Source of the DNA: Legionella spiritensis
Lineage (GTDB): Bacteria > Pseudomonadota > Gammaproteobacteria > Legionellales > Legionellaceae
Assembly: GCF_900186965.1 (NCBI RefSeq)
Contig: NZ_LT906457.1
Location: 1-64,000 of the forward strand
DNA length: 64,000 nucleotides
Reading direction: 5' to 3'
Made by a program: the position numbers and the translations under genes. Shown piece by piece: positions 1-64,000 of this stretch (the first letter of the stretch is position 1; every line of letters starts with the position of its first letter). A model generated the notes under the pieces. The model did no database searches. It had not been told where the DNA came from and saw nothing but the letters and a program-made list of their open reading frames with translations.

Positions 1-1356
1 GTGTCTGCAAATGTGTGGCAGAAGTGCTTGGGCCTTCTGGAGGAGGAATTTCCTCCTCAACAGTTTAATACCTGGTTACGACCGTTGCATGCTGAAATGC
101 AGGATAGCAGCCTGATATTATTAGCTCCCAATCGTTTTGTAGTCGACTGGGTAAAAAAGCATTTTTACGAAAGAATCAAGGAGCTGGCCACGCAAATCGG
201 TGGAGAACTGATTTCATCCGTTATTATTGAAATAGGTAGTAAAACTGCCAGCAGAACCGAGTTATCTGCACCTCTGGTCGATACGAGAAATCCGGAGAAG
301 ACCAGGCCTGTCGTCAAAAAGACGGCTGATTATAAAAATAGTTATTTGAATAAAAAATTTCATTTTGACTCCTTTGTCGAAGGTAATTCCAACCAACTGG
401 CACGTGCCGCTTCCCTGCAAGTGGCTGAAAGACCCGGGGACGCCTACAATCCATTATTTATTTATGGGGGAGTAGGGCTTGGTAAAACCCATTTGATGCA
501 TGCCATTGGCAATACCATCCTGAAAAACAATCCCGAGGCGAAAGTTCTGTATCTTCATTCCGAACGTTTTGTCGCTGATATGGTGAAAGCCCTGCAAACC
601 AATTCCATTAATGAATTCAAACGATTCTATCGTTCTCTCAATGCGTTACTTATTGATGATATTCAGTTTTTTGCCGGTAAAGATCGTTCACAAGAGGAGT
701 TTTTCCATACGTTTAACGCGTTACTGGAAGGACAACAGCAAATTATTTTAACCAGTGATCGCTATCCCAAGGAAATTGAAGGCGTGGAAGAACGGTTAAA
801 ATCCCGTTTCGGATGGGGATTAACGGTCGCTGTTGAGCCTCCCGAACTGGAAACACGGGTAGCCATTCTTATCAGCAAGGCGGAACAATCCAATATTGAA
901 TTGCCGTATGAAGTGGCTTTTTTTATTGCCAAACGCATACGCTCTAATGTTCGGGAGCTGGAAGGTGCTTTACGGCGTGTGATCGCCAATGCTCATTTCA
1001 CCGGCAAGCTTATTACCATTGACTTTGTGCATGAGGCGTTGCGTGATCTTCTTGCATTGCAAGACAAACTGGTGACCATTGAAAACATCCAGAAAACGGT
1101 GGCGGAATACTATAAGGTCAAGGTCGCTGACTTGTTATCAAAACGACGCAGCCGATCCATTGCAAGACCAAGACAAATGGCTATGGCACTGGCAAAAGAA
1201 CTCACTAACCATAGTTTGCCTGAGATAGGTGATCATTTTGGAGGGCGTGATCATACCACGGTCATACATGCCTGCCGTAAAGTGAAAGAACTTGTTCAGA
1301 ATGAAAGTGATTTTGCGGAAGATCATAAAAATTTGATGCGCATTCTATCGTCGTGA
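1..1356 (+). CDS. dnaA: Chromosomal replication initiator protein DnaA
   Basis: DnaA is the AAA+ ATPase that binds DnaA boxes at oriC and opens the duplex to start replication. The 451-residue product has the usual family length. It shows an N-terminal domain I (about 1-85), a variable linker, Walker [10 protein letters not shown] at 156-164, Walker B LLIDD at 216-220, and a C-terminal DNA-binding domain with the DnaA signature around [14 protein letters not shown]. The start is GTG at base 1, so the upstream promoter and any oriC on that side lie outside the window. It heads the conserved dnaA-dnaN-recF-gyrB order, and dnaN starts only 12 bases after its stop. Identification is secure. Confidence 0.98.
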
Positions 1357-1368
1357 TTGAGAGTAAGC

Positions 1369-2475
1369 ATGTTTGAACTAACCATTGAAAAAAACAAATT
1401 ATTACCTTCTTTAATGACCGTAGCCGGTGCTGTGGACAAGCGGCAATCTCTGGCTATTCTGGCTAATATCCTGCTTCATCTCACGGACAATCGGCTGGTG
1501 CTTACCGCAACGGATCTGGAAATAGAAATGTCCGCCTATTTAAATTGCGCCTCGTCTGAGTCAACGGGTAAAATTACTGTTCAGGCCAGGAAATTTATTG
1601 ATATAATACGTTCGCTGGATGAAGAAACGAATGTCACGGTACAATTGTTATCCGGTTCCGTAGCCATCAAATCAGGACGAAGTCAGTTTAAACTGGCTTC
1701 GTTGCCAGCGGAGCAATTTCCTGTGAGCGATTTGGATAAAAGCGATACGGAATTTTCCATTAATCGGAATGATTTGATTCATTTATTTCAATCCACGCAT
1801 TTTGCCATGTCGCAACAGGATGTTCGCATATTCTTAAATGGCCTGTTACTTGAAATTAACGGTCATACGTTGACTGCAGTCGCTACGGATGGTCATCGTA
1901 TGGCTATTTGTAAATCCCAGTGTCATGAATCCTTGGGTGAGTATCGTTTTTTATTACCACGTAAAGGTGTTCAGGAAATGCTTCGTTTGCTAAATAATAT
2001 TGCGGATGAATTGATAACGGTAACGGCGGGTAAAGGTCATTTTCGACTCGTTACGGAACATTACACGTTTTCAACGAAATTAATTGAAGCCAGATTCCCT
2101 CCTTACGCCAAGGCCATACCTACGGATCATGATAAATTTGTGCTTATTGATAGGGATCATCTCAAGCGGGCCTTATCACGTATTGTTATTCTCGCCAATG
2201 AAAAATCTCGTGCCGTTCTTATCCATTTACAGCCCAACTCCCTGACATTGATTGCCAATAATCAGGAGCAGGAAGAAGCGACGGAGTTGCTGGAAGCAAA
2301 TGTGGATGGCAATGAATTGAAAATAGGTATTAACGCGAGTTATCTTTTGGACGTGCTGACCTTTTTTCCGGATGGGCTGGTACGACTTTCCATGTCAACC
2401 ACCGATAGAAGCATCCTTGTTGAATCTTTGCAGGATGAAAATTATCAATATATTATCATGCCAATGAAAATATGA
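1369..2475 (+). CDS. dnaN: DNA polymerase III sliding clamp, beta subunit
   Basis: This is the ring-shaped processivity clamp that tethers DNA polymerase III and many repair proteins to DNA. The 368-residue product begins MFELTIEKNK and ends with the family-typical MPMKI tail, spanning the three tandem clamp folds. An in-frame TTG at 1357 would add four residues, but ATG 1369 is preferred because it gives the canonical N terminus and has a GAGAG-like ribosome site just upstream. Its TGA overlaps the recF ATG (ATGA at 2472-2475), which indicates translational coupling within a dnaA-dnaN-recF operon. Confidence 0.98.
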   Translation: MFELTIEKNKLLPSLMTVAGAVDKRQSLAILANILLHLTDNRLVLTATDLEIEMSAYLNCASSESTGKITVQARKFIDIIRSLDEETNVTVQLLSGSVAIKSGRSQFKLASLPAEQFPVSDLDKSDTEFSINRNDLIHLFQSTHFAMSQQDVRIFLNGLLLEINGHTLTAVATDGHRMAICKSQCHESLGEYRFLLPRKGVQEMLRLLNNIADELITVTAGKGHFRLVTEHYTFSTKLIEARFPPYAKAIPTDHDKFVLIDRDHLKRALSRIVILANEKSRAVLIHLQPNSLTLIANNQEQEEATELLEANVDGNELKIGINASYLLDVLTFFPDGLVRLSMSTTDRSILVESLQDENYQYIIMPMKI

Positions 2476-3518
2476 CCCTTGCCCAGTTGCAGATTCATCA
2501 TTTACGCAATCTATCCCAGGTACGTGTGGATCTGCATCCTGAAATTAATGTCATTACAGGTGTCAATGGCAGCGGTAAAACCTCTTTTCTCGAAGCCTTG
2601 TATTTGCTTGGATGCGGACATTCCTTTCGCTCGCGGGAAATATCATCACTGGTTTCGTTTCAACAATCGGAGTTGGTTGTTTTTGCCAAAACATGCGATG
2701 AGCAAACCATTTCCATAAGTAAATCATTATCGGCACCAACGTCCGTTCGTATTAATACGAATCCGTGCCTTAGCAACAGTGAATTGGCGCGTTTTTTGCC
2801 AATCCAGGTTTTCTATCAGGATATCTTTCAAATTATTGATGCAGGCCCTTCCGTGCGGCGAAGTTTGCTGGATTGGGGATTGTTTCACGTGAAACACGAT
2901 TACCATCAGCTATGGAAAAACTATAAACGATCGCTTAAGCAACGTAGCATTTTATTAAAACAGCGTGCTCAATCAACGATGTTGGCTCCCTGGAATAAAT
3001 TACTGGCAGAATTGGGAGAACAATTACATGTTATGCGTCAGGATTACGTTGATACACTGGATCAAACCTTTCAAAAAATGCTGCCTCGTTTAACTGATGT
3101 ATCTTGTCGTTTGCACTATTATAAAGGCTGGGATAAACGTGGGGACGGAAAATCATTATTATCGGTGTTAAACGACACCATCGAGCAGGATTTGCAAAGA
3201 CAATTCACTCATTACGGTGCACATCAGGCTGATATTCTATTTCAATGTGATGAGCACAAGGCCAGGCATTTTTTATCACGGGGTCAGCAAAAAATTCTGC
3301 TCTTTGCCTTGAAGTTTGCTCAGGCCTTGCTGCTTGATAAACCTTGTCTTTTTTTAATCGATGATGTTGCAGCTGAACTTGACGAACATCACCTTTACAG
3401 GTTGTTACAGTACATCAAGGATAACGATGGGCAGTATTTCCTGACTACTCATTCCAACCAGCCTTTGTTGAATTTGTTTGGCAACAGCAATTTCCAAACC
3501 TATAGATTAGGTACCTAG
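2472..3518 (+). CDS. recF: DNA replication and repair protein RecF
   Basis: RecF is an SMC-like ATPase that helps load RecA at single-strand gaps during recombinational repair. The 348-residue product has Walker A GVNGSGKT (30-37), the ABC-type signature LSRGQQK (268-274) and Walker B LFLIDD (293-298). It overlaps dnaN by four bases. Two oddities deserve note. Codons 137-142 (LFHVKH) contain a perfect 16-bp parS palindrome at 2881-2896. The TAG stop at 3516-3518 is the last part of a CTAG that is immediately followed by an inverted-repeat mini-element, so the native 3' end may have been set by an insertion. Confidence 0.97.
   Translation: MTLAQLQIHHLRNLSQVRVDLHPEINVITGVNGSGKTSFLEALYLLGCGHSFRSREISSLVSFQQSELVVFAKTCDEQTISISKSLSAPTSVRINTNPCLSNSELARFLPIQVFYQDIFQIIDAGPSVRRSLLDWGLFHVKHDYHQLWKNYKRSLKQRSILLKQRAQSTMLAPWNKLLAELGEQLHVMRQDYVDTLDQTFQKMLPRLTDVSCRLHYYKGWDKRGDGKSLLSVLNDTIEQDLQRQFTHYGAHQADILFQCDEHKARHFLSRGQQKILLFALKFAQALLLDKPCLFLIDDVAAELDEHHLYRLLQYIKDNDGQYFLTTHSNQPLLNLFGNSNFQTYRLGT
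2881..2896. promoter_or_regulatory. parS: parS centromere-like site inside recF
   Basis: The 16-bp palindrome TGTTTCACGTGAAACA matches the consensus bacterial chromosomal parS exactly. Such sites near oriC are bound by ParB (Spo0J) to nucleate the partition complex. Here it lies inside recF and reads L-F-H-V-K-H in the coding frame. A second perfect copy lies at 3821-3836, 940 bp away, which makes chance unlikely. Function is inferred from the consensus and the origin-proximal position; the chromosomal parAB genes are not in this window. Confidence 0.85.
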
Positions 3519-3569
3519 GTTCTGTGAACCAAAATTTTCACATCTGCAAAAAATTTTGGTTCACAGAGC
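3519..3569. repeat. 51-bp CTAG-flanked inverted-repeat mini-element
   Basis: A 51-bp sequence has 20-bp terminal inverted repeats (gttctgtgaaccaaaattt on the left; one mismatch between arms) separated by only about 11 bases. It is flanked on both sides by CTAG (3515-3518 and 3570-3573). The outer bases match the ends of the IS5-family element at 14136-14997, which carries the same CTAG flanks. It reads as a minimal non-autonomous derivative (MITE-like). It abuts the recF stop codon and, as RNA, could fold into a strong hairpin acting as a transcription end signal. Confidence 0.75.
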
Positions 3570-3591
3570 CTAGTACTACCGTGGTAAGTTC

Positions 3592-3656
3592 TGTCATTCC
3601 CGAGAAATCGGGAATCCATTCACGTTAAAATAGATCTCCGCCTGCGCAAAGATGAC
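3592..3656. repeat. dRS3-like inverted repeat, degenerate second arm
   Basis: The left arm at 3592-3615 contains ATTCCC-N8-GGGAAT (3596-3615) preceded by TGTC. The right arm, around 3635-3656, is a decayed version ending in ATGACA. The same paired structure occurs intact at 15055-15139. The 20-base core has the form of the dRS3 repeats known from Neisseria, but related palindromes are common in other Proteobacteria, so no shared mechanism is claimed. Confidence 0.6.
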
Positions 3657-3727
3657 AATCAATGAGTAAAAATGAGTACATGCAATGAGCATAAATGAGC
3701 TCAATCAATGAGTAAAAATGTGTACAT
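3657..3727. repeat. Pair of 25-bp direct repeats with ATGAG units
   Basis: Two direct copies of a 25-bp sequence starting AATCAATGAGTAAAAATG lie at 3657-3681 and 3703-3727, differing at one base and spaced 46 bp apart. Between them are further ATGAG words (GCAATGAGC, AAATGAGCTC). The array sits between the two parS sites in the recF-gyrB gap. No coding potential is seen. It could be a protein-binding array or a remnant of repeat expansion; nothing in the sequence decides this. Confidence 0.55.
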
Positions 3728-3812
3728 AAATAGGGATCCTTTGCAAAATACCACTAGTAGTACCAGGATCGTTTCCATATACAGCAAGACAGAATCAATA
3801 AAACGCTGTGAC

Positions 3813-3875
3813 AGGTTCTATGTTTCACGTGAAACAAATACCGCTATAACATGAAACATGATGTTTACAGAACCT
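3813..3875. repeat. 63-bp inverted-repeat element carrying parS
   Basis: The stretch is bounded by AGGTTCT on the left and AGAACCT on the right, the same hexamer-plus that ends the MITE-like family here. The arms continue as an imperfect repeat (GTTCTATGTTTC versus GTTCTGTAAAC). The second perfect parS site lies within its left arm. It may be a decayed member of the family in which the parS formed or was captured, or the end match may be coincidental. Confidence 0.45.
3821..3836. promoter_or_regulatory. parS: parS centromere-like site, recF-gyrB gap
   Basis: A second perfect TGTTTCACGTGAAACA palindrome, identical to the one inside recF. Two consensus sites within 1 kb, about 3-4 kb from dnaA, fit a chromosomal ParB loading region. 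No cognate parAB operon is visible here. The ParB-like protein encoded at 43201-44094 resembles plasmid-type partition proteins and is not an obvious partner. Confidence 0.88.
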
Positions 3876-3914
3876 AAGGTATTCCTGTCTTTCATATCCT
3901 CATGAATCATATAA

Positions 3915-6398
<2,484 letters not shown>

Positions 6399-6413
6399 AC
6401 AGCAATGTTAATG

Positions 6414-6444
6414 GTTTTTTTGCGCAATTTTTTGCAAAAAAAAC
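6414..6444 (+). terminator. Possible hairpin after gyrB
   Basis: A 10-bp arm (gtttttttgc) pairs with a downstream gcaaaaaaac around a short loop, 16 bases after the gyrB stop. The stem is mostly A-T, so its strength as an intrinsic terminator is doubtful. The same T/A-rich block recurs at the edge of other copies of the dispersed repeat, so it may belong to that element. Confidence 0.3.
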
Positions 6445-6445
6445 G

Positions 6446-6605
6446 GTAGCCCGTAAGGAGGCCTGCGGGCGTATTGCGGGTTTGATCTCCCAATATTGTT
6501 GCAGTAGTTCAGGTAAATACCTGTTCGAATGATATCCCGCATTACGTCTTTGCCTTCATGACGGCGACGGCTACCAATTTTTGGATGAGATACGTGTACA
6601 GAGAC
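6446..6605. repeat. Dispersed fold-back repeat, copy 1
   Basis: This unit has two long imperfect inverted arms: GTAGCCCGTAAGGAGGCC... to GTATTGCGGG on the left, and CCCGCATTACG... to GGCTAC on the right. A weakly conserved 50-60 bp lies between them. Downstream, GTGTACAGAGACTAA resembles the outer end of the family (compare 38251-38264). No left outer end is seen near the gyrB stop. Five other copies occur in the window, all in gaps after genes. Confidence 0.7.
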
Positions 6606-6862
6606 TAAAATTTTATGGATAAATAGTGAAGAAACGCTTTTGATTATTGTGAGAAAAAATGGAATAGCGACCTATGTTGCCAGTCTTCAAAAAAAGCCGC
6701 ATCCTTGCAGCGAAGCACATCCATTGTGCTGGTCCCTTTTGTTGACTTCCTGTCAGACAATCCATGTCATCCTGTATGATCTAAGTATCGCTCACGAAAG
6801 ACAAAAAGTCTTGCAGGATTATGATGAGCACTTTGTAAGATATTTCTCAAAACCATCGGGGT
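6606..6862. other. Intergenic stretch with no supported gene
   Basis: Between the repeat after gyrB and the next minus-strand gene only one reading frame is open (from TTG at 6640). It runs into and overlaps the antisense gene, lacks a ribosome site and has no recognisable motif, so it is not called. No RNA gene or terminator was recognised. Confidence 0.4.
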
Positions 6863-7549
6863 TTAAGGCATGGTTGATGTGGAAAAATCATGAGAATAGC
6901 CATGTACTTCACTCTTCGGATTTTTTATTGTTGTCGTAGATGGTCTTCTGCTAAGCCGACGCAGCAGTCCGAATGCGTAACTGCCATGATGCTTCCCTTG
7001 ATTCGTTGTTGGTTGTCGCAACTCATCGTTGGCTTTCAGAAAAGTCTCCTTGTCATCATCCTTGTCTTTTGATGAGACATAATCGTTTCTACTCAATGGA
7101 TTGTCATGTCGTTTTGATTGCTTGCTTGAGTTAAAAAAAGTTGACTCAAAAAAATCCACAATCATCTTCGCACCCCTATAAGGTATCATGACACTCATAT
7201 AGGGAAAAATCACGCAAGTCGCTACGGTAAAAAATGCCAGGGCAAGTAGTGTTGATGGAGCCAGATACAAAAGCATAAAACCAAAACCAAGCAATACTCC
7301 TGCAGCGCCAACGGTAACCATTTTCAGAGGACTAGGTTCAGGGCGATTAAAATCCAGAGGAAAAAGCTTGTCCAGTATTTTTTTAGACGTTATTGCCGCA
7401 CCGCTTATAGCCAGACCAGCAACAAGAACAGGTGAAACCAAGGCCATAAGCGCTAAAAAAAGGGCGGATAACACCAGGCTTAAGAATATCCCCGTTGGAA
7501 GAAGAAGGGCGGTAATCACACCTTGTACTATTACTTTTGTACGGGCCAT
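6863..7549 (-). CDS. Hypothetical membrane protein with charged tail
   Basis: I do not recognise a family. The 228-residue product has an N-terminal half rich in hydrophobic segments (about residues 8-55 and 75-125, probably three to four membrane spans) and glycine/alanine-rich stretches. From about 140 onwards it is hydrophilic, with a lysine/aspartate block (SSKDKDDDKE) and a Ser/Thr-rich C terminus. The ATG at 7549 has only a weak ribosome site. A multi-span N terminus plus a long polar tail is seen in some Legionella effectors, but nothing here proves secretion. The reading frame is uninterrupted and the composition matches its neighbours. Confidence 0.6.
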   Translation of the reverse strand: MARTKVIVQGVITALLLPTGIFLSLVLSALFLALMALVSPVLVAGLAISGAAITSKKILDKLFPLDFNRPEPSPLKMVTVGAAGVLLGFGFMLLYLAPSTLLALAFFTVATCVIFPYMSVMIPYRGAKMIVDFFESTFFNSSKQSKRHDNPLSRNDYVSSKDKDDDKETFLKANDELRQPTTNQGKHHGSYAFGLLRRLSRRPSTTTIKNPKSEVHGYSHDFSTSTMP

Positions 7550-7623
7550 TTAAAGTAAAATTTAAAGACGTTATGTATAAAATAATAACACACAGTGCGT
7601 GCTTTTAATAGTAATTGGTTGAA

Positions 7624-7655
7624 CTAAAAAAAGGTGCCCAAAGAACAGGCACCGG
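7624..7655 (-). terminator. Rho-independent terminator of the 7673-8641 gene
   Basis: On the minus strand GGTGCC pairs with GGCACC around a loop of about 9 bases (stem 7633-7653), followed by a run of seven T (7625-7632 region). It starts about 20 bases after the stop codon of the upstream minus-strand gene, a classic intrinsic terminator arrangement. Confidence 0.85.
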
Positions 7656-7672
7656 AATGGAAAGCAGATGAA

Positions 7673-8641
7673 TTAAAATGGCCAGCAAGGAAGGCAACCG
7701 GGTGTTTTTTTATGATCTTTGTCTTCCTCCAGTAAACGATCTTCTTCGGAAGCGGAAGACTTTGATGATTTACGCGCCCGCAGTTCAGCAGATTGGAAAA
7801 ATGTCGATTCCGGAGCGTTACTGGCTTTTAACGTTTCTCGCCTTTGCTCTGCCAGTTTACCGAGACAGGTACTGATGGCTCTAAACGGATGATCTTTCTC
7901 GACCGCTGAAGACGTAACTGTTTCCAGCATTCTGTTGATGGCGGAAGGTTTATAGCTTTTGGATTCCATTAATCTATCTGCAATCTCGGATTCCTTGCCG
8001 GACAGCCTGCCCTCTACAATACCGGGGAAATCGACCAACAATTGCTTCATGTTCTCCAGTTCACTCAGGGCATCATCGATAGAAGCGTCGTCGGTGAATT
8101 TCATAAGATAACGATTTAATTCAAATGCGCTGCCCACATCGGTTGCAAATTGGCTCCCTTCAAATACTATTCGAATATTATTCAATAATTCTCGTTGAGT
8201 CTTTCTATCTTCCGGGGTACATAAAACCAGTCGTGTAGCAAGGGCTTTACTATCCCTGTTAAAAAGATCACAGCTTAATTGATGAAACTGATGGAATAAG
8301 GCGCCTTCATTGAATTCTTTCCCGAGCAAATATTGCTGAGGATTTTTATTTCGGCTATCCAGCATGGCCTGGGCACGTTGACCGATTTCAAGACCCTTTG
8401 ACAAAAGGGCATGAAAGCTGTCTTCACTTTCTGCATGATGCCGCAGAGATTCATTACTATGAACCAAATCCTTCAGTCCATTTTTATCACATTGAAAGAT
8501 CATTTCGGAAATCAGGGCGATCTTTTCATGACTCTCCATCTGGTCTAATGCTTCCGCACTTTCAACCAGGGAATCATCTTTGAGAAGTTTCTTTGCCGCA
8601 GCAGGGATATCAGTTAATAATTCATCTTTGATATACTTCAT
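7673..8641 (-). CDS. Candidate Dot/Icm effector with acidic tail and C-terminal cysteines
   Basis: No family is recognised. The 322-residue product is largely helical and hydrophilic, with no signal peptide or membrane span. Its C terminus has a glutamate-rich stretch (SASEEDRLLEEDKD) ending about a dozen residues before the end, which resembles the E-block that promotes Dot/Icm export. The last seven residues are CLPCWPF, which place a cysteine at position -4 as in a CaaX box, although proline at -2 is unfavourable for prenylation; S-acylation is another possibility. An ACACTCCTTA block before the ATG gives AAGGAG on the coding strand, a strong ribosome site. It is a single-gene unit with its own terminator. 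Effector status is inference. Confidence 0.6.
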   Translation of the reverse strand: MKYIKDELLTDIPAAAKKLLKDDSLVESAEALDQMESHEKIALISEMIFQCDKNGLKDLVHSNESLRHHAESEDSFHALLSKGLEIGQRAQAMLDSRNKNPQQYLLGKEFNEGALFHQFHQLSCDLFNRDSKALATRLVLCTPEDRKTQRELLNNIRIVFEGSQFATDVGSAFELNRYLMKFTDDASIDDALSELENMKQLLVDFPGIVEGRLSGKESEIADRLMESKSYKPSAINRMLETVTSSAVEKDHPFRAISTCLGKLAEQRRETLKASNAPESTFFQSAELRARKSSKSSASEEDRLLEEDKDHKKTPGCLPCWPF

Positions 8642-8851
8642 GTAACACTCCTTATCATTTTAAAGCAAGCTAAAACAGCTGGACGACAGAAGAGTGTAGC
8701 AGGCTGTTTCCCTCTATCCAAGCATCCGTATTTTTTGTTTATAAATTATCTTTTTGAAAAATAAAAATGCAAACTAACCAAGAATTACAAAACAAACAGG
8801 TCTATACTAAAAATGTGTGGTTGCCTTAATAAAAAAAATAAGGAGAAGGCA

Positions 8852-9097
8852 ATGTCAAAAAATCATTTATTACAAGATCCCTTTCTCAATGAACTGCGTA
8901 AGGAAAAGGTACCTGTTTCAGTTTTTTTGGTTAACGGGATAAAACTTCATGGACTGGTGGATTCGTTTGATCAGTACGTCGTCATGTTAAAAAACTCGGT
9001 TACCCAGATGGTTTATAAACACGCCATTTCCACCGTGGTGCCGTCGCGTATGGTTAAAATACCCACTGGTGAGGATGAGGAAAATGTGGCAGACTAG
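8852..9097 (+). CDS. hfq: RNA chaperone Hfq
   Basis: Hfq is the hexameric Sm-like protein that pairs small RNAs with mRNAs. The 81-residue product begins [13 protein letters not shown], with the Sm1 motif through [11 protein letters not shown]...[10 protein letters not shown] and the Sm2 motif YKHAIST, then a short acidic tail. An open frame extends upstream to ATG 8813, but ATG 8852 is chosen for its AGGAGAAGGC ribosome site and canonical N terminus. A TATACT at 8803-8808 may be the -10 box. It lies 29 bp before hflX, the conserved hfq-hflX arrangement. Confidence 0.97.
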
Positions 9098-9126
9098 CGT
9101 CCTTTTATTGTAGTGGAATTGCAATT

Positions 9127-10404
9127 TTGTTTGAGCGCCCGCAAGGTGGAGAACGTGCTGTTTTGGTGCAACTGGCCTTACCCGGTATTGATGCCGGCAA
9201 GGCCCTTGCTGAATTTCAGGAGCTCGCTCTTTCAGCGAATGCGGAAGTAATGACTTGTATATCGGGGTCTCGGGCCACGCCTGAGGCGAAATATTTTGTC
9301 GGCCTTGGCAAGGCAGAAGAAATCCAGGCTGCCGTTAAACATCACCAGGCCGAACTGGTTTTGGTCAATCACGAACTGTCCCCCTCGCAGGAACGCAATC
9401 TGGAGCGTTTATTGCAATGCCGGGTTGTGGATCGCAGCGGTTTGATTCTCGATATCTTCGCCCAGCGTGCCCGCACATTTGAAGGGAAACTTCAGGTGGA
9501 ACTGGCGCAATTGCAGCATTTGTCCACCCGTCTCGTGCGGGGATGGACGCACCTGGAGCGGCAAAAGGGAGGAATAGGGCTTCGCGGCCCCGGGGAAACC
9601 CAGCTGGAAACCGACCGCCGTCTTTTGCGTGATCGTATTAAATACATCAACAAACGTCTGGAAAAAGTCCGGCGCAGCCGCGATCAAAATCGTCGCGCGC
9701 GACGTAAAGCCTCGTTATGTACTGTCTCGCTGGTCGGCTATACCAACGCCGGTAAATCAACGCTTTTTAATGCGCTGACCGCCGGTCACAGCTACGTCGC
9801 GGATCAATTGTTCGCCACCCTCGATCCGACCATGCGTAAACTGGATCTCCCCGGCTCCTCTCCGGTCATTCTGGCCGATACGGTAGGTTTTATCCGCGAT
9901 CTTCCCCACCATCTGGTGGAAGCGTTTCGTGCTACCCTGGAAGAAACGGAACAGGCGGATTTATTGCTGCATGTCATTGATATTTCCGATCTGGACTGGC
10001 GGGATAATGTTTTCGCCGTCGAGCAGGTACTCAATGAAATCGGAGTGGACAAGTTGCCGGTGATTCAGGTGTTTAATAAAATTGATCAACAACCGGATTG
10101 GCAAGCGAAGCTTAATCAACAGGAAAACGGTTGCAAAGTCTGGGTGTCTGCAAAAACCGGTGCGGGCCTTGATTTGCTGGTCAAGGCCATCGCCACAGAG
10201 CTTCATGGTGTTATCATCGAGGAAACAATCCTTGTCGAAGCCCGGAACGCGAAATTGAGGGCGCAGCTTTATCAATCAGGCGCCGTTGTTTCGGAGTACG
10301 TAGACGATAAGGGAGACTGGCAGATGACAATCCGGCTAACCCAGGCTCAAAAGCGACGATTGTTTCAGGAACCTATGATTCATGGCGATGAAGGGGAAGG
10401 ATAG
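9127..10404 (+). CDS. hflX: Ribosome-associated GTPase HflX
   Basis: HflX is a GTPase that binds and splits stalled 70S ribosomes under stress. The 425-residue product has the N-terminal HflX domain (KYFVG.GK, LSPAQERN-like, GLRGPGETQLE around 150-161), G1 GYTNAGKS at 204-211, DTVGF for G3 and NKID for G4. The start is TTG at 9127; it aligns with the MFxR N terminus common to HflX proteins, so it is taken as real. The TAG stop at 10402-10404 is directly followed by gttctgtgaac, the end of a MITE-like element. Confidence 0.95.
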   Translation: MFERPQGGERAVLVQLALPGIDAGKALAEFQELALSANAEVMTCISGSRATPEAKYFVGLGKAEEIQAAVKHHQAELVLVNHELSPSQERNLERLLQCRVVDRSGLILDIFAQRARTFEGKLQVELAQLQHLSTRLVRGWTHLERQKGGIGLRGPGETQLETDRRLLRDRIKYINKRLEKVRRSRDQNRRARRKASLCTVSLVGYTNAGKSTLFNALTAGHSYVADQLFATLDPTMRKLDLPGSSPVILADTVGFIRDLPHHLVEAFRATLEETEQADLLLHVIDISDLDWRDNVFAVEQVLNEIGVDKLPVIQVFNKIDQQPDWQAKLNQQENGCKVWVSAKTGAGLDLLVKAIATELHGVIIEETILVEARNAKLRAQLYQSGAVVSEYVDDKGDWQMTIRLTQAQKRRLFQEPMIHGDEGEG

Positions 10405-10560
10405 GTTCTGTGAACAACATTTCTTACGGTTGCAAAAAAGTGTGTGGTTAGTCCTGTAGCCCGTCATGAAGGCGAAGCCGAAATGCGGGAAAACGTGCAT
10501 TTAGGCACGCACTTGTTCTCCCGGGACAATATTGGACCATGAAACCCGCAATACGGCTAC
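10405..10560. repeat. Dispersed fold-back repeat, copy 2, fused to the hflX stop
   Basis: The left outer end (gttctgtgaacaacattt) begins at the base after the hflX TAG. The internal inverted arms follow: GTAGCCCGTCATGAAGGCG... (10456) and CCCGCAATACGGCTAC (to 10560). The right arm lacks the GCAGGCCTCCTTACGGG segment found in other copies, and no right outer end is seen, so the copy is truncated. No gene lies in the 199-bp gap. Confidence 0.75.
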
Positions 10561-10603
10561 CGTTCTTTAAGATCATATATAATACTATTTGAATATATAT
10601 AAA

Positions 10604-11077
10604 TCATTCGGTACCCTGGTTACGGTTTTCCGTCATGGCTTCGTCAAGTGAATCCAGTGTTTGGCCGCCGTAAAGGGTTGTAACCCATTGTCCCTGTGGA
10701 TTGAATACAAAGGTAGCCGGTACGCCCCGTATATCGCCCAAATGCAAGACGTTGCCCGGATCCTGCCGTAAACTGGGGTAAGTGATGCCGTATTGTTTAA
10801 TCAGTTTCATTTGCTCCGGTACCGGCAGGGCATCGTAGTTAACCGCAAACAAGGCCACTTTTCTCTTTCTGTTTTGATAAAACCGGTTTAGCTCTTTAAT
10901 TTCATCGAGACAGGGTTGGCACCAGCTCGCCCAGTAATTTATGAACACCCATTTACCTTGCAAGGCGGCAAAGGAAATGCGTCTCCCGTCTATATCAGTC
11001 AGGGTAACACCGGCATGGATGGCCGTGTTGAAGGCAAGAAACAGCAATAAAAGGGGTAATCGTTTAAAAAATGCCAC
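10604..11077 (-). CDS. Exported TlpA/ResA-like thioredoxin
   Basis: This is a periplasmic thiol-disulfide oxidoreductase of the TlpA/DsbE group, probably a reductant for secreted or cytochrome-related thiols. The 157-residue product has an N-terminal signal peptide (about 1-22, ending IHA), a thioredoxin fold with the WCQPC active site (cysteines 53 and 56), and the cis-proline loop GVPATF near residue 118. It lies between hflX and the phospholipase gene, matching the L. pneumophila order. The substrate is not determined. Confidence 0.85.
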   Translation of the reverse strand: MAFFKRLPLLLLFLAFNTAIHAGVTLTDIDGRRISFAALQGKWVFINYWASWCQPCLDEIKELNRFYQNRKRKVALFAVNYDALPVPEQMKLIKQYGITYPSLRQDPGNVLHLGDIRGVPATFVFNPQGQWVTTLYGGQTLDSLDEAMTENRNQGTE

Positions 11078-11096
11078 GACAAATTCTCCGTTAGGT

Positions 11097-11130
11097 CAGG
11101 CTCTGTGAACCAAAATTTTCACAGAGCCTG
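11097..11130. repeat. 34-bp palindromic mini-element
   Basis: A near-perfect palindrome of the form CAGGCTCTGTGAACC...TTTTCACAGAGCCTG, made almost entirely of the two terminal repeats of the MITE-like family with no interior. It lies 20 bp upstream of the thioredoxin gene, where a hairpin could influence expression. The sequence downstream (GGGTGTGTCC) resembles that beside the copy at 14120-14131. Confidence 0.6.
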
Positions 11131-11290
11131 GGGTGTGTCCTGATCTAAAAATTGGCAGGTTGGGTTGCTAATTTGATAACCCGCTCTGTCAAAATTAAAA
11201 AGTATCAATAGATTTTGGTTAAATAGTCATCATTTTAGCATGACTCGCACAGAAATGGACAAATTACGAAAGTCCTTTTCTGGCAGGGGA

Positions 11291-12865
11291 TTACAGGCGA
11301 TTACTTGCTGATTCCACAACCGTTTCGTTGTCCATAACAGGTTTTTCCGACCTGGATGGATACATACCATGGCTGGCGAGACCATATCGATGTGGATTCG
11401 GACTGGCCGATTTACGCCAATCGATGATAGTTTCACTCTCCCCTGGGGTTGTTTCACAAGGTGGCGTGGGAAGAGGCTTGCGATGGGGATTGCGCTGCAG
11501 CTCATCCTCTTCAATGCGAATCCGTTCATCTGCCGTTAAAGGTTGTTCCTTGCCTTCGAAGATAAACGGAAGCAGTCGTAATTGCGCAACAAGCTTGAAT
11601 GCGGATAGTTTATTGCGCACCTCTTTATAACCACAGGCTTTGGGATTGGCGCGTATCGCGTCAAGCTCCGACGGTGAGATTACCGGAATCCGGTTTAAAG
11701 GATTGCGAACGTATATTTCGCCATGATCGCCCGGAACAAATAAAGGTTTGGGCTGACGAATGTTGTCATCGAGATCAGGCAAATATTCCAGTCCGCCGTA
11801 TTGTTGCGGTTCAGGAATATCCTCCCCGTTTAATACCCGCTCCAAATCCTGTAAGGAGCATTGCATTCCGGCAATACAGGCCTTTTTGTTAAAATAATTG
11901 CGGCAGATATCAAAATCGTCATCTCCGGTCGCGGGTGTCGTTGGTGCGTTTTTGTCCGGTGTTGGATCATAAATTCGTTTGGTATTTACTCCGATCCGGT
12001 TTAGTTCATTATGAAAATTATTGGCCAAAATTCCGCCCATTGTTGTGCCGAAACGTTGTGGAAGCAGCACCCGCAAATCCCCCATCATCGCCATATGACC
12101 GGCGGCAAAATGATCCGAGAAATAATGAAAGGTAAAACATTCGATACCTACAGCCAGAGCATGATAACGATGGGCCAAATCCCTGATAATTTCGGAGGTA
12201 AGCGGGCTGTGTGCGGATTCAAGCTGTTTCCATATATCCCGAATTTCTTCGTGTTGAGGTTGATAATCCCCGTTTTCGGCAAGTTGATACAGTTCGTAAG
12301 CGATGCGGGTGGCATTCAGCGCGAGATGATGGCCGAGGGTATAAACCCGTACGGACCAGGGTGTGAAGTGGGTTTGATTACGGTTTAAGAGTTCGCCATA
12401 ATTTTTTACCCGCAGGTAAATCATCAATTGTCTGGCGTAATCATTTAGTGTTGTTGAAAAAGGGATGTAGCTGGCCTGGCTAATCGTATATATTTTGTCG
12501 ATATCCTTGCGGCGGACATCCGGTGCGGCCAGATTGTTGTAGGCATCCATTAACGCGTTTTGCTCTTCCGGAAGAACAGGTTGACGAATTAAATGGCGGC
12601 CAAGCGCCTCCGTACTGTCAAAATCATGGCAAGGCGGTAGATTAAGCTTCATATCCCATTGGTAGGATGTGTAATAATCTCCGGCCATCGCCACAATTTC
12701 TCCGGTCGACAGTTCTATATCCATGGGTTCGGGGAGGGTTTGGTCAAATCGCATTAGCCGTATGCGAATTTCTCCCTGTTCGCCGTAATAAAGATAAGGA
12801 TTGTTGTGCTCCGAAAGATCTATGCGTAAGTGGTTTCCGACTTCGGTGTGTTCCAGTGTATTCAT
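11291..12865 (-). CDS. plcC: Zinc metallophospholipase C, PlcC/CegC1 type
   Basis: The 524-residue product resembles the Legionella zinc phospholipase C family, whose member PlcC/CegC1 (lpg0012) is a Dot/Icm effector lying near hfq-hflX in L. pneumophila. Features include MAGDYYTS (about 60-67, like the AGDFYG motif), GHHLALNA (178-185) and FHYFSDHFAAGH (246-257), where histidines and an aspartate probably bind zinc. A proline- and charge-rich tail follows from about 470. The frame opens 31 codons earlier, but ATG 12865 is chosen because AAGGAA lies eight bases upstream. No N-terminal Sec signal is seen, fitting type IV export. The assignment rests on motifs and synteny. Confidence 0.75.
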   Translation of the reverse strand: MNTLEHTEVGNHLRIDLSEHNNPYLYYGEQGEIRIRLMRFDQTLPEPMDIELSTGEIVAMAGDYYTSYQWDMKLNLPPCHDFDSTEALGRHLIRQPVLPEEQNALMDAYNNLAAPDVRRKDIDKIYTISQASYIPFSTTLNDYARQLMIYLRVKNYGELLNRNQTHFTPWSVRVYTLGHHLALNATRIAYELYQLAENGDYQPQHEEIRDIWKQLESAHSPLTSEIIRDLAHRYHALAVGIECFTFHYFSDHFAAGHMAMMGDLRVLLPQRFGTTMGGILANNFHNELNRIGVNTKRIYDPTPDKNAPTTPATGDDDFDICRNYFNKKACIAGMQCSLQDLERVLNGEDIPEPQQYGGLEYLPDLDDNIRQPKPLFVPGDHGEIYVRNPLNRIPVISPSELDAIRANPKACGYKEVRNKLSAFKLVAQLRLLPFIFEGKEQPLTADERIRIEEDELQRNPHRKPLPTPPCETTPGESETIIDWRKSASPNPHRYGLASHGMYPSRSEKPVMDNETVVESASNRL

Positions 12866-13051
12866 AAGACGTTCCTTTTCCCTGGATTTATCCTGATTTT
12901 TCAGAATAAGCGAAAGCGTTATGTCCGGCAATGAGGTGAGAAACAGGCCGCTGGTCAAAACAAATCATTTTGACTAAGCTAGAAAGGGACGGCTTCGATT
13001 TTGTCACGTCGTCACCCTGGAAAATTTCTTTTGCCATTGCGAGGCAGTACC

Positions 13052-13888
13052 ATGGTTACCATCACAATCAGTCAACTCCTGACCGGCACTCTGATGCGGG
13101 AAGGCGCCGGCGTTAAATTACACCGCTACATAGGTGCCGATCGACAGAATCCTTATGAGCCTTTTTTGCTGTTTGATTTTTTTGACAGCTCCGATCCCAT
13201 GGATTACCTGGCCGGATTTCCACAGCATCCGCATCGCGGCTTTGAAACGGTGACGTATCTGCTTGATGGCCGGATAACCCATCAGGATAATCATGGTCAT
13301 CAGGGAACGATAGATGCAGGCGGCGTGCAATGGATGACCGCTGGCAGCGGTATTATTCATTCCGAGATGCCGCAGCAGGGTCTTAACGGGCGAATGAGAG
13401 GGTTGCAACTCTGGCTGAATTTACCGGCTGACCGTAAATGGACACCGCCTGCCTATCAGGAGTTTACGGCCGATCAATTGCCAGTGGAAACATTGGCCTC
13501 AGGTGTTCGTATCAAGGCTATTGCCGGAAAAACGCCGGCAGGGATGCCTTCACCGGTGAAAGGTATTGCGACCGACCCCTTGTTTCTCGATATCAGCCTG
13601 CCTGCCGGACAAACCTTCACACAACCGGTTTCTCCCGGCCATCAAGCCATCCTGTTTGTACTGGATGGGACCGTGTTTATTGAGCGGCAGTCAGTCGAAG
13701 CCCAAGTGCTTGCGGTTCTTACCGATGGTGATCAGATCACCATCAGCGCGGATGAAAACCCTGTTCACTGCCTGCTCGTCACTGCTAAAAAACTGCGAGA
13801 ACCGATAGCGCGCCTCGGGCCTTTTGTCATGAATACCCACGAAGAAGTCATGGACGCTCTGGACGATTTTCGCAACAATCGTTTCTAG
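13052..13888 (+). CDS. Pirin family protein
   Basis: This is a bicupin of the pirin family; members bind iron, and some have quercetinase-like activity or act as cofactors of transcription, so the precise role is open. The 278-residue product shows the metal site: HPHRGFETVTY with His59 and His61, then HSEMP with His103 and Glu105. An open frame starts at 13001, but ATG 13052 has a GAGGCAG ribosome site and gives the family N terminus. The TAG stop at 13886-13888 lies within CTAG and is directly followed by a MITE-like end. Confidence 0.9.
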   Translation: MVTITISQLLTGTLMREGAGVKLHRYIGADRQNPYEPFLLFDFFDSSDPMDYLAGFPQHPHRGFETVTYLLDGRITHQDNHGHQGTIDAGGVQWMTAGSGIIHSEMPQQGLNGRMRGLQLWLNLPADRKWTPPAYQEFTADQLPVETLASGVRIKAIAGKTPAGMPSPVKGIATDPLFLDISLPAGQTFTQPVSPGHQAILFVLDGTVFIERQSVEAQVLAVLTDGDQITISADENPVHCLLVTAKKLREPIARLGPFVMNTHEEVMDALDDFRNNRF

Positions 13889-14119
13889 GTTCTGTGAACC
13901 AATTTTTTCCGCTCGAAAACAAGACAACTATAGTTGCGCAACAACTAATAATTTCTTGTAGCCCGTCATGAAGGCGAAGCCGTAATGCGGGATAACGTTC
14001 CTAACTGGCACAGCAAACCCGCAATACGGCTGCAGGCCTCCTTACGGGCTACGGCCTTTTCGCAAAAAAATGGTGTCAATTGGCCGCATTTGCAGCTGTG
14101 AAATTTTTTGTTCACAGAA
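13889..14119. repeat. Full-length MITE-like element with fold-back core
   Basis: About 231 bp is bounded by gttctgtgaacc on the left and gttcacagaa on the right. Inside is the complete inverted-arm core (13958-14052): GTAGCCCGTCATGAAGGCGA... and ...GGCCTCCTTACGGGCTAC. CTAG precedes it, supplied by the pirin stop codon; the right flank is TGAG. It is the best-preserved large member of the family and sits 16 bp from the IS5-family element whose ends it shares. Confidence 0.8.
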
Positions 14120-14135
14120 TGAGGACACGCCCTAG

Positions 14136-14997
14136 GTTCCGTGAACAAAATTTCTAACGCATCCATATCAGCGCTCCGGCAAAGTGAATAAACCCTAAGA
14201 ATGCTGAAATGGTTTTATCGAAACGTGAAAAAACCCTGCGGAAATGCTTTATTTTTGAGAAAAAAGTTTCGATTAAGAACCGCTCTTTATAGACCTCGTT
14301 ATCAATTTTTCTTGGACATTTTACATGCTTTCTCGATGGGATCACCGGACAACAATTATGACTCTTCAGGGAGCTAATGAATGGCTGTGAATCATATCCT
14401 TTATCAGCAAGTACTAATGTATTGCGCTGTTCTTTTAGCAATTCAGCCGCTTGAGTAATGTCGTTTCTGTGTCCGCCTGTTAGAGTAAATCGAATAGGGT
14501 TACCTAACCCATCAACCACAGCATGTATTTTGGTAGTAAAGCCCCCTTTACTACGGCCCAGTGCCTGAGCTTCGTTTCCTTGTTTGCTATAGCCTGATGC
14601 GCAAGCATGAGCACGCACAATCGTTGCATCGATCATAACGGCCTGATCATCAATATCACTGACTGAACACATTAATTCAGACCAAATGCCTCGATCAGAC
14701 CAAGCTTTATATCGTCTGTGAACCTGGCGCCAATGCCCATAATAATCAGGAAGAAGACGCCATTGACATCCCGTCCGCAATATATACCAAATCCCTTCTA
14801 TAAATCGGCGCAATCTCTTTTCTTCTTGTGTATGAAGACCTTTTATTCCTCGCAAAAAAGAATAGAGTCGGTTCCATACTTGCTCTGATATGTTATTATT
14901 CATTTTGGCAGTTTTTTAGTGATTTTTCGACGGCAAATCGTATTTCACTATAGAAACTGCCTTTTTTTCAACTAATTAGAAATTTTGTTCACGGAAC
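14136..14997 (-). mobile_element. IS5-family insertion sequence
   Basis: An 862-bp element has perfect terminal inverted repeats of about 22 bp (gttccgtgaacaaaatttct) flanked by a CTAG duplication (14132-14135 and 14998-15001). It carries one intact transposase gene on the minus strand. CTAG or YTAR targets are typical of several IS5-family subgroups. Intact ends and reading frame suggest it may be active, and it could act on the shorter elements that share its ends. Confidence 0.92.
14154..14903 (-). CDS. IS5-family DDE transposase
   Basis: The 249-residue product catalyses cut-and-paste movement of the surrounding element. It has an N-terminal helix-turn-helix/DUF4096-like part (about 1-75) and a DDE catalytic core with Asp92 in MIDATIV, Asp167 in LADKGYDS and Glu212 in ERFLIETFFSKIKHFRR. 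The frame is uninterrupted and spans most of the element, so the protein is probably functional. Its own stop lies inside the terminal repeat. Confidence 0.93.
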   Translation of the reverse strand: MNNNISEQVWNRLYSFLRGIKGLHTQEEKRLRRFIEGIWYILRTGCQWRLLPDYYGHWRQVHRRYKAWSDRGIWSELMCSVSDIDDQAVMIDATIVRAHACASGYSKQGNEAQALGRSKGGFTTKIHAVVDGLGNPIRFTLTGGHRNDITQAAELLKEQRNTLVLADKGYDSQPFISSLKSHNCCPVIPSRKHVKCPRKIDNEVYKERFLIETFFSKIKHFRRVFSRFDKTISAFLGFIHFAGALIWMR

Positions 14998-15054
14998 CTA
15001 GTACTGTTTCCATTTAGTTTTGACAGGTAGCATTGCACAAAGTGTGCCATTTCT

Positions 15055-15139
15055 TGTCATTCCCGCGCAGGCGGGAATTTATGCCTGATATAGCACAGAG
15101 CCAATTTAGCCATAGATTCCCGCCTGCGCGGGAATGACA
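15055..15139. repeat. Large hairpin made of two dRS3-like 20-mers
   Basis: A perfect 24-bp inverted repeat (TGTCATTCCCGCGCAGGCGG... at 15055-15078 and its complement at 15116-15139) encloses 37 bp. Each arm contains a self-palindromic ATTCCC-N8-GGGAAT core. A decayed copy is at 3592-3656. It lies in the 352-bp gap between the IS element and the TSUP gene, which holds no other feature except the probable promoter region of the permease. Confidence 0.75.
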
Positions 15140-15349
15140 GGCGCCTGCCAAAACCAGATGGAAGTGATGCTAGTGACTTGCCAATATTTTGTTCTTAAAA
15201 AAATCAAACTGACTATTCCGTTGTTTGTCATGCGAACCTTGGGTTATACTTCTTTCTCATCTCCATAACTCAAGGACGGTATTGGTATTTTGCAATGGAC
15301 TGCTCAGAATTAATGAATAGAATTCCATAAAATTGATGTTGAGAGCTTC

Positions 15350-16246
15350 ATGGCGATTTCCCTGATCATTGTTTCTATCCTGTTACTCACGCTGGTTTGC
15401 GTGGCGGCCATGTTTTATCGCCTGAAAAAACAGCCTCGGGTTGACTTGTCGCCACTGGATTACATCAAATTGACCGCCAGCGGTGTTATTGCCTTTATAG
15501 CCGATACGCTTGGAATAGGAAGTTTTGCTGTTAATGTGACGCTGGCCAAATTATTGGGAACATTTCCCGACGATGAATTGCCTGCGGTCAATAACGGCGC
15601 CCAGGTCATACCTGGTACTATCGAGTCGTTATTTTTTATGCAAATTGTCGATGTCGATCTGGCCACCTTGTTAGTACTGGTTTTTGGTACTTGCCTGGGT
15701 GGCGTTATCGGCGGTACGGTGGTTAGCCGTCTGAGTAAACAATCTATTCGTCTGGCCATGATGTGCTGTTTTACCTTGATCATCGTGTTGCTTGTCTGTC
15801 ATCAGCTGCGTTTGATGCCTGTTCATGGTGAGGTGGTCGAATTGCACACTTATAAACTGGCCATTGGCTTTGTGGCTATGATGATTTGCGGCGCATTAAC
15901 CTCGGTTGGTATCGGCTTGTTTGTTATGGTACAGGCTGTGTTATTTTTATTGAATGTCTCACCGATGGTCGCGTTTCCGATTATGACCACGGCAGGCGCC
16001 ATGCAACAACCGCTGACAACCCTTGTTTTTTTGCAATATGATAGAATTCCGTTGAAAAAAACGCTCGTTTTGAGCCTGGCCGGAATCATTGGGGTGATTA
16101 TAACTATTCCGATATTTAATCATCTGACCGTAACCTGGTTACATTCGTTACTGCTTTTGATTTTAATTTATAATCTTTATGCGATAAGCCGAACTTATTT
16201 CCGCCTAAGGCCAGGAATTCAAGCCGAGCAATTAGCCGCGACCTGA
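15350..16246 (+). CDS. TSUP-family permease (TauE/SafE-like)
   Basis: This is an inner-membrane permease of the TauE/SafE (TSUP) family, which moves small organic or sulfur-containing anions; the substrate cannot be told. The 298-residue product has about eight hydrophobic segments in two related halves. The first half contains GVIAFIADTLGIGSFAVN and the second a matching GALTSVGIGLFVMVQ, the family's glycine-rich repeat signature. It lies 33 bp upstream of the GDSL lipase gene on the same strand and may be co-transcribed. Confidence 0.85.
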   Translation: MAISLIIVSILLLTLVCVAAMFYRLKKQPRVDLSPLDYIKLTASGVIAFIADTLGIGSFAVNVTLAKLLGTFPDDELPAVNNGAQVIPGTIESLFFMQIVDVDLATLLVLVFGTCLGGVIGGTVVSRLSKQSIRLAMMCCFTLIIVLLVCHQLRLMPVHGEVVELHTYKLAIGFVAMMICGALTSVGIGLFVMVQAVLFLLNVSPMVAFPIMTTAGAMQQPLTTLVFLQYDRIPLKKTLVLSLAGIIGVIITIPIFNHLTVTWLHSLLLLILIYNLYAISRTYFRLRPGIQAEQLAAT

Positions 16247-16278
16247 TAAGTAAAAAGTGAGCTTTAAGGAAGAAGTCT

Positions 16279-17358
16279 ATGAAAAAAATAGCGGGTTTAT
16301 TGGCAGGGTTGATGTTGAGTTTGGCCTGCCTTGCTGCGAACAAACAGTTTGACACCATGGTTATTTTCGGCGACAGCCTGTCGGATAACGGCAATATTTA
16401 TCGTTATCTTTGGTATTACCTGCCGGCGTCTCCCCCGTATTTTGAAGGTCATTTTTCAAACGGGCCTTTGTGGGTAGAGTATTTATATGGCCATTATTTT
16501 CCCGGCGATTATCAGGAAGGTTTTCAGGATTACGCTGTTGGTGGGGCCGGGGCCGTTCTGTCCTACAAGGAAAATTTACCGTTTACCCTGACGTTTGAAC
16601 TGGATAACTATTTGTATTGGCATACTTATGGCCGCAAGGAGACCACATTATACGCCATCTGGATCGGGGGAAATAATTACATTAACGGCCCAACCAATAT
16701 TGAACCGTTGACCGATGGTGTTACGGCGGCCATTGGAAATGTTATTGAACGTTTGATAGGTTATGGCGGCAATAAGTTTCTTATTGCCAATCTTCCGGAT
16801 TTGGGAAGTTTGCCACAGGCCAGAGACAACCAGACCCAGCAATTGCTCACGGATTTAACGCTGGCTCATAATAGCAAGCTCGCTTATCAGGTTGAGGTAT
16901 TACGGGCAAAATATCCCGAGGTTACGTTCATTTATTTTGACACGTATCGTTATTTTAACGAAGCCATTGCCAGTCCCGGTGATTATGGTCTTAATAATGT
17001 CAGCGACCCTTGTTATCTCGGTGGTTACACGGGCTGGCTTAAAGCCATGTTGCCGGATGATGATCAGTTGTATCAGGCGATGAAGGAGCAGCATCCTGAT
17101 CTCACGGAGCAGCAATGGTCTATGATAAAATCAAATCCGCAATTGCATGAAGCGGTGGTAACCGGATATGTCTACGCGTTATTTCCTGAACACGCGCGGG
17201 AAGAACCATTGCGCTGTGATGATTATTTATTCTGGGATCGCGTTCATCCGACGACGTTTATACATCAATTATTGGCTGAAAAAGCCGGGGAATTGATAGA
17301 CGAGGCGGGTTTATTGGCTGTTATGCCGGACGACTCGTCCGGCCCTGGCAAAGGTTAA
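16279..17358 (+). CDS. Secreted GDSL lipase/acyltransferase (PlaC-like)
   Basis: This is a GDSL/SGNH hydrolase, likely a secreted phospholipase A/lysophospholipase or acyltransferase of the group that includes Legionella PlaA, PlaC and PlaD. The 359-residue product has a signal peptide (1-19, ending CLA), block I FGDSLSDNGN with nucleophile Ser33, a block III-like WIGGNNY, and a C-terminal WDRVHPT with the catalytic Asp and His. Two cysteines (in DPCYLGG and LRCDDY) bracket an insertion of about 60 residues just before the catalytic His, resembling the disulfide loop that regulates PlaC. Ribosome site AAGGAAG is present. The exact paralogue is not assigned. Confidence 0.85.
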   Translation: MKKIAGLLAGLMLSLACLAANKQFDTMVIFGDSLSDNGNIYRYLWYYLPASPPYFEGHFSNGPLWVEYLYGHYFPGDYQEGFQDYAVGGAGAVLSYKENLPFTLTFELDNYLYWHTYGRKETTLYAIWIGGNNYINGPTNIEPLTDGVTAAIGNVIERLIGYGGNKFLIANLPDLGSLPQARDNQTQQLLTDLTLAHNSKLAYQVEVLRAKYPEVTFIYFDTYRYFNEAIASPGDYGLNNVSDPCYLGGYTGWLKAMLPDDDQLYQAMKEQHPDLTEQQWSMIKSNPQLHEAVVTGYVYALFPEHAREEPLRCDDYLFWDRVHPTTFIHQLLAEKAGELIDEAGLLAVMPDDSSGPGKG

Positions 17359-17362
17359 CGAG

Positions 17363-17839
17363 ATGGAAGAGCATAAGAGTAAATCGCAAAAAAAACGCGA
17401 TGCGGAAGCATTGCAGAAATTTGGAGTCAAACTTATTGATTTGAACGTGTCGGATCTGGAGAGATTACCCCTTCCTGCTCCGCTGCGACAGGCGATTATG
17501 GATGCTAAAACCATAAAAGGGCATGGCGGAGTAAGACGGCAATCGCAATTAATCGGCAAATTGATGAGGGCGTCTGACAGCGATGCTATTATTGCAGCCT
17601 ATGAAGAGCTTTTGGCGGACAGCCGATCCCAAACCGCTTTGTTTCATGAAATAGAGCATTGGCGTGATCGATTAATTAACGGGGATAAGGACGCGTTAAC
17701 CGAGTTTGTCAATCAATATCAACCACAAGATGTGCAACAGTTGCGTCAATTGGTTAAAAAGGTGGCTGAAGATCAGCAAAACAATCGCAATACAGGTGCG
17801 TCAACAGCACTGTTTCGTTTTTTAAGGTCCTGTTTATAA
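17363..17839 (+). CDS. darP: Ribosome-associated protein DarP (YjgA, DUF615)
   Basis: DarP/YjgA assists late assembly of the 50S subunit. The 158-residue product has the family pattern: a charged N terminus (KSKSQKKRDAEALQKFG), ERLPLPAPLRQAI, then KGHGGVRRQSQLIGKLMR and a helical C-terminal half. Length agrees with the family. It starts five bases after the GDSL gene and its TAA shares one base with the ATG of rlmKL, so the three genes probably form a transcription unit. Pairing with an rRNA methyltransferase fits a ribosome-biogenesis role. Confidence 0.9.
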   Translation: MEEHKSKSQKKRDAEALQKFGVKLIDLNVSDLERLPLPAPLRQAIMDAKTIKGHGGVRRQSQLIGKLMRASDSDAIIAAYEELLADSRSQTALFHEIEHWRDRLINGDKDALTEFVNQYQPQDVQQLRQLVKKVAEDQQNNRNTGASTALFRFLRSCL

Positions 17840-19953
17840 TGAATTATTCCTTGTTTGTCAGTTGTGCCAAAGGACTGGAATATCTACTGGAAGAGGAACT
17901 GAAATACCTGGGTTTACAGGTTAACCGTGTTAGTCCCCAAGGTGTTTTTGGTACAGCGACGCTGGCGGTTGTTTATCATTTATGTGTCTGGTCTCGCCTG
18001 GCCAATCGCGTCCAGCTTATTTTATTCAGCGGCGAAGCTCATAATGAACAAGCCTTATATCAATTATGTACGCAGTTTCCATGGCAAACCGTGTTTACGG
18101 TCGATAAAACGCTGGCCATTGAGTTTCACGGTTCGTCGGCACACATCCGCAACACCATGTTTGGCGCGCAGGTTGTCAAGGACGCGATTGCCGATCATTT
18201 CCGCCGTCAGCAAGGTCATCGACCTGGCATTGACAAGGAAAATCCACAGATTCGCCTGCATGCCCATCTTAAACAGGATGTGGTCACGGTCAGTTTTGAT
18301 TTAACCGGATACAGTTTACATCAACGTGGTTATCGTACCCAGGCTGGCGGTGCGCCGCTTAGGGAAACAATCGCGGCCGCCATGCTTATCCGGGCAAAGT
18401 GGCCGCATTGGGCAGCCAGGGGATATTCCTTGCTGGATCCGTTTTGCGGTTCCGGGACTCTGGTTATCGAAGCGGCCATGATGGCGGCGCAAATAGCGCC
18501 TGGTTTGCTACGCCATGATCAATCCTTGCTGCACTGGGTACAGCATCAGCCGTCCTTATGGGAAAAAATCAGAGCACAGGCTCTGCAACAGGTCAAACCG
18601 CCTAAAATTTCCATCAAGGGCGCCGATCAGAATAAAAAGATGATTGCTCTGGCGCATACTAACGCGGAACAGGCCGGGGTTTTGCCTTTAGTGGCGTTTG
18701 ACAATCTGGCAGTTGGGGACAATCGCCCGGCCAGCGGCAAGGGTCTGGTGATCTGCAATCCGCCTTATGGCGAGCGGATGGGAGAGGCGACCCAGCTGAT
18801 TCCTCTCTATCAGCAATTGGGTCATACGCTTCATGCCCATTTCCAGGGTTGGGAGGCGGCTATCCTGACGGCTAATCCTATGCTGGCCAAAGCTCTGGGC
18901 CTCAGATCCGACAAACAATACACGTTATATAACGGACCGTTGGAATGTAAACTGTATTACCTGACGCTAAGCGAGGATAATCGACTGAAAGGTACTACCG
19001 GAGGTTCGTTGTCGCAAGGCGCGCAAATGTTCGCCAACCGATTAAAGAAAAACCAGCAGCATTTGCAGAAATGGGCCAAACGCCAGCAAATCAGTTGTTA
19101 TCGGGTTTACGACGCGGATTTGCCTGAATATGCGTTTGCCATTGATTTATACAATGACCACGCCGTTTTGCAGGAGTATTCCGCGCCTTCCTCCATTCCG
19201 GCACACAAAGCGGAAAAGCGCAGTCTGGAAGTCATTCAGGTTGTTCCGTCGGTTCTTGGTATTGCAGCGGACAATCTGGTGATTAAAAAAAGGAAACAGC
19301 AAAAAGGCAAGGAGCAATATCAGAAACTGGCGCAAACGAAAAAGACCATGGTGGTGACGGAAGGACGGGCCAAATTCATCGTTAATCTTTATGATTATCT
19401 GGACACTGGATTGTTTCTCGATCATCGGCCTTTGCGTATGCGATTTTCCGGGTTGAAACCGGGAAGTCGTTTTCTAAATTGCTTCTGTTATACGGCCACA
19501 GCGAGTGTGCATGCCGCGCTTGGAGGCGCTTTAACGACCAACGTTGATATGTCCAAAACGTATTTGAAATGGGCGGAAGATAATTTTCGTCTAAATCATC
19601 TCGATCTCGACAGACACCAGTTCGTGCACTACGATTGCCTGCAGTGGTTAAAAATAACGCCTGATAAGTTCGACGTTATTTTTATGGATCCACCCAGTTT
19701 TTCCAATTCCAAGCGTATGACGACCACACTGGATGTCCAGCGGGATCATGAGATGTTGATTCAAGGTGCCATGGGCGTTTTGTCTTCCTCAGGTGTCTTG
19801 TATTTCTCCACCAATCGGCGACAGTTCCGATTGGCGGATCCGCTGTGTCAGCGATATGAGGTCGAGGATATCAGCAAGGAAACCCTGGATCCCGATTTTG
19901 CCCGTAATTCGCGCATCCATCGGTGTTTTGTCATTCGCCACAAACATTCATAA
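17839..19953 (+). CDS. rlmL: Bifunctional 23S rRNA methyltransferase RlmKL
   Basis: RlmKL makes m2G2445 and m7G2069 in 23S rRNA. The 704-residue fusion is the usual length. Domains in order: THUMP (about 45-155), the RlmL methyltransferase with DPFCGSGTLVIEA and the NPPYGERMG catalytic loop, then RlmK from about 500 with FLDHRPLRMRF, the NCFCYTATASVHA SAM-binding turn and the MDPPSFSNSKRM catalytic motif. It overlaps the darP stop by one base (TAATG). No frameshift or missing motif is seen. Confidence 0.96.
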   Translation: MNYSLFVSCAKGLEYLLEEELKYLGLQVNRVSPQGVFGTATLAVVYHLCVWSRLANRVQLILFSGEAHNEQALYQLCTQFPWQTVFTVDKTLAIEFHGSSAHIRNTMFGAQVVKDAIADHFRRQQGHRPGIDKENPQIRLHAHLKQDVVTVSFDLTGYSLHQRGYRTQAGGAPLRETIAAAMLIRAKWPHWAARGYSLLDPFCGSGTLVIEAAMMAAQIAPGLLRHDQSLLHWVQHQPSLWEKIRAQALQQVKPPKISIKGADQNKKMIALAHTNAEQAGVLPLVAFDNLAVGDNRPASGKGLVICNPPYGERMGEATQLIPLYQQLGHTLHAHFQGWEAAILTANPMLAKALGLRSDKQYTLYNGPLECKLYYLTLSEDNRLKGTTGGSLSQGAQMFANRLKKNQQHLQKWAKRQQISCYRVYDADLPEYAFAIDLYNDHAVLQEYSAPSSIPAHKAEKRSLEVIQVVPSVLGIAADNLVIKKRKQQKGKEQYQKLAQTKKTMVVTEGRAKFIVNLYDYLDTGLFLDHRPLRMRFSGLKPGSRFLNCFCYTATASVHAALGGALTTNVDMSKTYLKWAEDNFRLNHLDLDRHQFVHYDCLQWLKITPDKFDVIFMDPPSFSNSKRMTTTLDVQRDHEMLIQGAMGVLSSSGVLYFSTNRRQFRLADPLCQRYEVEDISKETLDPDFARNSRIHRCFVIRHKHS

Positions 19954-19998
19954 CCCTGTCGCTGAAAATCAAGCGTGCATAGCCTGACCGTGACGCAC

Positions 19999-20589
19999 TC
20001 AGGATATCGAGTCTTTGCCAGATTTCTTTTTGCGTCCCCTCGCTTTTGTTTTTGGCGTGGTATCCTCGATTTCCGTGTCCTCGGAGGATCGTGTTTCTTC
20101 ACCGCCATGCAGGGTTTCCTGGAGAGATTTCATAAAACCGGCCATGAAGCATAGTTCGGCAGTCAGGTAGAGAGGAGCAATCAGTGCCTGCTTCATATTA
20201 TCCATAAAGGCCGGTTTTCTGCCTTCAATAAAATGGCCGCTTAATTGCAGAACCACACCGAGCACAAGAAAAATCACGAACAGCCATAATGCGGAACGGG
20301 TGGGGCCGGCGTAACTTATCATGGAACTAATCCACAGTAATAAGGCCAAAACCGGTAAAAGCAGCAAACTTAGCCGCCAGTTCAATCGCAGGTAGTATAG
20401 CCATAGTATTAAAGTAGCAATGCTGGCTAAGGTCGTATCAAACACATTAGGCATTCTCAAATGAAAAAAGCCCAGAAAAATCATCACAGCGAAGATGAGG
20501 ATGGGTACGCCAACGAGATGAGTATAAAAGGTTGCTGCTTGCTGGTGGTATTGCGCGTAAAAACGTGCCTGTTCTAAAAAAGGTTTCAT
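19999..20589 (-). CDS. Mpo1-like (DUF962) membrane protein
   Basis: This belongs to the DUF962/Mpo1 family; yeast Mpo1 is an iron-dependent dioxygenase in fatty-acid alpha-oxidation, and bacterial members are little studied. The 196-residue product has the N-terminal H-x-N-like helix with HQQAATFYTHLVGVP (conserved histidines and GVP), about four membrane spans between 25 and 120, and the signature GHFIEGRKPAF. The last 45 residues are hydrophilic and lysine-rich, longer than in minimal family members. It is convergent with rlmKL with no clear terminator in the 45-bp gap. Confidence 0.75.
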   Translation of the reverse strand: MKPFLEQARFYAQYHQQAATFYTHLVGVPILIFAVMIFLGFFHLRMPNVFDTTLASIATLILWLYYLRLNWRLSLLLLPVLALLLWISSMISYAGPTRSALWLFVIFLVLGVVLQLSGHFIEGRKPAFMDNMKQALIAPLYLTAELCFMAGFMKSLQETLHGGEETRSSEDTEIEDTTPKTKARGRKKKSGKDSIS

Positions 20590-20775
20590 CCTTAATTCCT
20601 TGTGGTGCTTTTTATTTAAAACCTAGCACAGTTTGGCCAAAACTACCAAATATCAAGGGAATAGATATCACTATTGATACCCTGCTGCCTCAATATCTAC
20701 TGCTCTATTAATTTTTTGATAATATTTCTCCTTTATAATCCATTAATAGTTGAATCATCGTGATGGGAATTTAAG

Positions 20776-22032
20776 ATGCACTATTCTGATTGTTATTCCT
20801 TGCTAAAAAAAGCACGAAATAAAAAAAACGCAATCCAGTTGGATGCGTTTAAACAACGGATGGAACAATTAGAATCTGAAGTGAATCAACAAGGTTTTTT
20901 TCAATATGTGAAAAAGAATAAAAACAGTGGACGAACACTGGTTGAGTTACGGCAAATTTATGATAACGAATGTATAACCCTGGTTATCCATGGTATCGAA
21001 AATCTTTTGCAAGACCCTTTATTCAAGGACATGGGAAGTCATCGTTGTTTAACAGACGTACAAAAAATTTTACAAGATATTAAAAAAACGGCGGAAGAAC
21101 AACATAATCATATCCGGGATGAAGATGCTTGTTTTTATTCATTGATTCGCCAATACGCCTCTCATTTTTTACCGTTTGAGCAATCGTATGATCCCTTTAA
21201 GGGATCTGATTTTATCGGGTATTGCTGGGGGCATACCCATCGTTACGGCAAGCTGGTTTCACAAGAATCCCTGGAGCAATTATCGGTTGCTTCTGATCGC
21301 GGGCTATATCACAGGTTCAGAGCAAACTGGACTTATGGAGATACTCTGCTTCGTCGTAAGGACTGGTATTTTGTGATGACGCGAGAAGAAAAAATTCGTA
21401 AGACCCTATGGGCTATGTTATCAAAATTGGATGATCAATCTGTTTTCAATTTTAATTTTTTAGTGAGTGGTGCTAATTTTCATTCTACGGGCCTGAGAAT
21501 GGTGGGTAACGGTATAGAATACTATGAGACTAATTATGGCCTGATCCGCTTTGATAGCCGGGAAAACGCGGTCAATTTTTTAACGTACCATTTGCTTAAC
21601 AAGGTTCAACATTCGCAAGGGGAAATATGTTGGGTAAAATTACCTTATCCCAATAAGCCTTATCATGATCCGCTGGTGCATTTGCCAGCGGCGAAGATAG
21701 AGCGGCAACCTGATGAGACAATGAATCATAACAACAAGGCTCTGGATGACGCGATTGGTTGTATACAAGCGTATGGCCAACAGTTAAAAAAGAATACACG
21801 CTCGGTGAAAGCCCATATCAAAGCCAATGAAATTGAAAAACTGGTGGAAAAATTCGCATCAAGTGCCGTTGAACATATTGCTGGCCATACCAGAAATATT
21901 CTTGCCAATAAAAAACATAGTTTGATGTTAAATCGAGGGACGGGGCTGTATTTTTTTAAATGTCATGGCAAGAGTCGCAGCACCACGCAAGACTTGCTGG
22001 AAGATATTTATCGGGCAAGCCAGCTTATCTAG
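20776..22032 (+). CDS. Candidate papain-like cysteine protease effector
   Basis: No family can be named with certainty. The 418-residue product has no signal peptide or membrane span. Its layout recalls clan CA/C58 (YopT-like) peptidases: FIGYCWGHTHRYG places a possible nucleophile at Cys150, ANFHSTGLRM a His at 236, and EYYETNYGLIRFD a possible third residue at Glu251/Asn253, followed by the hydrophobic ENAVNFL seen after the YopT DPNYG motif. The C-terminal third is helical and lysine-rich. A TATAAT at 20734-20739 may be the -10 box. It abuts the convergent tag gene (1-bp gap). The protease call is pattern-based inference. Confidence 0.55.
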   Translation: MHYSDCYSLLKKARNKKNAIQLDAFKQRMEQLESEVNQQGFFQYVKKNKNSGRTLVELRQIYDNECITLVIHGIENLLQDPLFKDMGSHRCLTDVQKILQDIKKTAEEQHNHIRDEDACFYSLIRQYASHFLPFEQSYDPFKGSDFIGYCWGHTHRYGKLVSQESLEQLSVASDRGLYHRFRANWTYGDTLLRRKDWYFVMTREEKIRKTLWAMLSKLDDQSVFNFNFLVSGANFHSTGLRMVGNGIEYYETNYGLIRFDSRENAVNFLTYHLLNKVQHSQGEICWVKLPYPNKPYHDPLVHLPAAKIERQPDETMNHNNKALDDAIGCIQAYGQQLKKNTRSVKAHIKANEIEKLVEKFASSAVEHIAGHTRNILANKKHSLMLNRGTGLYFFKCHGKSRSTTQDLLEDIYRASQLI

Positions 22033-22033
22033 A

Positions 22034-22591
22034 TCAGGTCAGCTGCTGCCAGCGAAAACAGGACGTGACGTGATCATTGACCATGCCAACGGCTTGCATA
22101 AACGCGTAGCAAGTGGTTGGGCCCATAAAAGTGAAACCGTCTTTTTTTAATTGGCCGGCCATTTTTTCAGAGTCTTTTGTGACGGCCGGGATTTCGGACA
22201 GGGTTTGTCTGTTTGTTTGCAACGTTTTACCATTGGTAAATTGCCAAAAATAGTCGACGATGTTTTCCTGCTCGGCTAACCGTAGAAAAGTCCGGGCGTT
22301 GGTGCGCACAGAGCGTATTTTTAACCGGTTGCGGATAATGCCGGGGTTTTCAAGCATGACCGCCAGATCGGCATCGGTTGCAGATGCCAGCCGCTCCGGT
22401 GAGAAACTGTAAAACGCCTCACGCATGGCTTCTCTTTTTTTTAGCACCGTCAGCCAGTTCAGTCCGGCCTGCATGCCTTCCAGAATGAGCATTTCAAACA
22501 GCTTGTCCGCTGAGGTCACCGGCACCCCCCATTCCCTGTCGTGATAGGCGATATACAGCGGATCATTGCCACACCAGTCGCATCGTGTCAT
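22034..22591 (-). CDS. tag: DNA-3-methyladenine glycosylase I
   Basis: Tag removes 3-methyladenine from alkylated DNA in base excision repair. The 185-residue product begins MTRCDWCGNDPLYIAYHDREW, with the zinc ligands Cys4 and His17, and ends with NDHVTSCF, supplying the second His-Cys pair. The central NWLTVLKKREAMREAF helix region is also conserved. An open frame continues upstream to 22651, but ATG 22591 gives the family N terminus and has AGGAGA upstream. It is convergent with the protease-like gene and ends 1-2 bp from it. Confidence 0.95.
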   Translation of the reverse strand: MTRCDWCGNDPLYIAYHDREWGVPVTSADKLFEMLILEGMQAGLNWLTVLKKREAMREAFYSFSPERLASATDADLAVMLENPGIIRNRLKIRSVRTNARTFLRLAEQENIVDYFWQFTNGKTLQTNRQTLSEIPAVTKDSEKMAGQLKKDGFTFMGPTTCYAFMQAVGMVNDHVTSCFRWQQLT

Positions 22592-22662
22592 AGGGTTGGT
22601 ATCTCCTGAGCGATCACATGATAACCTGAAGCAGGTTATCATGTGCATCAAAACCGTCGATA

Positions 22663-23082
22663 TTATTTATGAAAATAATGGCGGAAACGGGCTTTCGATA
22701 ACGAGCCGGAAATTTCGACGGCATAGGCTTGCATGTTAGCGTCACTCAGACTGTAGGCACAATAAATATTTCCGTCCTCGTCTTGTTCGGCCGTCGGTTG
22801 GCCTGATAATGTGGTCAGCGACTTATTACCGGAGACAAGCGCGGCGTTCTCGTCTTCTGCCTCAACCGGGCCTATACCGAAAAACCAGAAACCTTCTGTA
22901 TTGTACTGGCCGACGTCATAGGCAATATACATGCCTGGAAGCAGTTGCTCTGCCATGGACAAGCCCTGGGCTTTGATGGCTCCGGCATCAGGACAGGCGG
23001 GTAAATTGGGTGTCGCTGCCGAGATGGCGCCGGCAAATAGGAACGAACCGGCAAGTGCCGCTATTTTGGCTGTAAACGTCAT
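22663..23082 (-). CDS. Small exported protein of unknown function
   Basis: I recognise the style of short exported Legionella proteins but not a function. The 139-residue product has a signal peptide (1-23, ending SAA), then a mature part with two cysteines (PNLPACPDAG and GNIYCAYSL) that may form a disulfide. Shared-looking segments are IKAQGLSMAEQLLPGMY and FWFFGIGPVEA. The frame is open much further upstream, but ATG 23082 is chosen for the signal peptide and the AGGAGA site upstream. The protein is expected in the periplasm or outside the cell. Confidence 0.7.
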   Translation of the reverse strand: MTFTAKIAALAGSFLFAGAISAATPNLPACPDAGAIKAQGLSMAEQLLPGMYIAYDVGQYNTEGFWFFGIGPVEAEDENAALVSGNKSLTTLSGQPTAEQDEDGNIYCAYSLSDANMQAYAVEISGSLSKARFRHYFHK

Positions 23083-23182
23083 GTAATAATCTCCTGTTAG
23101 TGCAAAATGCGGCGCCAGCGTAACAAGGGCTAAGTGATCATGCAAGGAAAATTTACGGCTTTGCCAGTATTCATGGCGTCGG

Positions 23183-23755
23183 TCAAAGTTGCTCAAAAGA
23201 CCATTTGGCGAAAATAAACAATACGTTCCCAATGTTGGTACCGCCGGGTACATAAGCGGCAGAGAGAGACGCCTGACGGTAACCGATGCTGATCCAGGGG
23301 GCGGCTCCCGGGAATGGGTAGCCATTAAAGATGTCCGAGCGTTGGGTCAGAAAAACGGAGTAGCCTAATCCAAGGCGCGCACTGTCCTTTATGTGCGCTG
23401 TTTTAAGAAACGCATACCCGGCAATGGGCTGGACATGGTTGTGGGAATCCAGAAACGCCATCGCATAAAGACCGTGCCAGTCGCCGTCTTCATCGTCAAA
23501 TCCTTTGCCCAGGCCAAATCCCCATGCCTTTTCATTGTAAATGGTTTTACTTAATTTTTCTTCGGTGTAGGTGTAACGATTGTGCCAGGCGTAGAATGGC
23601 AGGTAGACTTCCGTATGGCCTTCGTTCCAGATTTGATGAAGGCGAAGGCATGATTTTTTGAAAAGAGACGGCGTGCCGGAACACGCCGTCGATGCGGCAG
23701 CAAAAACCGGCACCGACGACAGACACAATAGAAGGGCGAAACGTAATTTTTTCAT
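23183..23755 (-). CDS. pagP: Lipid A palmitoyltransferase PagP (Rcp-like)
   Basis: PagP is an outer-membrane beta-barrel enzyme that moves palmitate from phospholipid to lipid A. The Legionella homologue Rcp contributes to cationic-peptide resistance and intracellular survival. The 190-residue product has a signal peptide (1-21), a short amphipathic segment, the catalytic-type residues His58 (FYAWHNRY) and Asp103-Ser104 (FLDSHN), and a barrel ending in a Phe/Trp-rich strand (FIFAKWSFEQL). Length matches the family. It is transcribed alone, divergent from the amino-acid permease. Confidence 0.92.
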   Translation of the reverse strand: MKKLRFALLLCLSSVPVFAAASTACSGTPSLFKKSCLRLHQIWNEGHTEVYLPFYAWHNRYTYTEEKLSKTIYNEKAWGFGLGKGFDDEDGDWHGLYAMAFLDSHNHVQPIAGYAFLKTAHIKDSARLGLGYSVFLTQRSDIFNGYPFPGAAPWISIGYRQASLSAAYVPGGTNIGNVLFIFAKWSFEQL

Positions 23756-23892
23756 GCAAATTTCAAATTTTCCAAGGGTTTGCTTTCTATTTTTTAATGG
23801 TATAGTGTTTTTAAAAAGATGTTTCTAGAAACGTGCTGGTTCGTTTCTTGCCTGCATAACTCGTTGTTCATCTACGTCAGAGGCATACTAAC

Positions 23893-25275
23893 ATGGACTT
23901 GTTTCGCAAAAAAGCTATTCAGGATTCAATTAATGGTGGCGTTTGTCTTGCCCAATGCCTGACGGCTTTTGACCTTGTTTTTCTGGGTGTTGGAGCCATT
24001 ATCGGGGCCGGAATTTTTGTGTTAACAGGTATTGTTGCCGCGACACAAACCGGGCCGGCTATTGTTTTTTCCTATGTTGTAGCCGGACTGGCTTGCGCGT
24101 TTTCAGCCCTTGCCTATGCGGAACTGGCGGCGGCCATCGGCGGCTGTGGCAGTGCCTATGGTTATGCCTATGCCGGTTTCGGGGAGCTCATTGCCTGGAT
24201 TGTCGGCTGGGATCTCCTGTTGGAGTATTCGATAGCGGTATCGGCCGTATCGGTGGGCTGGAGCGGGTATTTCAATGATTTGTTGATGGCGTTAAAAATA
24301 CAATTACCCAATTATTTATTACATGGCCCTATTGACGGCGGCGATCTCAATATTTTACCCATGGGTATTATTTTTCTGTTAACAGCCCTTCTCGTTCTGG
24401 GTGTTAAATCCAGCGCACGAACCAATAACATGATGGTCTTTGTCAAATTGACAGTGATTGCGCTGTTTATCGTTGTTGCGAGCGTCAACGTTGATACCAG
24501 GAACTGGACTCCATTTGCGCCTTATGGCTGGAAAGGCGTCATGGAAGGCGCGTCGTTGATTTTCTTTGCCTACATCGGTTTTGACGCGGTTTCCACGGCG
24601 GCGGAAGAAGCCATCAATCCACAACGTGATCTGCCTCTCGGCATTATAGGATCGCTGATCATTTGTACGATTCTTTATATCATCGTTTCCGGTCTGCTAA
24701 CCGGGATTGTGCATTACTCGTCCTTGAACGTCGCATCGCCTATCAGTTACGCGATGTTACTGCTGGGTCACAAATTGGTGGCCGGTTTGATTGGTGTGGG
24801 AGCGATCGCGGGTCTGACTACGGTGATGCTGGTTCTTTTTTACGGGTTAACCCGGGTATTTTTCGCTATGGCCCGGGATGGTCTGTTGCCCCATTTCTTT
24901 GCCCGCACCAATCCGCATACGATGACCCCGGTGCGTATAATTGTGTTGTGCGGGATTCTCATGGCTTTAATATCCGGTTTGGTGCCTATTTCCGATTTGG
25001 CCGAATTGGTCAATATCGGAACTTTATTCGCGTTTATCACGGTGTGTACCGGGGTCATTATTTTACGTTACACCCATCCCGAGTTGCACAGGCCGTTTCG
25101 TACACCGTTTATGCCCGTGGTTCCTGTTTTAGGTGTATTAAGCTGCCTGTATCTGATCATTAACCTGCCATGGTTTACCATACTTCGTTTTGTTATCTGG
25201 ATGGTGATAGGAATAGTGCTGTATTTTAGTTATGGACGATTTACCAGCCATCTGAATCGCATTGAAGAAGCCTGA
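23893..25275 (+). CDS. Amino acid permease, APC/CAT family
   Basis: This is a cytoplasmic-membrane amino-acid transporter of the APC superfamily, closest in pattern to the cationic amino-acid (CAT/YfnA-like) group. The 460-residue product has about twelve membrane spans. The first contains VFLGVGAIIGAGIFVLTG, the unwound-helix GxG motif that binds the substrate amine/carboxylate. Later segments include FFAYIGFDAVSTAAEE (span 6) and the conserved loop MARDGLLPHFFARTNPHTMTPV. Amino acids are key carbon and energy sources for Legionella, but the actual substrate is not shown. Confidence 0.9.
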   Translation: MDLFRKKAIQDSINGGVCLAQCLTAFDLVFLGVGAIIGAGIFVLTGIVAATQTGPAIVFSYVVAGLACAFSALAYAELAAAIGGCGSAYGYAYAGFGELIAWIVGWDLLLEYSIAVSAVSVGWSGYFNDLLMALKIQLPNYLLHGPIDGGDLNILPMGIIFLLTALLVLGVKSSARTNNMMVFVKLTVIALFIVVASVNVDTRNWTPFAPYGWKGVMEGASLIFFAYIGFDAVSTAAEEAINPQRDLPLGIIGSLIICTILYIIVSGLLTGIVHYSSLNVASPISYAMLLLGHKLVAGLIGVGAIAGLTTVMLVLFYGLTRVFFAMARDGLLPHFFARTNPHTMTPVRIIVLCGILMALISGLVPISDLAELVNIGTLFAFITVCTGVIILRYTHPELHRPFRTPFMPVVPVLGVLSCLYLIINLPWFTILRFVIWMVIGIVLYFSYGRFTSHLNRIEEA

Positions 25276-25306
25276 TGAGCCGTTTTTTTCAAGAGGCGGA
25301 GAGGAC

Positions 25307-25918
25307 GTGATCGTAAAACAGACCAGACAAACCTCCATTGCCCGTTTGCTGAAAGAAATTACCAAAAATCCGCCGAGTGATACTCATTTGACATACAGGC
25401 AGCTTGTAAACCTGTTTGGCGAGCAGGCGCTAGGGTTAATGACCATTCTGTTCGCGTTGCCTACGGCTTTGCCTTTGTCCGTTATTCCGGGTGTTTCGTT
25501 TATTTTTGCCTTGCCGGTCCTGTTTATCTCTTTGCATTTGATCCTGGGGAAGCAGGCGTTGTGGCTGCCAAAATTTTTGGCAAGGCGCACCATAGCAACC
25601 CCAAAACTGTTGTTGGTAATTCATAAAACGCTGCCTTACCTGATTTATGCCGAACGTTACCTGAAACCACGATGGTGGTTCTTTTCCCAGCCGGTTATGG
25701 AGCGGTTACATGGTGTTATTTTACTCTTTCTTGCCTTGTTGTTGCTGTTACCTATTCCATTGAGTAATTTCATCTTTTCCGTATTGATTATTTTGTTTGG
25801 GCTGGGGATTGCTGAAAAGGACGGTGTTTTTCTGGTTCTTGCCTACCTGGGTTTCTTTTTGTATGTGTTTTTCCTAACGACCCTGACTCGGGGAATTATT
25901 GCCTTGTTTTCCTTTTGA
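25307..25918 (+). CDS. ExoD family membrane protein
   Basis: This belongs to the ExoD family, named for a rhizobial protein linked to exopolysaccharide synthesis and alkali tolerance; its biochemical role is unknown. The 203-residue product carries the ExoD hallmark FGEQALGLMTILFALPTALPL followed by PGVSF.FALPVLFISLHLILG, and has four to five membrane spans. The frame opens at TTG 25262 inside the permease gene; GTG 25307 is preferred because AGGCGGAGAGG lies just upstream. It probably shares a transcript with the permease. Confidence 0.82.
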   Translation: MIVKQTRQTSIARLLKEITKNPPSDTHLTYRQLVNLFGEQALGLMTILFALPTALPLSVIPGVSFIFALPVLFISLHLILGKQALWLPKFLARRTIATPKLLLVIHKTLPYLIYAERYLKPRWWFFSQPVMERLHGVILLFLALLLLLPIPLSNFIFSVLIILFGLGIAEKDGVFLVLAYLGFFLYVFFLTTLTRGIIALFSF

Positions 25919-25939
25919 ATGACCCCGGTTTTTACAAGC

Positions 25940-26929
25940 CTAAAACCAGGTCAGCATGATCGCGGCCGCAATGAATCCGGCCACAGGGACGGTGAGCAGC
26001 CAGGAGAGGAAAATACGGTATAAAAGAGGCCAGTAAGTGCCGGAGAAGCCATTGACCACCCCGACTCCGGCTATCGAGCCTGTGACGGTATGTGTGGTTG
26101 AGACCGGGATCCCGTATTCTGTTGCGGCAAAGATCATAATGGCGGCACCCGTTTCAGCGGCACAGCCGCGCATGGTATTCAGTTTTGTAATTTTGGTTCC
26201 CATGGTATGCACGATGCGCCAGCCGCCTGCTAAAGTACCCAGTGCAATGATGGCGTGACAGGAAATCACCACCCAGAAAGGAACATAAAACGAATCGCCA
26301 AGCCAGGATGCTGAAAACAGTAACACCGCAATGATGCCCATGGTTTTTTGCGCGTCATTTCCGCCATGGGTCAGACTCAGCATAGCCGATGAGGCGAGTT
26401 GCAACCCTCGAAACAGCTTGTTGTGTTTATCCTGGGGACTGGATCGGGTAACACGGTTGAAAAACAACATAAGCAGACAGCCTGTTAACATCCCGACGAG
26501 CGGTGAAATAACGATACCGGCGAGAACCTTTAGAAAACCGCTGAGCTGCAAGGAAGAAAATCCCGCTTTAGCCACAGCCGCACCGGCGAGGCCTCCGATT
26601 AACGCATGGGATGAGCTGGAAGGTATACCGTAATACCAGGTAGCCAGATTCCAGAATATGGCACCGATTAGCGCCGAAAAAATCAGCGGTGTGTTAACGA
26701 CTCCGCTATCTATCAAACCGCTGCCAATGGTATTGGCGACGGACAGATTAAAAACCAGAAAGGCGATAAAATTAAAAAAAGCGGCCCAGATCACCGCTTG
26801 CAGAGGCGTCAGGACACCAGTCGTCACTATGGTGGCTATCGAGTTGGCCGCATCATGAAACCCATTGATAAAATCAAAAATAAAAGCAATCAAAATCACC
26901 AGCAGGATAAATAATGTGGAGGATGTCAT
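25940..26929 (-). CDS. pit: PiT-family inorganic phosphate transporter
   Basis: This is a low-affinity, proton- or sodium-driven phosphate (or metal-phosphate) importer in the inner membrane. The 329-residue product shows the duplicated PiT signature: GFHDAANSIATIV in span 1 and THGGNDAQKTMGI in the second half, with the accessory motif YGIPSSSSHALIGG and its repeat YGIPVSTTHTVTGS. About nine to ten spans are present. The DUF47 partner that often accompanies Pit genes is not adjacent. It is convergent with the ExoD-like gene. Confidence 0.92.
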   Translation of the reverse strand: MTSSTLFILLVILIAFIFDFINGFHDAANSIATIVTTGVLTPLQAVIWAAFFNFIAFLVFNLSVANTIGSGLIDSGVVNTPLIFSALIGAIFWNLATWYYGIPSSSSHALIGGLAGAAVAKAGFSSLQLSGFLKVLAGIVISPLVGMLTGCLLMLFFNRVTRSSPQDKHNKLFRGLQLASSAMLSLTHGGNDAQKTMGIIAVLLFSASWLGDSFYVPFWVVISCHAIIALGTLAGGWRIVHTMGTKITKLNTMRGCAAETGAAIMIFAATEYGIPVSTTHTVTGSIAGVGVVNGFSGTYWPLLYRIFLSWLLTVPVAGFIAAAIMLTWF

Positions 26930-27003
26930 GAGCCTTCCTTACTATTTGACGCCCGTTGACCTTTGACTTCACGATTGTCAGTCAGCTACATTTTCACCTC
27001 AAT

Positions 27004-28362
27004 CTACGAAATGTCAACAGACCCGGATTTCTTTGTATCCTGTTCGTTTGGCACAATTTTCACCTGAGTAATTTTAGCGCCCTGCGTATTTTCAACGGTG
27101 GCTGAAAAATCAGGAAATTCGATGGTTTTTCCTTCACCGGGCACACTGCCTAGCCTGTATAATATCAAACCCGCTATGGTGGCCACTTCTTCCTCTTCTT
27201 CTGTCGTCAGGAGGATCTCTTTGCCCAGCGCACGTTCCAGAGCATAGAGCGGGCAATCTCCCTTCACGGTTAAAGAGCCATCTCCGTGTTTAATCCAGGT
27301 GTCTTGCGTTTTATGAAATTCGTCCTTGATAACACCAATAACCAGATGTAATAGATGATCAAGGGTAATGAAACCTACCATGGTGCCATGGCGTCCGTAA
27401 ACCAGAGCGAAATGGGGCATCCCGCCTTGAAACTGGCGTAACAAGGCCAGAGCCGGCAGTCGATGCGACACTTTCGGTATGGGTCGAATCAGGGATTGCA
27501 GCGGTAGTTGCTCATCATCCTTGTAATCATTGAGAAACAGCGGCACATCCTTGACATGCAGCAGGCCAATGATCTGCTTTTTTTCCTGATCAAAAACAGG
27601 ATAGCGACTGAACCGGTGATGATTGGTGGTTTCTGTGAGTTTCTTTTTGGTGATGGGACTGTTGATCATGACAATATCATCAGAAGAACGCATCAAATCT
27701 ACGGCTTGCAGATCGGCCAATTCCAGGGTGTGTGCCAGAATACTGCTTGCCTGGGGTGTTAATTCGCCGTGCATCTGACTGGAGCGTAATATCAATTTGA
27801 TTTCATCGCTGGTATGGTATTGTTCCGTGGGATCAAACACATCCAGACCTAATAATTTCAAGAAGAAATTTGAACAGAAATTAAGTAACCAGATGGCAGG
27901 GTACATCATCCAGTAAAAGACGTATAAAGGAACGGCCGTCCATAGAGAAATTTGTTCGCTTTGCCGGATGGCCAGAGATTTTGGCATCAATTCGCCAATA
28001 ACGATATGTAAAAAGGAAATAAGGGAAAAGGCAAAAAGAAACGAGATAAACTCAATGAGAGCGGAGTTCGTGATCCCAAAGACAGGTAACAGGGGGCTTA
28101 GCAGACGGGCAAAGGCGGGTTCACCAATCCATCCCAGCCCCAGGGACGCCAGGGTAATGCCCAGTTGACAGGCGGATAAATAAGCATCCAGCTGTTGATG
28201 AATCCTGGCAAGAATAGCCCCTCGCAAAGGATATTGTTCGGTAATCAATGCGACCCGGGTGTTTCGTAATTTGACCATGCCAAACTCGGCGGCTACGAAA
28301 AAGCCGTTGAGTAAAACCAGTATCATGCCGAAGAAAATCAGCATCAGATTAAATAGGGTCAC
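27004..28362 (-). CDS. CNNM/CorC-type membrane protein with CBS domains
   Basis: This is a member of the HlyC/CorC (CNNM) family, often annotated as hemolysin but now linked mainly to magnesium/cobalt efflux or homeostasis. The 452-residue product has a DUF21 membrane domain (about 1-185, including VAAEFGMVKLRNTRV), a pair of CBS motifs (about 200-335, with RFSRYPVFD...IIGLLHVKD), and a C-terminal CorC/HlyC domain (about 350-435). It shares four bases (ATGA) with the end of coq7, so the two are translationally coupled. Confidence 0.88.
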   Translation of the reverse strand: MTLFNLMLIFFGMILVLLNGFFVAAEFGMVKLRNTRVALITEQYPLRGAILARIHQQLDAYLSACQLGITLASLGLGWIGEPAFARLLSPLLPVFGITNSALIEFISFLFAFSLISFLHIVIGELMPKSLAIRQSEQISLWTAVPLYVFYWMMYPAIWLLNFCSNFFLKLLGLDVFDPTEQYHTSDEIKLILRSSQMHGELTPQASSILAHTLELADLQAVDLMRSSDDIVMINSPITKKKLTETTNHHRFSRYPVFDQEKKQIIGLLHVKDVPLFLNDYKDDEQLPLQSLIRPIPKVSHRLPALALLRQFQGGMPHFALVYGRHGTMVGFITLDHLLHLVIGVIKDEFHKTQDTWIKHGDGSLTVKGDCPLYALERALGKEILLTTEEEEEVATIAGLILYRLGSVPGEGKTIEFPDFSATVENTQGAKITQVKIVPNEQDTKKSGSVDIS

Positions 28363-29003
28363 AGGTAGTAGCTCGTTTTAGTCATCAATTTTGAAACCAT
28401 TCCCATCAGATTTTTAAGTGCCTTGGGCAACTCTGCCGCGCCGGCGTTTTTAGCTGCTTCGGCATGATGTGTTTCATCTTCGTGCATCTGCTCCAGGATA
28501 TGGCGGGTTCTTTCATCCTGCTCTGGAATTTTTTCCATATGGCGCCGCAAATGGGTACTGACCTGCCTCTCCGTTTCGGCGACGAACCCCAGACTCCAGC
28601 GATCACCCGCGATGCCTGCCGCCGCGCCTATCAGGAGTGAACCGATATACCAGAACGGATTTAATACGCTGGGGCGGCTGTCCAGTTCCCGCAAGCGCTG
28701 TTCACACCAGGCCAGGTGCTCGATTTCTTCTTCAGCGGCCTGGGTCATTTGTTCTTTCACGCAGGTAAGTTTCGCGGTTAACGCTTGTCCCTGGTAAAGA
28801 GCCTGGGCACAGACTTCTCCGGCATGGTTTACGCGCATTAATCCGGCAACCTCTTTTTTTTCCCGCTCGGTCAGCGTGTACTTCTCGTCGACTGTTTCTC
28901 CCGGTACAGGGCGGGTGCTCTCACGATGAGGCGGCGGCAGCATGGTACGCAGGGCGGTATCAAACTCTCCGAGTACGCGATCAACCAGATTATAAATGGG
29001 CAT
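28359..29003 (-). CDS. coq7: Ubiquinone biosynthesis hydroxylase Coq7
   Basis: Coq7 is a di-iron monooxygenase performing the last ring hydroxylation of ubiquinone synthesis at the membrane. The 214-residue product has the four-helix di-iron motifs: an early Glu in RVNHAGEVCAQALYQGQ, EEEIEHLAWCEQRL, and the second half ETERQVSTHL plus EDETHHAEAAKNAGA. Its ~40-residue N-terminal lead is usual for bacterial members. Other ubiquinone genes (ubiE, ubiJ, ubiB) lie 11 kb away. It is first in an operon with the CNNM-like gene. Confidence 0.95.
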   Translation of the reverse strand: MPIYNLVDRVLGEFDTALRTMLPPPHRESTRPVPGETVDEKYTLTEREKKEVAGLMRVNHAGEVCAQALYQGQALTAKLTCVKEQMTQAAEEEIEHLAWCEQRLRELDSRPSVLNPFWYIGSLLIGAAAGIAGDRWSLGFVAETERQVSTHLRRHMEKIPEQDERTRHILEQMHEDETHHAEAAKNAGAAELPKALKNLMGMVSKLMTKTSYYL

Positions 29004-29125
29004 GATATGGTTTAACGTATGAATTTTAGCCTTATGTTAACGTGATTGGGAGGAGGTTTGAAGCGGAATATTGTTTCATGACGTACTACAATTCAAGGTA
29101 AGTAGAGTATTTATGGATAACTGTC

Positions 29126-29317
29126 ATGCCGGAATTTAATAAAGGTGTATTAAAACGTCTGAAAAAAACGGACGATAAAGATAAGTCCAAAAAATCAGAA
29201 CAATCGCTTGATGAATCATCGCTGCGTGATTTACTTCAACAAAAAATAGTCGAGACAGAGGAATATAATCCTTTGGCTGATGGTGATTTTGATCATTTTG
29301 ATCCTGACAAACAATAG
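29126..29317 (+). CDS. Small hydrophilic hypothetical protein
   Basis: A 63-residue frame with no recognised family. It is rich in Lys, Asp and Glu, with a basic N-terminal part (KGVLKRLKKTDDKDKSKK) and an acidic C-terminal part (NPLADGDFDHFDPD). The start at ATG 29126 lacks a strong ribosome site, though the clean composition and its isolated position between divergent units favour a real gene. The TAG stop at 29315-29317 is directly followed by a MITE-like end, as in recF, hflX and pirin. Confidence 0.5.
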   Translation: MPEFNKGVLKRLKKTDDKDKSKKSEQSLDESSLRDLLQQKIVETEEYNPLADGDFDHFDPDKQ

Positions 29318-29523
29318 GTTTCGTGAGCCGAAAATTTGAGGTTGGATTTTCTGTGCCTAACCCGGCGTACCAACTTTTCGCAATGTGATAACGCTCCCCC
29401 GGTTACTTACCTGTTCTACTGGCAAAATATTGGAGCATGATCCCCGCAATACGGCCGCAGGCCTCCTTGCGGGCTACGGTTTTTTTGTAAAAAAATGGCG
29501 CCAGAAAATCCTGTTCACGAAAC
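29318..29523. repeat. MITE-like element, copy with right half-core
   Basis: About 206 bp is bounded by gtttcgtgagc on the left and gttcacgaaac on the right, with the left base directly after the TAG of the 63-aa frame. The right arm of the fold-back core is intact (29443-29477, CCCGCAATACGGCCGC... to GGGCTAC), while the left arm is eroded. It occupies most of the gap between the small gene and the deacetylase gene. Confidence 0.7.
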
Positions 29524-29542
29524 CTGGTCGCTGAAAGCGTGA

Positions 29543-30400
29543 TCATTGAAAGATATCATTGACGACATCGCTGACGGAACCGGCCGCCGGTTTATCGTTG
29601 TCCCCGTTTTCCGTTTCCTCACCGGTTTCCGTATGAGCCAGAATCTGATCAAGACGTACGATGCGATACCCTTTTTCCTGATACATATCAATGATGTCAC
29701 CCATGAAATGGCTGTTTAGTAAATTGGCGTGAATCAGTAAAATCTGGCGGCTGACTCCCGGATGTTTTTTTTCAGCTTTGGCCTCTGCCCGCAAGGTTTG
29801 CTGCCAGATAAAATTCAAATAGCGTTTTTTCAGATAATTGAGGCGTTGTGGTCTCTGGCGGTAAGGAATGGCAAACAGTTGGCTGTTAAAGCGGAAATCC
29901 TTGCTGTCGACGGTTACCGGAGCAATGATGTAACCGCTGTCTGCCAGAAATTCATAAACTTTATCACGGCGTTCCCCTTTGCTTTCCGCAAGATATGGGT
30001 AGCGAAAATATTTGGGGCTCGTCATCAGGGGGGTCAGAATGTCGTCGGCTTTCGCGACGTCCTCAATGTATTTTTCCGCGCTGACGCTGTTTAAACTGCG
30101 ATGCGAATAGGTATGGTTTCCCAGCTCAAACCCCTGGTTGCGAAACGCTTCCAGCAATTCCCATTGCCCTTTTTCAATGGAGCCTGCGATAATAAAACCG
30201 GTAGCGGGCACCTTGCGATCGATTAACGCTTGCATGATGTTCATGAACCGATCATGCTCCCGCTGTAATTTTCTGGGATCATGGTTGGCTGATCCAACAA
30301 AGGGCAAGTCATCGATGGTTATGGCTATTTCACGGATCTCGGCGAAAACCTGGCTCCATGTAAGCAGACTAACTAACAGAACGAATAATTTTGTTTTCAT
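29543..30400 (-). CDS. Exported polysaccharide deacetylase
   Basis: This is a NodB-type carbohydrate esterase (CE4) that removes acetyl groups from a polysaccharide or peptidoglycan-like substrate outside the cytoplasm. The 285-residue product has a signal peptide (1-20, ending VFA) and the CE4 motifs: TIDDLP (catalytic/metal Asp pair), GNHTYSH (metal-binding HxxxH), RYPYL and a late LIHAN motif. The last 35 residues form an acidic, Asn-rich tail unlike the catalytic core. The substrate is not evident from context. Confidence 0.88.
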   Translation of the reverse strand: MKTKLFVLLVSLLTWSQVFAEIREIAITIDDLPFVGSANHDPRKLQREHDRFMNIMQALIDRKVPATGFIIAGSIEKGQWELLEAFRNQGFELGNHTYSHRSLNSVSAEKYIEDVAKADDILTPLMTSPKYFRYPYLAESKGERRDKVYEFLADSGYIIAPVTVDSKDFRFNSQLFAIPYRQRPQRLNYLKKRYLNFIWQQTLRAEAKAEKKHPGVSRQILLIHANLLNSHFMGDIIDMYQEKGYRIVRLDQILAHTETGEETENGDNDKPAAGSVSDVVNDIFQ

Positions 30401-30549
30401 TACAAATCCTGTTTGCTTGGAAAAATGTATTATTCAAGCAAGTTTTATGCACAAAATGGCTGGAATAAAAAAATTGCGCAAGCATCCGGTGCGCCTTTCA
30501 TTTATCCTTACTGTGCGTAAACCTTCCCGGAGCTTGTCCGGGACAAATA

Positions 30550-31314
30550 TTATTTTTTCCGGGTGGATTGTGGTATGAAAAACTGGAAATTATAGTTATA
30601 AATACGAACAAACGTTCCATCCGATTCTATTTCATTGAGAACTCGGTTAATCTGGCGCATTTTTTCTTCATTGCCGGGCGTGGTGGCAATACCCATGCCA
30701 TTTCCTACCTGGAATTTCTGATGAATAATATCCACTTGATTCGGGTGCTGATATTTTAAAAACAAGGCGGTGATGTTATTCATAAAAATAGCGTCAACCC
30801 TGTCGTTTTTCAGATCGAGGGCGAGGTTGCTAAATAATTTATAGGGAACAACGGTTAGCCGGTTATTGAAGCGCTCCCTGAGAAAATTAATATATTCCCG
30901 TCCTTGTAACGCGCCTACCCGTTTGCCGTCCAGATCGGTTATTTTTTTTACATGAGAATTAACCAGTACCAGAAAATAGGCATAACTGGGAAGATAAGGC
31001 TGGCTGAAGAGAAACGCTTTTTGTCGCTCCGGTGTGATGATAAGGCCGCCTATGGCAAAATCAATTTTTCCTGCCGCAAGGGCAGGAAATAACTTATTGA
31101 CTTTCATAGGGACGTATTGGCATTGCCATGTTAGCCGGGTACAAATAGCGCTTATGATGTCAATATCAAAGCCCCGGGCGCCTTCCACTTTATCGTAAAC
31201 GCAGTATGGTGGAATAAACAAAGGGATACCAATGCGAACGGCGGCTACAGCCGGGTAGCAGAAACAACAGCACAGAAAAATCATGAAGCGAAACCGTTTC
31301 ATTATCAATCTCAT
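30550..31314 (-). CDS. Periplasmic amino-acid-binding protein (SBP family 3)
   Basis: This is a type 3 extracellular solute-binding protein, normally the periplasmic receptor of a polar amino-acid ABC importer. The 254-residue product has a signal sequence (about 5-25, cysteine-rich, ending VAA), the fold start VRIGIPLFIPPYCVYD, ARGFDIDIISAI, AAGKIDFAIGGLIITPERQKAFLFSQPY and a second lobe with NDRVDAIFMNN. No permease or ATPase gene is adjacent, so it may serve a distant transporter. An alternative start is four codons downstream (MKRFRFM). Confidence 0.85.
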   Translation of the reverse strand: MRLIMKRFRFMIFLCCCFCYPAVAAVRIGIPLFIPPYCVYDKVEGARGFDIDIISAICTRLTWQCQYVPMKVNKLFPALAAGKIDFAIGGLIITPERQKAFLFSQPYLPSYAYFLVLVNSHVKKITDLDGKRVGALQGREYINFLRERFNNRLTVVPYKLFSNLALDLKNDRVDAIFMNNITALFLKYQHPNQVDIIHQKFQVGNGMGIATTPGNEEKMRQINRVLNEIESDGTFVRIYNYNFQFFIPQSTRKK

Positions 31315-31421
31315 GTTGAACTCTGTTGCCTAAATTATAGACCGGGTATGGATATCGGGGTAAAATTGTTCTGAAAAGAACCTGCAACCTGGTTCATTTT
31401 TTGTAACGAGTAGACCGTCAG

Positions 31422-32600
31422 ATGAGTATTTGTATCTTAAAAGGTAAAGACACGGAATCCATTGACAGCGAAGATTACCCCGGCATCAAAGCGTGTTATG
31501 AAAACCTTGTTACCGCCTTGATCGACAAGGGATTCCCGCGAGAATCCATCCGTATTTATTTTGATGATGAAAATCGTCAGATCCATTTTGATTATCATAT
31601 GGATGAGATAGACGCGCTGGTTATGTATGCCGGGTTTGAAAATAAATTACAGGGTAGTTATACCCGGTATCCCTTTTCTGAAGCCTGGCAGGGACATCGT
31701 TATGAATTTTGGCATTATCGATCATTGGAACATTATATTGCTGAAATTAACGGGTTATGTGAAAAATTTGCAGTTTTGTCGGAACGTCGGGTATATCCCC
31801 GTTCGATATGGACATTCAAAGATAAGGATCATGCTTTTTTATCCGGTGCGGAACGAAAAGGTGCTATAAAAAATGCCCTGCAAGAGCTAAGAAAGCAATG
31901 CCCTGTTAGACAGGGCATATTTGTTAATGAAATCCATCATCATCAGTTTCCTAAAAAGTTCCTCATAGAGAATCTTGATTATTTTAAAAAACTTGGAATA
32001 CAAACCCTGTTCTTTGAATTTCTTCTGTATGACAGGCATCAATCGTTACTGAACGCCTATTTTAATAGTGAAAGCGACGAACTTCCCGCGGAACTGGCTT
32101 GCTATCTTCATTATAAGGATGTTGTAAGCGGGTGCTGCTTTTCTGGCTATACCGAGATAGTCAAAGCCGCCAAAAAAGCGGGTATTCGTGTTGTTGCCCT
32201 GGATTCCTATGCGAGTCTTCTTTCAACGGAGAGCAAGATTAAACGAAACTATTTTGACAATGAAGAGTCTGTTCGTTTGCGAAGTTTCAATGGCCTGGCT
32301 GCGGAAATTATTGAAAAAGAACATGGTGATAAACCTTATCTTGTTTTCCTGGGTCTCGAGCATGGTTATGTCAATGGCCATTCGAGGTTCAGAACTACTA
32401 AAAGCGTTGCTGAACTGTTGCCCCACACCTGTTCGGTATTCTTTTCTGATAAACCATTAAGTATAGAAGGCTCGTATAGTCGATACAGCCCTTTCTTTAG
32501 CGACGGAAAAACTCCGGTTGTTAATTATTCCCGCGACAAAAGTGCCGGGGCGGATATTGCCGAATCGTCGTGGCCAAGCCATGTTAGTTGTAAACTATAG
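31422..32600 (+). CDS. Candidate effector with TIKI/EreA-like fold motifs
   Basis: The family is uncertain. The 392-residue product lacks a signal peptide or membrane span. Its central part resembles the ChaN/EreA/TIKI superfamily, also found in large toxins such as Pasteurella toxin: FVNEIHHHQFPKKFLIENL (Glu170, His172), GIQTLFFEFL (Glu199), AAKKAGIRVVALD (Asp261), RLRSFN, and YLVFLGLEHG (His314). Such proteins are metal-dependent hydrolases or unassigned toxin modules. The N-terminal 160 residues are unassigned. The gene stands alone, divergent from the binding-protein gene and followed by another candidate effector. Effector status is inferred from context and lack of a housekeeping match. 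Confidence 0.5.
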   Translation: MSICILKGKDTESIDSEDYPGIKACYENLVTALIDKGFPRESIRIYFDDENRQIHFDYHMDEIDALVMYAGFENKLQGSYTRYPFSEAWQGHRYEFWHYRSLEHYIAEINGLCEKFAVLSERRVYPRSIWTFKDKDHAFLSGAERKGAIKNALQELRKQCPVRQGIFVNEIHHHQFPKKFLIENLDYFKKLGIQTLFFEFLLYDRHQSLLNAYFNSESDELPAELACYLHYKDVVSGCCFSGYTEIVKAAKKAGIRVVALDSYASLLSTESKIKRNYFDNEESVRLRSFNGLAAEIIEKEHGDKPYLVFLGLEHGYVNGHSRFRTTKSVAELLPHTCSVFFSDKPLSIEGSYSRYSPFFSDGKTPVVNYSRDKSAGADIAESSWPSHVSCKL

Positions 32601-32659
32601 GGCTTGCGCCGCCGGCTGTAAATGGCTAAAATTGGACAAGTTTGCCTAATTTTTTTATT

Positions 32660-33745
32660 ATGACCATTGCATTAAAGACCAATGAATATCGGGATATTGC
32701 CGGTATTGTCACCGGAAAACTTAATGAATTGTTTCCAGGGCACCAGAGGCTCATTAACGCCTTCATGGGGCCTGCCATTATTGCCCAACCCCTGAGAATC
32801 TCCACTCCTAAAACGGCGATCAATTTCAATGAGTCGGAAAAAAGCGCCATTAAAACCCTTAGGGCACAAATCAACGAGGAACAGGACAAAGAGAAGCGCT
32901 ACAAGAAACAGCAGCGACTGGAAAGCATGATTCTTCTGGGACAGATATTGTTCGCACAATCAGCCTGCCGGTATTTTCTGGAACAATGTCAACGGAATAA
33001 TGCAGGTAACCTGCTTATTCAGCAATATTTTCAAAGATTACAGGACATTATCGAAAGAGAAGGTGTGGCATTTCAATCGTCCCGTCTTGACGCACTGACC
33101 CGCCGCAAGGAATTCAGCGATATCTGGGCAAAAACAGAGCGAGAAATTCGTGCCGCTGATCTCCCTGTAGACGCTCGTAATCAGTGGTTGAGGAATCTGT
33201 CGCATATGCGTGGATTTTATTATCAGGTCAATGATTTGAATTTCAAATACGCTCAAACACCATCCAGGTCTTTTTCAAAAGTGGTTAATGAACTGGAAGA
33301 TTTCGGATCCAAAGTCGCTCTGTGCGCTTCCATTATTGCCATTGGAGCCACGGCCTTGTCTTTTATCCCGCCTTTAGCCCCAGTCATGGGGGTGATTGCG
33401 TTTACCGCCGCTCATGTGAGTCTGATGATTGGATTGCCCCTGGCTTTGAAAAGAATGGGTACCATACTGTACAACATGATACGATTCGGCGCCGCCCCCA
33501 CCGTTGGTGAAGTGATAGGTACGGCGTTGTTAGGAACCAGCATGCTGCTGGCCGGTTTAAGCGGCATTGCCGCTCAGGCCGTGTCCATGGGTTTTATCGG
33601 TCGCTGGGCAGAGATCACCACGAGCGGGTTGAAGGCGGCCAACAACCTGACCAAAGCGTCAATGGGGATTGCCGGACAAGTGGCTCAATCCTCTCAACAC
33701 GGGCTAATGGATGGGATCCCTTCTCATCCCGTGCCTGTACATTGA
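32660..33745 (+). CDS. Hypothetical protein with C-terminal membrane segments
   Basis: No family is recognised. The 361-residue product has a long hydrophilic, helical N-terminal part with charged stretches (NEEQDKEKRYKKQQR) and clusters of aromatic residues, then three or four hydrophobic segments between about 225 and 335 (ALCASIIAIGATALSF, VMGVIAFTAAHVSLMIG, IGTALLGTSMLLAGLSG). ATG 32660 is chosen over TTG 32642; neither has a clear ribosome site. It follows the preceding candidate effector by 60 bp on the same strand. A hydrophilic body with late hairpin-like membrane segments is common among Legionella effectors targeting host membranes; this is suggestion only. Confidence 0.55.
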   Translation: MTIALKTNEYRDIAGIVTGKLNELFPGHQRLINAFMGPAIIAQPLRISTPKTAINFNESEKSAIKTLRAQINEEQDKEKRYKKQQRLESMILLGQILFAQSACRYFLEQCQRNNAGNLLIQQYFQRLQDIIEREGVAFQSSRLDALTRRKEFSDIWAKTEREIRAADLPVDARNQWLRNLSHMRGFYYQVNDLNFKYAQTPSRSFSKVVNELEDFGSKVALCASIIAIGATALSFIPPLAPVMGVIAFTAAHVSLMIGLPLALKRMGTILYNMIRFGAAPTVGEVIGTALLGTSMLLAGLSGIAAQAVSMGFIGRWAEITTSGLKAANNLTKASMGIAGQVAQSSQHGLMDGIPSHPVPVH

Positions 33746-33823
33746 GGGTTGTTGTATATCCGGCGTCAGGAGTTGATGTTCCTTAATTCGGAATAACGGG
33801 GGCGGCAGGGAATAAAACCGGCC

Positions 33824-34708
33824 TCAAATCAGGTACCGTTTTGCCCCTTCCCTGATTTGGGTAATAAAACGTTGATAGGGTGGCGCGGGTAGTTGCCAGT
33901 AATGCCAATACAAAGGCTGTAACCAGCGTTTGCCCGGACAGATTTCCGCAACAAGACCGGCGGCCAGCTCATCATGAATATCAATTCCGGGTATCAAGCC
34001 AAAACCGTAACCCTGGATGGCGAATTCCTTAAACGCGCTTACCGACGGCACCATGTGGTGGCGATCGGGTGTCCACGTTGTGTTGAAAAAATGATTAAAA
34101 TACTGTTCGTGCAGGCGATCGCGGCTGTCAAACACCAGTAAGGGTGCTTTGCGAATATTGTCTTTAAGCGGTTTATTATTGGAGAAAAAGCGGCGGATGA
34201 AGGAAGGTGAGGCCACGAGCAAATAATCCATGTGTCCTAATGCCACACATTCGCAACCCGGCAAGGATTTCTCATAACTGCCTACGCACGTTGATACGGT
34301 TCCCTGACGAAAATAATCAATGGTCAATTCCTGATCGTCGGTAATGATATCGAGGCTGATGGTTTCCAGCAGCCGGAGTTCAGCGATAAGAGAGCTAAAC
34401 CAGGTTTCCAGGCTGTCGCGGTTAAGGGCGATGGATAAACGGGTCGGGATATCCGGATTGATTTCCTGCAGGACGTGGGATTCAAGCAGTTGCATGCGAT
34501 GCAGCAGGCCAAGCAGTTTTTCGCCCAACGGTGTGGGGTGGTAGGGCAGGGTTCGTACCAGCAAGGGCTGCCCCATCTCGATCTCCAGCTGCTTGATACG
34601 CAGACTGACCGCCGGTTGGGTGATAAACAACAGTCTTGCGGCGGCGGCAAAATTTTGTGTCTGAATAACGGCGTCGAGCGCCTGCAAACCTCGGTGATCA
34701 ATTTTCAT
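33824..34708 (-). CDS. argP: LysR-type regulator ArgP
   Basis: ArgP (IciA) is a LysR-family transcription factor that senses arginine/lysine and activates the argO exporter gene. The 294-residue product has the N-terminal winged helix-turn-helix (AAARLLFITQPAVSLRIKQLE, about 20-40) and a two-lobed effector domain ending with DELAAGLV and the family-like C terminus. It is divergent from an ArgO-like exporter, the standard LysR arrangement and the known argP-argO pairing, although in E. coli these genes are neighbours in the same direction. Confidence 0.88.
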   Translation of the reverse strand: MKIDHRGLQALDAVIQTQNFAAAARLLFITQPAVSLRIKQLEIEMGQPLLVRTLPYHPTPLGEKLLGLLHRMQLLESHVLQEINPDIPTRLSIALNRDSLETWFSSLIAELRLLETISLDIITDDQELTIDYFRQGTVSTCVGSYEKSLPGCECVALGHMDYLLVASPSFIRRFFSNNKPLKDNIRKAPLLVFDSRDRLHEQYFNHFFNTTWTPDRHHMVPSVSAFKEFAIQGYGFGLIPGIDIHDELAAGLVAEICPGKRWLQPLYWHYWQLPAPPYQRFITQIREGAKRYLI

Positions 34709-34801
34709 AAGTAAAATTTATGGATAATCAAAATTATTAATTTTAATAATAATGCAAAATTGGTGATAATTGCCACAATTTATACGACGTGCAGGAAAAT
34801 C
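34709..34801. promoter_or_regulatory. Divergent argP/argO control region
   Basis: This 93-bp AT-rich gap separates the regulator and exporter genes. It contains a dyad (AATTATTAATTTTAATAATA around 34731-34750) and T-N11-A-type words typical of LysR operators. Binding by ArgP is inferred from gene layout; no exact operator is defined. Confidence 0.45.
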
Positions 34802-35407
34802 ATGCTGGTCTATCTCAATGGCTTAATACTGGGACTATCGTTGATCATGGCGCTTGGCCCGCAAAATGTTTTCCTGATTCGCCAGGGCGCCATGCGTAAC
34901 CACCCGATCCTGTCAGCCGTCATTTGTTTTTTCTGCGATGTGATTCTGGTATTGGCCAGCGTGGCCGGTTTGCATGGTATTATGTCTCGCCATCCCGGTT
35001 TGCAGCGGTGGATAACCTGGTTCGGGGTCGCGTTTCTTTTATATTACGGCGGTTCGGCGTTAAAGCGGGCCTGGCAAGCCGCAAGCACTCGGGGAGCTGC
35101 CGGATCAGAAGCCAGTAACCGCTTGCAAATCATTTTTCTGGCCCTGGGATTCAGCCTGTTAAATCCGCACGCCATCATCGATTGTCTGGTGATCATCGGC
35201 ACCGGCAGTGCGCAATTTCCCGGCCACCGACAGGCATTCGTGCTCGGTGTGGCGACGTCCAGCCTGCTTTGGTTCAGTTCACTGACCTTAACCACCCGCT
35301 ATTTTTCCGATGTGTTATCCCGCGCCGCCGTATGGCGGCGGGTGGAATTGTTAAGCGGGTTGCTCATGGTCTTTTTGAGTATGAAACTGCTTGGCAGTCA
35401 ATGGTGA
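34802..35407 (+). CDS. argO: LysE/ArgO-type basic amino-acid exporter
   Basis: This inner-membrane LysE-superfamily protein exports arginine or lysine when internal levels rise. The 201-residue product has about six spans and the family start LNGLILGLSLIMALGPQNVFLIRQG, then ALGFSLLNPHAIIDCLVIIG, a signature seen in ArgO/LysE. ATG 34802 is preferred to 34760 because AGGAAA lies just upstream and it gives the canonical N terminus. Divergence from argP supports the arginine/lysine role. Confidence 0.9.
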   Translation: MLVYLNGLILGLSLIMALGPQNVFLIRQGAMRNHPILSAVICFFCDVILVLASVAGLHGIMSRHPGLQRWITWFGVAFLLYYGGSALKRAWQAASTRGAAGSEASNRLQIIFLALGFSLLNPHAIIDCLVIIGTGSAQFPGHRQAFVLGVATSSLLWFSSLTLTTRYFSDVLSRAAVWRRVELLSGLLMVFLSMKLLGSQW

Positions 35408-35409
35408 GA

Positions 35410-36150
35410 TCAGAGGCGTTTGCCATGAATCCTTTCCATGACCTCTTCGGACGCATTTGAAACCTGCGCGGACACGCCGGCTTTCAATGTTTCAAGAGCG
35501 TCCCTGACGCCGTCTTCTCCGTACAATTTGTATGACCAGCTTGTCGTTTGCACACCACTGGCGAATTGGAGCAATTGTACTTCCTTGTCTCTCGTGAAAT
35601 GTTCGCGAGAGTATAGCTTACCCGGTTTTAAGTCGTCCTCATTCCAGGTATGGATGGTTTCGGCTTTTACCCATGGCCCTAAGGTGGTTATCAGTTCCAA
35701 TACTTCCTTGACGCCCAGTTTATACCAGAGATTGCCGGTGTCCTTGCCCATCGCCCACTGATAAACGACTGTTAAATCTTCCAGAGCTTCGCGATATTCT
35801 TTGTCGTATTGTTTGCGAACCGTAGCATTATAGGTAGCCCAGCAACCAGCCGCGAGAGTGACTGTGACCAGGGGAAGAACCCAGCATCCAACGTAGCCGG
35901 CCGCACTTACCGCGCCGGACACGATGATATGATAATCCACGTTTTGTAATGCCTTCTGCGCATCTGAGAAACGCTTTATCTGATTTTGCAGGAACTCCAG
36001 ATGACTGGCGGATTGATAGTCAAACCCCCCTTCCGGAAGGGTGACTCTCCCCGGTTTGGGTGCTGAGATATTGCTTCCAACACAATAGCTCCAAAATGTT
36101 ACCGCACTATTCAGGACGCTACTTGCAACTCCTCCACTATCTCCAGGCAT
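35410..36150 (-). CDS. Hypothetical protein with a central membrane hairpin
   Basis: No family is recognised. The 246-residue product has a polar N terminus, a hydrophobic stretch of about 40 residues (from YHIIVSGAVSAAGYVG to TLAAGCWATYN, about 83-120) that could form a membrane hairpin, and a charged helical C-terminal half ending in HGKRL. The frame is open from 36306, but ATG 36150 is chosen because GGAGGG lies seven bases upstream; ATG 36165 is an alternative. It is convergent with argO, with only two bases between stops. Confidence 0.55.
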   Translation of the reverse strand: MPGDSGGVASSVLNSAVTFWSYCVGSNISAPKPGRVTLPEGGFDYQSASHLEFLQNQIKRFSDAQKALQNVDYHIIVSGAVSAAGYVGCWVLPLVTVTLAAGCWATYNATVRKQYDKEYREALEDLTVVYQWAMGKDTGNLWYKLGVKEVLELITTLGPWVKAETIHTWNEDDLKPGKLYSREHFTRDKEVQLLQFASGVQTTSWSYKLYGEDGVRDALETLKAGVSAQVSNASEEVMERIHGKRL

Positions 36151-36434
36151 AACACTTCCCTCCATTGAACACGTCAAAATTTCGATTGTAATCACATTAT
36201 TAAGCGGATTGAAGAAAATAATAACAAAAAAAAGTTTTTTTTCGTATGGGGGGAAATAGAAAGGGCCAATCGGTGTGTCGCCAATTGACCCAGTGGAATG
36301 ACACATAGCAAGTCCAACCTCGCGGGGTTGACTATCTCATAACAATAGGTTAATTGTCAACCGTTTTACCGGATTGCATTTGTTGCTATCGGCCGGATGC
36401 GTTACACTGTTTCTTTTGGCATACTTCATTCCTT

Positions 36435-36863
36435 ATGTTTTACGGCGACCAAATCCGGGATACCCGGCAGTTTTTTTATACCAGCTGGCACAAGCATCGG
36501 CAAAAACAAGCTCTAATGCCGCTGGAGCGGCAAATCGTTGCCGTGATTCTCGATCATCCGGAATACCACGCCATGCTGGATAAACCCATGCCCGATAACG
36601 AGGCGGCCTATTTTCCGGAAATGGGACAAACCAATCCCTTTCTGCACATGGGTTTGCATCTGGCCGTGCGCGATCAACTGGCTGTCGATAAACCGACAGG
36701 GATTGCCGATCTGCATCGGCAATTACTGCAAAAATACCAGGACGCCCTGTTGGTCGAGCATCTCATCATCGATCAGTTTGCCGAATGCCTCTGGAACGCC
36801 CAACGCCAGCACAGTTCTCCCGATGACGTTGCGTATCTGGCAGCCATTAAGCGGTTGGTTTGA
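36435..36863 (+). CDS. DUF1841 family protein
   Basis: This is a conserved gammaproteobacterial family of unknown function. The 142-residue product begins MFYGDQIRDTRQFFYTSW and contains the shared pattern PLERQIVAVILDHPEYH and NPFLHMGLHLAVRDQLA.DKP.GI, plus EHLIIDQFAECLWNAQR near the end. An open frame starts at 36354, but ATG 36435 gives the family N terminus. It is cytosolic by composition. It is the gene just before the Cys-rich peptide gene, separated by an AT-rich 137 bp. Confidence 0.85.
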   Translation: MFYGDQIRDTRQFFYTSWHKHRQKQALMPLERQIVAVILDHPEYHAMLDKPMPDNEAAYFPEMGQTNPFLHMGLHLAVRDQLAVDKPTGIADLHRQLLQKYQDALLVEHLIIDQFAECLWNAQRQHSSPDDVAYLAAIKRLV

Positions 36864-37000
36864 GCGGTGTGTTTTTTTTATAAAATTAAAACAATAACTT
36901 AATTGCTAATTTTTTTTAAAAAACAGAAAAAAAAGAAATTTTCTGCTACCCTTAAATTGGATTCATGTCCTTAACCTTAATTTTTGCAAGGAAGAAAGCT

Positions 37001-37249
37001 ATGAAAAATTCAACTATTGCTGTAGCTACGCTCTTGACGTCATTGTCCGCAGTTGCTGTTGTGCCTGCTGCCTACGCAACCAGCACAACCAATACCCAGC
37101 TAACTGCCTGTGCAGGCTGTCAGGGTTGTAAAGGCTGTAAGGGTTGCAAGGGCTGTGCAGGTTGTAAAGGCTGTGCAGGTTGCAGCGGATGCTCCGGTTG
37201 TAGCGGATGCTCTGGTTGCAGCGGATGTTCCGGTTGCAGCGGCAACTAA
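37001..37249 (+). CDS. Secreted Cys-X-Gly repeat peptide
   Basis: The 82-residue product has a clear signal peptide (1-26, ending AYA) and a ten-residue linker. From Cys37 to the end come fifteen uninterrupted Cys-X-Gly triplets (X = A,Q,K,K,K,A,K,A, then seven S), closed by Asn. Fifteen cysteines in a 56-residue mature peptide point to metal binding, multiple thioethers or disulfides, or enzymatic modification. Synonymous codon variation among triplets argues against a recent slippage artefact. The ribosome site AAGGAAG is strong. A perfect 10-bp stem-loop follows, then a His/Cys-rich gene that could be its modifying or handling partner. Similar peptides occur with copper-related RiPP-like systems, but no such enzyme family is recognised here. 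Confidence 0.85.
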   Translation: MKNSTIAVATLLTSLSAVAVVPAAYATSTTNTQLTACAGCQGCKGCKGCKGCAGCKGCAGCSGCSGCSGCSGCSGCSGCSGN

Positions 37250-37257
37250 ACCTCTTG

Positions 37258-37286
37258 TGAAAGCGGCAAATTATTCGCCGCTTTCA
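37258..37286 (+). terminator. Stem-loop between peptide and partner genes
   Basis: TGAAAGCGGC (37258-37267) pairs perfectly with GCCGCTTTCA (37277-37286) around a 9-base loop, starting nine bases after the peptide stop. It lacks a downstream T run, so it is more likely a transcript-stabilising or partial-termination element than a full terminator. It would allow high peptide and low partner expression from one transcript. Confidence 0.6.
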
Positions 37287-37329
37287 TTAACTCGTTCCCT
37301 GTCTCATAGCAATAATTATATATTTACCC

Positions 37330-38088
37330 ATGACAACGAATTTTAAATTACCGGTATTAAGCCCAACAAAAAAAACGAAGATGCTGCGCTACGCCAGGCG
37401 AATTTTACAGGCTCAGCACACTATCATGGTTGAGCGGCAAAAAAATATTCTTCACTACACCTTGCAGGATCAGGAACAGCATGTTTCCATGGCCCATTAC
37501 CCGAAAGGTGATCGTATTGATCATCAGACCGGCGCACAGTATTTCTACCACTGTCATCGCGAGAATTTTGACAGTATGGAGCACGGCCATTTCCATTGTT
37601 TTTTAAGAGACAAGGGGATCCCCGAGCGCATTAAACCGACGCCGTTGCCCGACTGGGATAAAAACATGAATAATCCCATGACTCATATTGTGGCCATTGC
37701 CCTGAATTGTTACGGGCAGCCGATTCGTCTGTTTACCGTGAACCGTTGGGTCTCTCAGGAGGTCTGGTACGATGCCCGGCATGTTCCGGGATTTGTGAGT
37801 CGCTATAAAATGACCTTGAAAGATCCCTATTGGCAGATTCTGGACCAATGGGTGGAAGGCATGCTGCATTTGTTTGCTCCCCAGATCGCCTGGTTGCATC
37901 AGCAACGCGATAACATCCTGGAACAATATAAAAAGACGCATCCCGGGCAAAACGCCTATGAAAGCCATGATTTGGAGGAGGTGTCTCAAATCGCCATTGA
38001 CTTACAGGCGCAGATCCAGTGGCTGCTTGAAAGTGACATGGAGCCGGTTGCGCGTCATGACAAGCCGCAATCCGCCCATTTTCCGTAA
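37330..38088 (+). CDS. His/Cys-rich uncharacterised protein beside the peptide gene
   Basis: The 252-residue soluble product resembles what I recall of the uncharacterised DUF6969 family; the name is tentative. Its core has clustered possible metal ligands: YFYHCHRENF (73-80) and EHGHFHCFLR (84-93), then MTHIVAIALN with His119 and RLFTVNRWVS (133-142). No known enzyme motif is seen. The C-terminal 90 residues are helical. Upstream is the Cys-X-Gly peptide gene (80-bp gap containing a stem-loop), and the shared strand suggests co-expression. A role in modifying, loading or sensing the peptide is inference. The ATG lacks a strong ribosome site, consistent with lower expression. Confidence 0.75.
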   Translation: MTTNFKLPVLSPTKKTKMLRYARRILQAQHTIMVERQKNILHYTLQDQEQHVSMAHYPKGDRIDHQTGAQYFYHCHRENFDSMEHGHFHCFLRDKGIPERIKPTPLPDWDKNMNNPMTHIVAIALNCYGQPIRLFTVNRWVSQEVWYDARHVPGFVSRYKMTLKDPYWQILDQWVEGMLHLFAPQIAWLHQQRDNILEQYKKTHPGQNAYESHDLEEVSQIAIDLQAQIQWLLESDMEPVARHDKPQSAHFP

Positions 38089-38106
38089 GTTTTTTGCAAA
38101 AGCTCA

Positions 38107-38261
38107 GTTGCCCGTAAGGAGGCTTTCAGCCGTATTGCGGGTTTCATGTGCCAGGAGATCAGGCGAATACCCGGGGGAACGTTCCCGCATTACGGCTTTG
38201 CCTTCATGACGGGCTACAAGAAACTATTATTTGCAACTGGTAAAAGACAAGTGTACAGAGC
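38107..38261. repeat. Dispersed fold-back repeat abutting the MFS stop codon
   Basis: Both inverted arms are present (CCCGTAAGGAGGC... to ATTGCGGG, and CCCGCATTACGGC... to GGGCTAC). The right outer end GTGTACAGAGC stops at the base next to CTA, which is the TAG stop of the convergent MFS gene on the minus strand. The left outer end is lost near the stop of the His/Cys-rich gene. Confidence 0.7.
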
Positions 38262-39446
38262 CTAACTTGCTTCCTGTAAGGCAGACCGTTCATCGTTGTC
38301 GAGAGATGTTTTCGGCAGGATTCTCCGCGGAATAAAAAACGGCATGACCAAAATACTGACTGCACAAAAATAGATAAACAAACCGGTATGTCCGAGCGCT
38401 TGCATGAACATGGGCGCAATAAATGGGCCAATCATCGCGCCTATGCTATAAGCCAGTAATAACCCCTGGGTTCCGACCACAATATCGCGTCGGTCCAGAA
38501 AATCACAGGCGTAACTGACGCTGACAGGATATAACGTGAAGGTCAGGCCGCCCAGCAGGATCATCAGGAAAAAGAAAGCCGGTGAGGCGGTGTTGTGGAT
38601 CGCCATCACCGCAAGGCACGTGGTCACCGTCGCCAGACAGATAAGCATTAACACCAGGCGTCGGGCCATCCTGTCGGAAAGATTGCCTATAGGGTATTGC
38701 AAGAGCATGCCCCCGAAAATAATGGCAAACATATATTTGGCTACGTCCGCTTTGCTTCCTGAAATATGAGTCAGATAAGTAGGCATTAATCCGTAAATGC
38801 TACCCATAATCATGCCCGAGCTTAACGCACCCAGTAAACCCGCTTTGGATTGTCGCATAATCGTACCAAGACACAGAGTGGATGGTTCGTCGTATTTGGG
38901 TGGTACCACCCAGGAAACATAAAGAGGAATGACAGACAGCAGGCACAATATGGACGCCAGAATAAATAGTAACCGGGTTTGCGGATCACCGATATTTAGA
39001 AAAAACTGCCCGAAGCTTTGAGCGCCATACAGGCTTATCATGTACAAAGACAGCACTTGCCCGCGATTTTCGGGGACGCTGACGGATAATAGCCAGCTTT
39101 CTATGACCACAAACAGTCCTGCTGTCGCAAAACCACCGACAAAGCGCAAAAACAGCCACAATTCCAGGTTGTAAAAAATGCCGTGCAACAGACAGGTGAC
39201 GGCTAGCAGGAAGGAAAAAAGAACATAGGCTCGAATGTGCCCCAAATACAAAATAAAGCGATCAACCCGTAGAGAACCCAGAACCAGTCCGGCGTAAAAT
39301 ACTCCGGTCATGGAACCAATCATCATGGTAGAGGCGTGATTGGTCGTCATTTTCAAAGCGAGAAGGGTTGAAAAAAAACCGGCGCCCAAAAGAAATATAA
39401 ACAGGCTTAGCAGAGGAATGAATGTGATCCGAATGTAGGCAAGCAT
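38262..39446 (-). CDS. MFS transporter
   Basis: This is a major facilitator superfamily permease of the inner membrane; the substrate is unknown. The 394-residue product has about twelve spans, with the MFS loop motif after span 2 (YAGLVLGSLRVDRFILYLGH, about 45-64) and its second-half counterpart GNLSDRMARR. ATG 39446 is chosen over the further upstream start because it gives a normal first span. The TAG stop (38262-38264 on the complement) touches the end of a MITE-like element. Its upstream gap holds a degenerate repeat end at 39552-39563. Confidence 0.8.
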   Translation of the reverse strand: MLAYIRITFIPLLSLFIFLLGAGFFSTLLALKMTTNHASTMMIGSMTGVFYAGLVLGSLRVDRFILYLGHIRAYVLFSFLLAVTCLLHGIFYNLELWLFLRFVGGFATAGLFVVIESWLLSVSVPENRGQVLSLYMISLYGAQSFGQFFLNIGDPQTRLLFILASILCLLSVIPLYVSWVVPPKYDEPSTLCLGTIMRQSKAGLLGALSSGMIMGSIYGLMPTYLTHISGSKADVAKYMFAIIFGGMLLQYPIGNLSDRMARRLVLMLICLATVTTCLAVMAIHNTASPAFFFLMILLGGLTFTLYPVSVSYACDFLDRRDIVVGTQGLLLAYSIGAMIGPFIAPMFMQALGHTGLFIYFCAVSILVMPFFIPRRILPKTSLDNDERSALQEAS

Positions 39447-39551
39447 GTTGGCACGAACCTGAAAATGGGCCGCGAATGTAAGTGGACAAATTATACCAAA
39501 TTTGTGAAATAAATGACAACAACAATTTATTATATTGCGTGCGCAGTATAT

Positions 39552-39563
39552 TAGGTTCTGTAG
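39552..39563. repeat. Solitary, degenerate MITE-like end
   Basis: TAGGTTCTGTAG matches the first bases of the family ends but continues without a partner arm. It lies in the divergent gap between the MFS gene and ubiE. It may be a remnant, or chance. Confidence 0.35.
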
Positions 39564-39646
39564 TATAAAAAAATCTGCCTCAATCACGTATTGTTACTCT
39601 ATAATTGCGTTAAACTAAAAAACTTATTTATTCACAAGGGTGTCGG

Positions 39647-40399
39647 ATGAGTGATGAACAAAAAACCACCCACTTTGGTTTTAAATCAGTCAACTGGGAT
39701 GAAAAGGAAAAAAAAGTCGGCGCCGTGTTTCAATCCGTCGCCGAAAATTATGATCGGATGAACGACTTGATGTCATTGGGAATCCATCATTTATGGAAAC
39801 GATTTACTATCGAGTTAAGTCAGGTGCGTTCCGGACAGGCTGTGCTGGATCTGGCGGGAGGCAGCGGCGATCTGACCCGTTTAATCAGTAAGAAAATCGG
39901 GCCGAAAGGCATGGTGGTGCTGGCCGATATTAACGCGGCCATGCTTGAGGTAGGTAGAAATCGTCTTCTGGATGAGGGATTACTGAACAATATCCGGTAT
40001 GTCCAGGCTAACGCCCAGAAGTTACCGTTTGCCGATAATACGTTTCATTGTATTGTTATGGGTTTTGGTCTTCGCAATGTCACTGATAAGGACGAGGCGC
40101 TGCGCGCCATGTATAACGTCTGCAAACCCGGCGGTAAAGTGATGATACTCGAGTTTTCAACGCCTGATATGCCGGGGTTAAAACCGGTTTACGATTGGTA
40201 TTCTTTCACGGTGTTACCCAAACTTGGCGCTTTGTTTGCGGGGGACAGTGCCAGTTATCAATATCTGGCCGAATCCATCCGGCGTCATCCTGATCAGGAA
40301 ACGATGAAAGTCATGATTGAAAACGCGGGGTTTGAGGATTGTCACTATCATAACCTGAGTGGCGGTATCGTTGCCTTGCACATAGCGTATAAATATTGA
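39647..40399 (+). CDS. ubiE: Ubiquinone/menaquinone C-methyltransferase UbiE
   Basis: UbiE is the SAM-dependent methyltransferase that methylates the ring carbon of the demethylated quinol. The 250-residue product shows the family N terminus [24 protein letters not shown] motif [13 protein letters not shown] (67-77), and UbiE signatures [18 protein letters not shown] and the late [12 protein letters not shown]. It heads a tight ubiE-ubiJ-ubiB-tatA-tatB run on the plus strand. Confidence 0.96.
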
Positions 40400-40406
40400 G
40401 GCGACC

Positions 40407-41024
40407 ATGATAAAAAAATACTCATTAAAACTACTTCAGAAAGCCATAAATCATGCGTTGGCACTGGATGAATCCAGCCCGCCCAAACTGGATCCCCTGC
40501 AAGGTAAGGTGCTTGAAATCATTATCGCACCGTTAGGGGCCAATTTTTTTATTACCTTTGATGAGCGGCGGCTCATTCTTCTCGATCGTTATGACGGTCA
40601 TCCTGATACCATCATTCACAGCAATCCCCTCGGCCTTATCCGCCTCAGTATTTTACCCGCTTCCAGGGCGCGGTCGCTGTTTAATGATAAAATTCGACTG
40701 TCCGGCGATGCTGAGCTGGGTTATGAAGTTAAACAACTCTTTGATGAACTGGATATTGACTGGGAAAGTCATTTGGCCCGATTCACCGGAGACGTGGTGT
40801 CCCACCAAATCGGATCAATCGTTCGCAAGGGTATTTCCTTTAAAAATCAATGGATGGATTCCATGCACCATAATGTATCCAATTATTTGCATGAAGAAGC
40901 GCGCCTGTTTCCTTCCCGCGAGGAAATCAATGATTTTTTTAATGACATTGATGAATTGGCGCTGGATGTTGAACGTCTGCAGGCAACCATTAACTTATTA
41001 ACGGCTTCCCATGAAATCGATTAG
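40407..41024 (+). CDS. ubiJ: Ubiquinone biosynthesis accessory factor UbiJ
   Basis: UbiJ is an SCP2-domain protein that binds lipid intermediates and scaffolds the Ubi metabolon. The 205-residue product has the N-terminal SCP2-like part ([17 protein letters not shown]...LIRLSI) with [21 protein letters not shown], and a C-terminal helical segment ending in the coiled-coil-like [14 protein letters not shown]. It lies 7 bp after ubiE and overlaps ubiB by 14 bp, the standard ubiE-J-B order. Confidence 0.92.
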
Positions 41025-42663
41025 ACAATTAATACGGCTTTTGTACATCAATACCGTTCTGGCCCGCAATGGCCTTGATCAATTGATTGTATCGATTCAT
41101 CTTTTTTCCCCTTTTCGTTTTATTGTGTACTTAAATCCCTGGAACTGGTGGCGAAAAGAGCAATTGACGCGCGGACAGGCCATACGAAAAACGCTGGAAG
41201 AGTTAGGGCCTATATTCATTAAATTTGGTCAGGCGTTATCGACGCGACCGGATATCTTACCTCCGGATATCGCCCGGGAACTCTGCAAGCTACAGGATAA
41301 GGTACCGCCATTTCCCAGTGATAAAGCCCTGGCCATTATTGAAGAGGCGTTTGGCCAATCCGCTTTTGATATTTTTGCCGAATTTGATACCAGACCCCTG
41401 GCTTCGGCTTCCATGGCCCAGGTCCACGCGGCCACTTTGCAAACCGGCGAAAAAGTCGTTGTTAAAATTTTACGTCCCAACATGCTTAAAATCATTAAGC
41501 AGGACTTAAGTATCATGCACACTATCGCGTATCTGGCAGATCGCTACTGGTCAGAGAGCAAGCGGTTAAAACCCAAGGAAATTGTCGCGGAATTTGAACA
41601 GAATTTGCTTGATGAACTCGATTTACAGCGGGAAGCCGCCAATGCCGGACAACTCCGTCGCAATTTTAACAATTCTCACTTGCTATACGTTCCGGAAATC
41701 TATTGGGATTATACTCGTGAAAACGTCATGGTGATGGAACGCGTTTATGGCGTGCCGGTCGCTGATATAGAAACGTTGCGTGATTATGGGGTCGATATTA
41801 AAAAGCTGGCGGAACGAGGCGTCGAGATTTTTTTCACCCAAGTGTTTCGAGACTGTTTTTTTCATGCGGACATGCACCCCGGTAATATTTTTGTCTCGAC
41901 CAAACACCCTGATAATCCCCAATACATTTGCATTGATTTTGGCATCATAGGAACGTTGAGTGACAAAGATAAACGTTATCTGGCTGAAAACCTGTATGCC
42001 TTTTTCAATCGTGATTACCGCCGTGTCGCGCAATTGCATGTCGAGTCGGGATGGGTTGCCCGTACAACCCGGGTCACCGAATTTGAGAGCGCCATCCGTA
42101 CTGTCTGTGAACCAATTTTTGAAAAGCCGTTGAAAGATATTTCCTTTGGTCAGGTTGTGATGCGATTGTTTCAGGTGGCCAGGCGTTTTCACATGGAAGT
42201 GCAGCCGCAGTTGGTGTTGCTGCAAAAAACCCTGTTGGCCATAGAGGGACTTGGGCGTCAGCTTTATCCCGAACTGGATCTCTGGACAACCGCGAAGCCG
42301 TTTCTGGAGAAATGGATAAAAGAGCAAATTGGTCCACGGGCCTTTGTCAAACAATTACATGACAATCTGCCTTTTTTCACGGAACAATTACCACACATGC
42401 CGCGCCTGTTGAACGACATCCTCATTTTGTCCAAGGAACAGAAAATGCGCGACTTGTCGCACACTGAGCAAGATGATGGTAATCAAAATAACCGGAATTA
42501 CTGGATCAGGGGTTTGGGTGTCGGTGTTTTTACCGCTATGATGGCGTTAGGTGTTTTTAATTACCTGGAACTTATCAAACCGGATCGATTAACACCGCTG
42601 GCCATTGGCGTTGCGTTGATTGGTGGCCTGATTACGTTTATCAATAAAACAAAAAGGAGTTGA
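41011..42663 (+). CDS. ubiB: Ubiquinone biosynthesis protein kinase-like UbiB
   Basis: UbiB is an atypical ADCK/ABC1 kinase-like ATPase needed for ubiquinone synthesis. The 550-residue product has the family's KxGQ motif ([14 protein letters not shown]), an alanine-rich nucleotide loop ([12 protein letters not shown]), the catalytic [12 protein letters not shown] and the metal-binding IDFGIIG, followed by two C-terminal membrane segments (about 500-545). It overlaps ubiJ and ends one base before tatA. Confidence 0.96.
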
Positions 42664-42664
42664 T

Positions 42665-42826
42665 ATGGGACTAAGCGGTGTCAGCCCGTTGTCATTATTG
42701 CTTATTTTACTGATTATCGTCGCACTGTTCGGCGGCAGTAAACTGAAAAATATCGGCTCGGATTTAGGTAACGCCATTAAGAATTTTAGACGTTCGCTGA
42801 ATGAAGAGGATGATCCGAAACCATGA
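42665..42826 (+). CDS. tatA: Twin-arginine translocase subunit TatA
   Basis: TatA forms the pore-like assembly that exports folded proteins. The short 53-residue product begins MGLSGVSPLSLLLILLIIV, a single N-terminal span, then the hinge FGGSKLKNIGSDLGNAIKNF and a charged tail. It is shorter than E. coli TatA but complete for the functional core. The start follows the ubiB TGA by one base, with AGGAG in the ubiB end. Its TGA overlaps the tatB ATG (ATGA). Confidence 0.92.
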   Translation: MGLSGVSPLSLLLILLIIVALFGGSKLKNIGSDLGNAIKNFRRSLNEEDDPKP

Positions 42827-43050
42827 GCGCCGGTGAGTTATTATTGACCTTGTTCGTCGCGCTCATTGTATTTGGCCCCAATAAATTACCCATGCTCGCA
42901 ACGCATATGGGAAAGCTCTTTCGTATTCTTAATCGTTGCCGGAATCGACTCGCTGATTTCTGGCAGGAGCAGCTCAATGAACAGCAGCTACAGGACAATA
43001 CCCGCAAGGCAGAACAAGCCGATGCCCTTTATAATCATGACAAGCCTTAG
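42823..43050 (+). CDS. tatB: Twin-arginine translocase subunit TatB
   Basis: TatB works with TatC as the receptor for twin-arginine signal peptides. The 75-residue product has an N-terminal span MSAGELLLTLFVALIVFGPNKLP, with the conserved FGPxKLP hinge, and an amphipathic helix with several Arg and Gln residues. It is short for TatB, which is usual in Legionella-like genomes as far as the motif layout shows. TatC is not encoded next to it; a dispersed repeat and a minus-strand gene follow. Confidence 0.85.
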   Translation: MSAGELLLTLFVALIVFGPNKLPMLATHMGKLFRILNRCRNRLADFWQEQLNEQQLQDNTRKAEQADALYNHDKP

Positions 43051-43076
43051 GAAATGTCCTGGCAATGGAAAAAACA

Positions 43077-43189
43077 GTAGCCCGTAAGGAGGCCTGCGGC
43101 CGTATTGCGGGTTTTATGTATGGGAGAACAGGTGAGTATCCGGGTGAACGTTTTCCCGCATTGCGGCTTCACCTTCATGACCGGCGACA
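43077..43189. repeat. Dispersed fold-back repeat after tatB
   Basis: Both arms are present: GTAGCCCGTAAGGAGGCC... to TATTGCGGG, and CCCGCATTGCGGC... to ACCGGCGAC. No outer gttctgtgaac ends are seen. It fills the gap between two convergent genes and could serve as a bidirectional transcript end. Confidence 0.7.
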
Positions 43190-43200
43190 GGAAAAACAAC

Positions 43201-44094
43201 CTATTTCCTAAAATAGAAATCAGCAAAATCAGCGAGTACTTTTTCGATGCCGGCGACGACTTCCTCATAGCGTTCATGCTGAACCAGAGATGCGCTCAGT
43301 TTAATCTGACCGCGATGAAGGTGCATGAGTTGCTTGCCATGATGGGTGAACCGGTGATTATTAAACGTATCCAAAGAGCGTTTCAGCTTTTTATCCAGCC
43401 TTTCCTCCACCGCCGCTTTAATGCGTTTTTCACCATATCCTTTCGCTATTTTATCCGCGATCTCCAAAAGTACCTGGGTATAAATCGTTCCTTTATTGGC
43501 GATGGCGCGAATAATTGAGGCCGATTTTGCGGATACGTGGGACAAATCACCAACCGCCGTCCAGATTTCCTCGGGAACTTGTGAAAATGCCAGAAAATTA
43601 CTTAATGTCGTGGCGCTGATCCCTAATTTCTCACTTAATTGTTCCTGATTTATTTTTTCCGTTTGTAGCAGCGTATTATAAAACATGCCCTTGGAATAGT
43701 CGGAAACATTTTCCTTTTCGTTTTCAGATACCAGAACGGAAACGGCTTGATTGAACGTCAAATCCCTGAGAATGGCTTTGATGGGAATTGCGTGTTTCTT
43801 ACATGCAGACCAGCGGCGAAATCCTGCAATGACAATGTATTTGGCCTTGGCGTCGCTTTTTGGTTTGAATTCATCAGAGGTTTTGACCACGACAATCGGT
43901 TGGCATTGGCCTTTGTGTTTGATGCTTAAAGCCAGTTCATCAATGTTGCCGATTTCAAAAGGTTTCCTGTCCCTGAATTCCCAAGTGTCAATTTCCGAGC
44001 AGTCAAGTTGAATGATCCGCTCTACGAATCCAAGCTCGTTTTCCACGCTTTGCATGCGTTCACACAGCATATCCGATAAAGAAAAGTTCTGCAT
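43201..44094 (-). CDS. ParB-like partition/nuclease-domain protein
   Basis: The 297-residue product has a ParB N-terminal domain: IDELALSIKHKGQCQPIVVV (51-70), IVIAGFRRWSACKKH (87-101, the ParB box II GxRR) and a helix-turn-helix (EQLSEKLGISATTLSNFLAF, about 151-170). It resembles plasmid-type ParB/RepB proteins more than chromosomal Spo0J, because the canonical box II-III sequences differ. No parA is adjacent. It could be a partition relic, a transcription factor, or a CTP-dependent DNA-binding protein of another kind. A CTGGAGATAAG ribosome site supports the start. Confidence 0.75.
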   Translation of the reverse strand: MQNFSLSDMLCERMQSVENELGFVERIIQLDCSEIDTWEFRDRKPFEIGNIDELALSIKHKGQCQPIVVVKTSDEFKPKSDAKAKYIVIAGFRRWSACKKHAIPIKAILRDLTFNQAVSVLVSENEKENVSDYSKGMFYNTLLQTEKINQEQLSEKLGISATTLSNFLAFSQVPEEIWTAVGDLSHVSAKSASIIRAIANKGTIYTQVLLEIADKIAKGYGEKRIKAAVEERLDKKLKRSLDTFNNHRFTHHGKQLMHLHRGQIKLSASLVQHERYEEVVAGIEKVLADFADFYFRK

Positions 44095-44124
44095 GACTCT
44101 TATCTCCAGGGTAGAACCACTACA

Positions 44125-44316
44125 TCACCATTTATTGTTATATCGTTTGCTGACGCCATATACTTTAATAATCAGCCAGAAATTTTGCGCCGTCAAGACT
44201 AATATTGCGTCATTTTGATTTAATTTAACGCTTCCTGGTTGTCGTTTTTTAAAGGGGTTAACGCCCATCCAGACGCGTTGCGCAGGCTCTTCTGTATGAA
44301 ACCGGGGTTGTTCCAT
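44125..44316 (-). CDS. Possible small gene upstream of the ParB-like gene
   Basis: A 63-residue frame begins MEQPRFHTEEPAQRVW and ends YGVSKRYNNKW. It lies in the divergent gap and on the same strand as the ParB-like gene, ending 30 bp before it. It has an aromatic-rich middle (VKLNQNDAILVLTAQNFW). No family is recognised and the ribosome site is weak. The start could be 36 bases upstream. It is listed because the gap is otherwise unexplained and the frame is uninterrupted. Confidence 0.35.
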   Translation of the reverse strand: MEQPRFHTEEPAQRVWMGVNPFKKRQPGSVKLNQNDAILVLTAQNFWLIIKVYGVSKRYNNKW

Positions 44317-44401
44317 GATAGACAACAATGCCCAGGCCATACCGTTTTCCATGAAACACCGTGCTATAGTTGCTAGTAACAGGTTTGAGTCAGAGGATAC
44401 T

Positions 44402-45439
44402 ATGGGGCAACGAAGTCTTACCTCGGATTTGCATATAATTACGCAGCAACTCAGTCAAATTATTGATACGCCCATCGAGGAAAGCCTGACGCGGCTGGTT
44501 GCGCTCACCAGGCATACGTTTGCTGTTCCCGTTGTTGCTATCAGCATGTTTGATGAAAAGAGACAAAAATTCAGCTTGCTGAATACCTGTGATTTTTTTG
44601 GCAATAAAAGGGATCTCTTGGGCTTTGATCTGTACATTAATGACGATGTGCTAATTATTGAGGATACCCGCAAGGATTTGCGTTTTGAGAAAACCCCCTT
44701 ATTTCTCGACGACGTGGAAATGCGTTTTTATGTAAGCTGTCCTATCTATGGTAAAAAAAGGCAAAAAACAGGGGCGATTATTTTACTGGACAGCGAACCG
44801 CGATCATTTTGTCTGAGCGATTTAAGTAATTTGAATGAAATTATTAAATTGATCGAGATGGAAATTAATAATTGCCGTTTATCCAAAGCGCAAAAACTAT
44901 TACTAAAAGAAGTTGACTATAAAGAACGTCTTGGTTTTACCGATCAGAAAACCCGGGTCTGGAATGTCGCGGGCTTCAGAAAGATACTGGCTTTTCAACT
45001 TGCGGAAAGTATTGAGAGCGGTGTCGGTTTCGGATTACTGGCTGTGGACATTGATCATTTAACACGGATTAATGAACAATACGGTGTTGAAGTCGGTGAT
45101 GAGCTTTTAAAAACCCTCTCCAGAGTTTTGATGAGAACCTGTCGCAGCGAAGACACGATTGCGCGAGGGGATTTTTCTGATTTTATAGTGCTTGTTCATA
45201 CGGATTCCATCGTCAATATTAAAGGTGTGGTTGATAGAATATACGAGAATTTGGCGGGACTCTCGCTGGATAGCTCTCATGGAAAGATCGAATTAAGCGC
45301 GACACTGGGCTATACCGGCTTTGATCCTGAAATAACCCACCCGGATCTCCTGCTTGCCCATGCCGAAATTGCCCTGCTTAAGGGGAAACGTGCCGGACGT
45401 AACCGTGTTCATTGTCACATTACCAGTGAACGCGATTAG
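44402..45439 (+). CDS. GAF domain protein with degenerate GGDEF domain
   Basis: The 345-residue product has an N-terminal GAF sensor domain (about 20-160, with AVPVVAISMFDEKRQKF and VSCPIYGKK) and a C-terminal diguanylate-cyclase-like domain (about 175-345). The expected GGDEF is replaced by GDFSDF (256-261), and the usual LTGLxNR segment is DQKTRVWNV, so cyclase activity is doubtful. It may bind c-di-GMP or GTP, or act through its GAF domain. ATG 44402 is preferred to 44315 because CAGAGGA lies just upstream. L. pneumophila carries GGDEF proteins near its origin too, but orthology is not tested. Confidence 0.82.
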   Translation: MGQRSLTSDLHIITQQLSQIIDTPIEESLTRLVALTRHTFAVPVVAISMFDEKRQKFSLLNTCDFFGNKRDLLGFDLYINDDVLIIEDTRKDLRFEKTPLFLDDVEMRFYVSCPIYGKKRQKTGAIILLDSEPRSFCLSDLSNLNEIIKLIEMEINNCRLSKAQKLLLKEVDYKERLGFTDQKTRVWNVAGFRKILAFQLAESIESGVGFGLLAVDIDHLTRINEQYGVEVGDELLKTLSRVLMRTCRSEDTIARGDFSDFIVLVHTDSIVNIKGVVDRIYENLAGLSLDSSHGKIELSATLGYTGFDPEITHPDLLLAHAEIALLKGKRAGRNRVHCHITSERD

Positions 45440-45447
45440 TACACACC

Positions 45448-46578
45448 CTAAATAGACGCTCCGCCCTGATTTCCGGGAGGATGGATCCCGAGGTTGTGAT
45501 AGTTATCGATTTGGGAAAATAAAGCGAATAACGAGTGATTCGAGTCGTATTCTCCTTCCGGACTAGATTGTGGTTCCACTTCACTAAGAAGTTCGCCCGG
45601 GGTTTTCCCTTTGTTTGCCAGAGAGTGTAATACGAGCCCGCGTAAGCCGGCGCCCCATGATTCTACAAAGGAGCGTTGTAAATTGATGGTCAGCGATGCT
45701 TCAAGTTCAGTGATTCGAGTCTGGTCAAGTTTTTTGAGCGGATAGGTAAGTTTGGTGATTTTGCTTGTTTTCAAAGCGGCAAGAAGCGCCTGCCACTGTG
45801 CTTCATCCAGTTTTTCAAGGGGGTTTCCTGTCAAGTGAAGTTCCCGGATGTCGCTTTTGGCGATGGCCATGAATAAACTATGGATGTTTTCCGCAGACAG
45901 CTGATGCAGGTTATTCATAGCCAGGTTGAGATATTTTATTTGGGTGCGGGGCAAAAATTCACAAACGACCTGCAATTGCTCATGAGACAGCTTTCCTAAA
46001 AAATTATCGGCCAAATTGAGCCGCTCCGGCGAATTTGTGCCGAGCGCTGTTAAAAAGGATTGTAGTTGTTGCGAGGAAAGTTTACTGAAACAGTTGCTGC
46101 CCAGGGAGAGTTCTTTTGATTGCAGAACAAGCAATAATTCGCAAAAATAGTTAAAGTGGATATCGGTCAGGGCGTGAAGCCGGCAATTCGATAAATCAAG
46201 TAGGTTAATATCCTTGCAATAAGCGATACAGCCCAGCAAATGCCACTGTTCCCGGCTAATGGTGGTCAGATCGATATCCGCGAGAACGAGTTTGCCGCCA
46301 CTCAGTTTTTTGAGCAGTGTATGAGCGAATTGACCCAGGGTTTTTTCCTCCAGGGGTAAATGCCGGGAAAAGGAATTATCACTGCATCGTTGCAGGATGG
46401 CGGTGAAAATCTCGATATAGGAACACGACGTCTGTTTTAACAGATCCGTCAGTTCGTTTTCACTTTTGTTGTCAAAAGCAAGAAAATGACTGAGCAGCGT
46501 ATTAATATAATCTTCCGGTTGCTGACTCAAGTAGCTTGTAATTTCTTCAGTACAGAGTTCATCATTATCGTTTTGCAT
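45448..46578 (-). CDS. Leucine-rich-repeat protein, candidate effector
   Basis: The 376-residue product has tandem leucine-rich repeats between about 95 and 285, of the ribonuclease-inhibitor type (LNLADNFLGKLSHEQLQ, LNLAMNNLHQLSAENI, LHLTGNPLEKLDEAQW). These form curved protein-binding surfaces. N-terminal helices and a polar, Glu- and Gly-containing tail flank them. No signal peptide is present. LRR proteins of this style are common among Legionella Dot/Icm effectors, so host-protein binding is a reasonable guess. GTG 46611 is an alternative start; ATG 46578 has AAGG upstream. It is divergent from the next candidate effector. Confidence 0.65.
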   Translation of the reverse strand: MQNDNDELCTEEITSYLSQQPEDYINTLLSHFLAFDNKSENELTDLLKQTSCSYIEIFTAILQRCSDNSFSRHLPLEEKTLGQFAHTLLKKLSGGKLVLADIDLTTISREQWHLLGCIAYCKDINLLDLSNCRLHALTDIHFNYFCELLLVLQSKELSLGSNCFSKLSSQQLQSFLTALGTNSPERLNLADNFLGKLSHEQLQVVCEFLPRTQIKYLNLAMNNLHQLSAENIHSLFMAIAKSDIRELHLTGNPLEKLDEAQWQALLAALKTSKITKLTYPLKKLDQTRITELEASLTINLQRSFVESWGAGLRGLVLHSLANKGKTPGELLSEVEPQSSPEGEYDSNHSLFALFSQIDNYHNLGIHPPGNQGGASI

Positions 46579-46717
46579 CGTAATTTGCCTTGGCGGCCTA
46601 TTTTTGCTCACAATAGTATTGCAAACAAATATTCATGACGTCAATAACTATCACCAAACGGGTTATCTTGTGCGGTATGCGGAATGTGTTTTTTTATATT
46701 ACATATAGAAGTATTTT

Positions 46718-46745
46718 TTTACATAACGCCATATTTGTGTATAAT
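46718..46745 (+). promoter_or_regulatory. Promoter of the 46776-48104 gene
   Basis: TTTACA (46718-46723) and TATAAT (46740-46745) are spaced by 16 bases, a good sigma-70 pair, about 30 bases before the start codon. It lies in the 197-bp divergent gap shared with the LRR gene. Confidence 0.6.
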
Positions 46746-46775
46746 TTGATCATGTAGGCAAGAATTTAGATCATT

Positions 46776-48104
46776 ATGCCAAAATTATTCACGATTAAGG
46801 AGTGGGGCGCAAAGGGAATAAAAAACACCGTCATTGCAGATGAAATGAGCAATGTTTATAAAAATTCAACTATTTATGAGCGTCTGGATTCTCTGATCGC
46901 ATTGTATGAAGCCTGCGCAAAACAACAACCTGCCAACGAGGCGGTTGATGAGTTAAAGCGGCAAACAACTGCGTTTATCGCCATGATTACCAATACCAGA
47001 GACGTGGCGGGCGTCATTGAGCAAAGGAAAAATTTACGTGAATTGTGGCCTGTTTTTTTACCGAATACAGCTCTCAGACATCTTCGTCCCTTCAAGCTGG
47101 CATCGGAAGAGGACGGTGTGCAACGAAAACATCTGGTTAAACAAAGGCTGCTTGAGCATCTTCTTGCTTTAAAACAAAAAAATTTACTAAAGGTGAATAA
47201 AGAAGATAAAAGGCAGGATGAATTGCATGGCGTGACCATGCTAAGCGATCTTGAAAAAGAGGCTTTCCGTATTTTCCCGGCCGATGGTGCACTGTGGACT
47301 TTGCGTCAACCCTCGGATGAAGACAGTCCTCTTGAAATAGTACCCTTTGATACCGGGCATTGTATTGCCCATGGTCGCGATAATGGCCGTGCCATTTTTG
47401 TGCTTAATCCACAGGGTGAGTTATTTGCAGGCAGCACGGAAGAGAAGCGGTTTCATCATTCCAGCTTTGAACGTGGCGGATTTGTAGCGTACGGAGGAAC
47501 CATGGAGGTTGAAAAGGGACAGCTTAAATATATTGATGATTACAGCGGACATTACGGGCCAAAAATAAAGCAATTCTTCAATCTGATTAAAGAGTTTCAT
47601 GCCCGAAAGCTGATTCAGGAAGACACCATTATTAATTATAAATTCCGAGAATCCGCCGGCTTAAAGCTTGGTGAGGAATCCACGTACTTAAATACTCGCG
47701 GTTTCCTTGGTTTACCGTCGTTAAAAAAGGAGAGGGGCGAGATCAAGGCGTCGGAAGTCAAATCAGAGGACATTGATCACTTTGAAATATTATCCAATTT
47801 TTTATATGACGCCGTTGATGAAGAATCGTCTCCTTCCTGGCGTATATTTGCGGTAGTCATGTATGAATTTTTAAAAGATAAATCAGGGATCAGTGACAAA
47901 CTTGACGGTTATATCGATGATGTAAAGGGTTTATTGAGCGAGCTTTCCATTCCGACCGATTTTGCAGAGCATAACCCTGAAGAATACGAAAAATACCTGC
48001 GGATCATGAACGAATTGATTACCAGTAATAAAACCCTGGAAAGAGCACTTGGCGGTACCGACTGGTTACCGGTTAATGTTGATAAAGGGATTCAAAATCA
48101 ATAA
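46776..48104 (+). CDS. Candidate effector with HSSF...SGHY signature
   Basis: The family is not certain. The 442-residue soluble product has no signal peptide. A central block reads FHHSSF (226-231), then GGFVAYGGTMEVEKGQL and YSGHYGP (256-262). This order (HSSF, glycine-rich turn, SGHY-P) matches a motif I associate with plant IQM calmodulin-binding proteins and some fungal and bacterial secreted proteins, with no known enzymatic role. The N-terminal 150 residues are helical and charged; the C terminus ends in a helical region and QNQ. A sigma-70-like promoter lies just upstream. Effector status is inferred from the eukaryote-like motif and its neighbour. Confidence 0.55.
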   Translation: MPKLFTIKEWGAKGIKNTVIADEMSNVYKNSTIYERLDSLIALYEACAKQQPANEAVDELKRQTTAFIAMITNTRDVAGVIEQRKNLRELWPVFLPNTALRHLRPFKLASEEDGVQRKHLVKQRLLEHLLALKQKNLLKVNKEDKRQDELHGVTMLSDLEKEAFRIFPADGALWTLRQPSDEDSPLEIVPFDTGHCIAHGRDNGRAIFVLNPQGELFAGSTEEKRFHHSSFERGGFVAYGGTMEVEKGQLKYIDDYSGHYGPKIKQFFNLIKEFHARKLIQEDTIINYKFRESAGLKLGEESTYLNTRGFLGLPSLKKERGEIKASEVKSEDIDHFEILSNFLYDAVDEESSPSWRIFAVVMYEFLKDKSGISDKLDGYIDDVKGLLSELSIPTDFAEHNPEEYEKYLRIMNELITSNKTLERALGGTDWLPVNVDKGIQNQ

Positions 48105-48411
48105 TAGTTCTCCGTTAGCTCCCAGTGGCGCATCGGATATAAATATTATAAAAATCAACAATATGTCTTTTATTTTCTCTGGTTTTTCGCAAATTTAACA
48201 ATTCACTCTTTGCATTCAGTGGTTATATGGGTTAATTTAAAAGCATAGATAGTATTTCTTGCTCGGCTAACACAAAAAGCAAGGAAGCCAGATTTAAACA
48301 ATCGCGGTGTGCATGCTTAACTCGTATTAAGAAGCCTGAAGCGGTTGAAGAGGCATCCACTTTATATACCAGAACCGTAGCAAGAATACTATCGAACCTC
48401 ACTTTAACCAA
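48105..48411. other. Intergenic stretch with no supported gene
   Basis: This 307-bp gap between convergent genes is AT-rich in its first half. A frame open from 48236 to 48415 on the plus strand lacks any ATG, GTG or TTG start and may be a decayed gene end or chance. No terminator, tRNA or family repeat was recognised. Confidence 0.4.
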
Positions 48412-49281
48412 TTAACCAAATCTCGGTTCAGGTCGATGGCAATAGGGCGCCTTGGCGTGTTTGGCATAATAATTCTGGTGATACCCTTCCGCCGGCCAGA
48501 AAGGACCGACTTCCAGCAATTTCGTGGCCACATCATAGCCACGCGCACGTAATAATTTCAACAACGCTTGTGTGTCCGCTTTTTGTTCCGGGTTATAATA
48601 AAAAACCGCGCTTTGATATTGCTGTCCAATGTCGGGGCCTTGTCCCGTGCGCTGGGTTGGGTCATGAATCTCAAAAAAACGTTTCAAAACGGCGTAATAA
48701 TCCAGTTTGCCGACGTCAAATACCACTCTGGCCGCTTCATAATGGCCGGTGTTGCCCTGACAAACCTGTTCGTAGGTCGGATCAGGAACATGGCCGCCGG
48801 TGTAGCCGACTTCAACGTTTAAAATGCCTGGCATGAGACGCAGGAAATGGTCTACTCCCCAGAAACAGCCCCCCGCTACGATGGCTTCTTCCGTATCCAG
48901 CACCTCGCTGTCCGGGACAAAATCAATGGATGCGGAATTCACGCAGTGACGAAGATTTCTGGTTGTGTACTGTTCTCCGGTGAATACATGGCCAAGATGC
49001 GCATCGCAACGACCACAGATAATTTCCGTGCGTAACCCGTCGGGATCCGGTTGTTGTCTGACAGCCTGAACAATGTCATCGTCAAAGCTTGGCCAGCCGC
49101 ATCCGGAATGGAATTGACTGGCTGCGCGAAAAAGCGCCAGGCCGCATCGCCGGCACAAATAACTGCCCTTTGCGGAGGGTTCGTTGTATTGACCGCTATG
49201 GGGATATTCCGTTGCCTTGTCACAAATGATTTTGCGAGCCAGAGGGGTCAGGCTCGCGGTTTTATCCAGATAAGTCGTCAC
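48412..49281 (-). CDS. msrBA: Bifunctional methionine sulfoxide reductase MsrB-MsrA
   Basis: This fusion repairs both stereoisomers of oxidised methionine. The 289-residue product has MsrB first (1-125): zinc cysteines 43/46 and 89/92, CGWPSF, and catalytic Cys113 in RHCVNSAS. MsrA follows (about 133-289) with GGCFWG (catalytic Cys139) and GYTGG. The order is B then A. The frame opens at 49359, but GTG 49281 with AGGAGAATTCC upstream is the likely start. No signal peptide is present in this form, so it probably acts in the cytosol. Confidence 0.93.
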   Translation of the reverse strand: MTTYLDKTASLTPLARKIICDKATEYPHSGQYNEPSAKGSYLCRRCGLALFRAASQFHSGCGWPSFDDDIVQAVRQQPDPDGLRTEIICGRCDAHLGHVFTGEQYTTRNLRHCVNSASIDFVPDSEVLDTEEAIVAGGCFWGVDHFLRLMPGILNVEVGYTGGHVPDPTYEQVCQGNTGHYEAARVVFDVGKLDYYAVLKRFFEIHDPTQRTGQGPDIGQQYQSAVFYYNPEQKADTQALLKLLRARGYDVATKLLEVGPFWPAEGYHQNYYAKHAKAPYCHRPEPRFG

Positions 49282-49306
49282 GGAATTCTCCTGATAGCGT
49301 CCGCGG

Positions 49307-50281
49307 TTATTTAATACGGTTACATATTTTATCGGCCATGTAACCAATGGCTCCTGCATAATAGATAGAATTATTGTAGCGCAAAATCATTTTGTAGTTC
49401 GGGTAAGCCAGAAATACCGGGCCGCCGTACGGTTGCACGATGCTGGCATTGAGATTCTGGTATGGTAGGGGGCGCCCGTCTACTGTGCGTATGCCCATGG
49501 CATTCCACTCGCTGACCGGTTTGACGATATTCTTGCCTTCCAGATCCATATTGAAGTGACGGGGAAGTTTCACATGGATGGCCCATGGTTCGCCTGTACG
49601 CCAACCGTTTTGCTTCATATAATTGGCAATGGAGGCAAACACATCGGCTTTGGTGTCCCAAATATCCTTGCGGCCGTCGCCGTTATAGTCTACCGCATAT
49701 TTCATCCAGCTCGACGGCAAAAATTGCGGTTGTCCTGATGCGCCGGCCCATTCTCCTTTGAATTTTTGCAGGGACACATGGCCGTCATTGACAATATGGA
49801 GAGCCATAAACAGTTGTTTGCGGAAGAAATCACTGCGCCTGGAATCGTATGCCAGCGTGGCCAGCGATTTAATCACTGGAAAATTACCCATATATGTTCC
49901 ATAGCTCGTTTCCATGCCCCAGAATGAAACAATGAAACAGGGATCCACGCCGAATTGCGCAGCCACTTCATCGATCAACGCTTTATTTCTCGCGTAATTC
50001 TTACGCCCCATCAGGATCCGATAATTGTCGGCGCGTGTGCGCAGGTATTTTTGGTAGGTCAAACGGTGTTCCGGCTGCGAGCGAGCCAGGCCCTTCACGC
50101 GGCGGCTTGGTTCATGAATGCCTGCGAACGCTTCGTCAAACAAGGCCGGGGATATACCTTGTCCAATCGCTTCCCGCCGGACTTCGGCCACCCAGCTTTG
50201 CCAGCTTTGCTGATTGGCCGCCGCAAGAGGCGCTAATATCAATAGCAACGGGATCGCGAGGCTGAATCGTAATTTAATCAT
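49307..50281 (-). CDS. mltB: Lytic murein transglycosylase B
   Basis: MltB cleaves peptidoglycan glycan strands to 1,6-anhydro products. The 324-residue product has a signal peptide (1-22) without a clear lipobox, the catalytic glutamate Glu124 in FWGMETSYGTY, and family motifs SLATLAYDSRR, GEWAGASGQPQFLPSSW and YNGDGRKDIW. Length fits. Because it lacks the lipobox cysteine, it may be soluble in the periplasm rather than an outer-membrane lipoprotein. It is upstream of msrBA on the same strand by 25 bp, perhaps co-transcribed. Confidence 0.92.
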   Translation of the reverse strand: MIKLRFSLAIPLLLILAPLAAANQQSWQSWVAEVRREAIGQGISPALFDEAFAGIHEPSRRVKGLARSQPEHRLTYQKYLRTRADNYRILMGRKNYARNKALIDEVAAQFGVDPCFIVSFWGMETSYGTYMGNFPVIKSLATLAYDSRRSDFFRKQLFMALHIVNDGHVSLQKFKGEWAGASGQPQFLPSSWMKYAVDYNGDGRKDIWDTKADVFASIANYMKQNGWRTGEPWAIHVKLPRHFNMDLEGKNIVKPVSEWNAMGIRTVDGRPLPYQNLNASIVQPYGGPVFLAYPNYKMILRYNNSIYYAGAIGYMADKICNRIK

Positions 50282-50415
50282 AACATTCCCCTTATTATTT
50301 TTTCTGGCTTTAAAGTCGCTTTAACCAGTTTTTTATTAAAAAATAAACATGTTCAGGTCCCATATAGCCCTGCATCGGCAAAAACATTGCTGCGCTTTAA
50401 TTTTAACATTCTGGA

Positions 50416-51021
50416 TTATTTCTGTAGTATAGACGTTAAATGAGGCCATATGTTGTCGAGAATTCGCTGCTGAGCCTGTTCGTTAGGATGCAGGCCGTCC
50501 TGTTGCATGAATTGATTATGGCCGGCGACGCCTTCCAGAAACATGGGTACCAGTGCTGCATGGTACTGCCTGGCCAGTTGTGCATAGACATTGTCGAATA
50601 ATTTGCGATAGGCAGGGCCATAATTGGGCGGAAGATAGGTTCCTAACAACAACGCTTTTGCCCCTGCCTGTCGGCTCATGTCGAGCATTTTAGCCAGGTT
50701 TTGTTTCATTGCGGCCACAGGCAGCCCGCGCAGACCATCGTTAGCGCCCAGTTCGATGATAATGATTTCAGGATCATATTTTGGTATGGCCATTTTAAGC
50801 TTCTGCAAGCCATTGCTGGTGGTATCACCGCTCGTGCTGAGATTGATCAACCGATAGTCAGGGTATTGGTTGTTGAGGCGTTCTTTCAGCAGGTTAACCC
50901 AGCTCTTTTGAATATCAATACCATAACCGGCACTCAGACTGTCTCCCAGGACAATAATGGTTTTTGCCTGCAAGGATGCTATGCTGAAAAAAAACAATAG
51001 AAATAAAGCACGGAATTTCAT
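50416..51021 (-). CDS. tesA: Periplasmic SGNH esterase TesA
   Basis: TesA is a multifunctional thioesterase/arylesterase/lysophospholipase of the periplasm. The 201-residue product has a signal peptide (1-19, ending LQA), block I VLGDSLSAGYG with Ser28, block III GANDGLRG, and block V DGLHPN with the Asp-His pair. It is divergent from an ABC ATPase/permease pair with start codons that overlap by a few bases, the same tesA/ybbA-ybbP arrangement known from E. coli. Confidence 0.93.
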   Translation of the reverse strand: MKFRALFLLFFFSIASLQAKTIIVLGDSLSAGYGIDIQKSWVNLLKERLNNQYPDYRLINLSTSGDTTSNGLQKLKMAIPKYDPEIIIIELGANDGLRGLPVAAMKQNLAKMLDMSRQAGAKALLLGTYLPPNYGPAYRKLFDNVYAQLARQYHAALVPMFLEGVAGHNQFMQQDGLHPNEQAQQRILDNIWPHLTSILQK

Positions 51022-51697
51022 GGCGCTCCATAATGTTATGATGACACTTCAGGATGTCTATTATACGGTACAAAGTGGTGAACAATTATTACCTATATTG
51101 AAAGATATCAATCTTGCTATCAAGTCCGGGGCCAGTATCGCAATTACAGGGGCGTCCGGTTCGGGAAAAAGTTCACTCCTTCATTTAATGGCCGGCCTTG
51201 AGCTCCCCACGTCCGGACAAATTTTTTATGGGGAGGAGGACATCACCCTGGCCGATGAAGATCGGCGGGCACAGTTAAGGGCACGAAAAATCGGATTTAT
51301 TTTTCAATCCTTCCAGTTACTTCCCAATCTCACCGCCCTGGAAAACGTGTTATTACCACTGGAAATCAATCAACAGGCCGACGCGCTGACGGAGGCGTTA
51401 TCCTGGCTGGATAAAGTGGGTCTTAAGCAACGAGCCAGTCACTATCCCTTGCAATTATCAGGCGGAGAACAACAACGGGTTGCCATAGCCAGAGCGTTCG
51501 CCATCTCGCCTTCCGTCCTGTTTGCCGATGAGCCAACCGGAAATCTGGATAACCGGACAGGAAAAATCATTGCCGATTTGTTGTTTGATTTAAATCGCCT
51601 TCACCAGACTACGCTGGTTATTGTGACCCATGATGAGGCACTGGCCAAACGATGTGTCGAGCATTGGCCTTTGATTGACGGAACGGTCAAATGTTAA
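51020..51697 (+). CDS. ybbA: ABC transporter ATP-binding protein YbbA
   Basis: This is the ATPase of a MacB/LolD-type ABC system. The roughly 225-residue product shows Walker A GASGSGKSS, Q-loop FQSFQLLPNLTALENV, signature LSGGEQQRVAIARA, Walker B LFADEPTGNLD and the His switch VTHDEALA. The start is not settled: ATG 51020 overlaps the divergent tesA start, and ATG 51038 or 51041 would remove six or seven residues. It overlaps ybbP by seven bases. Confidence 0.9.
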   Translation: MALHNVMMTLQDVYYTVQSGEQLLPILKDINLAIKSGASIAITGASGSGKSSLLHLMAGLELPTSGQIFYGEEDITLADEDRRAQLRARKIGFIFQSFQLLPNLTALENVLLPLEINQQADALTEALSWLDKVGLKQRASHYPLQLSGGEQQRVAIARAFAISPSVLFADEPTGNLDNRTGKIIADLLFDLNRLHQTTLVIVTHDEALAKRCVEHWPLIDGTVKC

Positions 51698-54168
51698 ATT
51701 TGCCCCTGACCCTGAAAGCCACCCTGCGAGACTGGAAGAGCGGGGAGCTGACGCTCTTGCTGATGGCGTTGATTATCGCCGTAGCCTGCGTTACGGCGAT
51801 CAGCAATTTTACCACGCTCATCAACCGCCAGCTTGAACAAAGTACGGCTAATCTTCTGGGAGCGGATGCGGTTGTAGTCAGCAGCGTTCCCATTCCTTCC
51901 CGGTGGCGAGACGAAGCGGCACGCCTGGCTCTGACTCAGACGACAAGTGTCACATTTTTAAGCATGGTGGAATATCATGGCCACTTGCAATTGGCGCAAA
52001 TTCATAGCGTATCCGCTCCCTATCCGTTACGGGGAACCGTGAGGGTCGCCGACAGAATTTCCGATAAGACCGGTCACCCCGCTCAAATCCCTGCGGCCGG
52101 AAACGTCTGGCTGGAACCCAGGTTATTGTCCCTGCTTTCCGCCGACATCGGTCAATACATCACCATTGGCGCCGCGAGATTGCGAATCGCCGGAGTTATT
52201 CTTGAACAACCCGGGCAAATGGGTAACTGGTTTACCATTTCTCCACGTATCATCATGAATCAGCAAGACATAGCCAAAACCAAAGTGATTCAGCGCGGCA
52301 GCCGAGTGACCTATTCCTGGTTGCTTCGCGGGGCGAAAAAAAACGTAAGCGCGTTAAAAAAGGATTTGCACAATAAGCTGACCAGCCATCAGGAATGGAC
52401 CGATAGCCAAAATAACAATCCGACCGTCGTGCGAGCGACGGAGCGCACACTGAGTTATCTTCATCTTGGTACTTTAATGAGTCTGGTTTTAGCCGGTGTG
52501 GCCATTAGTATGGCAACCTTGCGCTATTGCCAGCGTCATATCGGACAGGTGGCGTTATTACGTTGTTTCGGAGCGTCACAATCACAGATCCTCGGGATCT
52601 ATCTCGGTAGTCTGTTCTTGCTGGGCAGTACTGCCTGTCTTATTGGAGCTGCCATCGGGTATGCACTCCAGCCGGTTTTGCTGAACTGGTTAGGCGGTTT
52701 GCTTCCCCCTGTGTCGCGGCACGTTACGTTCGCGCCGCTGTTTTTCAGCCTGGCTGCCGGGATGACGCTCTTACTGGGGTTTTCCGCGGGGCATGTCTGG
52801 CAATTACGCAAGATAAGCGCTATCACGATGTTTCGTCAACAACAAGTGGTTTGGCAAAACAGTACCTATGTCACCTATGGATTTGCTTTATTATTACTGG
52901 GCGTACTGGCTCTCATTTATACCGGATCATGGATGATCACGGGTTTCGTCCTGTTTGCCTGTGTTGCTTTCATTGCGATGGTTGTCGGCAGTTTATGGCT
53001 GGTGTTCGGGCTGCTTATGGGCCAGAAACAACGCTTGCCGCTCAACTGGCGTTTCGGGTTCGTCAACATAGGACGCAATCTGGAAAACAGTGCTTTACAG
53101 ATCATTGGTATTGGTCTGGCGTTAACGGCCATGTTGAGTTTAACTATAGTCAAGAATGATTTGTTGCGAGACTGGCAGCGCCAGTTACCTCCCGATGCCG
53201 CCAATTTTTTTATGATCAATATTGCGCCGGATCAGATCGGTGACATAAACCGGTTGTTGTCGGCCAATCGTATTCAACACGCGGCTTTTTACCCGATAGT
53301 CCGTGCCCGTTTGACCGCTATTAATCATCAATCCGTTCAACAACGATTTGGTGAGGAGGCTAAAAATATCAACGCCTTGCGCCGGGAACTCAATTTATCC
53401 TGGACGGACAAACTTCCGCCCGGCAATGAGATCACCGCGGGACGCTGGCAGGTCAGGGATCCGCATAAAAACTGGGTTTCTGTGGAGAAAGGCGTGGCGG
53501 AAAGATTGGGTTTGAAACTGGGTGATCTTGTTGGTTTTCAATTTGGTGACGGGCAACTGACGGCGGAGGTGACCAGTATTCGTCGCGTGGACTGGAGTTC
53601 GTTTAATCCGAATTTTTTTATGTTATTCAAACCCGGTTTTCTCGATGATGCTCCCCGGACGATGTTGACCAGCATGTATGTCCCCCCGAGCCGTCAGGAG
53701 ATCCTGATTGAAATGACCCGGCAATTTCCCAATATTACCCTGATTGATATTACTCAAGCCATTAACAAGGTTCGAAGCGTCTTAACCGACGCCGGTAACG
53801 CAATTAGTTTTATTACTTTTTTTGCCTTGCTGGCGGGGTTGATCATTGTGGCGCTGGCTATTTTATCTTTCAGCAGTACCAAACAGCAGGAAACCCGGTT
53901 GCTTAAGGTATTGGGCATGCGCCAGTACGCCTTATTGTGGATCCGGACCAGCGAGGCGTTTATCCTTGGTGTTTATGCCGGATTGCTGGCATCCATCACC
54001 GCCATTCTTGTTAACCGCTATTTAGCCGAGGTGGTGTTGAACATTCCCTTCAGTCCGCCGTGGCACTTGATCCTGACGGTTCCTCTCTATACGGCAGGTA
54101 TCACCGTTGTTATTAATTTTCTGATCCAGAGAAATCAATATCAACACCGAAAGCAAACCGTCATTTGA
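51691..54168 (+). CDS. ybbP: ABC transporter permease YbbP
   Basis: This is the FtsX-like permease partner of YbbA. The 825-residue product has a first span near 20-40, a large periplasmic domain, a central set of spans (about 255-370, with TLMSLVLAGVAISMATLRY), a second set (about 390-500), another periplasmic part and a final FtsX domain (about 710-815). The double-FtsX layout fits YbbP. The complex is thought to extract or move lipophilic substrates from the inner membrane, and the TesA neighbour suggests a linked lipid-handling role. The actual substrate is unknown. Confidence 0.9.
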   Translation: MLNLPLTLKATLRDWKSGELTLLLMALIIAVACVTAISNFTTLINRQLEQSTANLLGADAVVVSSVPIPSRWRDEAARLALTQTTSVTFLSMVEYHGHLQLAQIHSVSAPYPLRGTVRVADRISDKTGHPAQIPAAGNVWLEPRLLSLLSADIGQYITIGAARLRIAGVILEQPGQMGNWFTISPRIIMNQQDIAKTKVIQRGSRVTYSWLLRGAKKNVSALKKDLHNKLTSHQEWTDSQNNNPTVVRATERTLSYLHLGTLMSLVLAGVAISMATLRYCQRHIGQVALLRCFGASQSQILGIYLGSLFLLGSTACLIGAAIGYALQPVLLNWLGGLLPPVSRHVTFAPLFFSLAAGMTLLLGFSAGHVWQLRKISAITMFRQQQVVWQNSTYVTYGFALLLLGVLALIYTGSWMITGFVLFACVAFIAMVVGSLWLVFGLLMGQKQRLPLNWRFGFVNIGRNLENSALQIIGIGLALTAMLSLTIVKNDLLRDWQRQLPPDAANFFMINIAPDQIGDINRLLSANRIQHAAFYPIVRARLTAINHQSVQQRFGEEAKNINALRRELNLSWTDKLPPGNEITAGRWQVRDPHKNWVSVEKGVAERLGLKLGDLVGFQFGDGQLTAEVTSIRRVDWSSFNPNFFMLFKPGFLDDAPRTMLTSMYVPPSRQEILIEMTRQFPNITLIDITQAINKVRSVLTDAGNAISFITFFALLAGLIIVALAILSFSSTKQQETRLLKVLGMRQYALLWIRTSEAFILGVYAGLLASITAILVNRYLAEVVLNIPFSPPWHLILTVPLYTAGITVVINFLIQRNQYQHRKQTVI

Positions 54169-54193
54169 TGACGGCTTGTCGCGACAGATCCGT

Positions 54194-54634
54194 TTACACG
54201 ACTCGAACGTTCAGCATATCAGCAAGATTGGGCTGTGAGCAGAGGAATCGATCCGGTGTCTTGTTGTCGGAGAGCAGGGTTTTACAGATTTCGGGCCCTG
54301 TTGTAACGCCTGTGCCTATGGCGTTGCCTGTTATTTCAAGCACCAGAATACAGGATTGTCCGGTGTTTAAAACAAACGGCGACGGACAGACGCCGGGCAA
54401 GTTGGTCAATTGGGTGACGCCTGTAATCGGAACCATCGTCAGGGTGCGCAACAACAAGGTATTATTGGTGATCTGATAGGCGGCGTTGACCGTCTGATTG
54501 ATGGTGATTTCCGTGGGCGGTGTCAGAACGGGAATGATGGAAAATTTAGGCTGACTGCCGGCCTGTGCCGTAAACGCAAGCAAGACAAACAACACGCCTG
54601 AAATGACCCGGAGCATATTATGATGTCGATTCAC
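54194..54634 (-). CDS. Small exported protein, Legionella-type Cys-containing repeat style
   Basis: The function is unknown. The 146-residue product has a signal peptide (about 1-25, ending AQA), then a beta-rich body with TEITINQTVNAAYQITNNT, LTMVPITGV, a Cys pair (PGVCPSPFVLNTGQSCIL), and a late pair (PEICKTLL, RFLCSQPN). This layout (Y.VTNxT, GxCxxPFxLxxGQSC, GPxxC, QP) is one I associate with a set of secreted Legionella proteins. GTG start with AAGGAGAATT upstream. It follows the beta-barrel gene by 11 bp in the same operon. Confidence 0.72.
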   Translation of the reverse strand: MNRHHNMLRVISGVLFVLLAFTAQAGSQPKFSIIPVLTPPTEITINQTVNAAYQITNNTLLLRTLTMVPITGVTQLTNLPGVCPSPFVLNTGQSCILVLEITGNAIGTGVTTGPEICKTLLSDNKTPDRFLCSQPNLADMLNVRVV

Positions 54635-54645
54635 TGCAATTCTCC

Positions 54646-55395
54646 TTAAACGGTGTAACTTAAACTAAATTGCAACTGTTGCGTCATGGGCGGTGTAAAC
54701 TCTATGCCCCTGTTTATCGTCTGGCCAAAAGCCGGGCCTAGCTGGGTTTTACCCCAGTAAGCGAATTCATATCCGACGCCTACCTGCCAATGCCGGTTAA
54801 TGGCCATTTGTCCGCCTGCCCCTACGGTAAATGCGGCGGTTGTTAACGTTTCGGAAGAGAAAGGTGGCGCCGGAACTTCTTCAATAATTTTCGGCGTTAT
54901 CGTAAAGCCATAGGCATGGTTGAAGGAGAGTGCGACGCTGGCGGAGAGATAGGGTTGAATGCGATAACCGAAATCACCCAGGAGTTTTCCCTTTAGCCCG
55001 ACGTGTCCGTGGTTCACATTGAAATGGTAGTAATAATTGTTGAAATTGGGATCATTGTCCTCGAGAATATCGCCATTGAGATGGACAGTACCACTGTAAG
55101 CCACCGCGATACCCAGCTGACCATACAGTTGTCTGGCAATCTGGCACTGCAAGGCAAAAAACAGCTCGGCACTGGTCAGGGCTCTCGGGTCTCCGTCATT
55201 GATATACGTTTTAACGACATCCGGCTGCAAGGCAAGTGTTTGTTCGGATGACGTAGCATACCAGGCAGGGCCCACGCTCAGCGTTATAATTTTTTCACCG
55301 TTTGTTGCATAAACAGGCCCCCCGCCGCCGGCGAACGCGGCAACCGACAGACCATAGATGGCGGCGAACAATATCCCTTGTTTTATTATCCTCAT
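54646..55395 (-). CDS. Outer-membrane beta-barrel protein
   Basis: The 249-residue product has a signal peptide (about 1-21, ending AFA), a glycine-rich start (GGGGPVY), and repeated amphipathic strands with aromatic girdles (LYGQLGIAVAYSG, YRIQPYLSASVALSFNHAYGF, WQVGVGYEFAYWGKTQLG) ending in the outer-membrane signature QLQFSLSYTV. It looks like an eight-stranded barrel, in the OmpW/opacity-like size range. ATG 55395 is chosen over the upstream frame for the signal peptide. It is first in a two-gene unit with the small exported protein; function is unknown. Confidence 0.8.
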   Translation of the reverse strand: MRIIKQGILFAAIYGLSVAAFAGGGGPVYATNGEKIITLSVGPAWYATSSEQTLALQPDVVKTYINDGDPRALTSAELFFALQCQIARQLYGQLGIAVAYSGTVHLNGDILEDNDPNFNNYYYHFNVNHGHVGLKGKLLGDFGYRIQPYLSASVALSFNHAYGFTITPKIIEEVPAPPFSSETLTTAAFTVGAGGQMAINRHWQVGVGYEFAYWGKTQLGPAFGQTINRGIEFTPPMTQQLQFSLSYTV

Positions 55396-55566
55396 TCCCT
55401 GCTTCCCTATTTTTGAGAGGAATTCAAATGGTTTATGTTCTGTTGACCTCCGTAAGATGTCAAGTAAAGTTTGCAGCGTCATTATCTCACGCATGTAAAT
55501 AGGAGATGAACACAAAGGCAAGAGCGTGTATGCTAAAGAACATGGTTACCGGAATAATTAAGAAAA

Positions 55567-57339
55567 ATGGCGTTACTGCAACTCGACTCGGGATTACTCC
55601 ATTCCGCTGTAGTGCATGCCTGTTATGAATTGGTCAAAAACCGTGAAACCTTAAATGCCATCAATGTCTTTCCGGTGGCTGACGGCGACACCGGAAATAA
55701 TATGGCTGCTACCGCAAAAGCTATTATTACCTATTCTTCCCGGCAAGAGACCCTGGAAGATACCTGCAAATCGATTGCCGATGCCGGTATTCTGGGGGCG
55801 CATGGCAATTCAGGCATGATTTTTTCGCAGTTTTTCAATGGCCTTACCGATAAGATCACGCTTCCCTTCACGTTATCCACACGCGAGTTCGCCAGCATGA
55901 TAGCCAATGCGTCAACAAGTGTGCGAGCCGCCATAGCCAATCCGGTAGAAGGCACGATTCTTACAGTCATGGAAGCCTGGGCGGCCAGTTTGCAACAACT
56001 GGCCGGACAGGTTGGCTGTTTCAATCAGCTTATGAAGCAATCCATCCACATTCTGGATGAGGCGTTGCAATCGACAGTCAACACGTTGAGCCTTTTAAAG
56101 GAAGCGAATGTTGTGGATGCCGGCGCCCTGGGTTTTACCTTTTTTGTGAAGGGATTTGCCGAATTTTTGAATGATCCCAGGCCGCATGTTGAAAAAGCGG
56201 ATTTTCCGGCGTTTGAACCTCATCATGATGACGAGATCGTCAGCAGTGAGCCGCCCCAAATGCGTTATTGCACCGAAGCCATGATTGCCGGGGAAAACCT
56301 GGATAAATCCGCCGTTACCAGTCTTGTTCAGGCGCATGGCGACAGTATTGTACTTACCGCCAACGCCCGTTTGTGCCGGCTGCATATACATTGCAACAAG
56401 CCGTGGCAGGTTTTTTCAGCACTGGATGCCGCAGGTAAAATCCAATACCCGAAAGTGGATGATATGCTGCGCCAGTATGAAACACTGCATCAGCGTAAAC
56501 ACCCGATAGCGCTGGTTACCGATACCGGTGCGAATATTCCCCAGGATATTGCCGATCATTACCAGATTCATTTCATTCCCTTTAATATTCAGGTAAATGG
56601 CCACGATTTATTGGACAGATATGGTCTGGATAGCGAATTATTATATGAAAACCTGGCCGGGTTGCCCGTCTATCCGACCACGTCTTCCCCGTCGCCTGGC
56701 ATCATTACCGAAAAACTTCGTATTCTTTCCCGGCATTATGAGCATGTGCTTATTGTCAGTGTCGCCCAGGCTTTAAGCGGGACACATGATGCTATTGTGC
56801 AGGCGACCCGTTCTTTCTCCAACGTGCATGTCATCAATTCCCGGCATGTGTCAGGTGCCCAGGGACTTTTATTGAATCACGCTGCCGAATTGATTGCCGA
56901 CGGTTATTCCATTGAGGCAATCAAAGAAGCGTTGCAGGCTAAACGGAGCAAAACACATATGTTTGTCATGGTTAATCAATTCGACTCCCTGATCCGTTCG
57001 GGGCGGGTCAGTAAGTTAAAAGGTAAAATCGCCCAGTTCTCGCAAGTCAAACCGATTCTTTCCCTTGACCCTGACGGACGAGTCATTATCTACGACAAGA
57101 CGTTTAGCGAAACCAAAGCGCTTGTAGCAATGGTGCAAGCCGTTCGTGATTTGTCGCAACCGGACGGGCTGGATAATTATTGCATCGTTCATGCCGGAGT
57201 TCCTGAAAAAGCGCGGGAATTTGCGATCATGACCACGGAAGCGTTTGGCCATGAACCCGCCTTTATTGAACCTGTATCCACCGGCATAGGATTGCATGCC
57301 GGAAAAGGATGCCTTGCCCTGGCGGCCATGACGCATTAA
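55567..57339 (+). CDS. DAK2-DegV fusion protein (putative fatty-acid kinase)
   Basis: The 590-residue product joins two partners that are separate in most bacteria. Residues 1-205 form a DhaL/DAK2 kinase domain with NVFPVADGDTGNNM (33-46), LGAHGNSGMI (76-85) and DAGALGF (184-190). Residues 225-310 resemble the FakA middle/C-terminal part. Residues 313-590 form a DegV/FakB domain (ALVTDTGANIP, TSSPSPG, LSGTHD, RSGRVSK) that binds a fatty acid. Together they suggest a single-chain kinase for exogenous or recycled fatty acids, as FakA-FakB does in Firmicutes. Activity is inferred from domains. Confidence 0.88.
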   Translation: MALLQLDSGLLHSAVVHACYELVKNRETLNAINVFPVADGDTGNNMAATAKAIITYSSRQETLEDTCKSIADAGILGAHGNSGMIFSQFFNGLTDKITLPFTLSTREFASMIANASTSVRAAIANPVEGTILTVMEAWAASLQQLAGQVGCFNQLMKQSIHILDEALQSTVNTLSLLKEANVVDAGALGFTFFVKGFAEFLNDPRPHVEKADFPAFEPHHDDEIVSSEPPQMRYCTEAMIAGENLDKSAVTSLVQAHGDSIVLTANARLCRLHIHCNKPWQVFSALDAAGKIQYPKVDDMLRQYETLHQRKHPIALVTDTGANIPQDIADHYQIHFIPFNIQVNGHDLLDRYGLDSELLYENLAGLPVYPTTSSPSPGIITEKLRILSRHYEHVLIVSVAQALSGTHDAIVQATRSFSNVHVINSRHVSGAQGLLLNHAAELIADGYSIEAIKEALQAKRSKTHMFVMVNQFDSLIRSGRVSKLKGKIAQFSQVKPILSLDPDGRVIIYDKTFSETKALVAMVQAVRDLSQPDGLDNYCIVHAGVPEKAREFAIMTTEAFGHEPAFIEPVSTGIGLHAGKGCLALAAMTH

Positions 57340-57953
57340 GCGGTTGTTGCCGTGCAAGCACCTTGCTGACGGCGCAGAATCCAGCCCAGGATCAAACCGT
57401 AGAGTGGAATGAATGATATCTGGCTAATCAATAATTTGAATATCAGATCCACGCTGGCGATTTCCAGCCAGTGCCGGCTTAAAAACGCGTTGCTGCCATG
57501 AAAAAACGCCACAAAAAAGAAGAAATAGGTATCGAGAATGTTGCCGAAGACGTTGGCCGCGGAAGGCGCTATCCACCATTGCTTTTTCCGGCGAAGTTTT
57601 TGAAACAGGGCAATATCTCCCAGTTGACCCAGAATATATGCGAGAAAACTGGCCAGAGCAATACGCAAAGCCAACGGATTATTGGTCATTATCATGCCGC
57701 AGGTAAACCAGTTTGCAATCAGAAATGAACCGGTTAAGCCGGGTATCATGGCCATAAATACAATTTTTCTGGCTGTTTCCGGACCGTGCAGGCGAGTGGT
57801 CAGATCAGTCAGAATAAAAATGAGCGGGTAGCTGAACGCGCCCCAGGTGGTGTGATAGCCAAACAATGTCAGCGGGAATTGCACCAGAATATTACTGAGG
57901 CAGATGATAAAGATATGGCTTGCAAGCAGAGCAATGTTTACGAAACGTCCCAT
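57336..57953 (-). CDS. yhhQ: Queuosine precursor transporter YhhQ
   Basis: YhhQ imports queuosine precursors (preQ0/preQ1). The 205-residue product has six spans and the family block FGYHTTWGAFSYPLIFILTDLTTRLHG, then RIALASFLAYILGQLGDI and APSAANVFGNILDTYFFFF. ATG 57953 is chosen over 57986 because a TATAAT-like box on this strand lies close to the upstream codon. Its stop overlaps the convergent DAK2-DegV stop by four bases. Confidence 0.9.
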   Translation of the reverse strand: MGRFVNIALLASHIFIICLSNILVQFPLTLFGYHTTWGAFSYPLIFILTDLTTRLHGPETARKIVFMAMIPGLTGSFLIANWFTCGMIMTNNPLALRIALASFLAYILGQLGDIALFQKLRRKKQWWIAPSAANVFGNILDTYFFFFVAFFHGSNAFLSRHWLEIASVDLIFKLLISQISFIPLYGLILGWILRRQQGACTATTA

Positions 57954-58098
57954 AATCGCCGATGATATCGAGTAAAAAATATACAATTATAAGCGTTTCA
58001 GGGCGAATGGCAACCATCGTATTAACGATATAGAAAATTTTTGTGCTATTGTGTGGCGCAATAATCATGTATGACTATTTTTTTAAGGATTGAAGATT

Positions 58099-58659
58099 AT
58101 GCCAAAATGGTTTAGCAAGTTAACCGGGAAAATGACTATTCCTCCTTACAACCCTTCCTCGACTCATCTTAATACCGAGCGATTGAACGGTTTTGCGGAG
58201 TTTGCAGGAGCAAGCACGCAGTTGTTGACTTCGCCGACAGCCGTCATTCCCTTTAAATTTGGTCAGGTAATAAGTTCCGGTTATACGCTGTTTGCGGAAA
58301 AACCGTGCCGGCCTGAAAGAGGCATTCATTTTTTGCAGGCGATGATTGCTTTGTGCCAACTGATTATGGCCTCCATGTTGTTTTTTCAGGATGAAGACTG
58401 TAAAAATGATGAAGAGATACTTTGCAAGTTACTGATTTATTTTTCGTTGTTATATGATAGTACACTGGCCTTTGGCTGGGGAGCCGGCGAACTTTCAAAA
58501 CAATCCGAACAACCCTCATCAACCCCGAAAATTTCCGAGATTGATGAGGACGAAGAAAAAACGGATGATGATGAAACGGCTGAGGAATCCGAGGTGGCTG
58601 TTAGTTCTCACGACGAGGAAGCGATGGAAGAAAGGGCGCCATCGAGTTTTTCACCCTAA
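58099..58659 (+). CDS. Candidate effector with strong acidic C-terminal tail
   Basis: No family is recognised. The 186-residue product has a short basic N terminus, two hydrophobic segments (about 40-60 and 80-97, with FLQAMIALCQLIMASMLFF) plus a third weaker one (LLIYFSLLYDSTLAFGWG), and a C-terminal tail of about 45 residues dominated by Glu and Asp (EIDEDEEKTDDDETAEESE, then HDEEAMEE) ending in SSFSP. Such a tail is the E-block pattern tied to Dot/Icm export in Legionella. ATG 58099 has AAGGA upstream. It is convergent with the flavoprotein gene, with a hairpin between. Confidence 0.6.
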   Translation: MPKWFSKLTGKMTIPPYNPSSTHLNTERLNGFAEFAGASTQLLTSPTAVIPFKFGQVISSGYTLFAEKPCRPERGIHFLQAMIALCQLIMASMLFFQDEDCKNDEEILCKLLIYFSLLYDSTLAFGWGAGELSKQSEQPSSTPKISEIDEDEEKTDDDETAEESEVAVSSHDEEAMEERAPSSFSP

Positions 58660-58668
58660 GATTCGCAG

Positions 58669-58695
58669 GTTGGGTTGTCTATAGGCAGCCCAACC
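58669..58695. terminator. Hairpin between convergent genes
   Basis: GGTTGGGTTG (58669-58678) pairs with CAGCCCAACC (58686-58695) with one G-T pair and a 7-base loop, ten bases after the acidic-tail gene stop and 26 before the flavoprotein stop. No T run follows on either strand, so termination is possible but unproven. Confidence 0.45.
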
Positions 58696-58720
58696 AACCT
58701 GTCCAGCGGTCAAAATGACA

Positions 58721-60118
58721 TTAGTCCTGAACGTTGGCCAGCCAGAGATTAATTCCCTCAACTAAGGTCGGATGAGCAAACATCACGTCGCGTAACTGCT
58801 GGTAAGTCATATCCATTTGCATGGCCAGTTGGACGGTTCCCAGTATCTCTCCGGCTTCGGCGCAAAAAATGGTAACCCCGAGAATGCGATCGGTTCCGGC
58901 GTCGATAACCGCTTTTAAAACACCGGTGGTTTCTCCCTGGGTCCTGGCCCGCGGAATCATGGCCGCTGGAATTTTAGCGATTTTTATGTTGTAACCGTCA
59001 GCCAGTGCCTGGGCTTCGGTCAAGCCGATTCGCGCCAGCTCCGGATCGAGAAAAACCGTATAGGGGATCAGGCGTCCCTTCGCGCTTTGCTTGTGGTCAG
59101 GGTTATTCAGGTTATGTTTGACCAGACGATAATCATCAAGCGACAGATGGGTAAACTGGGCACCGCCCTTGACGTCACCCAATGCCCAGATGCCGTCTAC
59201 GGATGTTTCCAGATACTCATTAACCTTGATAAACCCTCGTTCATCAACGGCGATATCCGTTTTTTCAAGACCGAGATGTTTCGTATTGGGGGTGCGGCCT
59301 ACCGACACCAGCACATCGCTGCCTGTAAGTTCCTCGATGGTATTTTGATGACTCACTTCCATGACAACATGGCCTTGATCGCGGCGAACATGATTGATGG
59401 TCGTGTCTAACAGAACCCTTACCCCTTCCTGCTGCAACATATCCAGGACGTTTTCGGCAATATCCTTGTCTTCCCGGCCAAGGAATACGGGCATGGCTTC
59501 GATAATCGTGACTTGCGAGCCGAAGCGGCGAAATAATTGGGCGAATTCCAGACCGATGTACCCGCCGCCGATAATCAGGAGATGCTGAGGCACGCGATCC
59601 ACGTCCATTAAGGATTCATTGGTATGATAGTTTACCTTGTCGAGCCCGGAAATTGGGGGAATAAAAGGCAGGGCGCCGGTGTTGATAAAAATACGTGGTG
59701 CGGTGATGTGCCGTGGTTTGCCATCTTTTCCGGGTTTATCCGGATGCACTTCAATGATTTTCTTGTCGACAAATTGTCCTCGTCCAAGCATCAAATCCAT
59801 ACCGGAGTCGATAAACTGCTTGAGATTGGCTTCTCTCATTGCAGCGACCACCGCCTGTTTACGGGCGCGAACCGCACTGAAATCCACGGGGTCGAGATGA
59901 GCTTGTAAACCGTAGGCCTGGGCCGTTCGGCAATAGTGGGCTATTTTTGCGGATTGAACCAGCGTTTTTGTGGGAATACAAGCCACATTAATACAGGTTC
60001 CGCCAATTTGATGGTCTTCGATCATTGCGACGTGCTGGCTGCTTTTGGCCAAATCCATGGCCAGAGTTTTTCCGCCCTTGCCGCCTCCAAAAATGATAGC
60101 GTCGTATTGTTTCACCAT
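58721..60118 (-). CDS. Pyridine nucleotide-disulfide oxidoreductase, RclA-like
   Basis: This is an FAD-dependent disulfide oxidoreductase of the mercuric reductase/lipoamide dehydrogenase class. The 465-residue product has the FAD motif GGGKGGKTLA, the redox-active pair Cys42-Cys47 in GGTCINVACIPTKTL, the NAD motif LIIGGGYIGLEFAQ and ALGDVKGGAQFTH. The GKGGKTLA and CINVACIPTKTLV pattern is closest to RclA, a copper/hypochlorite-response reductase of E. coli. No dehydrogenase-complex or mer genes are adjacent, which argues against Lpd or MerA. It probably acts in redox stress defence. Confidence 0.85.
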   Translation of the reverse strand: MVKQYDAIIFGGGKGGKTLAMDLAKSSQHVAMIEDHQIGGTCINVACIPTKTLVQSAKIAHYCRTAQAYGLQAHLDPVDFSAVRARKQAVVAAMREANLKQFIDSGMDLMLGRGQFVDKKIIEVHPDKPGKDGKPRHITAPRIFINTGALPFIPPISGLDKVNYHTNESLMDVDRVPQHLLIIGGGYIGLEFAQLFRRFGSQVTIIEAMPVFLGREDKDIAENVLDMLQQEGVRVLLDTTINHVRRDQGHVVMEVSHQNTIEELTGSDVLVSVGRTPNTKHLGLEKTDIAVDERGFIKVNEYLETSVDGIWALGDVKGGAQFTHLSLDDYRLVKHNLNNPDHKQSAKGRLIPYTVFLDPELARIGLTEAQALADGYNIKIAKIPAAMIPRARTQGETTGVLKAVIDAGTDRILGVTIFCAEAGEILGTVQLAMQMDMTYQQLRDVMFAHPTLVEGINLWLANVQD

Positions 60119-60175
60119 GATGTATCCTCTGATAATTTCAAGACCCGGGATGGGGCTTTAAATAATTATAGTGCA

Positions 60176-60198
60176 GGTTCTTTGAACCAAAATTTTGG
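60176..60198. repeat. Solitary MITE-like end
   Basis: GGTTCTTTGAACCAAAATTTTGG matches a terminal repeat of the family, but no partner arm is found nearby. It is 58 bp upstream of the flavoprotein start and may be a solo remnant. Confidence 0.45.
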
Positions 60199-60283
60199 AT
60201 AAGATAAGTGTCCGGAATTCGGAGTTTGTTGACAGCTTTGGCTGGAACCCAATAGTATGAAGCCTGACATGCAAGGAGTGCCT

Positions 60284-61690
60284 ATGTACAAGTTATTAAT
60301 CCGTTCAATGATCCTGTTTTCCATTCTAGTCCATCCGGCCGCCGCTGATCGTGTCGCCATTATTGGCGGGGGAGGTGCGGGTCTGGTGACGGCCTGGTTA
60401 ATTGAACAAAATCACGACGTGACGCTTTATGAATCCGAAAATCGTCTTGGCGGCCACATCAACTCTATTGAAATCAAGGTGGATGGCGAGCCGGTGATCA
60501 TCGAAGGAGGCGCTGAATTTTTTAACGAAACGTCCTACCCTCATTTTTTGAGGTTGCTGCGTTTTTATAATATGCCTTTAAAGTCTTTCACGCTGGTCAC
60601 TACCTTTTACGATACCCACGGTGGTGATGAAATTATGTTGCCGCCCTATCACGACGGCACCGTGGAATGGAAATCGCTCAAACCCTATAATCTCCGCCGA
60701 GCCTTGAATTTGAAAACCGTGATTGATAAAGGACACCATATAGTAAAACAGCAAGACGTGAAGCCAACACTGCAAGAGGTGGTTGATGAAACGAGCGTCG
60801 GTGATAAATTCAAGGATACCTTCCTTTATCCGTTTCTTGCCTCCGCCTGGGGTGTGACAACCGGAGATATTCGCAAAGCTTCCGCCTATAATTCGTTGAA
60901 ATACATGGTGGAAGGCAATGATAGCGGGAATTATAAATGGTTTGAGGTAAAAGGTGGTTTGTCACAATACATTATTACCGTCAAAAACTCCCTGGCCCGC
61001 ACCCGAATCAAGTTAAACAATCCGGTTTCCGGTATTGTCAGGGATCATGGGGTGTTCGTCATTACGGATAAAGAGGGCCGCAGTCATGAATACGATCACG
61101 TGGTTTTGGCGACCAATGCCAATGTGGCTGCCAGCCTGATTAGCCATTTACCGGACATGAAAGACCTGGTCAGGACACTGAATAAGATCCGGTATTTCGA
61201 TACGAAAATAGCCATTCACGGTGACAAGCGTTTCATGCCGGCCAGTAAAAGCGATTGGCGTTTGGTTAATATTCGTTACGATGGTGTTCAGTCTGCGACA
61301 ACCATGTATAAAAAATGGAAATCGAAATCACCGGTTTTCAAAAGCTGGGTAACCTATGATGTGCGGGATCCCAAGGATAAAGGTCCGGCCATGCCTGAAA
61401 AACTGTATGCCTTGCTGAAATACAAGCATCCTCATAATGATCGTTTCTATTTTGAAGCGCAGGAAATGGTAAGACAAATACAAGGCCATGGTAATTTGTG
61501 GTTTGCCGGCATGTGGACCTATGATAACGATTCTCACGAAAGCGCTATCATTTCGGCGATGAATGTCGCCGAGCACCTGGCTCCCGGCTCAAGACGCCTT
61601 GAAATTCTCAAGGGCGCTCCTACTCTTCGTTGCGCGCCTGCAAAAGCTCCTGGACGGGTTTCGGTAAATACGACTGTGCCCTCAAGGTGA
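60284..61690 (+). CDS. Exported FAD-dependent amine oxidase-like protein
   Basis: The 468-residue product has an N-terminal hydrophobic signal (about 3-21, ending AAA) directly before the FAD motif RVAIIGGGGAGLVTAWLIEQ, then YESENRLGGHINSIE, placing it in the amine oxidase/phytoene desaturase-like flavoprotein family. The late FAGMWTYDNDSHESAIISAM supplies the second FAD contact. The lack of a twin-arginine motif raises the question how FAD is loaded. ATG 60284 is chosen for AAGGAG upstream. Its 3' end overlaps the convergent DUF2157 gene by about 70 bp. The substrate is unknown. Confidence 0.8.
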   Translation: MYKLLIRSMILFSILVHPAAADRVAIIGGGGAGLVTAWLIEQNHDVTLYESENRLGGHINSIEIKVDGEPVIIEGGAEFFNETSYPHFLRLLRFYNMPLKSFTLVTTFYDTHGGDEIMLPPYHDGTVEWKSLKPYNLRRALNLKTVIDKGHHIVKQQDVKPTLQEVVDETSVGDKFKDTFLYPFLASAWGVTTGDIRKASAYNSLKYMVEGNDSGNYKWFEVKGGLSQYIITVKNSLARTRIKLNNPVSGIVRDHGVFVITDKEGRSHEYDHVVLATNANVAASLISHLPDMKDLVRTLNKIRYFDTKIAIHGDKRFMPASKSDWRLVNIRYDGVQSATTMYKKWKSKSPVFKSWVTYDVRDPKDKGPAMPEKLYALLKYKHPHNDRFYFEAQEMVRQIQGHGNLWFAGMWTYDNDSHESAIISAMNVAEHLAPGSRRLEILKGAPTLRCAPAKAPGRVSVNTTVPSR

Positions 61691-62657
61691 GTGCTTTCTC
61701 ATGTTTTTGCCATAACGTACCCAGATAAATAAGAAACGCGCCGATGATGGTTAGGGCGACCGGGAAAAAAGTACTGTGTGCGAAGACTTGCCAGGCCAGA
61801 TGACCAAGGTAGCAGGCGCATCCCAGAGCGCCGAAAATGACGAATACCTTGCGAACCAGCAAGACTCCAATACCAATCATCACCAGATTGATACACAGGT
61901 AAAAGAAGCGGCTCAATTCACTGTCGGAACTTTGCGAAGACAATCCCCCCCAGAAGGCCAGCACACCGAAAATATATAACCAGAAGGCGTAATCAAGCGC
62001 GTTACGGGAGCGGATATCCACCCAGAACGCCAGAAATATCATGGCAAGTCCGAAATACATGGACACCATGGCTCTTAACTCAAAACTATATTGACTGTGT
62101 TGACCGAGCATGGCCGCTATATCCATGGACATGTACCATAAGGTTACGGCAACAGGCATGAGCATGAAGGGATAGCGGTAAATCCAGGCCAGAATAATGC
62201 CGACGGCAAGCGTCCCCAGTTCCATAAAAATCCAGTGCCATTTGATGTACGCATGATAATCGCGATACACGCTGCTATCCGGCCACCAGCCCATAGCCAG
62301 TTGCAAACCATAAATAGCCAGGGGAGTCAGGCACACGACAAAGGTCGCGCAGATCCCCGCCGGGGTTTTTAGTTGTTTTTTATGAAATACCGAGGTCAGT
62401 GATAATCCCAGGATGCCATAAAGAATGGACAGATAAAAAAGTCCCCATCCGCCGAAGGTTTCCCACCCCAGATTCATGAATAAGGTCATGGCACCGATGG
62501 CGATGAGTCCTCCGAAGTAATAAAGTACGTTAGTTAGATTAAACTCTGGCGCAAGTTCGTCCTGTTCGTGTAGAAAATCAAGTAATTGGTCCGCCTGTCG
62601 TGCGTTAATAATTCGGGCATCGACTGCTTTATTTAAAACAGATCGTGAAATTTTCAT
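61620..62657 (-). CDS. DUF2157 family membrane protein
   Basis: The 345-residue product begins with a hydrophilic helical region (VLNKAVDARIINARQADQLLDFL), typical of the DUF2157 N terminus, then about nine to ten membrane spans with WW/aromatic clusters and a short basic tail. Function of the family is unknown. ATG 62657 has GGAGGG upstream, better than the alternative at 62669. Its stop codon lies inside the end of the convergent flavoprotein gene; both frames look intact. Confidence 0.75.
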   Translation of the reverse strand: MKISRSVLNKAVDARIINARQADQLLDFLHEQDELAPEFNLTNVLYYFGGLIAIGAMTLFMNLGWETFGGWGLFYLSILYGILGLSLTSVFHKKQLKTPAGICATFVVCLTPLAIYGLQLAMGWWPDSSVYRDYHAYIKWHWIFMELGTLAVGIILAWIYRYPFMLMPVAVTLWYMSMDIAAMLGQHSQYSFELRAMVSMYFGLAMIFLAFWVDIRSRNALDYAFWLYIFGVLAFWGGLSSQSSDSELSRFFYLCINLVMIGIGVLLVRKVFVIFGALGCACYLGHLAWQVFAHSTFFPVALTIIGAFLIYLGTLWQKHEKALTLRAQSYLPKPVQELLQARNEE

Positions 62658-62780
62658 TATTCCCTCCACGCCATGCTCACCGGAACGACAGAGATTAAGC
62701 GGGTTTGATCCTATTTAAGAGTATAGATGGAGATTGAAGAAACAATATGTATTTTGTACAAATTGGTCCGGCGAGAATGT

Positions 62781-63974
62781 TTACTCGCTACGTAAAGACA
62801 CCATGGGTTCCAGCCTTGACGCACGTCTCGCCGGATAAAAGCCAAAGAAGATTCCGGTCGCCACGGATACGACAAAACCGGCCAGGGGAGGCAAAAAATA
62901 AAATGTAAACGGCCAGTCACTGAAATAAGCGACGATACGGGTGAAAATCAATCCTGAAAGAACCCCAAGCACACCACCGAGAAGAGAGAGCATCACCGAC
63001 TCCACCAGAAACAGCGCCTGAATTTCACGATTTCTTGCCCCGACGGCTTTGCGCACACCGATTTCCTTTTTGCGTTCACTGACCGAAACCAGCATGACAT
63101 TCATCACCCCGATACCGCCTACCAGCAATGAAATGCTGCCAATCACCGCCAGCAGCAAGGTAAATATCCGCCCCTGATTCTCCATGCTGGCAATGATTTG
63201 CTTGGCGCTGCGCGGAAATACTTGCAACCTGGGCGCCCGGGTCTGGATAAATTGCTTGATTCCGGCAATGACGTTATCGATATTGCTGTCGGGTTTCAGT
63301 AGCAACACGGCGTTATTGATGGTGCTGTCCTTATTGACCAGCGGCATTCCGGCAATCGGGATAATCACCGACTGGTTCACGTCTTCGTTAAAAAACGCGT
63401 TTTCCTGCCAGGGTTTCGCAACTCCGATGATGGTATAAAGCGACTGGCCAATACGTAATTGCTGACCAATGGGATCCTCCATGGTGACCTGGCGTAACTG
63501 TTGCGCCAGTTTATCTCCAATGACACAGAAATGCTCAAAAGATTCCACGAAAGACACGAAATGGCCGCGTGCCAGTTGAATATTGATGATTTTTGCCAGG
63601 GATTCATCCGCGCCAATAATAGCGCCTTGCAGCTTATGGCCTTGAAAGCTCATGGATTGATAAGCGGTTGCGTAAGGAGCAATCCGCAAGACGGCGGGAA
63701 TTTGTTCAGGAATTTGCCGCCATGTTTCCAGTGATATCACATTGTCGCCGCTATGAGATTTGCCATGTTCTTTCTGGAAAACGGAGACGGCCAGCAAATC
63801 GGTACCGAGCGCCTTAAACTGAGCCAGCGCTTTTTCAGTGGCTAACTGGCCGCAGCTGATTAAGGCGACTACCGCTGCTGTGCCCACTAGTATACCCAGT
63901 ATCGCCAGAAAGGAGCGTAATTTGGCGGCTCCCAAATTAATCAGGGCCTGCTGGGTGTGGCCAAATAACGTCAT
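62781..63974 (-). CDS. MacB-type ABC transporter permease
   Basis: This is an inner-membrane permease of the MacB/FtsX family. The 397-residue product has a first span (about 18-42, RSFLAILGILVGTAAVVALIS), a large periplasmic domain, and three C-terminal spans with the conserved GGIGVMNVMLVSVSERKKEIGVRKAVGA and YPARRASRLEPM. It overlaps by four bases (ATGA) with the end of an ATPase gene that runs off the window. Such systems export peptides, antibiotics or lipoprotein-linked cargo through an outer-membrane partner. Confidence 0.9.
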   Translation of the reverse strand: MTLFGHTQQALINLGAAKLRSFLAILGILVGTAAVVALISCGQLATEKALAQFKALGTDLLAVSVFQKEHGKSHSGDNVISLETWRQIPEQIPAVLRIAPYATAYQSMSFQGHKLQGAIIGADESLAKIINIQLARGHFVSFVESFEHFCVIGDKLAQQLRQVTMEDPIGQQLRIGQSLYTIIGVAKPWQENAFFNEDVNQSVIIPIAGMPLVNKDSTINNAVLLLKPDSNIDNVIAGIKQFIQTRAPRLQVFPRSAKQIIASMENQGRIFTLLLAVIGSISLLVGGIGVMNVMLVSVSERKKEIGVRKAVGARNREIQALFLVESVMLSLLGGVLGVLSGLIFTRIVAYFSDWPFTFYFLPPLAGFVVSVATGIFFGFYPARRASRLEPMVSLRSE

Positions 63975-64000
63975 TGGTGGCTCTCGGCAACAACCTGGCC
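63971..64000 (-). CDS. 3' end of an ABC ATPase gene (partial)
   Basis: The last nine codons read GQVVAESHQ and stop at TGA, overlapping the permease start (ATGA). Only this tail is in the window. An ATPase is inferred from coupling to a MacB-type permease and from GxVV-like ends seen in MacB ATPases; domain motifs lie beyond the edge. Confidence 0.55.
   Translation of the reverse strand, partial: GQVVAESHQ

What the first reader, a model, noticed from the sequence alone, without database searches (positions are those of the whole stretch)
37001..38088. Secreted (Cys-X-Gly)15 peptide with a His/Cys-rich partner gene
A signal peptide is followed by fifteen uninterrupted Cys-X-Gly triplets in a 56-residue mature peptide. 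The next gene encodes a soluble protein with dense His/Cys clusters (YHCH, EHGHFHCF) and no known enzyme motif. A perfect stem-loop between the two genes would favour more peptide than partner. The layout fits a metal-binding peptide or a ribosomally made, modified peptide with an unknown maturation or handling protein. No DUF692-type maturase or lanthipeptide enzyme is recognised nearby, so the chemistry would be new.
Basis: partly seen in the sequence, partly recalled or inferred. Interest (0 to 1): 0.82.

Follow-up and report, generated by a model that had tools for sequence, protein, structure and literature searches.

The report
Exported Cys-repeat peptide with DUF6969 partner
A Legionella genome encodes a small exported peptide with a cysteine at every third position, next to a gene for a conserved protein of unknown function that recurs beside very different cysteine-repeat proteins in other bacteria, which suggests an undescribed way of preparing cysteine-rich, probably metal-binding, peptides.

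Summary
In detail: an 82-residue precursor at 37001-37249 with a Sec-type signal and 15 unbroken Cys-X-Gly triplets, then a gene at 37330-38088. The partner is Pfam DUF6969 (249 bits), a family of unknown function that no paper in the searched library names. The pair is a real unit: 71 of 72 Legionellaceae genomes with DUF6969 also carry the peptide, against 13 of 71 without it. Outside that family DUF6969 often sits beside quite different exported Cys-repeat proteins (NPCAAK, CGAK, CAAEG and others): 17 of 20 loci by eye (10 of 20 by a strict rule) in a phylum sample, 33 of 60 in a presumed alphaproteobacterial sample, none believable in 20 control stretches. So CxG is one version of a wider theme. 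DUF6969 has invariant His/Glu residues in a confidently predicted fold without a close PDB match. MNIO (DUF692) is absent from 22 of 72 and 9 of 19 DUF6969 genomes. Best reading: an MNIO-independent, bufferin-like system in which cytosolic DUF6969 modifies, or otherwise prepares, cysteines before Sec export. The association is strong; the chemistry and metal role are inferred. Against: many DUF6969 genes have no peptide nearby, and three genomes keep a nine-Cys peptide without DUF6969.

The parts
36988..36994 (+). ribosome-binding-site-like AAGGAAG ahead of the peptide start
   Evidence: read from the sequence
37001..37249 (+). precursor peptide gene, 82 aa
   Evidence: found in 8 of 11 same-genus genomes, own included
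37001..37078 (+). Sec-type signal peptide MKNSTIAVATLLTSLSAVAVVPAAYA
   Evidence: by eye; M1, A7, A9, L12 and A26 are invariant in 32 aligned peptides, window included
37109..37243 (+). fifteen Cys-X-Gly triplets
37257..37287 (+). 11-pair stem without bulge (10 Watson-Crick, one G-U) with 9-nt loop between the two genes, no T run
   Evidence: -17.4 kcal/mol, z -4.4; a strong hairpin at the same place in 35 of 47 relatives
37330..38088 (+). DUF6969 protein, 252 aa, no signal peptide seen; proposed cytosolic maturation or handling protein
   Evidence: Pfam PF22308, E 3.6e-74, 249.2 bits against a cut-off of 27
37549..37596 (+). His/Glu core HCHRENFDSMEHGHFH (H74, H76, E84, H87, H89)
   Evidence: these five residues are invariant in 59 aligned sequences and in a partly overlapping set of 30
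37684..37686 (+). invariant H119 of DUF6969

Best explanation
The locus encodes an MNIO-independent, bufferin-like system. A secreted Cys-repeat precursor is made in quantity from the first gene; the recurrent hairpin after it would give less of the second gene product (inferred). DUF6969, a soluble protein with a probable His/Glu metal site, acts in the cytosol on the cysteines of the still unfolded precursor, most likely by covalent modification, because metal loaded before Sec export would be expected to be lost during translocation (argument from general knowledge). The product goes to the periplasm and buffers or sequesters a soft metal such as copper. Shown: gene pair, co-occurrence, diversity of Cys-repeat partners, invariant residues, confident predicted fold, presence in genomes without MNIO. 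Inferred: enzymatic modification, metal identity, stress role.
For: Co-occurrence in 143 Legionellaceae genomes: DUF6969+ peptide+ 71, DUF6969+ peptide- 1, DUF6969- peptide+ 13, neither 58 (from, peptide threshold E <= 1e-7). Direct adjacency, same strand: 34 of 39 Legionellaceae-type loci; 1 is cut by its contig end and 4 are second copies without peptide. Outside the family: exported Cys-repeat protein near DUF6969 in 17 of 20 phylum-sample loci by eye, of which 10 believable under the strict rule (12 pass, 2 look spurious), and in 33 of 60 loci of the class sample. Controls, 20 stretches from 12 of those genomes: strict rule 1, looser rule 4, none looking real. Of 27 class-sample genomes without a local peptide 14 have an NPC-type one elsewhere, against 0 of 20 genomes without DUF6969, which were not matched for size or kinship. 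Peptide Cys fraction is higher with DUF6969 (median 0.237, n=49) than without (n=13, four with no Cys; p 1.5e-5, not tree-corrected), and the contrast lies inside genera g13, g15 and g18. Invariant H74, H76, E84, H87, H89, H119, N138. Some accessory genes recall bufferin clusters: FGE-sulfatase 13 and cytochrome c 12 of 112 script-called neighbours, NrsF 2; PMC12452194 section 14 reports a few FGE/cytochrome c fusions and sigma/anti-sigma genes with Buf1. One DUF6969 gene follows an MNIO-DUF2063-DoxX-CGAK peptide run. MNIO is absent from 9 of 19 and 22 of 72 DUF6969 genomes.
Against: No biochemical data. 27 of 60 class-sample loci have no peptide within about 4 kb, and 13 of those 27 genomes have no NPC-type one anywhere. 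The Azospirillum (2) and Sinorhizobium meliloti (2) loci fetched show none under the scan; nor does the distant locus L049. Four Legionella second copies lack it. Three genomes (G072, G079, G082) keep a 9-Cys peptide without DUF6969; in genus g14 the DUF6969 genome G034 has 3 Cys in 84 residues, no more than G032 without it, 3 in 44. The leader stays conserved in Cys-less orphans, so leader conservation is no proof of recognition by DUF6969. Six of 49 DUF6969+ peptides have only 3-5 Cys. Several partners in the phylum sample (L095-L099) have only 4-5 Cys and fail the strict rule. The four-His geometry is read from predicted strands, not from coordinates.
Confidence: 0.45

Rival explanations
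1. DUF6969 is a non-modifying handler (thiol-keeping chaperone, reductase or metallochaperone) that holds the Cys-rich precursor reduced and export-ready; the mature peptide is an unmodified periplasmic metallothionein-like chelator.
For: Very varied Cys contexts (CxG, NPCAAK, CGAK, CAAEG) suit general thiol handling at least as well as one site-specific chemistry; DUF6969 has invariant His residues but no invariant Cys.
Against: A substrate-specific handler is unusual for Sec substrates (general knowledge); the neighbours shared with bufferin clusters and the MNIO cluster containing DUF6969 point towards maturation.
Confidence: 0.27
2. DUF6969 is a cytosolic sensor or regulator of metal or thiol state that controls its neighbour, without touching the peptide.
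For: A His cluster could sense a metal; some loci have sigma-factor genes; DUF6969 exists without a peptide nearby.
Against: No DNA-binding or signalling domain in the Pfam scan of the window protein; the peptide may lie elsewhere in the genome or be fused to cytochrome domains.
Confidence: 0.12
3. The CxG peptide is an MNIO substrate modified in trans by the DUF692 enzymes elsewhere in this genome, and DUF6969 is only an accessory.
For: Two MNIO genes in the own genome; one (L215) has no EGKCG-type precursor beside it.
Against: Of 72 Legionellaceae genomes with DUF6969, 22 have no MNIO and 22 of these 22 keep the peptide; of 19 others, 9 have no MNIO and 7 of these 9 have a Cys-repeat protein near DUF6969 (G305 none; G223 lacks upstream DNA). 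Some of these genomes are incomplete.
Confidence: 0.08
4. The peptide is a collagen-like or disulfide-linked structural protein and the Gly-Cys-X triplet is its point.
For: Pfam Collagen 26.5 bits (cut-off 27.2) for the window peptide.
Against: Below cut-off; no proline in the repeat; orthologues and distant partners lose the triplet while keeping Cys.
Confidence: 0.03

Closest known systems
Bufferins / captophorins (Buf1 DUF2282, Buf2, Buf_EGKCG; MNIO-DUF2063 RiPPs); PMC12452194 (abstract, sections 14, 15, 20 and find passages seen) and PMC12668002 (find passages seen)
   Same: Small Sec-exported Cys-motif precursor beside a cytosolic partner; long precursors and fusions; some FGE-sulfatase, cytochrome c and sigma-factor genes nearby; Pseudomonadota.
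   Different: No MNIO or DUF2063 among the 9 proteins scanned around the pair; the partner is DUF6969, not similar by profile comparison; peptides score below BufA2 (best 24.9 bits against 60 among 10 scanned singly); Cys contexts differ from EGKCG.
Heterocycloanthracin/sonorensin (TIGR03601), YcaO-modified; the YcaO link and the Cys-every-third-residue pattern are recalled
   Same: Cys-dense, Cys at regular spacing.
   Different: No YcaO in the own genome; 2 of 32 aligned peptides match at E <= 0.001, best 4.6e-4; three of 10 scanned singly score 16.6-18.4 bits against a cut-off of 35; the window peptide is not listed. Sec-type signal instead of a RiPP leader.
DUF6969 (Pfam PF22308)
   Same: The partner is a clear member.
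   Different: The Pfam entry names no function; a link with exported Cys-repeat proteins was not found in the papers searched.

Membership tests
DUF6969 (PF22308) | score above the Pfam gathering cut-off | tested here: met
   249.2 bits against 27, residues 22-223
Bufferin/captophorin (MNIO RiPP) | MNIO gene (PF05114) beside the precursor | tested here: not met
   none among the 9 proteins scanned at 32.6-40.4 kb; the genome's two MNIOs lie at 1.86 and 2.58 Mb
Bufferin/captophorin (MNIO RiPP) | DUF2063 partner and DoxX beside the precursor | tested here: not met
   none among the 9 proteins scanned
Bufferin/captophorin (MNIO RiPP) | precursor matches a bufferin model (BufA2, NF050166) | tested here: not met
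   window peptide not matched; 4 of 32 aligned peptides match weakly, best 24.9 bits against 60
Bufferin/captophorin (MNIO RiPP) | Sec signal peptide plus Cys motifs | tested here: met
   by eye for the window peptide and by script heuristic for relatives; no signal-peptide predictor available
Bufferin/captophorin (MNIO RiPP) | modified Cys (thiooxazole) and copper binding | not testable with these tools
   needs mass spectrometry and metal assays
MNIO enzyme family | DUF6969 related to MNIO or DUF2063 by profile | tested here: not met
   hhalign probability 0.1 and 0.2 percent, with only 3 sequences in the MNIO and DUF2063 profiles
YcaO-type azol(in)e RiPP | YcaO cyclodehydratase in the genome | tested here: not met
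   0 matches in G000; 5 of 14 control genomes ring
Collagen-like protein | Pfam Collagen above cut-off | tested here: not met
   26.5 bits against 27.2
Metallothionein-like chelator | binds metal through Cys thiolates | not testable with these tools
   only Collagen matched in Pfam at E <= 0.1; metal binding cannot be assayed here
Any solved fold | DUF6969 model matches a PDB structure | tested here: inconclusive

The most novel reading that the evidence does not exclude
DUF6969 is a new, MNIO-unrelated class of metal-dependent peptide-modifying enzyme, with a fold not yet seen in the PDB, that installs an undescribed modification on cysteines of Sec-exported Cys-repeat peptides and cytochrome-fused proteins across Pseudomonadota: a second, independently evolved bufferin-type system.
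Probability: 0.38. Interest if true: 0.9.

Novelty: new variant of a known kind. Interest (0 to 1): 0.74.

Why it matters
If the reading holds, bacteria have a second route besides MNIO enzymes for preparing exported Cys-rich metal buffers, with a different protein family and probably different chemistry. DUF6969 is held by 89 of 385 sampled genomes of the class of G158, taken to be Alphaproteobacteria, and by 72 of 143 Legionellaceae, and its Cys-repeat partners include proteins with cytochrome P460 or cytochrome c domains. It gives a testable role to a family of unknown function and a large set of unrecognised candidate precursors. Genomes without DUF6969 whose orthologous peptide has few or no cysteines look like a natural experiment linking the two.

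Tried and rejected
Collagen-like reading: below cut-off, and the triplet is not kept by relatives. YcaO in trans: no YcaO in the genome. MNIO in trans: many DUF6969 genomes have no MNIO. DUF6969 as a diverged MNIO or DUF2063: no profile similarity. Homology to PDB chains by profile: six weak hits, all alpha-hemoglobin stabilizing protein, best E 0.17 over 45 positions, ignored. Fold search with two models (252 and 208 aa, pLDDT 94.2 and 90.8) gave no close match; this does not prove a new fold. Hairpin as an intrinsic terminator: no T run found in the window. Profile comparison of the Legionella and NPC-type peptides matched only the signal region (probability 64 percent), so the two peptide groups are not shown to be homologous. 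Literature: no paper in the held library mentions DUF6969; repeat strings and related terms gave nothing relevant (listings only); one search gave MNIO papers among unrelated ones; one search listed two MNIO papers and one on a copper-binding RiPP cluster of Microbulbifer (listing only). PMC12452194 holds no CXG or NPC term in its main text. The library lacks most subscription papers, so this is not proof of absence.

Rows dropped or chosen by eye before counts. One search gave 40 loci; L049 (33 percent identity, no Cys peptide seen) is outside the 39 counted. Class sample: 89 genomes had DUF6969, I fetched one locus from each of 60; 32 loci passed the strict rule; L166 and L168 were dismissed by eye and L125, L144 and L152 (cut by a contig end) added from a loose rule, giving 33. 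The loose rule ran on the loci that failed the strict one plus six others, and on 20 controls, where it gave 1 chance hit. Phylum sample: candidates were picked by eye; the rule also gives chance hits (33 hits in 20 loci; 4 hits in 20 controls); L081, L091 and L095-L099 fail the strict rule or pass it only through a spurious hit; L080 and L090 have no candidate and L087 lacks upstream DNA. In one search I counted peptide matches with E <= 1e-7; weaker ones (mostly 22-28 bits), several of them beside MNIO genes, were taken for EGKCG-type precursors and left out, as was G050 (3.5e-6). In one search the DUF6969+ set is the unique peptides in hand (49), not all 71 genomes; the test ignores phylogeny. 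Hairpin z-scores use single-base shuffles of 45-nt stretches. The class name is inferred: the DUF6969 of G158 is 66 percent identical to Azospirillum proteins (a neighbour protein of another genome of the class, also matched only Azospirillum records); the tool names no class. DNA near an orphan peptide: in L208 (G028) a 9.6-bit match to DUF6969 positions 177-205 (E 0.0025) lies about 150 bases after the peptide match on the same strand, possibly a remnant.

Full report
What is there. The window begins at dnaA (recognised by eye) and lies in a 3.35 Mb, one-contig genome; among named records the closest at this locus are Legionella erythra, L. rubrilucens and L. quinlivanii (66-68 percent identity over the partner). 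At 37001-37249 an 82-residue precursor has a Sec-type signal ending AYA and a 56-residue remainder with fifteen unbroken Cys-X-Gly triplets. The triplets use mixed Cys and Gly codons, with 12 distinct 9-nt units among 15, so protein sequence rather than a recent DNA duplication is being kept. An 11-pair stem follows at 37257-37287 (-17.4 kcal/mol, z -4.4), then a 252-residue protein at 37330-38088. That protein is Pfam DUF6969 (E 3.6e-74), a family without assigned function; no NCBIfam model matched it.

The pair is conserved in Legionellaceae. In the genus the peptide is found in 8 of 11 genomes and DUF6969 in the same 8. Over 143 family genomes, 71 have both, 1 has DUF6969 only (G021, whose match begins 230 bases into its contig), 13 have the peptide only and 58 have neither. 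In 39 loci from genome records the peptide gene is directly upstream on the same strand in 34; one is cut by the contig end and four have none. Those four are second copies in genomes that also hold a copy with a peptide; three of them follow a gene that I recognise from memory as coproporphyrinogen oxidase.

The triplet is not the essence. Orthologues with the same leader carry CAGSECKGA, CAAAS, CAPSCAPCG, CKCTCGNQ or a few scattered cysteines. DUF6969 occurs in 20 of 398 genomes drawn from the phylum, own genome included, and in 89 of 385 from the class of G158, which I take to be Alphaproteobacteria because its DUF6969 is 66 percent identical to Azospirillum proteins. Of 20 loci fetched from the first sample (own genome excluded, G508 twice), 17 have by eye an exported Cys-repeat protein nearby: NPCAAK, CGAK, CCAAEG, CAACAAG, NPCGPAKKK and others; under the strict rule 12 pass, 10 of them believable. 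Of 60 loci fetched from the class sample 33 do. Of 20 control stretches from 12 of those genomes one passed the strict rule and four the looser one; none looks real. Of the 27 class-sample genomes without a local peptide, 14 have an NPC-type repeat elsewhere; 0 of 20 genomes without DUF6969 do, but those 20 were not matched and several are small. Several of these proteins are long and end in a cytochrome P460 or SoxA/TsdA-like cytochrome domain. In named records, Ciceribacter thiooxidans and Burkholderia glumae have such a peptide directly upstream, while two Azospirillum and two Sinorhizobium meliloti loci show none.

A natural experiment. Thirteen Legionellaceae genomes without DUF6969 keep the leader-bearing peptide. 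Four of these peptides have no cysteine (G059, G051, G028, G031), two have three, two are His/Lys/Cys-rich with five, one has 8 Cys in 168 residues, one has seven, and three (G072, G079, G082) keep nine. The Cys fraction is lower than in 49 unique peptides from DUF6969 genomes (p 1.5e-5, not tree-corrected). Inside genus g13 the DUF6969 genomes G027, G029 and G030 have 10, 8 and 6 Cys while G028 and G031 have none; in g18 G048, G049 and G052 have 9, 11 and 13 and G051 none; in g15 G039 and G041 have 9 and 12 and the four genomes without DUF6969 have 5 to 8. In g14 there is no such contrast, and the three nine-Cys genomes are clear exceptions.

The partner. Fifty-nine aligned sequences share P58, H74, H76, E84, G86, H87, H89, H119, F135 and N138 without exception; a set of 30 led by a short divergent member gives the matching list. 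AlphaFold2 gives pLDDT 94.2 for the window protein and 90.8 for a 208-residue relative, with the same general order of strands and helices. H74/H76 and H87/H89 lie on the two strands of one predicted hairpin, and counting residues around the turn would pair H74 with H89 and H76 with H87; this is register arithmetic, not measured geometry. No PDB match of weight was found. No signal peptide is seen in the window's DUF6969, so it should be cytosolic.

Mechanism. The best reading is that DUF6969 prepares the precursor's cysteines in the cytosol before Sec export, most likely by covalent modification, and that the periplasmic product buffers a soft metal. The analogy is the bufferin/captophorin RiPPs: most MNIO-modified precursors bear Sec signals (PMC12452194 abstract), and some Buf1 loci carry FGE-sulfatase/cytochrome c fusions or sigma/anti-sigma genes (its section 14). 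DUF6969 neighbourhoods show the same kinds of genes: FGE-sulfatase in 13 and cytochrome c in 12 of 112 script-called neighbours, NrsF in 2. One locus runs MNIO, DUF2063, DoxX, a CGAK peptide and DUF6969. Yet MNIO is absent from 9 of 19 and 22 of 72 DUF6969 genomes, and DUF6969 is not similar to MNIO or DUF2063. So it may work like a bufferin system but is not a member of it. The nearest rival is a non-covalent handler of reduced cysteines. No result here separates the two, which is why confidence stays below one half.

Novelty. Within the searches made I found no description of DUF6969 with Cys-repeat partners. I file it as a new variant of a known kind; it would become categorically new if DUF6969 were shown to carry out a new modification.

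Noticed in passing
G000 C1:2575974-2582756 (L215): This genome's MNIO/DUF2063-like pair has no EGKCG-type precursor beside it, while same-genus genomes G004, G009 and G010 have a weak peptide match next to an MNIO gene.
   Followed up: partly
G000 C1:1852867-1859649 (L216): A second MNIO gene sits in an apparent bufferin cluster: an 84-aa Cys-containing exported peptide, MNIO, a DUF2063-like and a DoxX-like protein (the last two named by eye).
   Followed up: no
L206, L207, L208, L209: Orphan peptides in genomes without DUF6969 keep the signal peptide but have a Ser/Thr/Asp-rich, cysteine-free body; what they do is unknown. L208 has a weak possible DUF6969 remnant after the peptide.
   Followed up: partly
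L019, L021, L040: A second DUF6969 copy, without a Cys peptide, directly follows a gene that looks like coproporphyrinogen oxidase (recognised from memory).
   Followed up: no
L107, L108: A small exported peptide with GCMG motifs lies downstream of DUF6969 in two genomes; in L108 it is a second peptide.
   Followed up: no
L267 (Burkholderia glumae plasmid): DUF6969 and its CAPKCAPK peptide sit with CcdA/thioredoxin, a sigma factor with a zf-HC2 protein and genes annotated as arsenosugar biosynthesis glycosyltransferases.
   Followed up: no
L082, L083, L085: An FGE-sulfatase-type protein (Pfam match for L082; 3 of 69 neighbours) lies between the NPCAAK peptide and DUF6969; CNPC in such repeats resembles the C-x-P part of the formylglycine motif (motif recalled).
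   Followed up: no
window 32642-33745 and 35410-36306: Two ORFs of 367 and 298 aa have no Pfam match.
   Followed up: no
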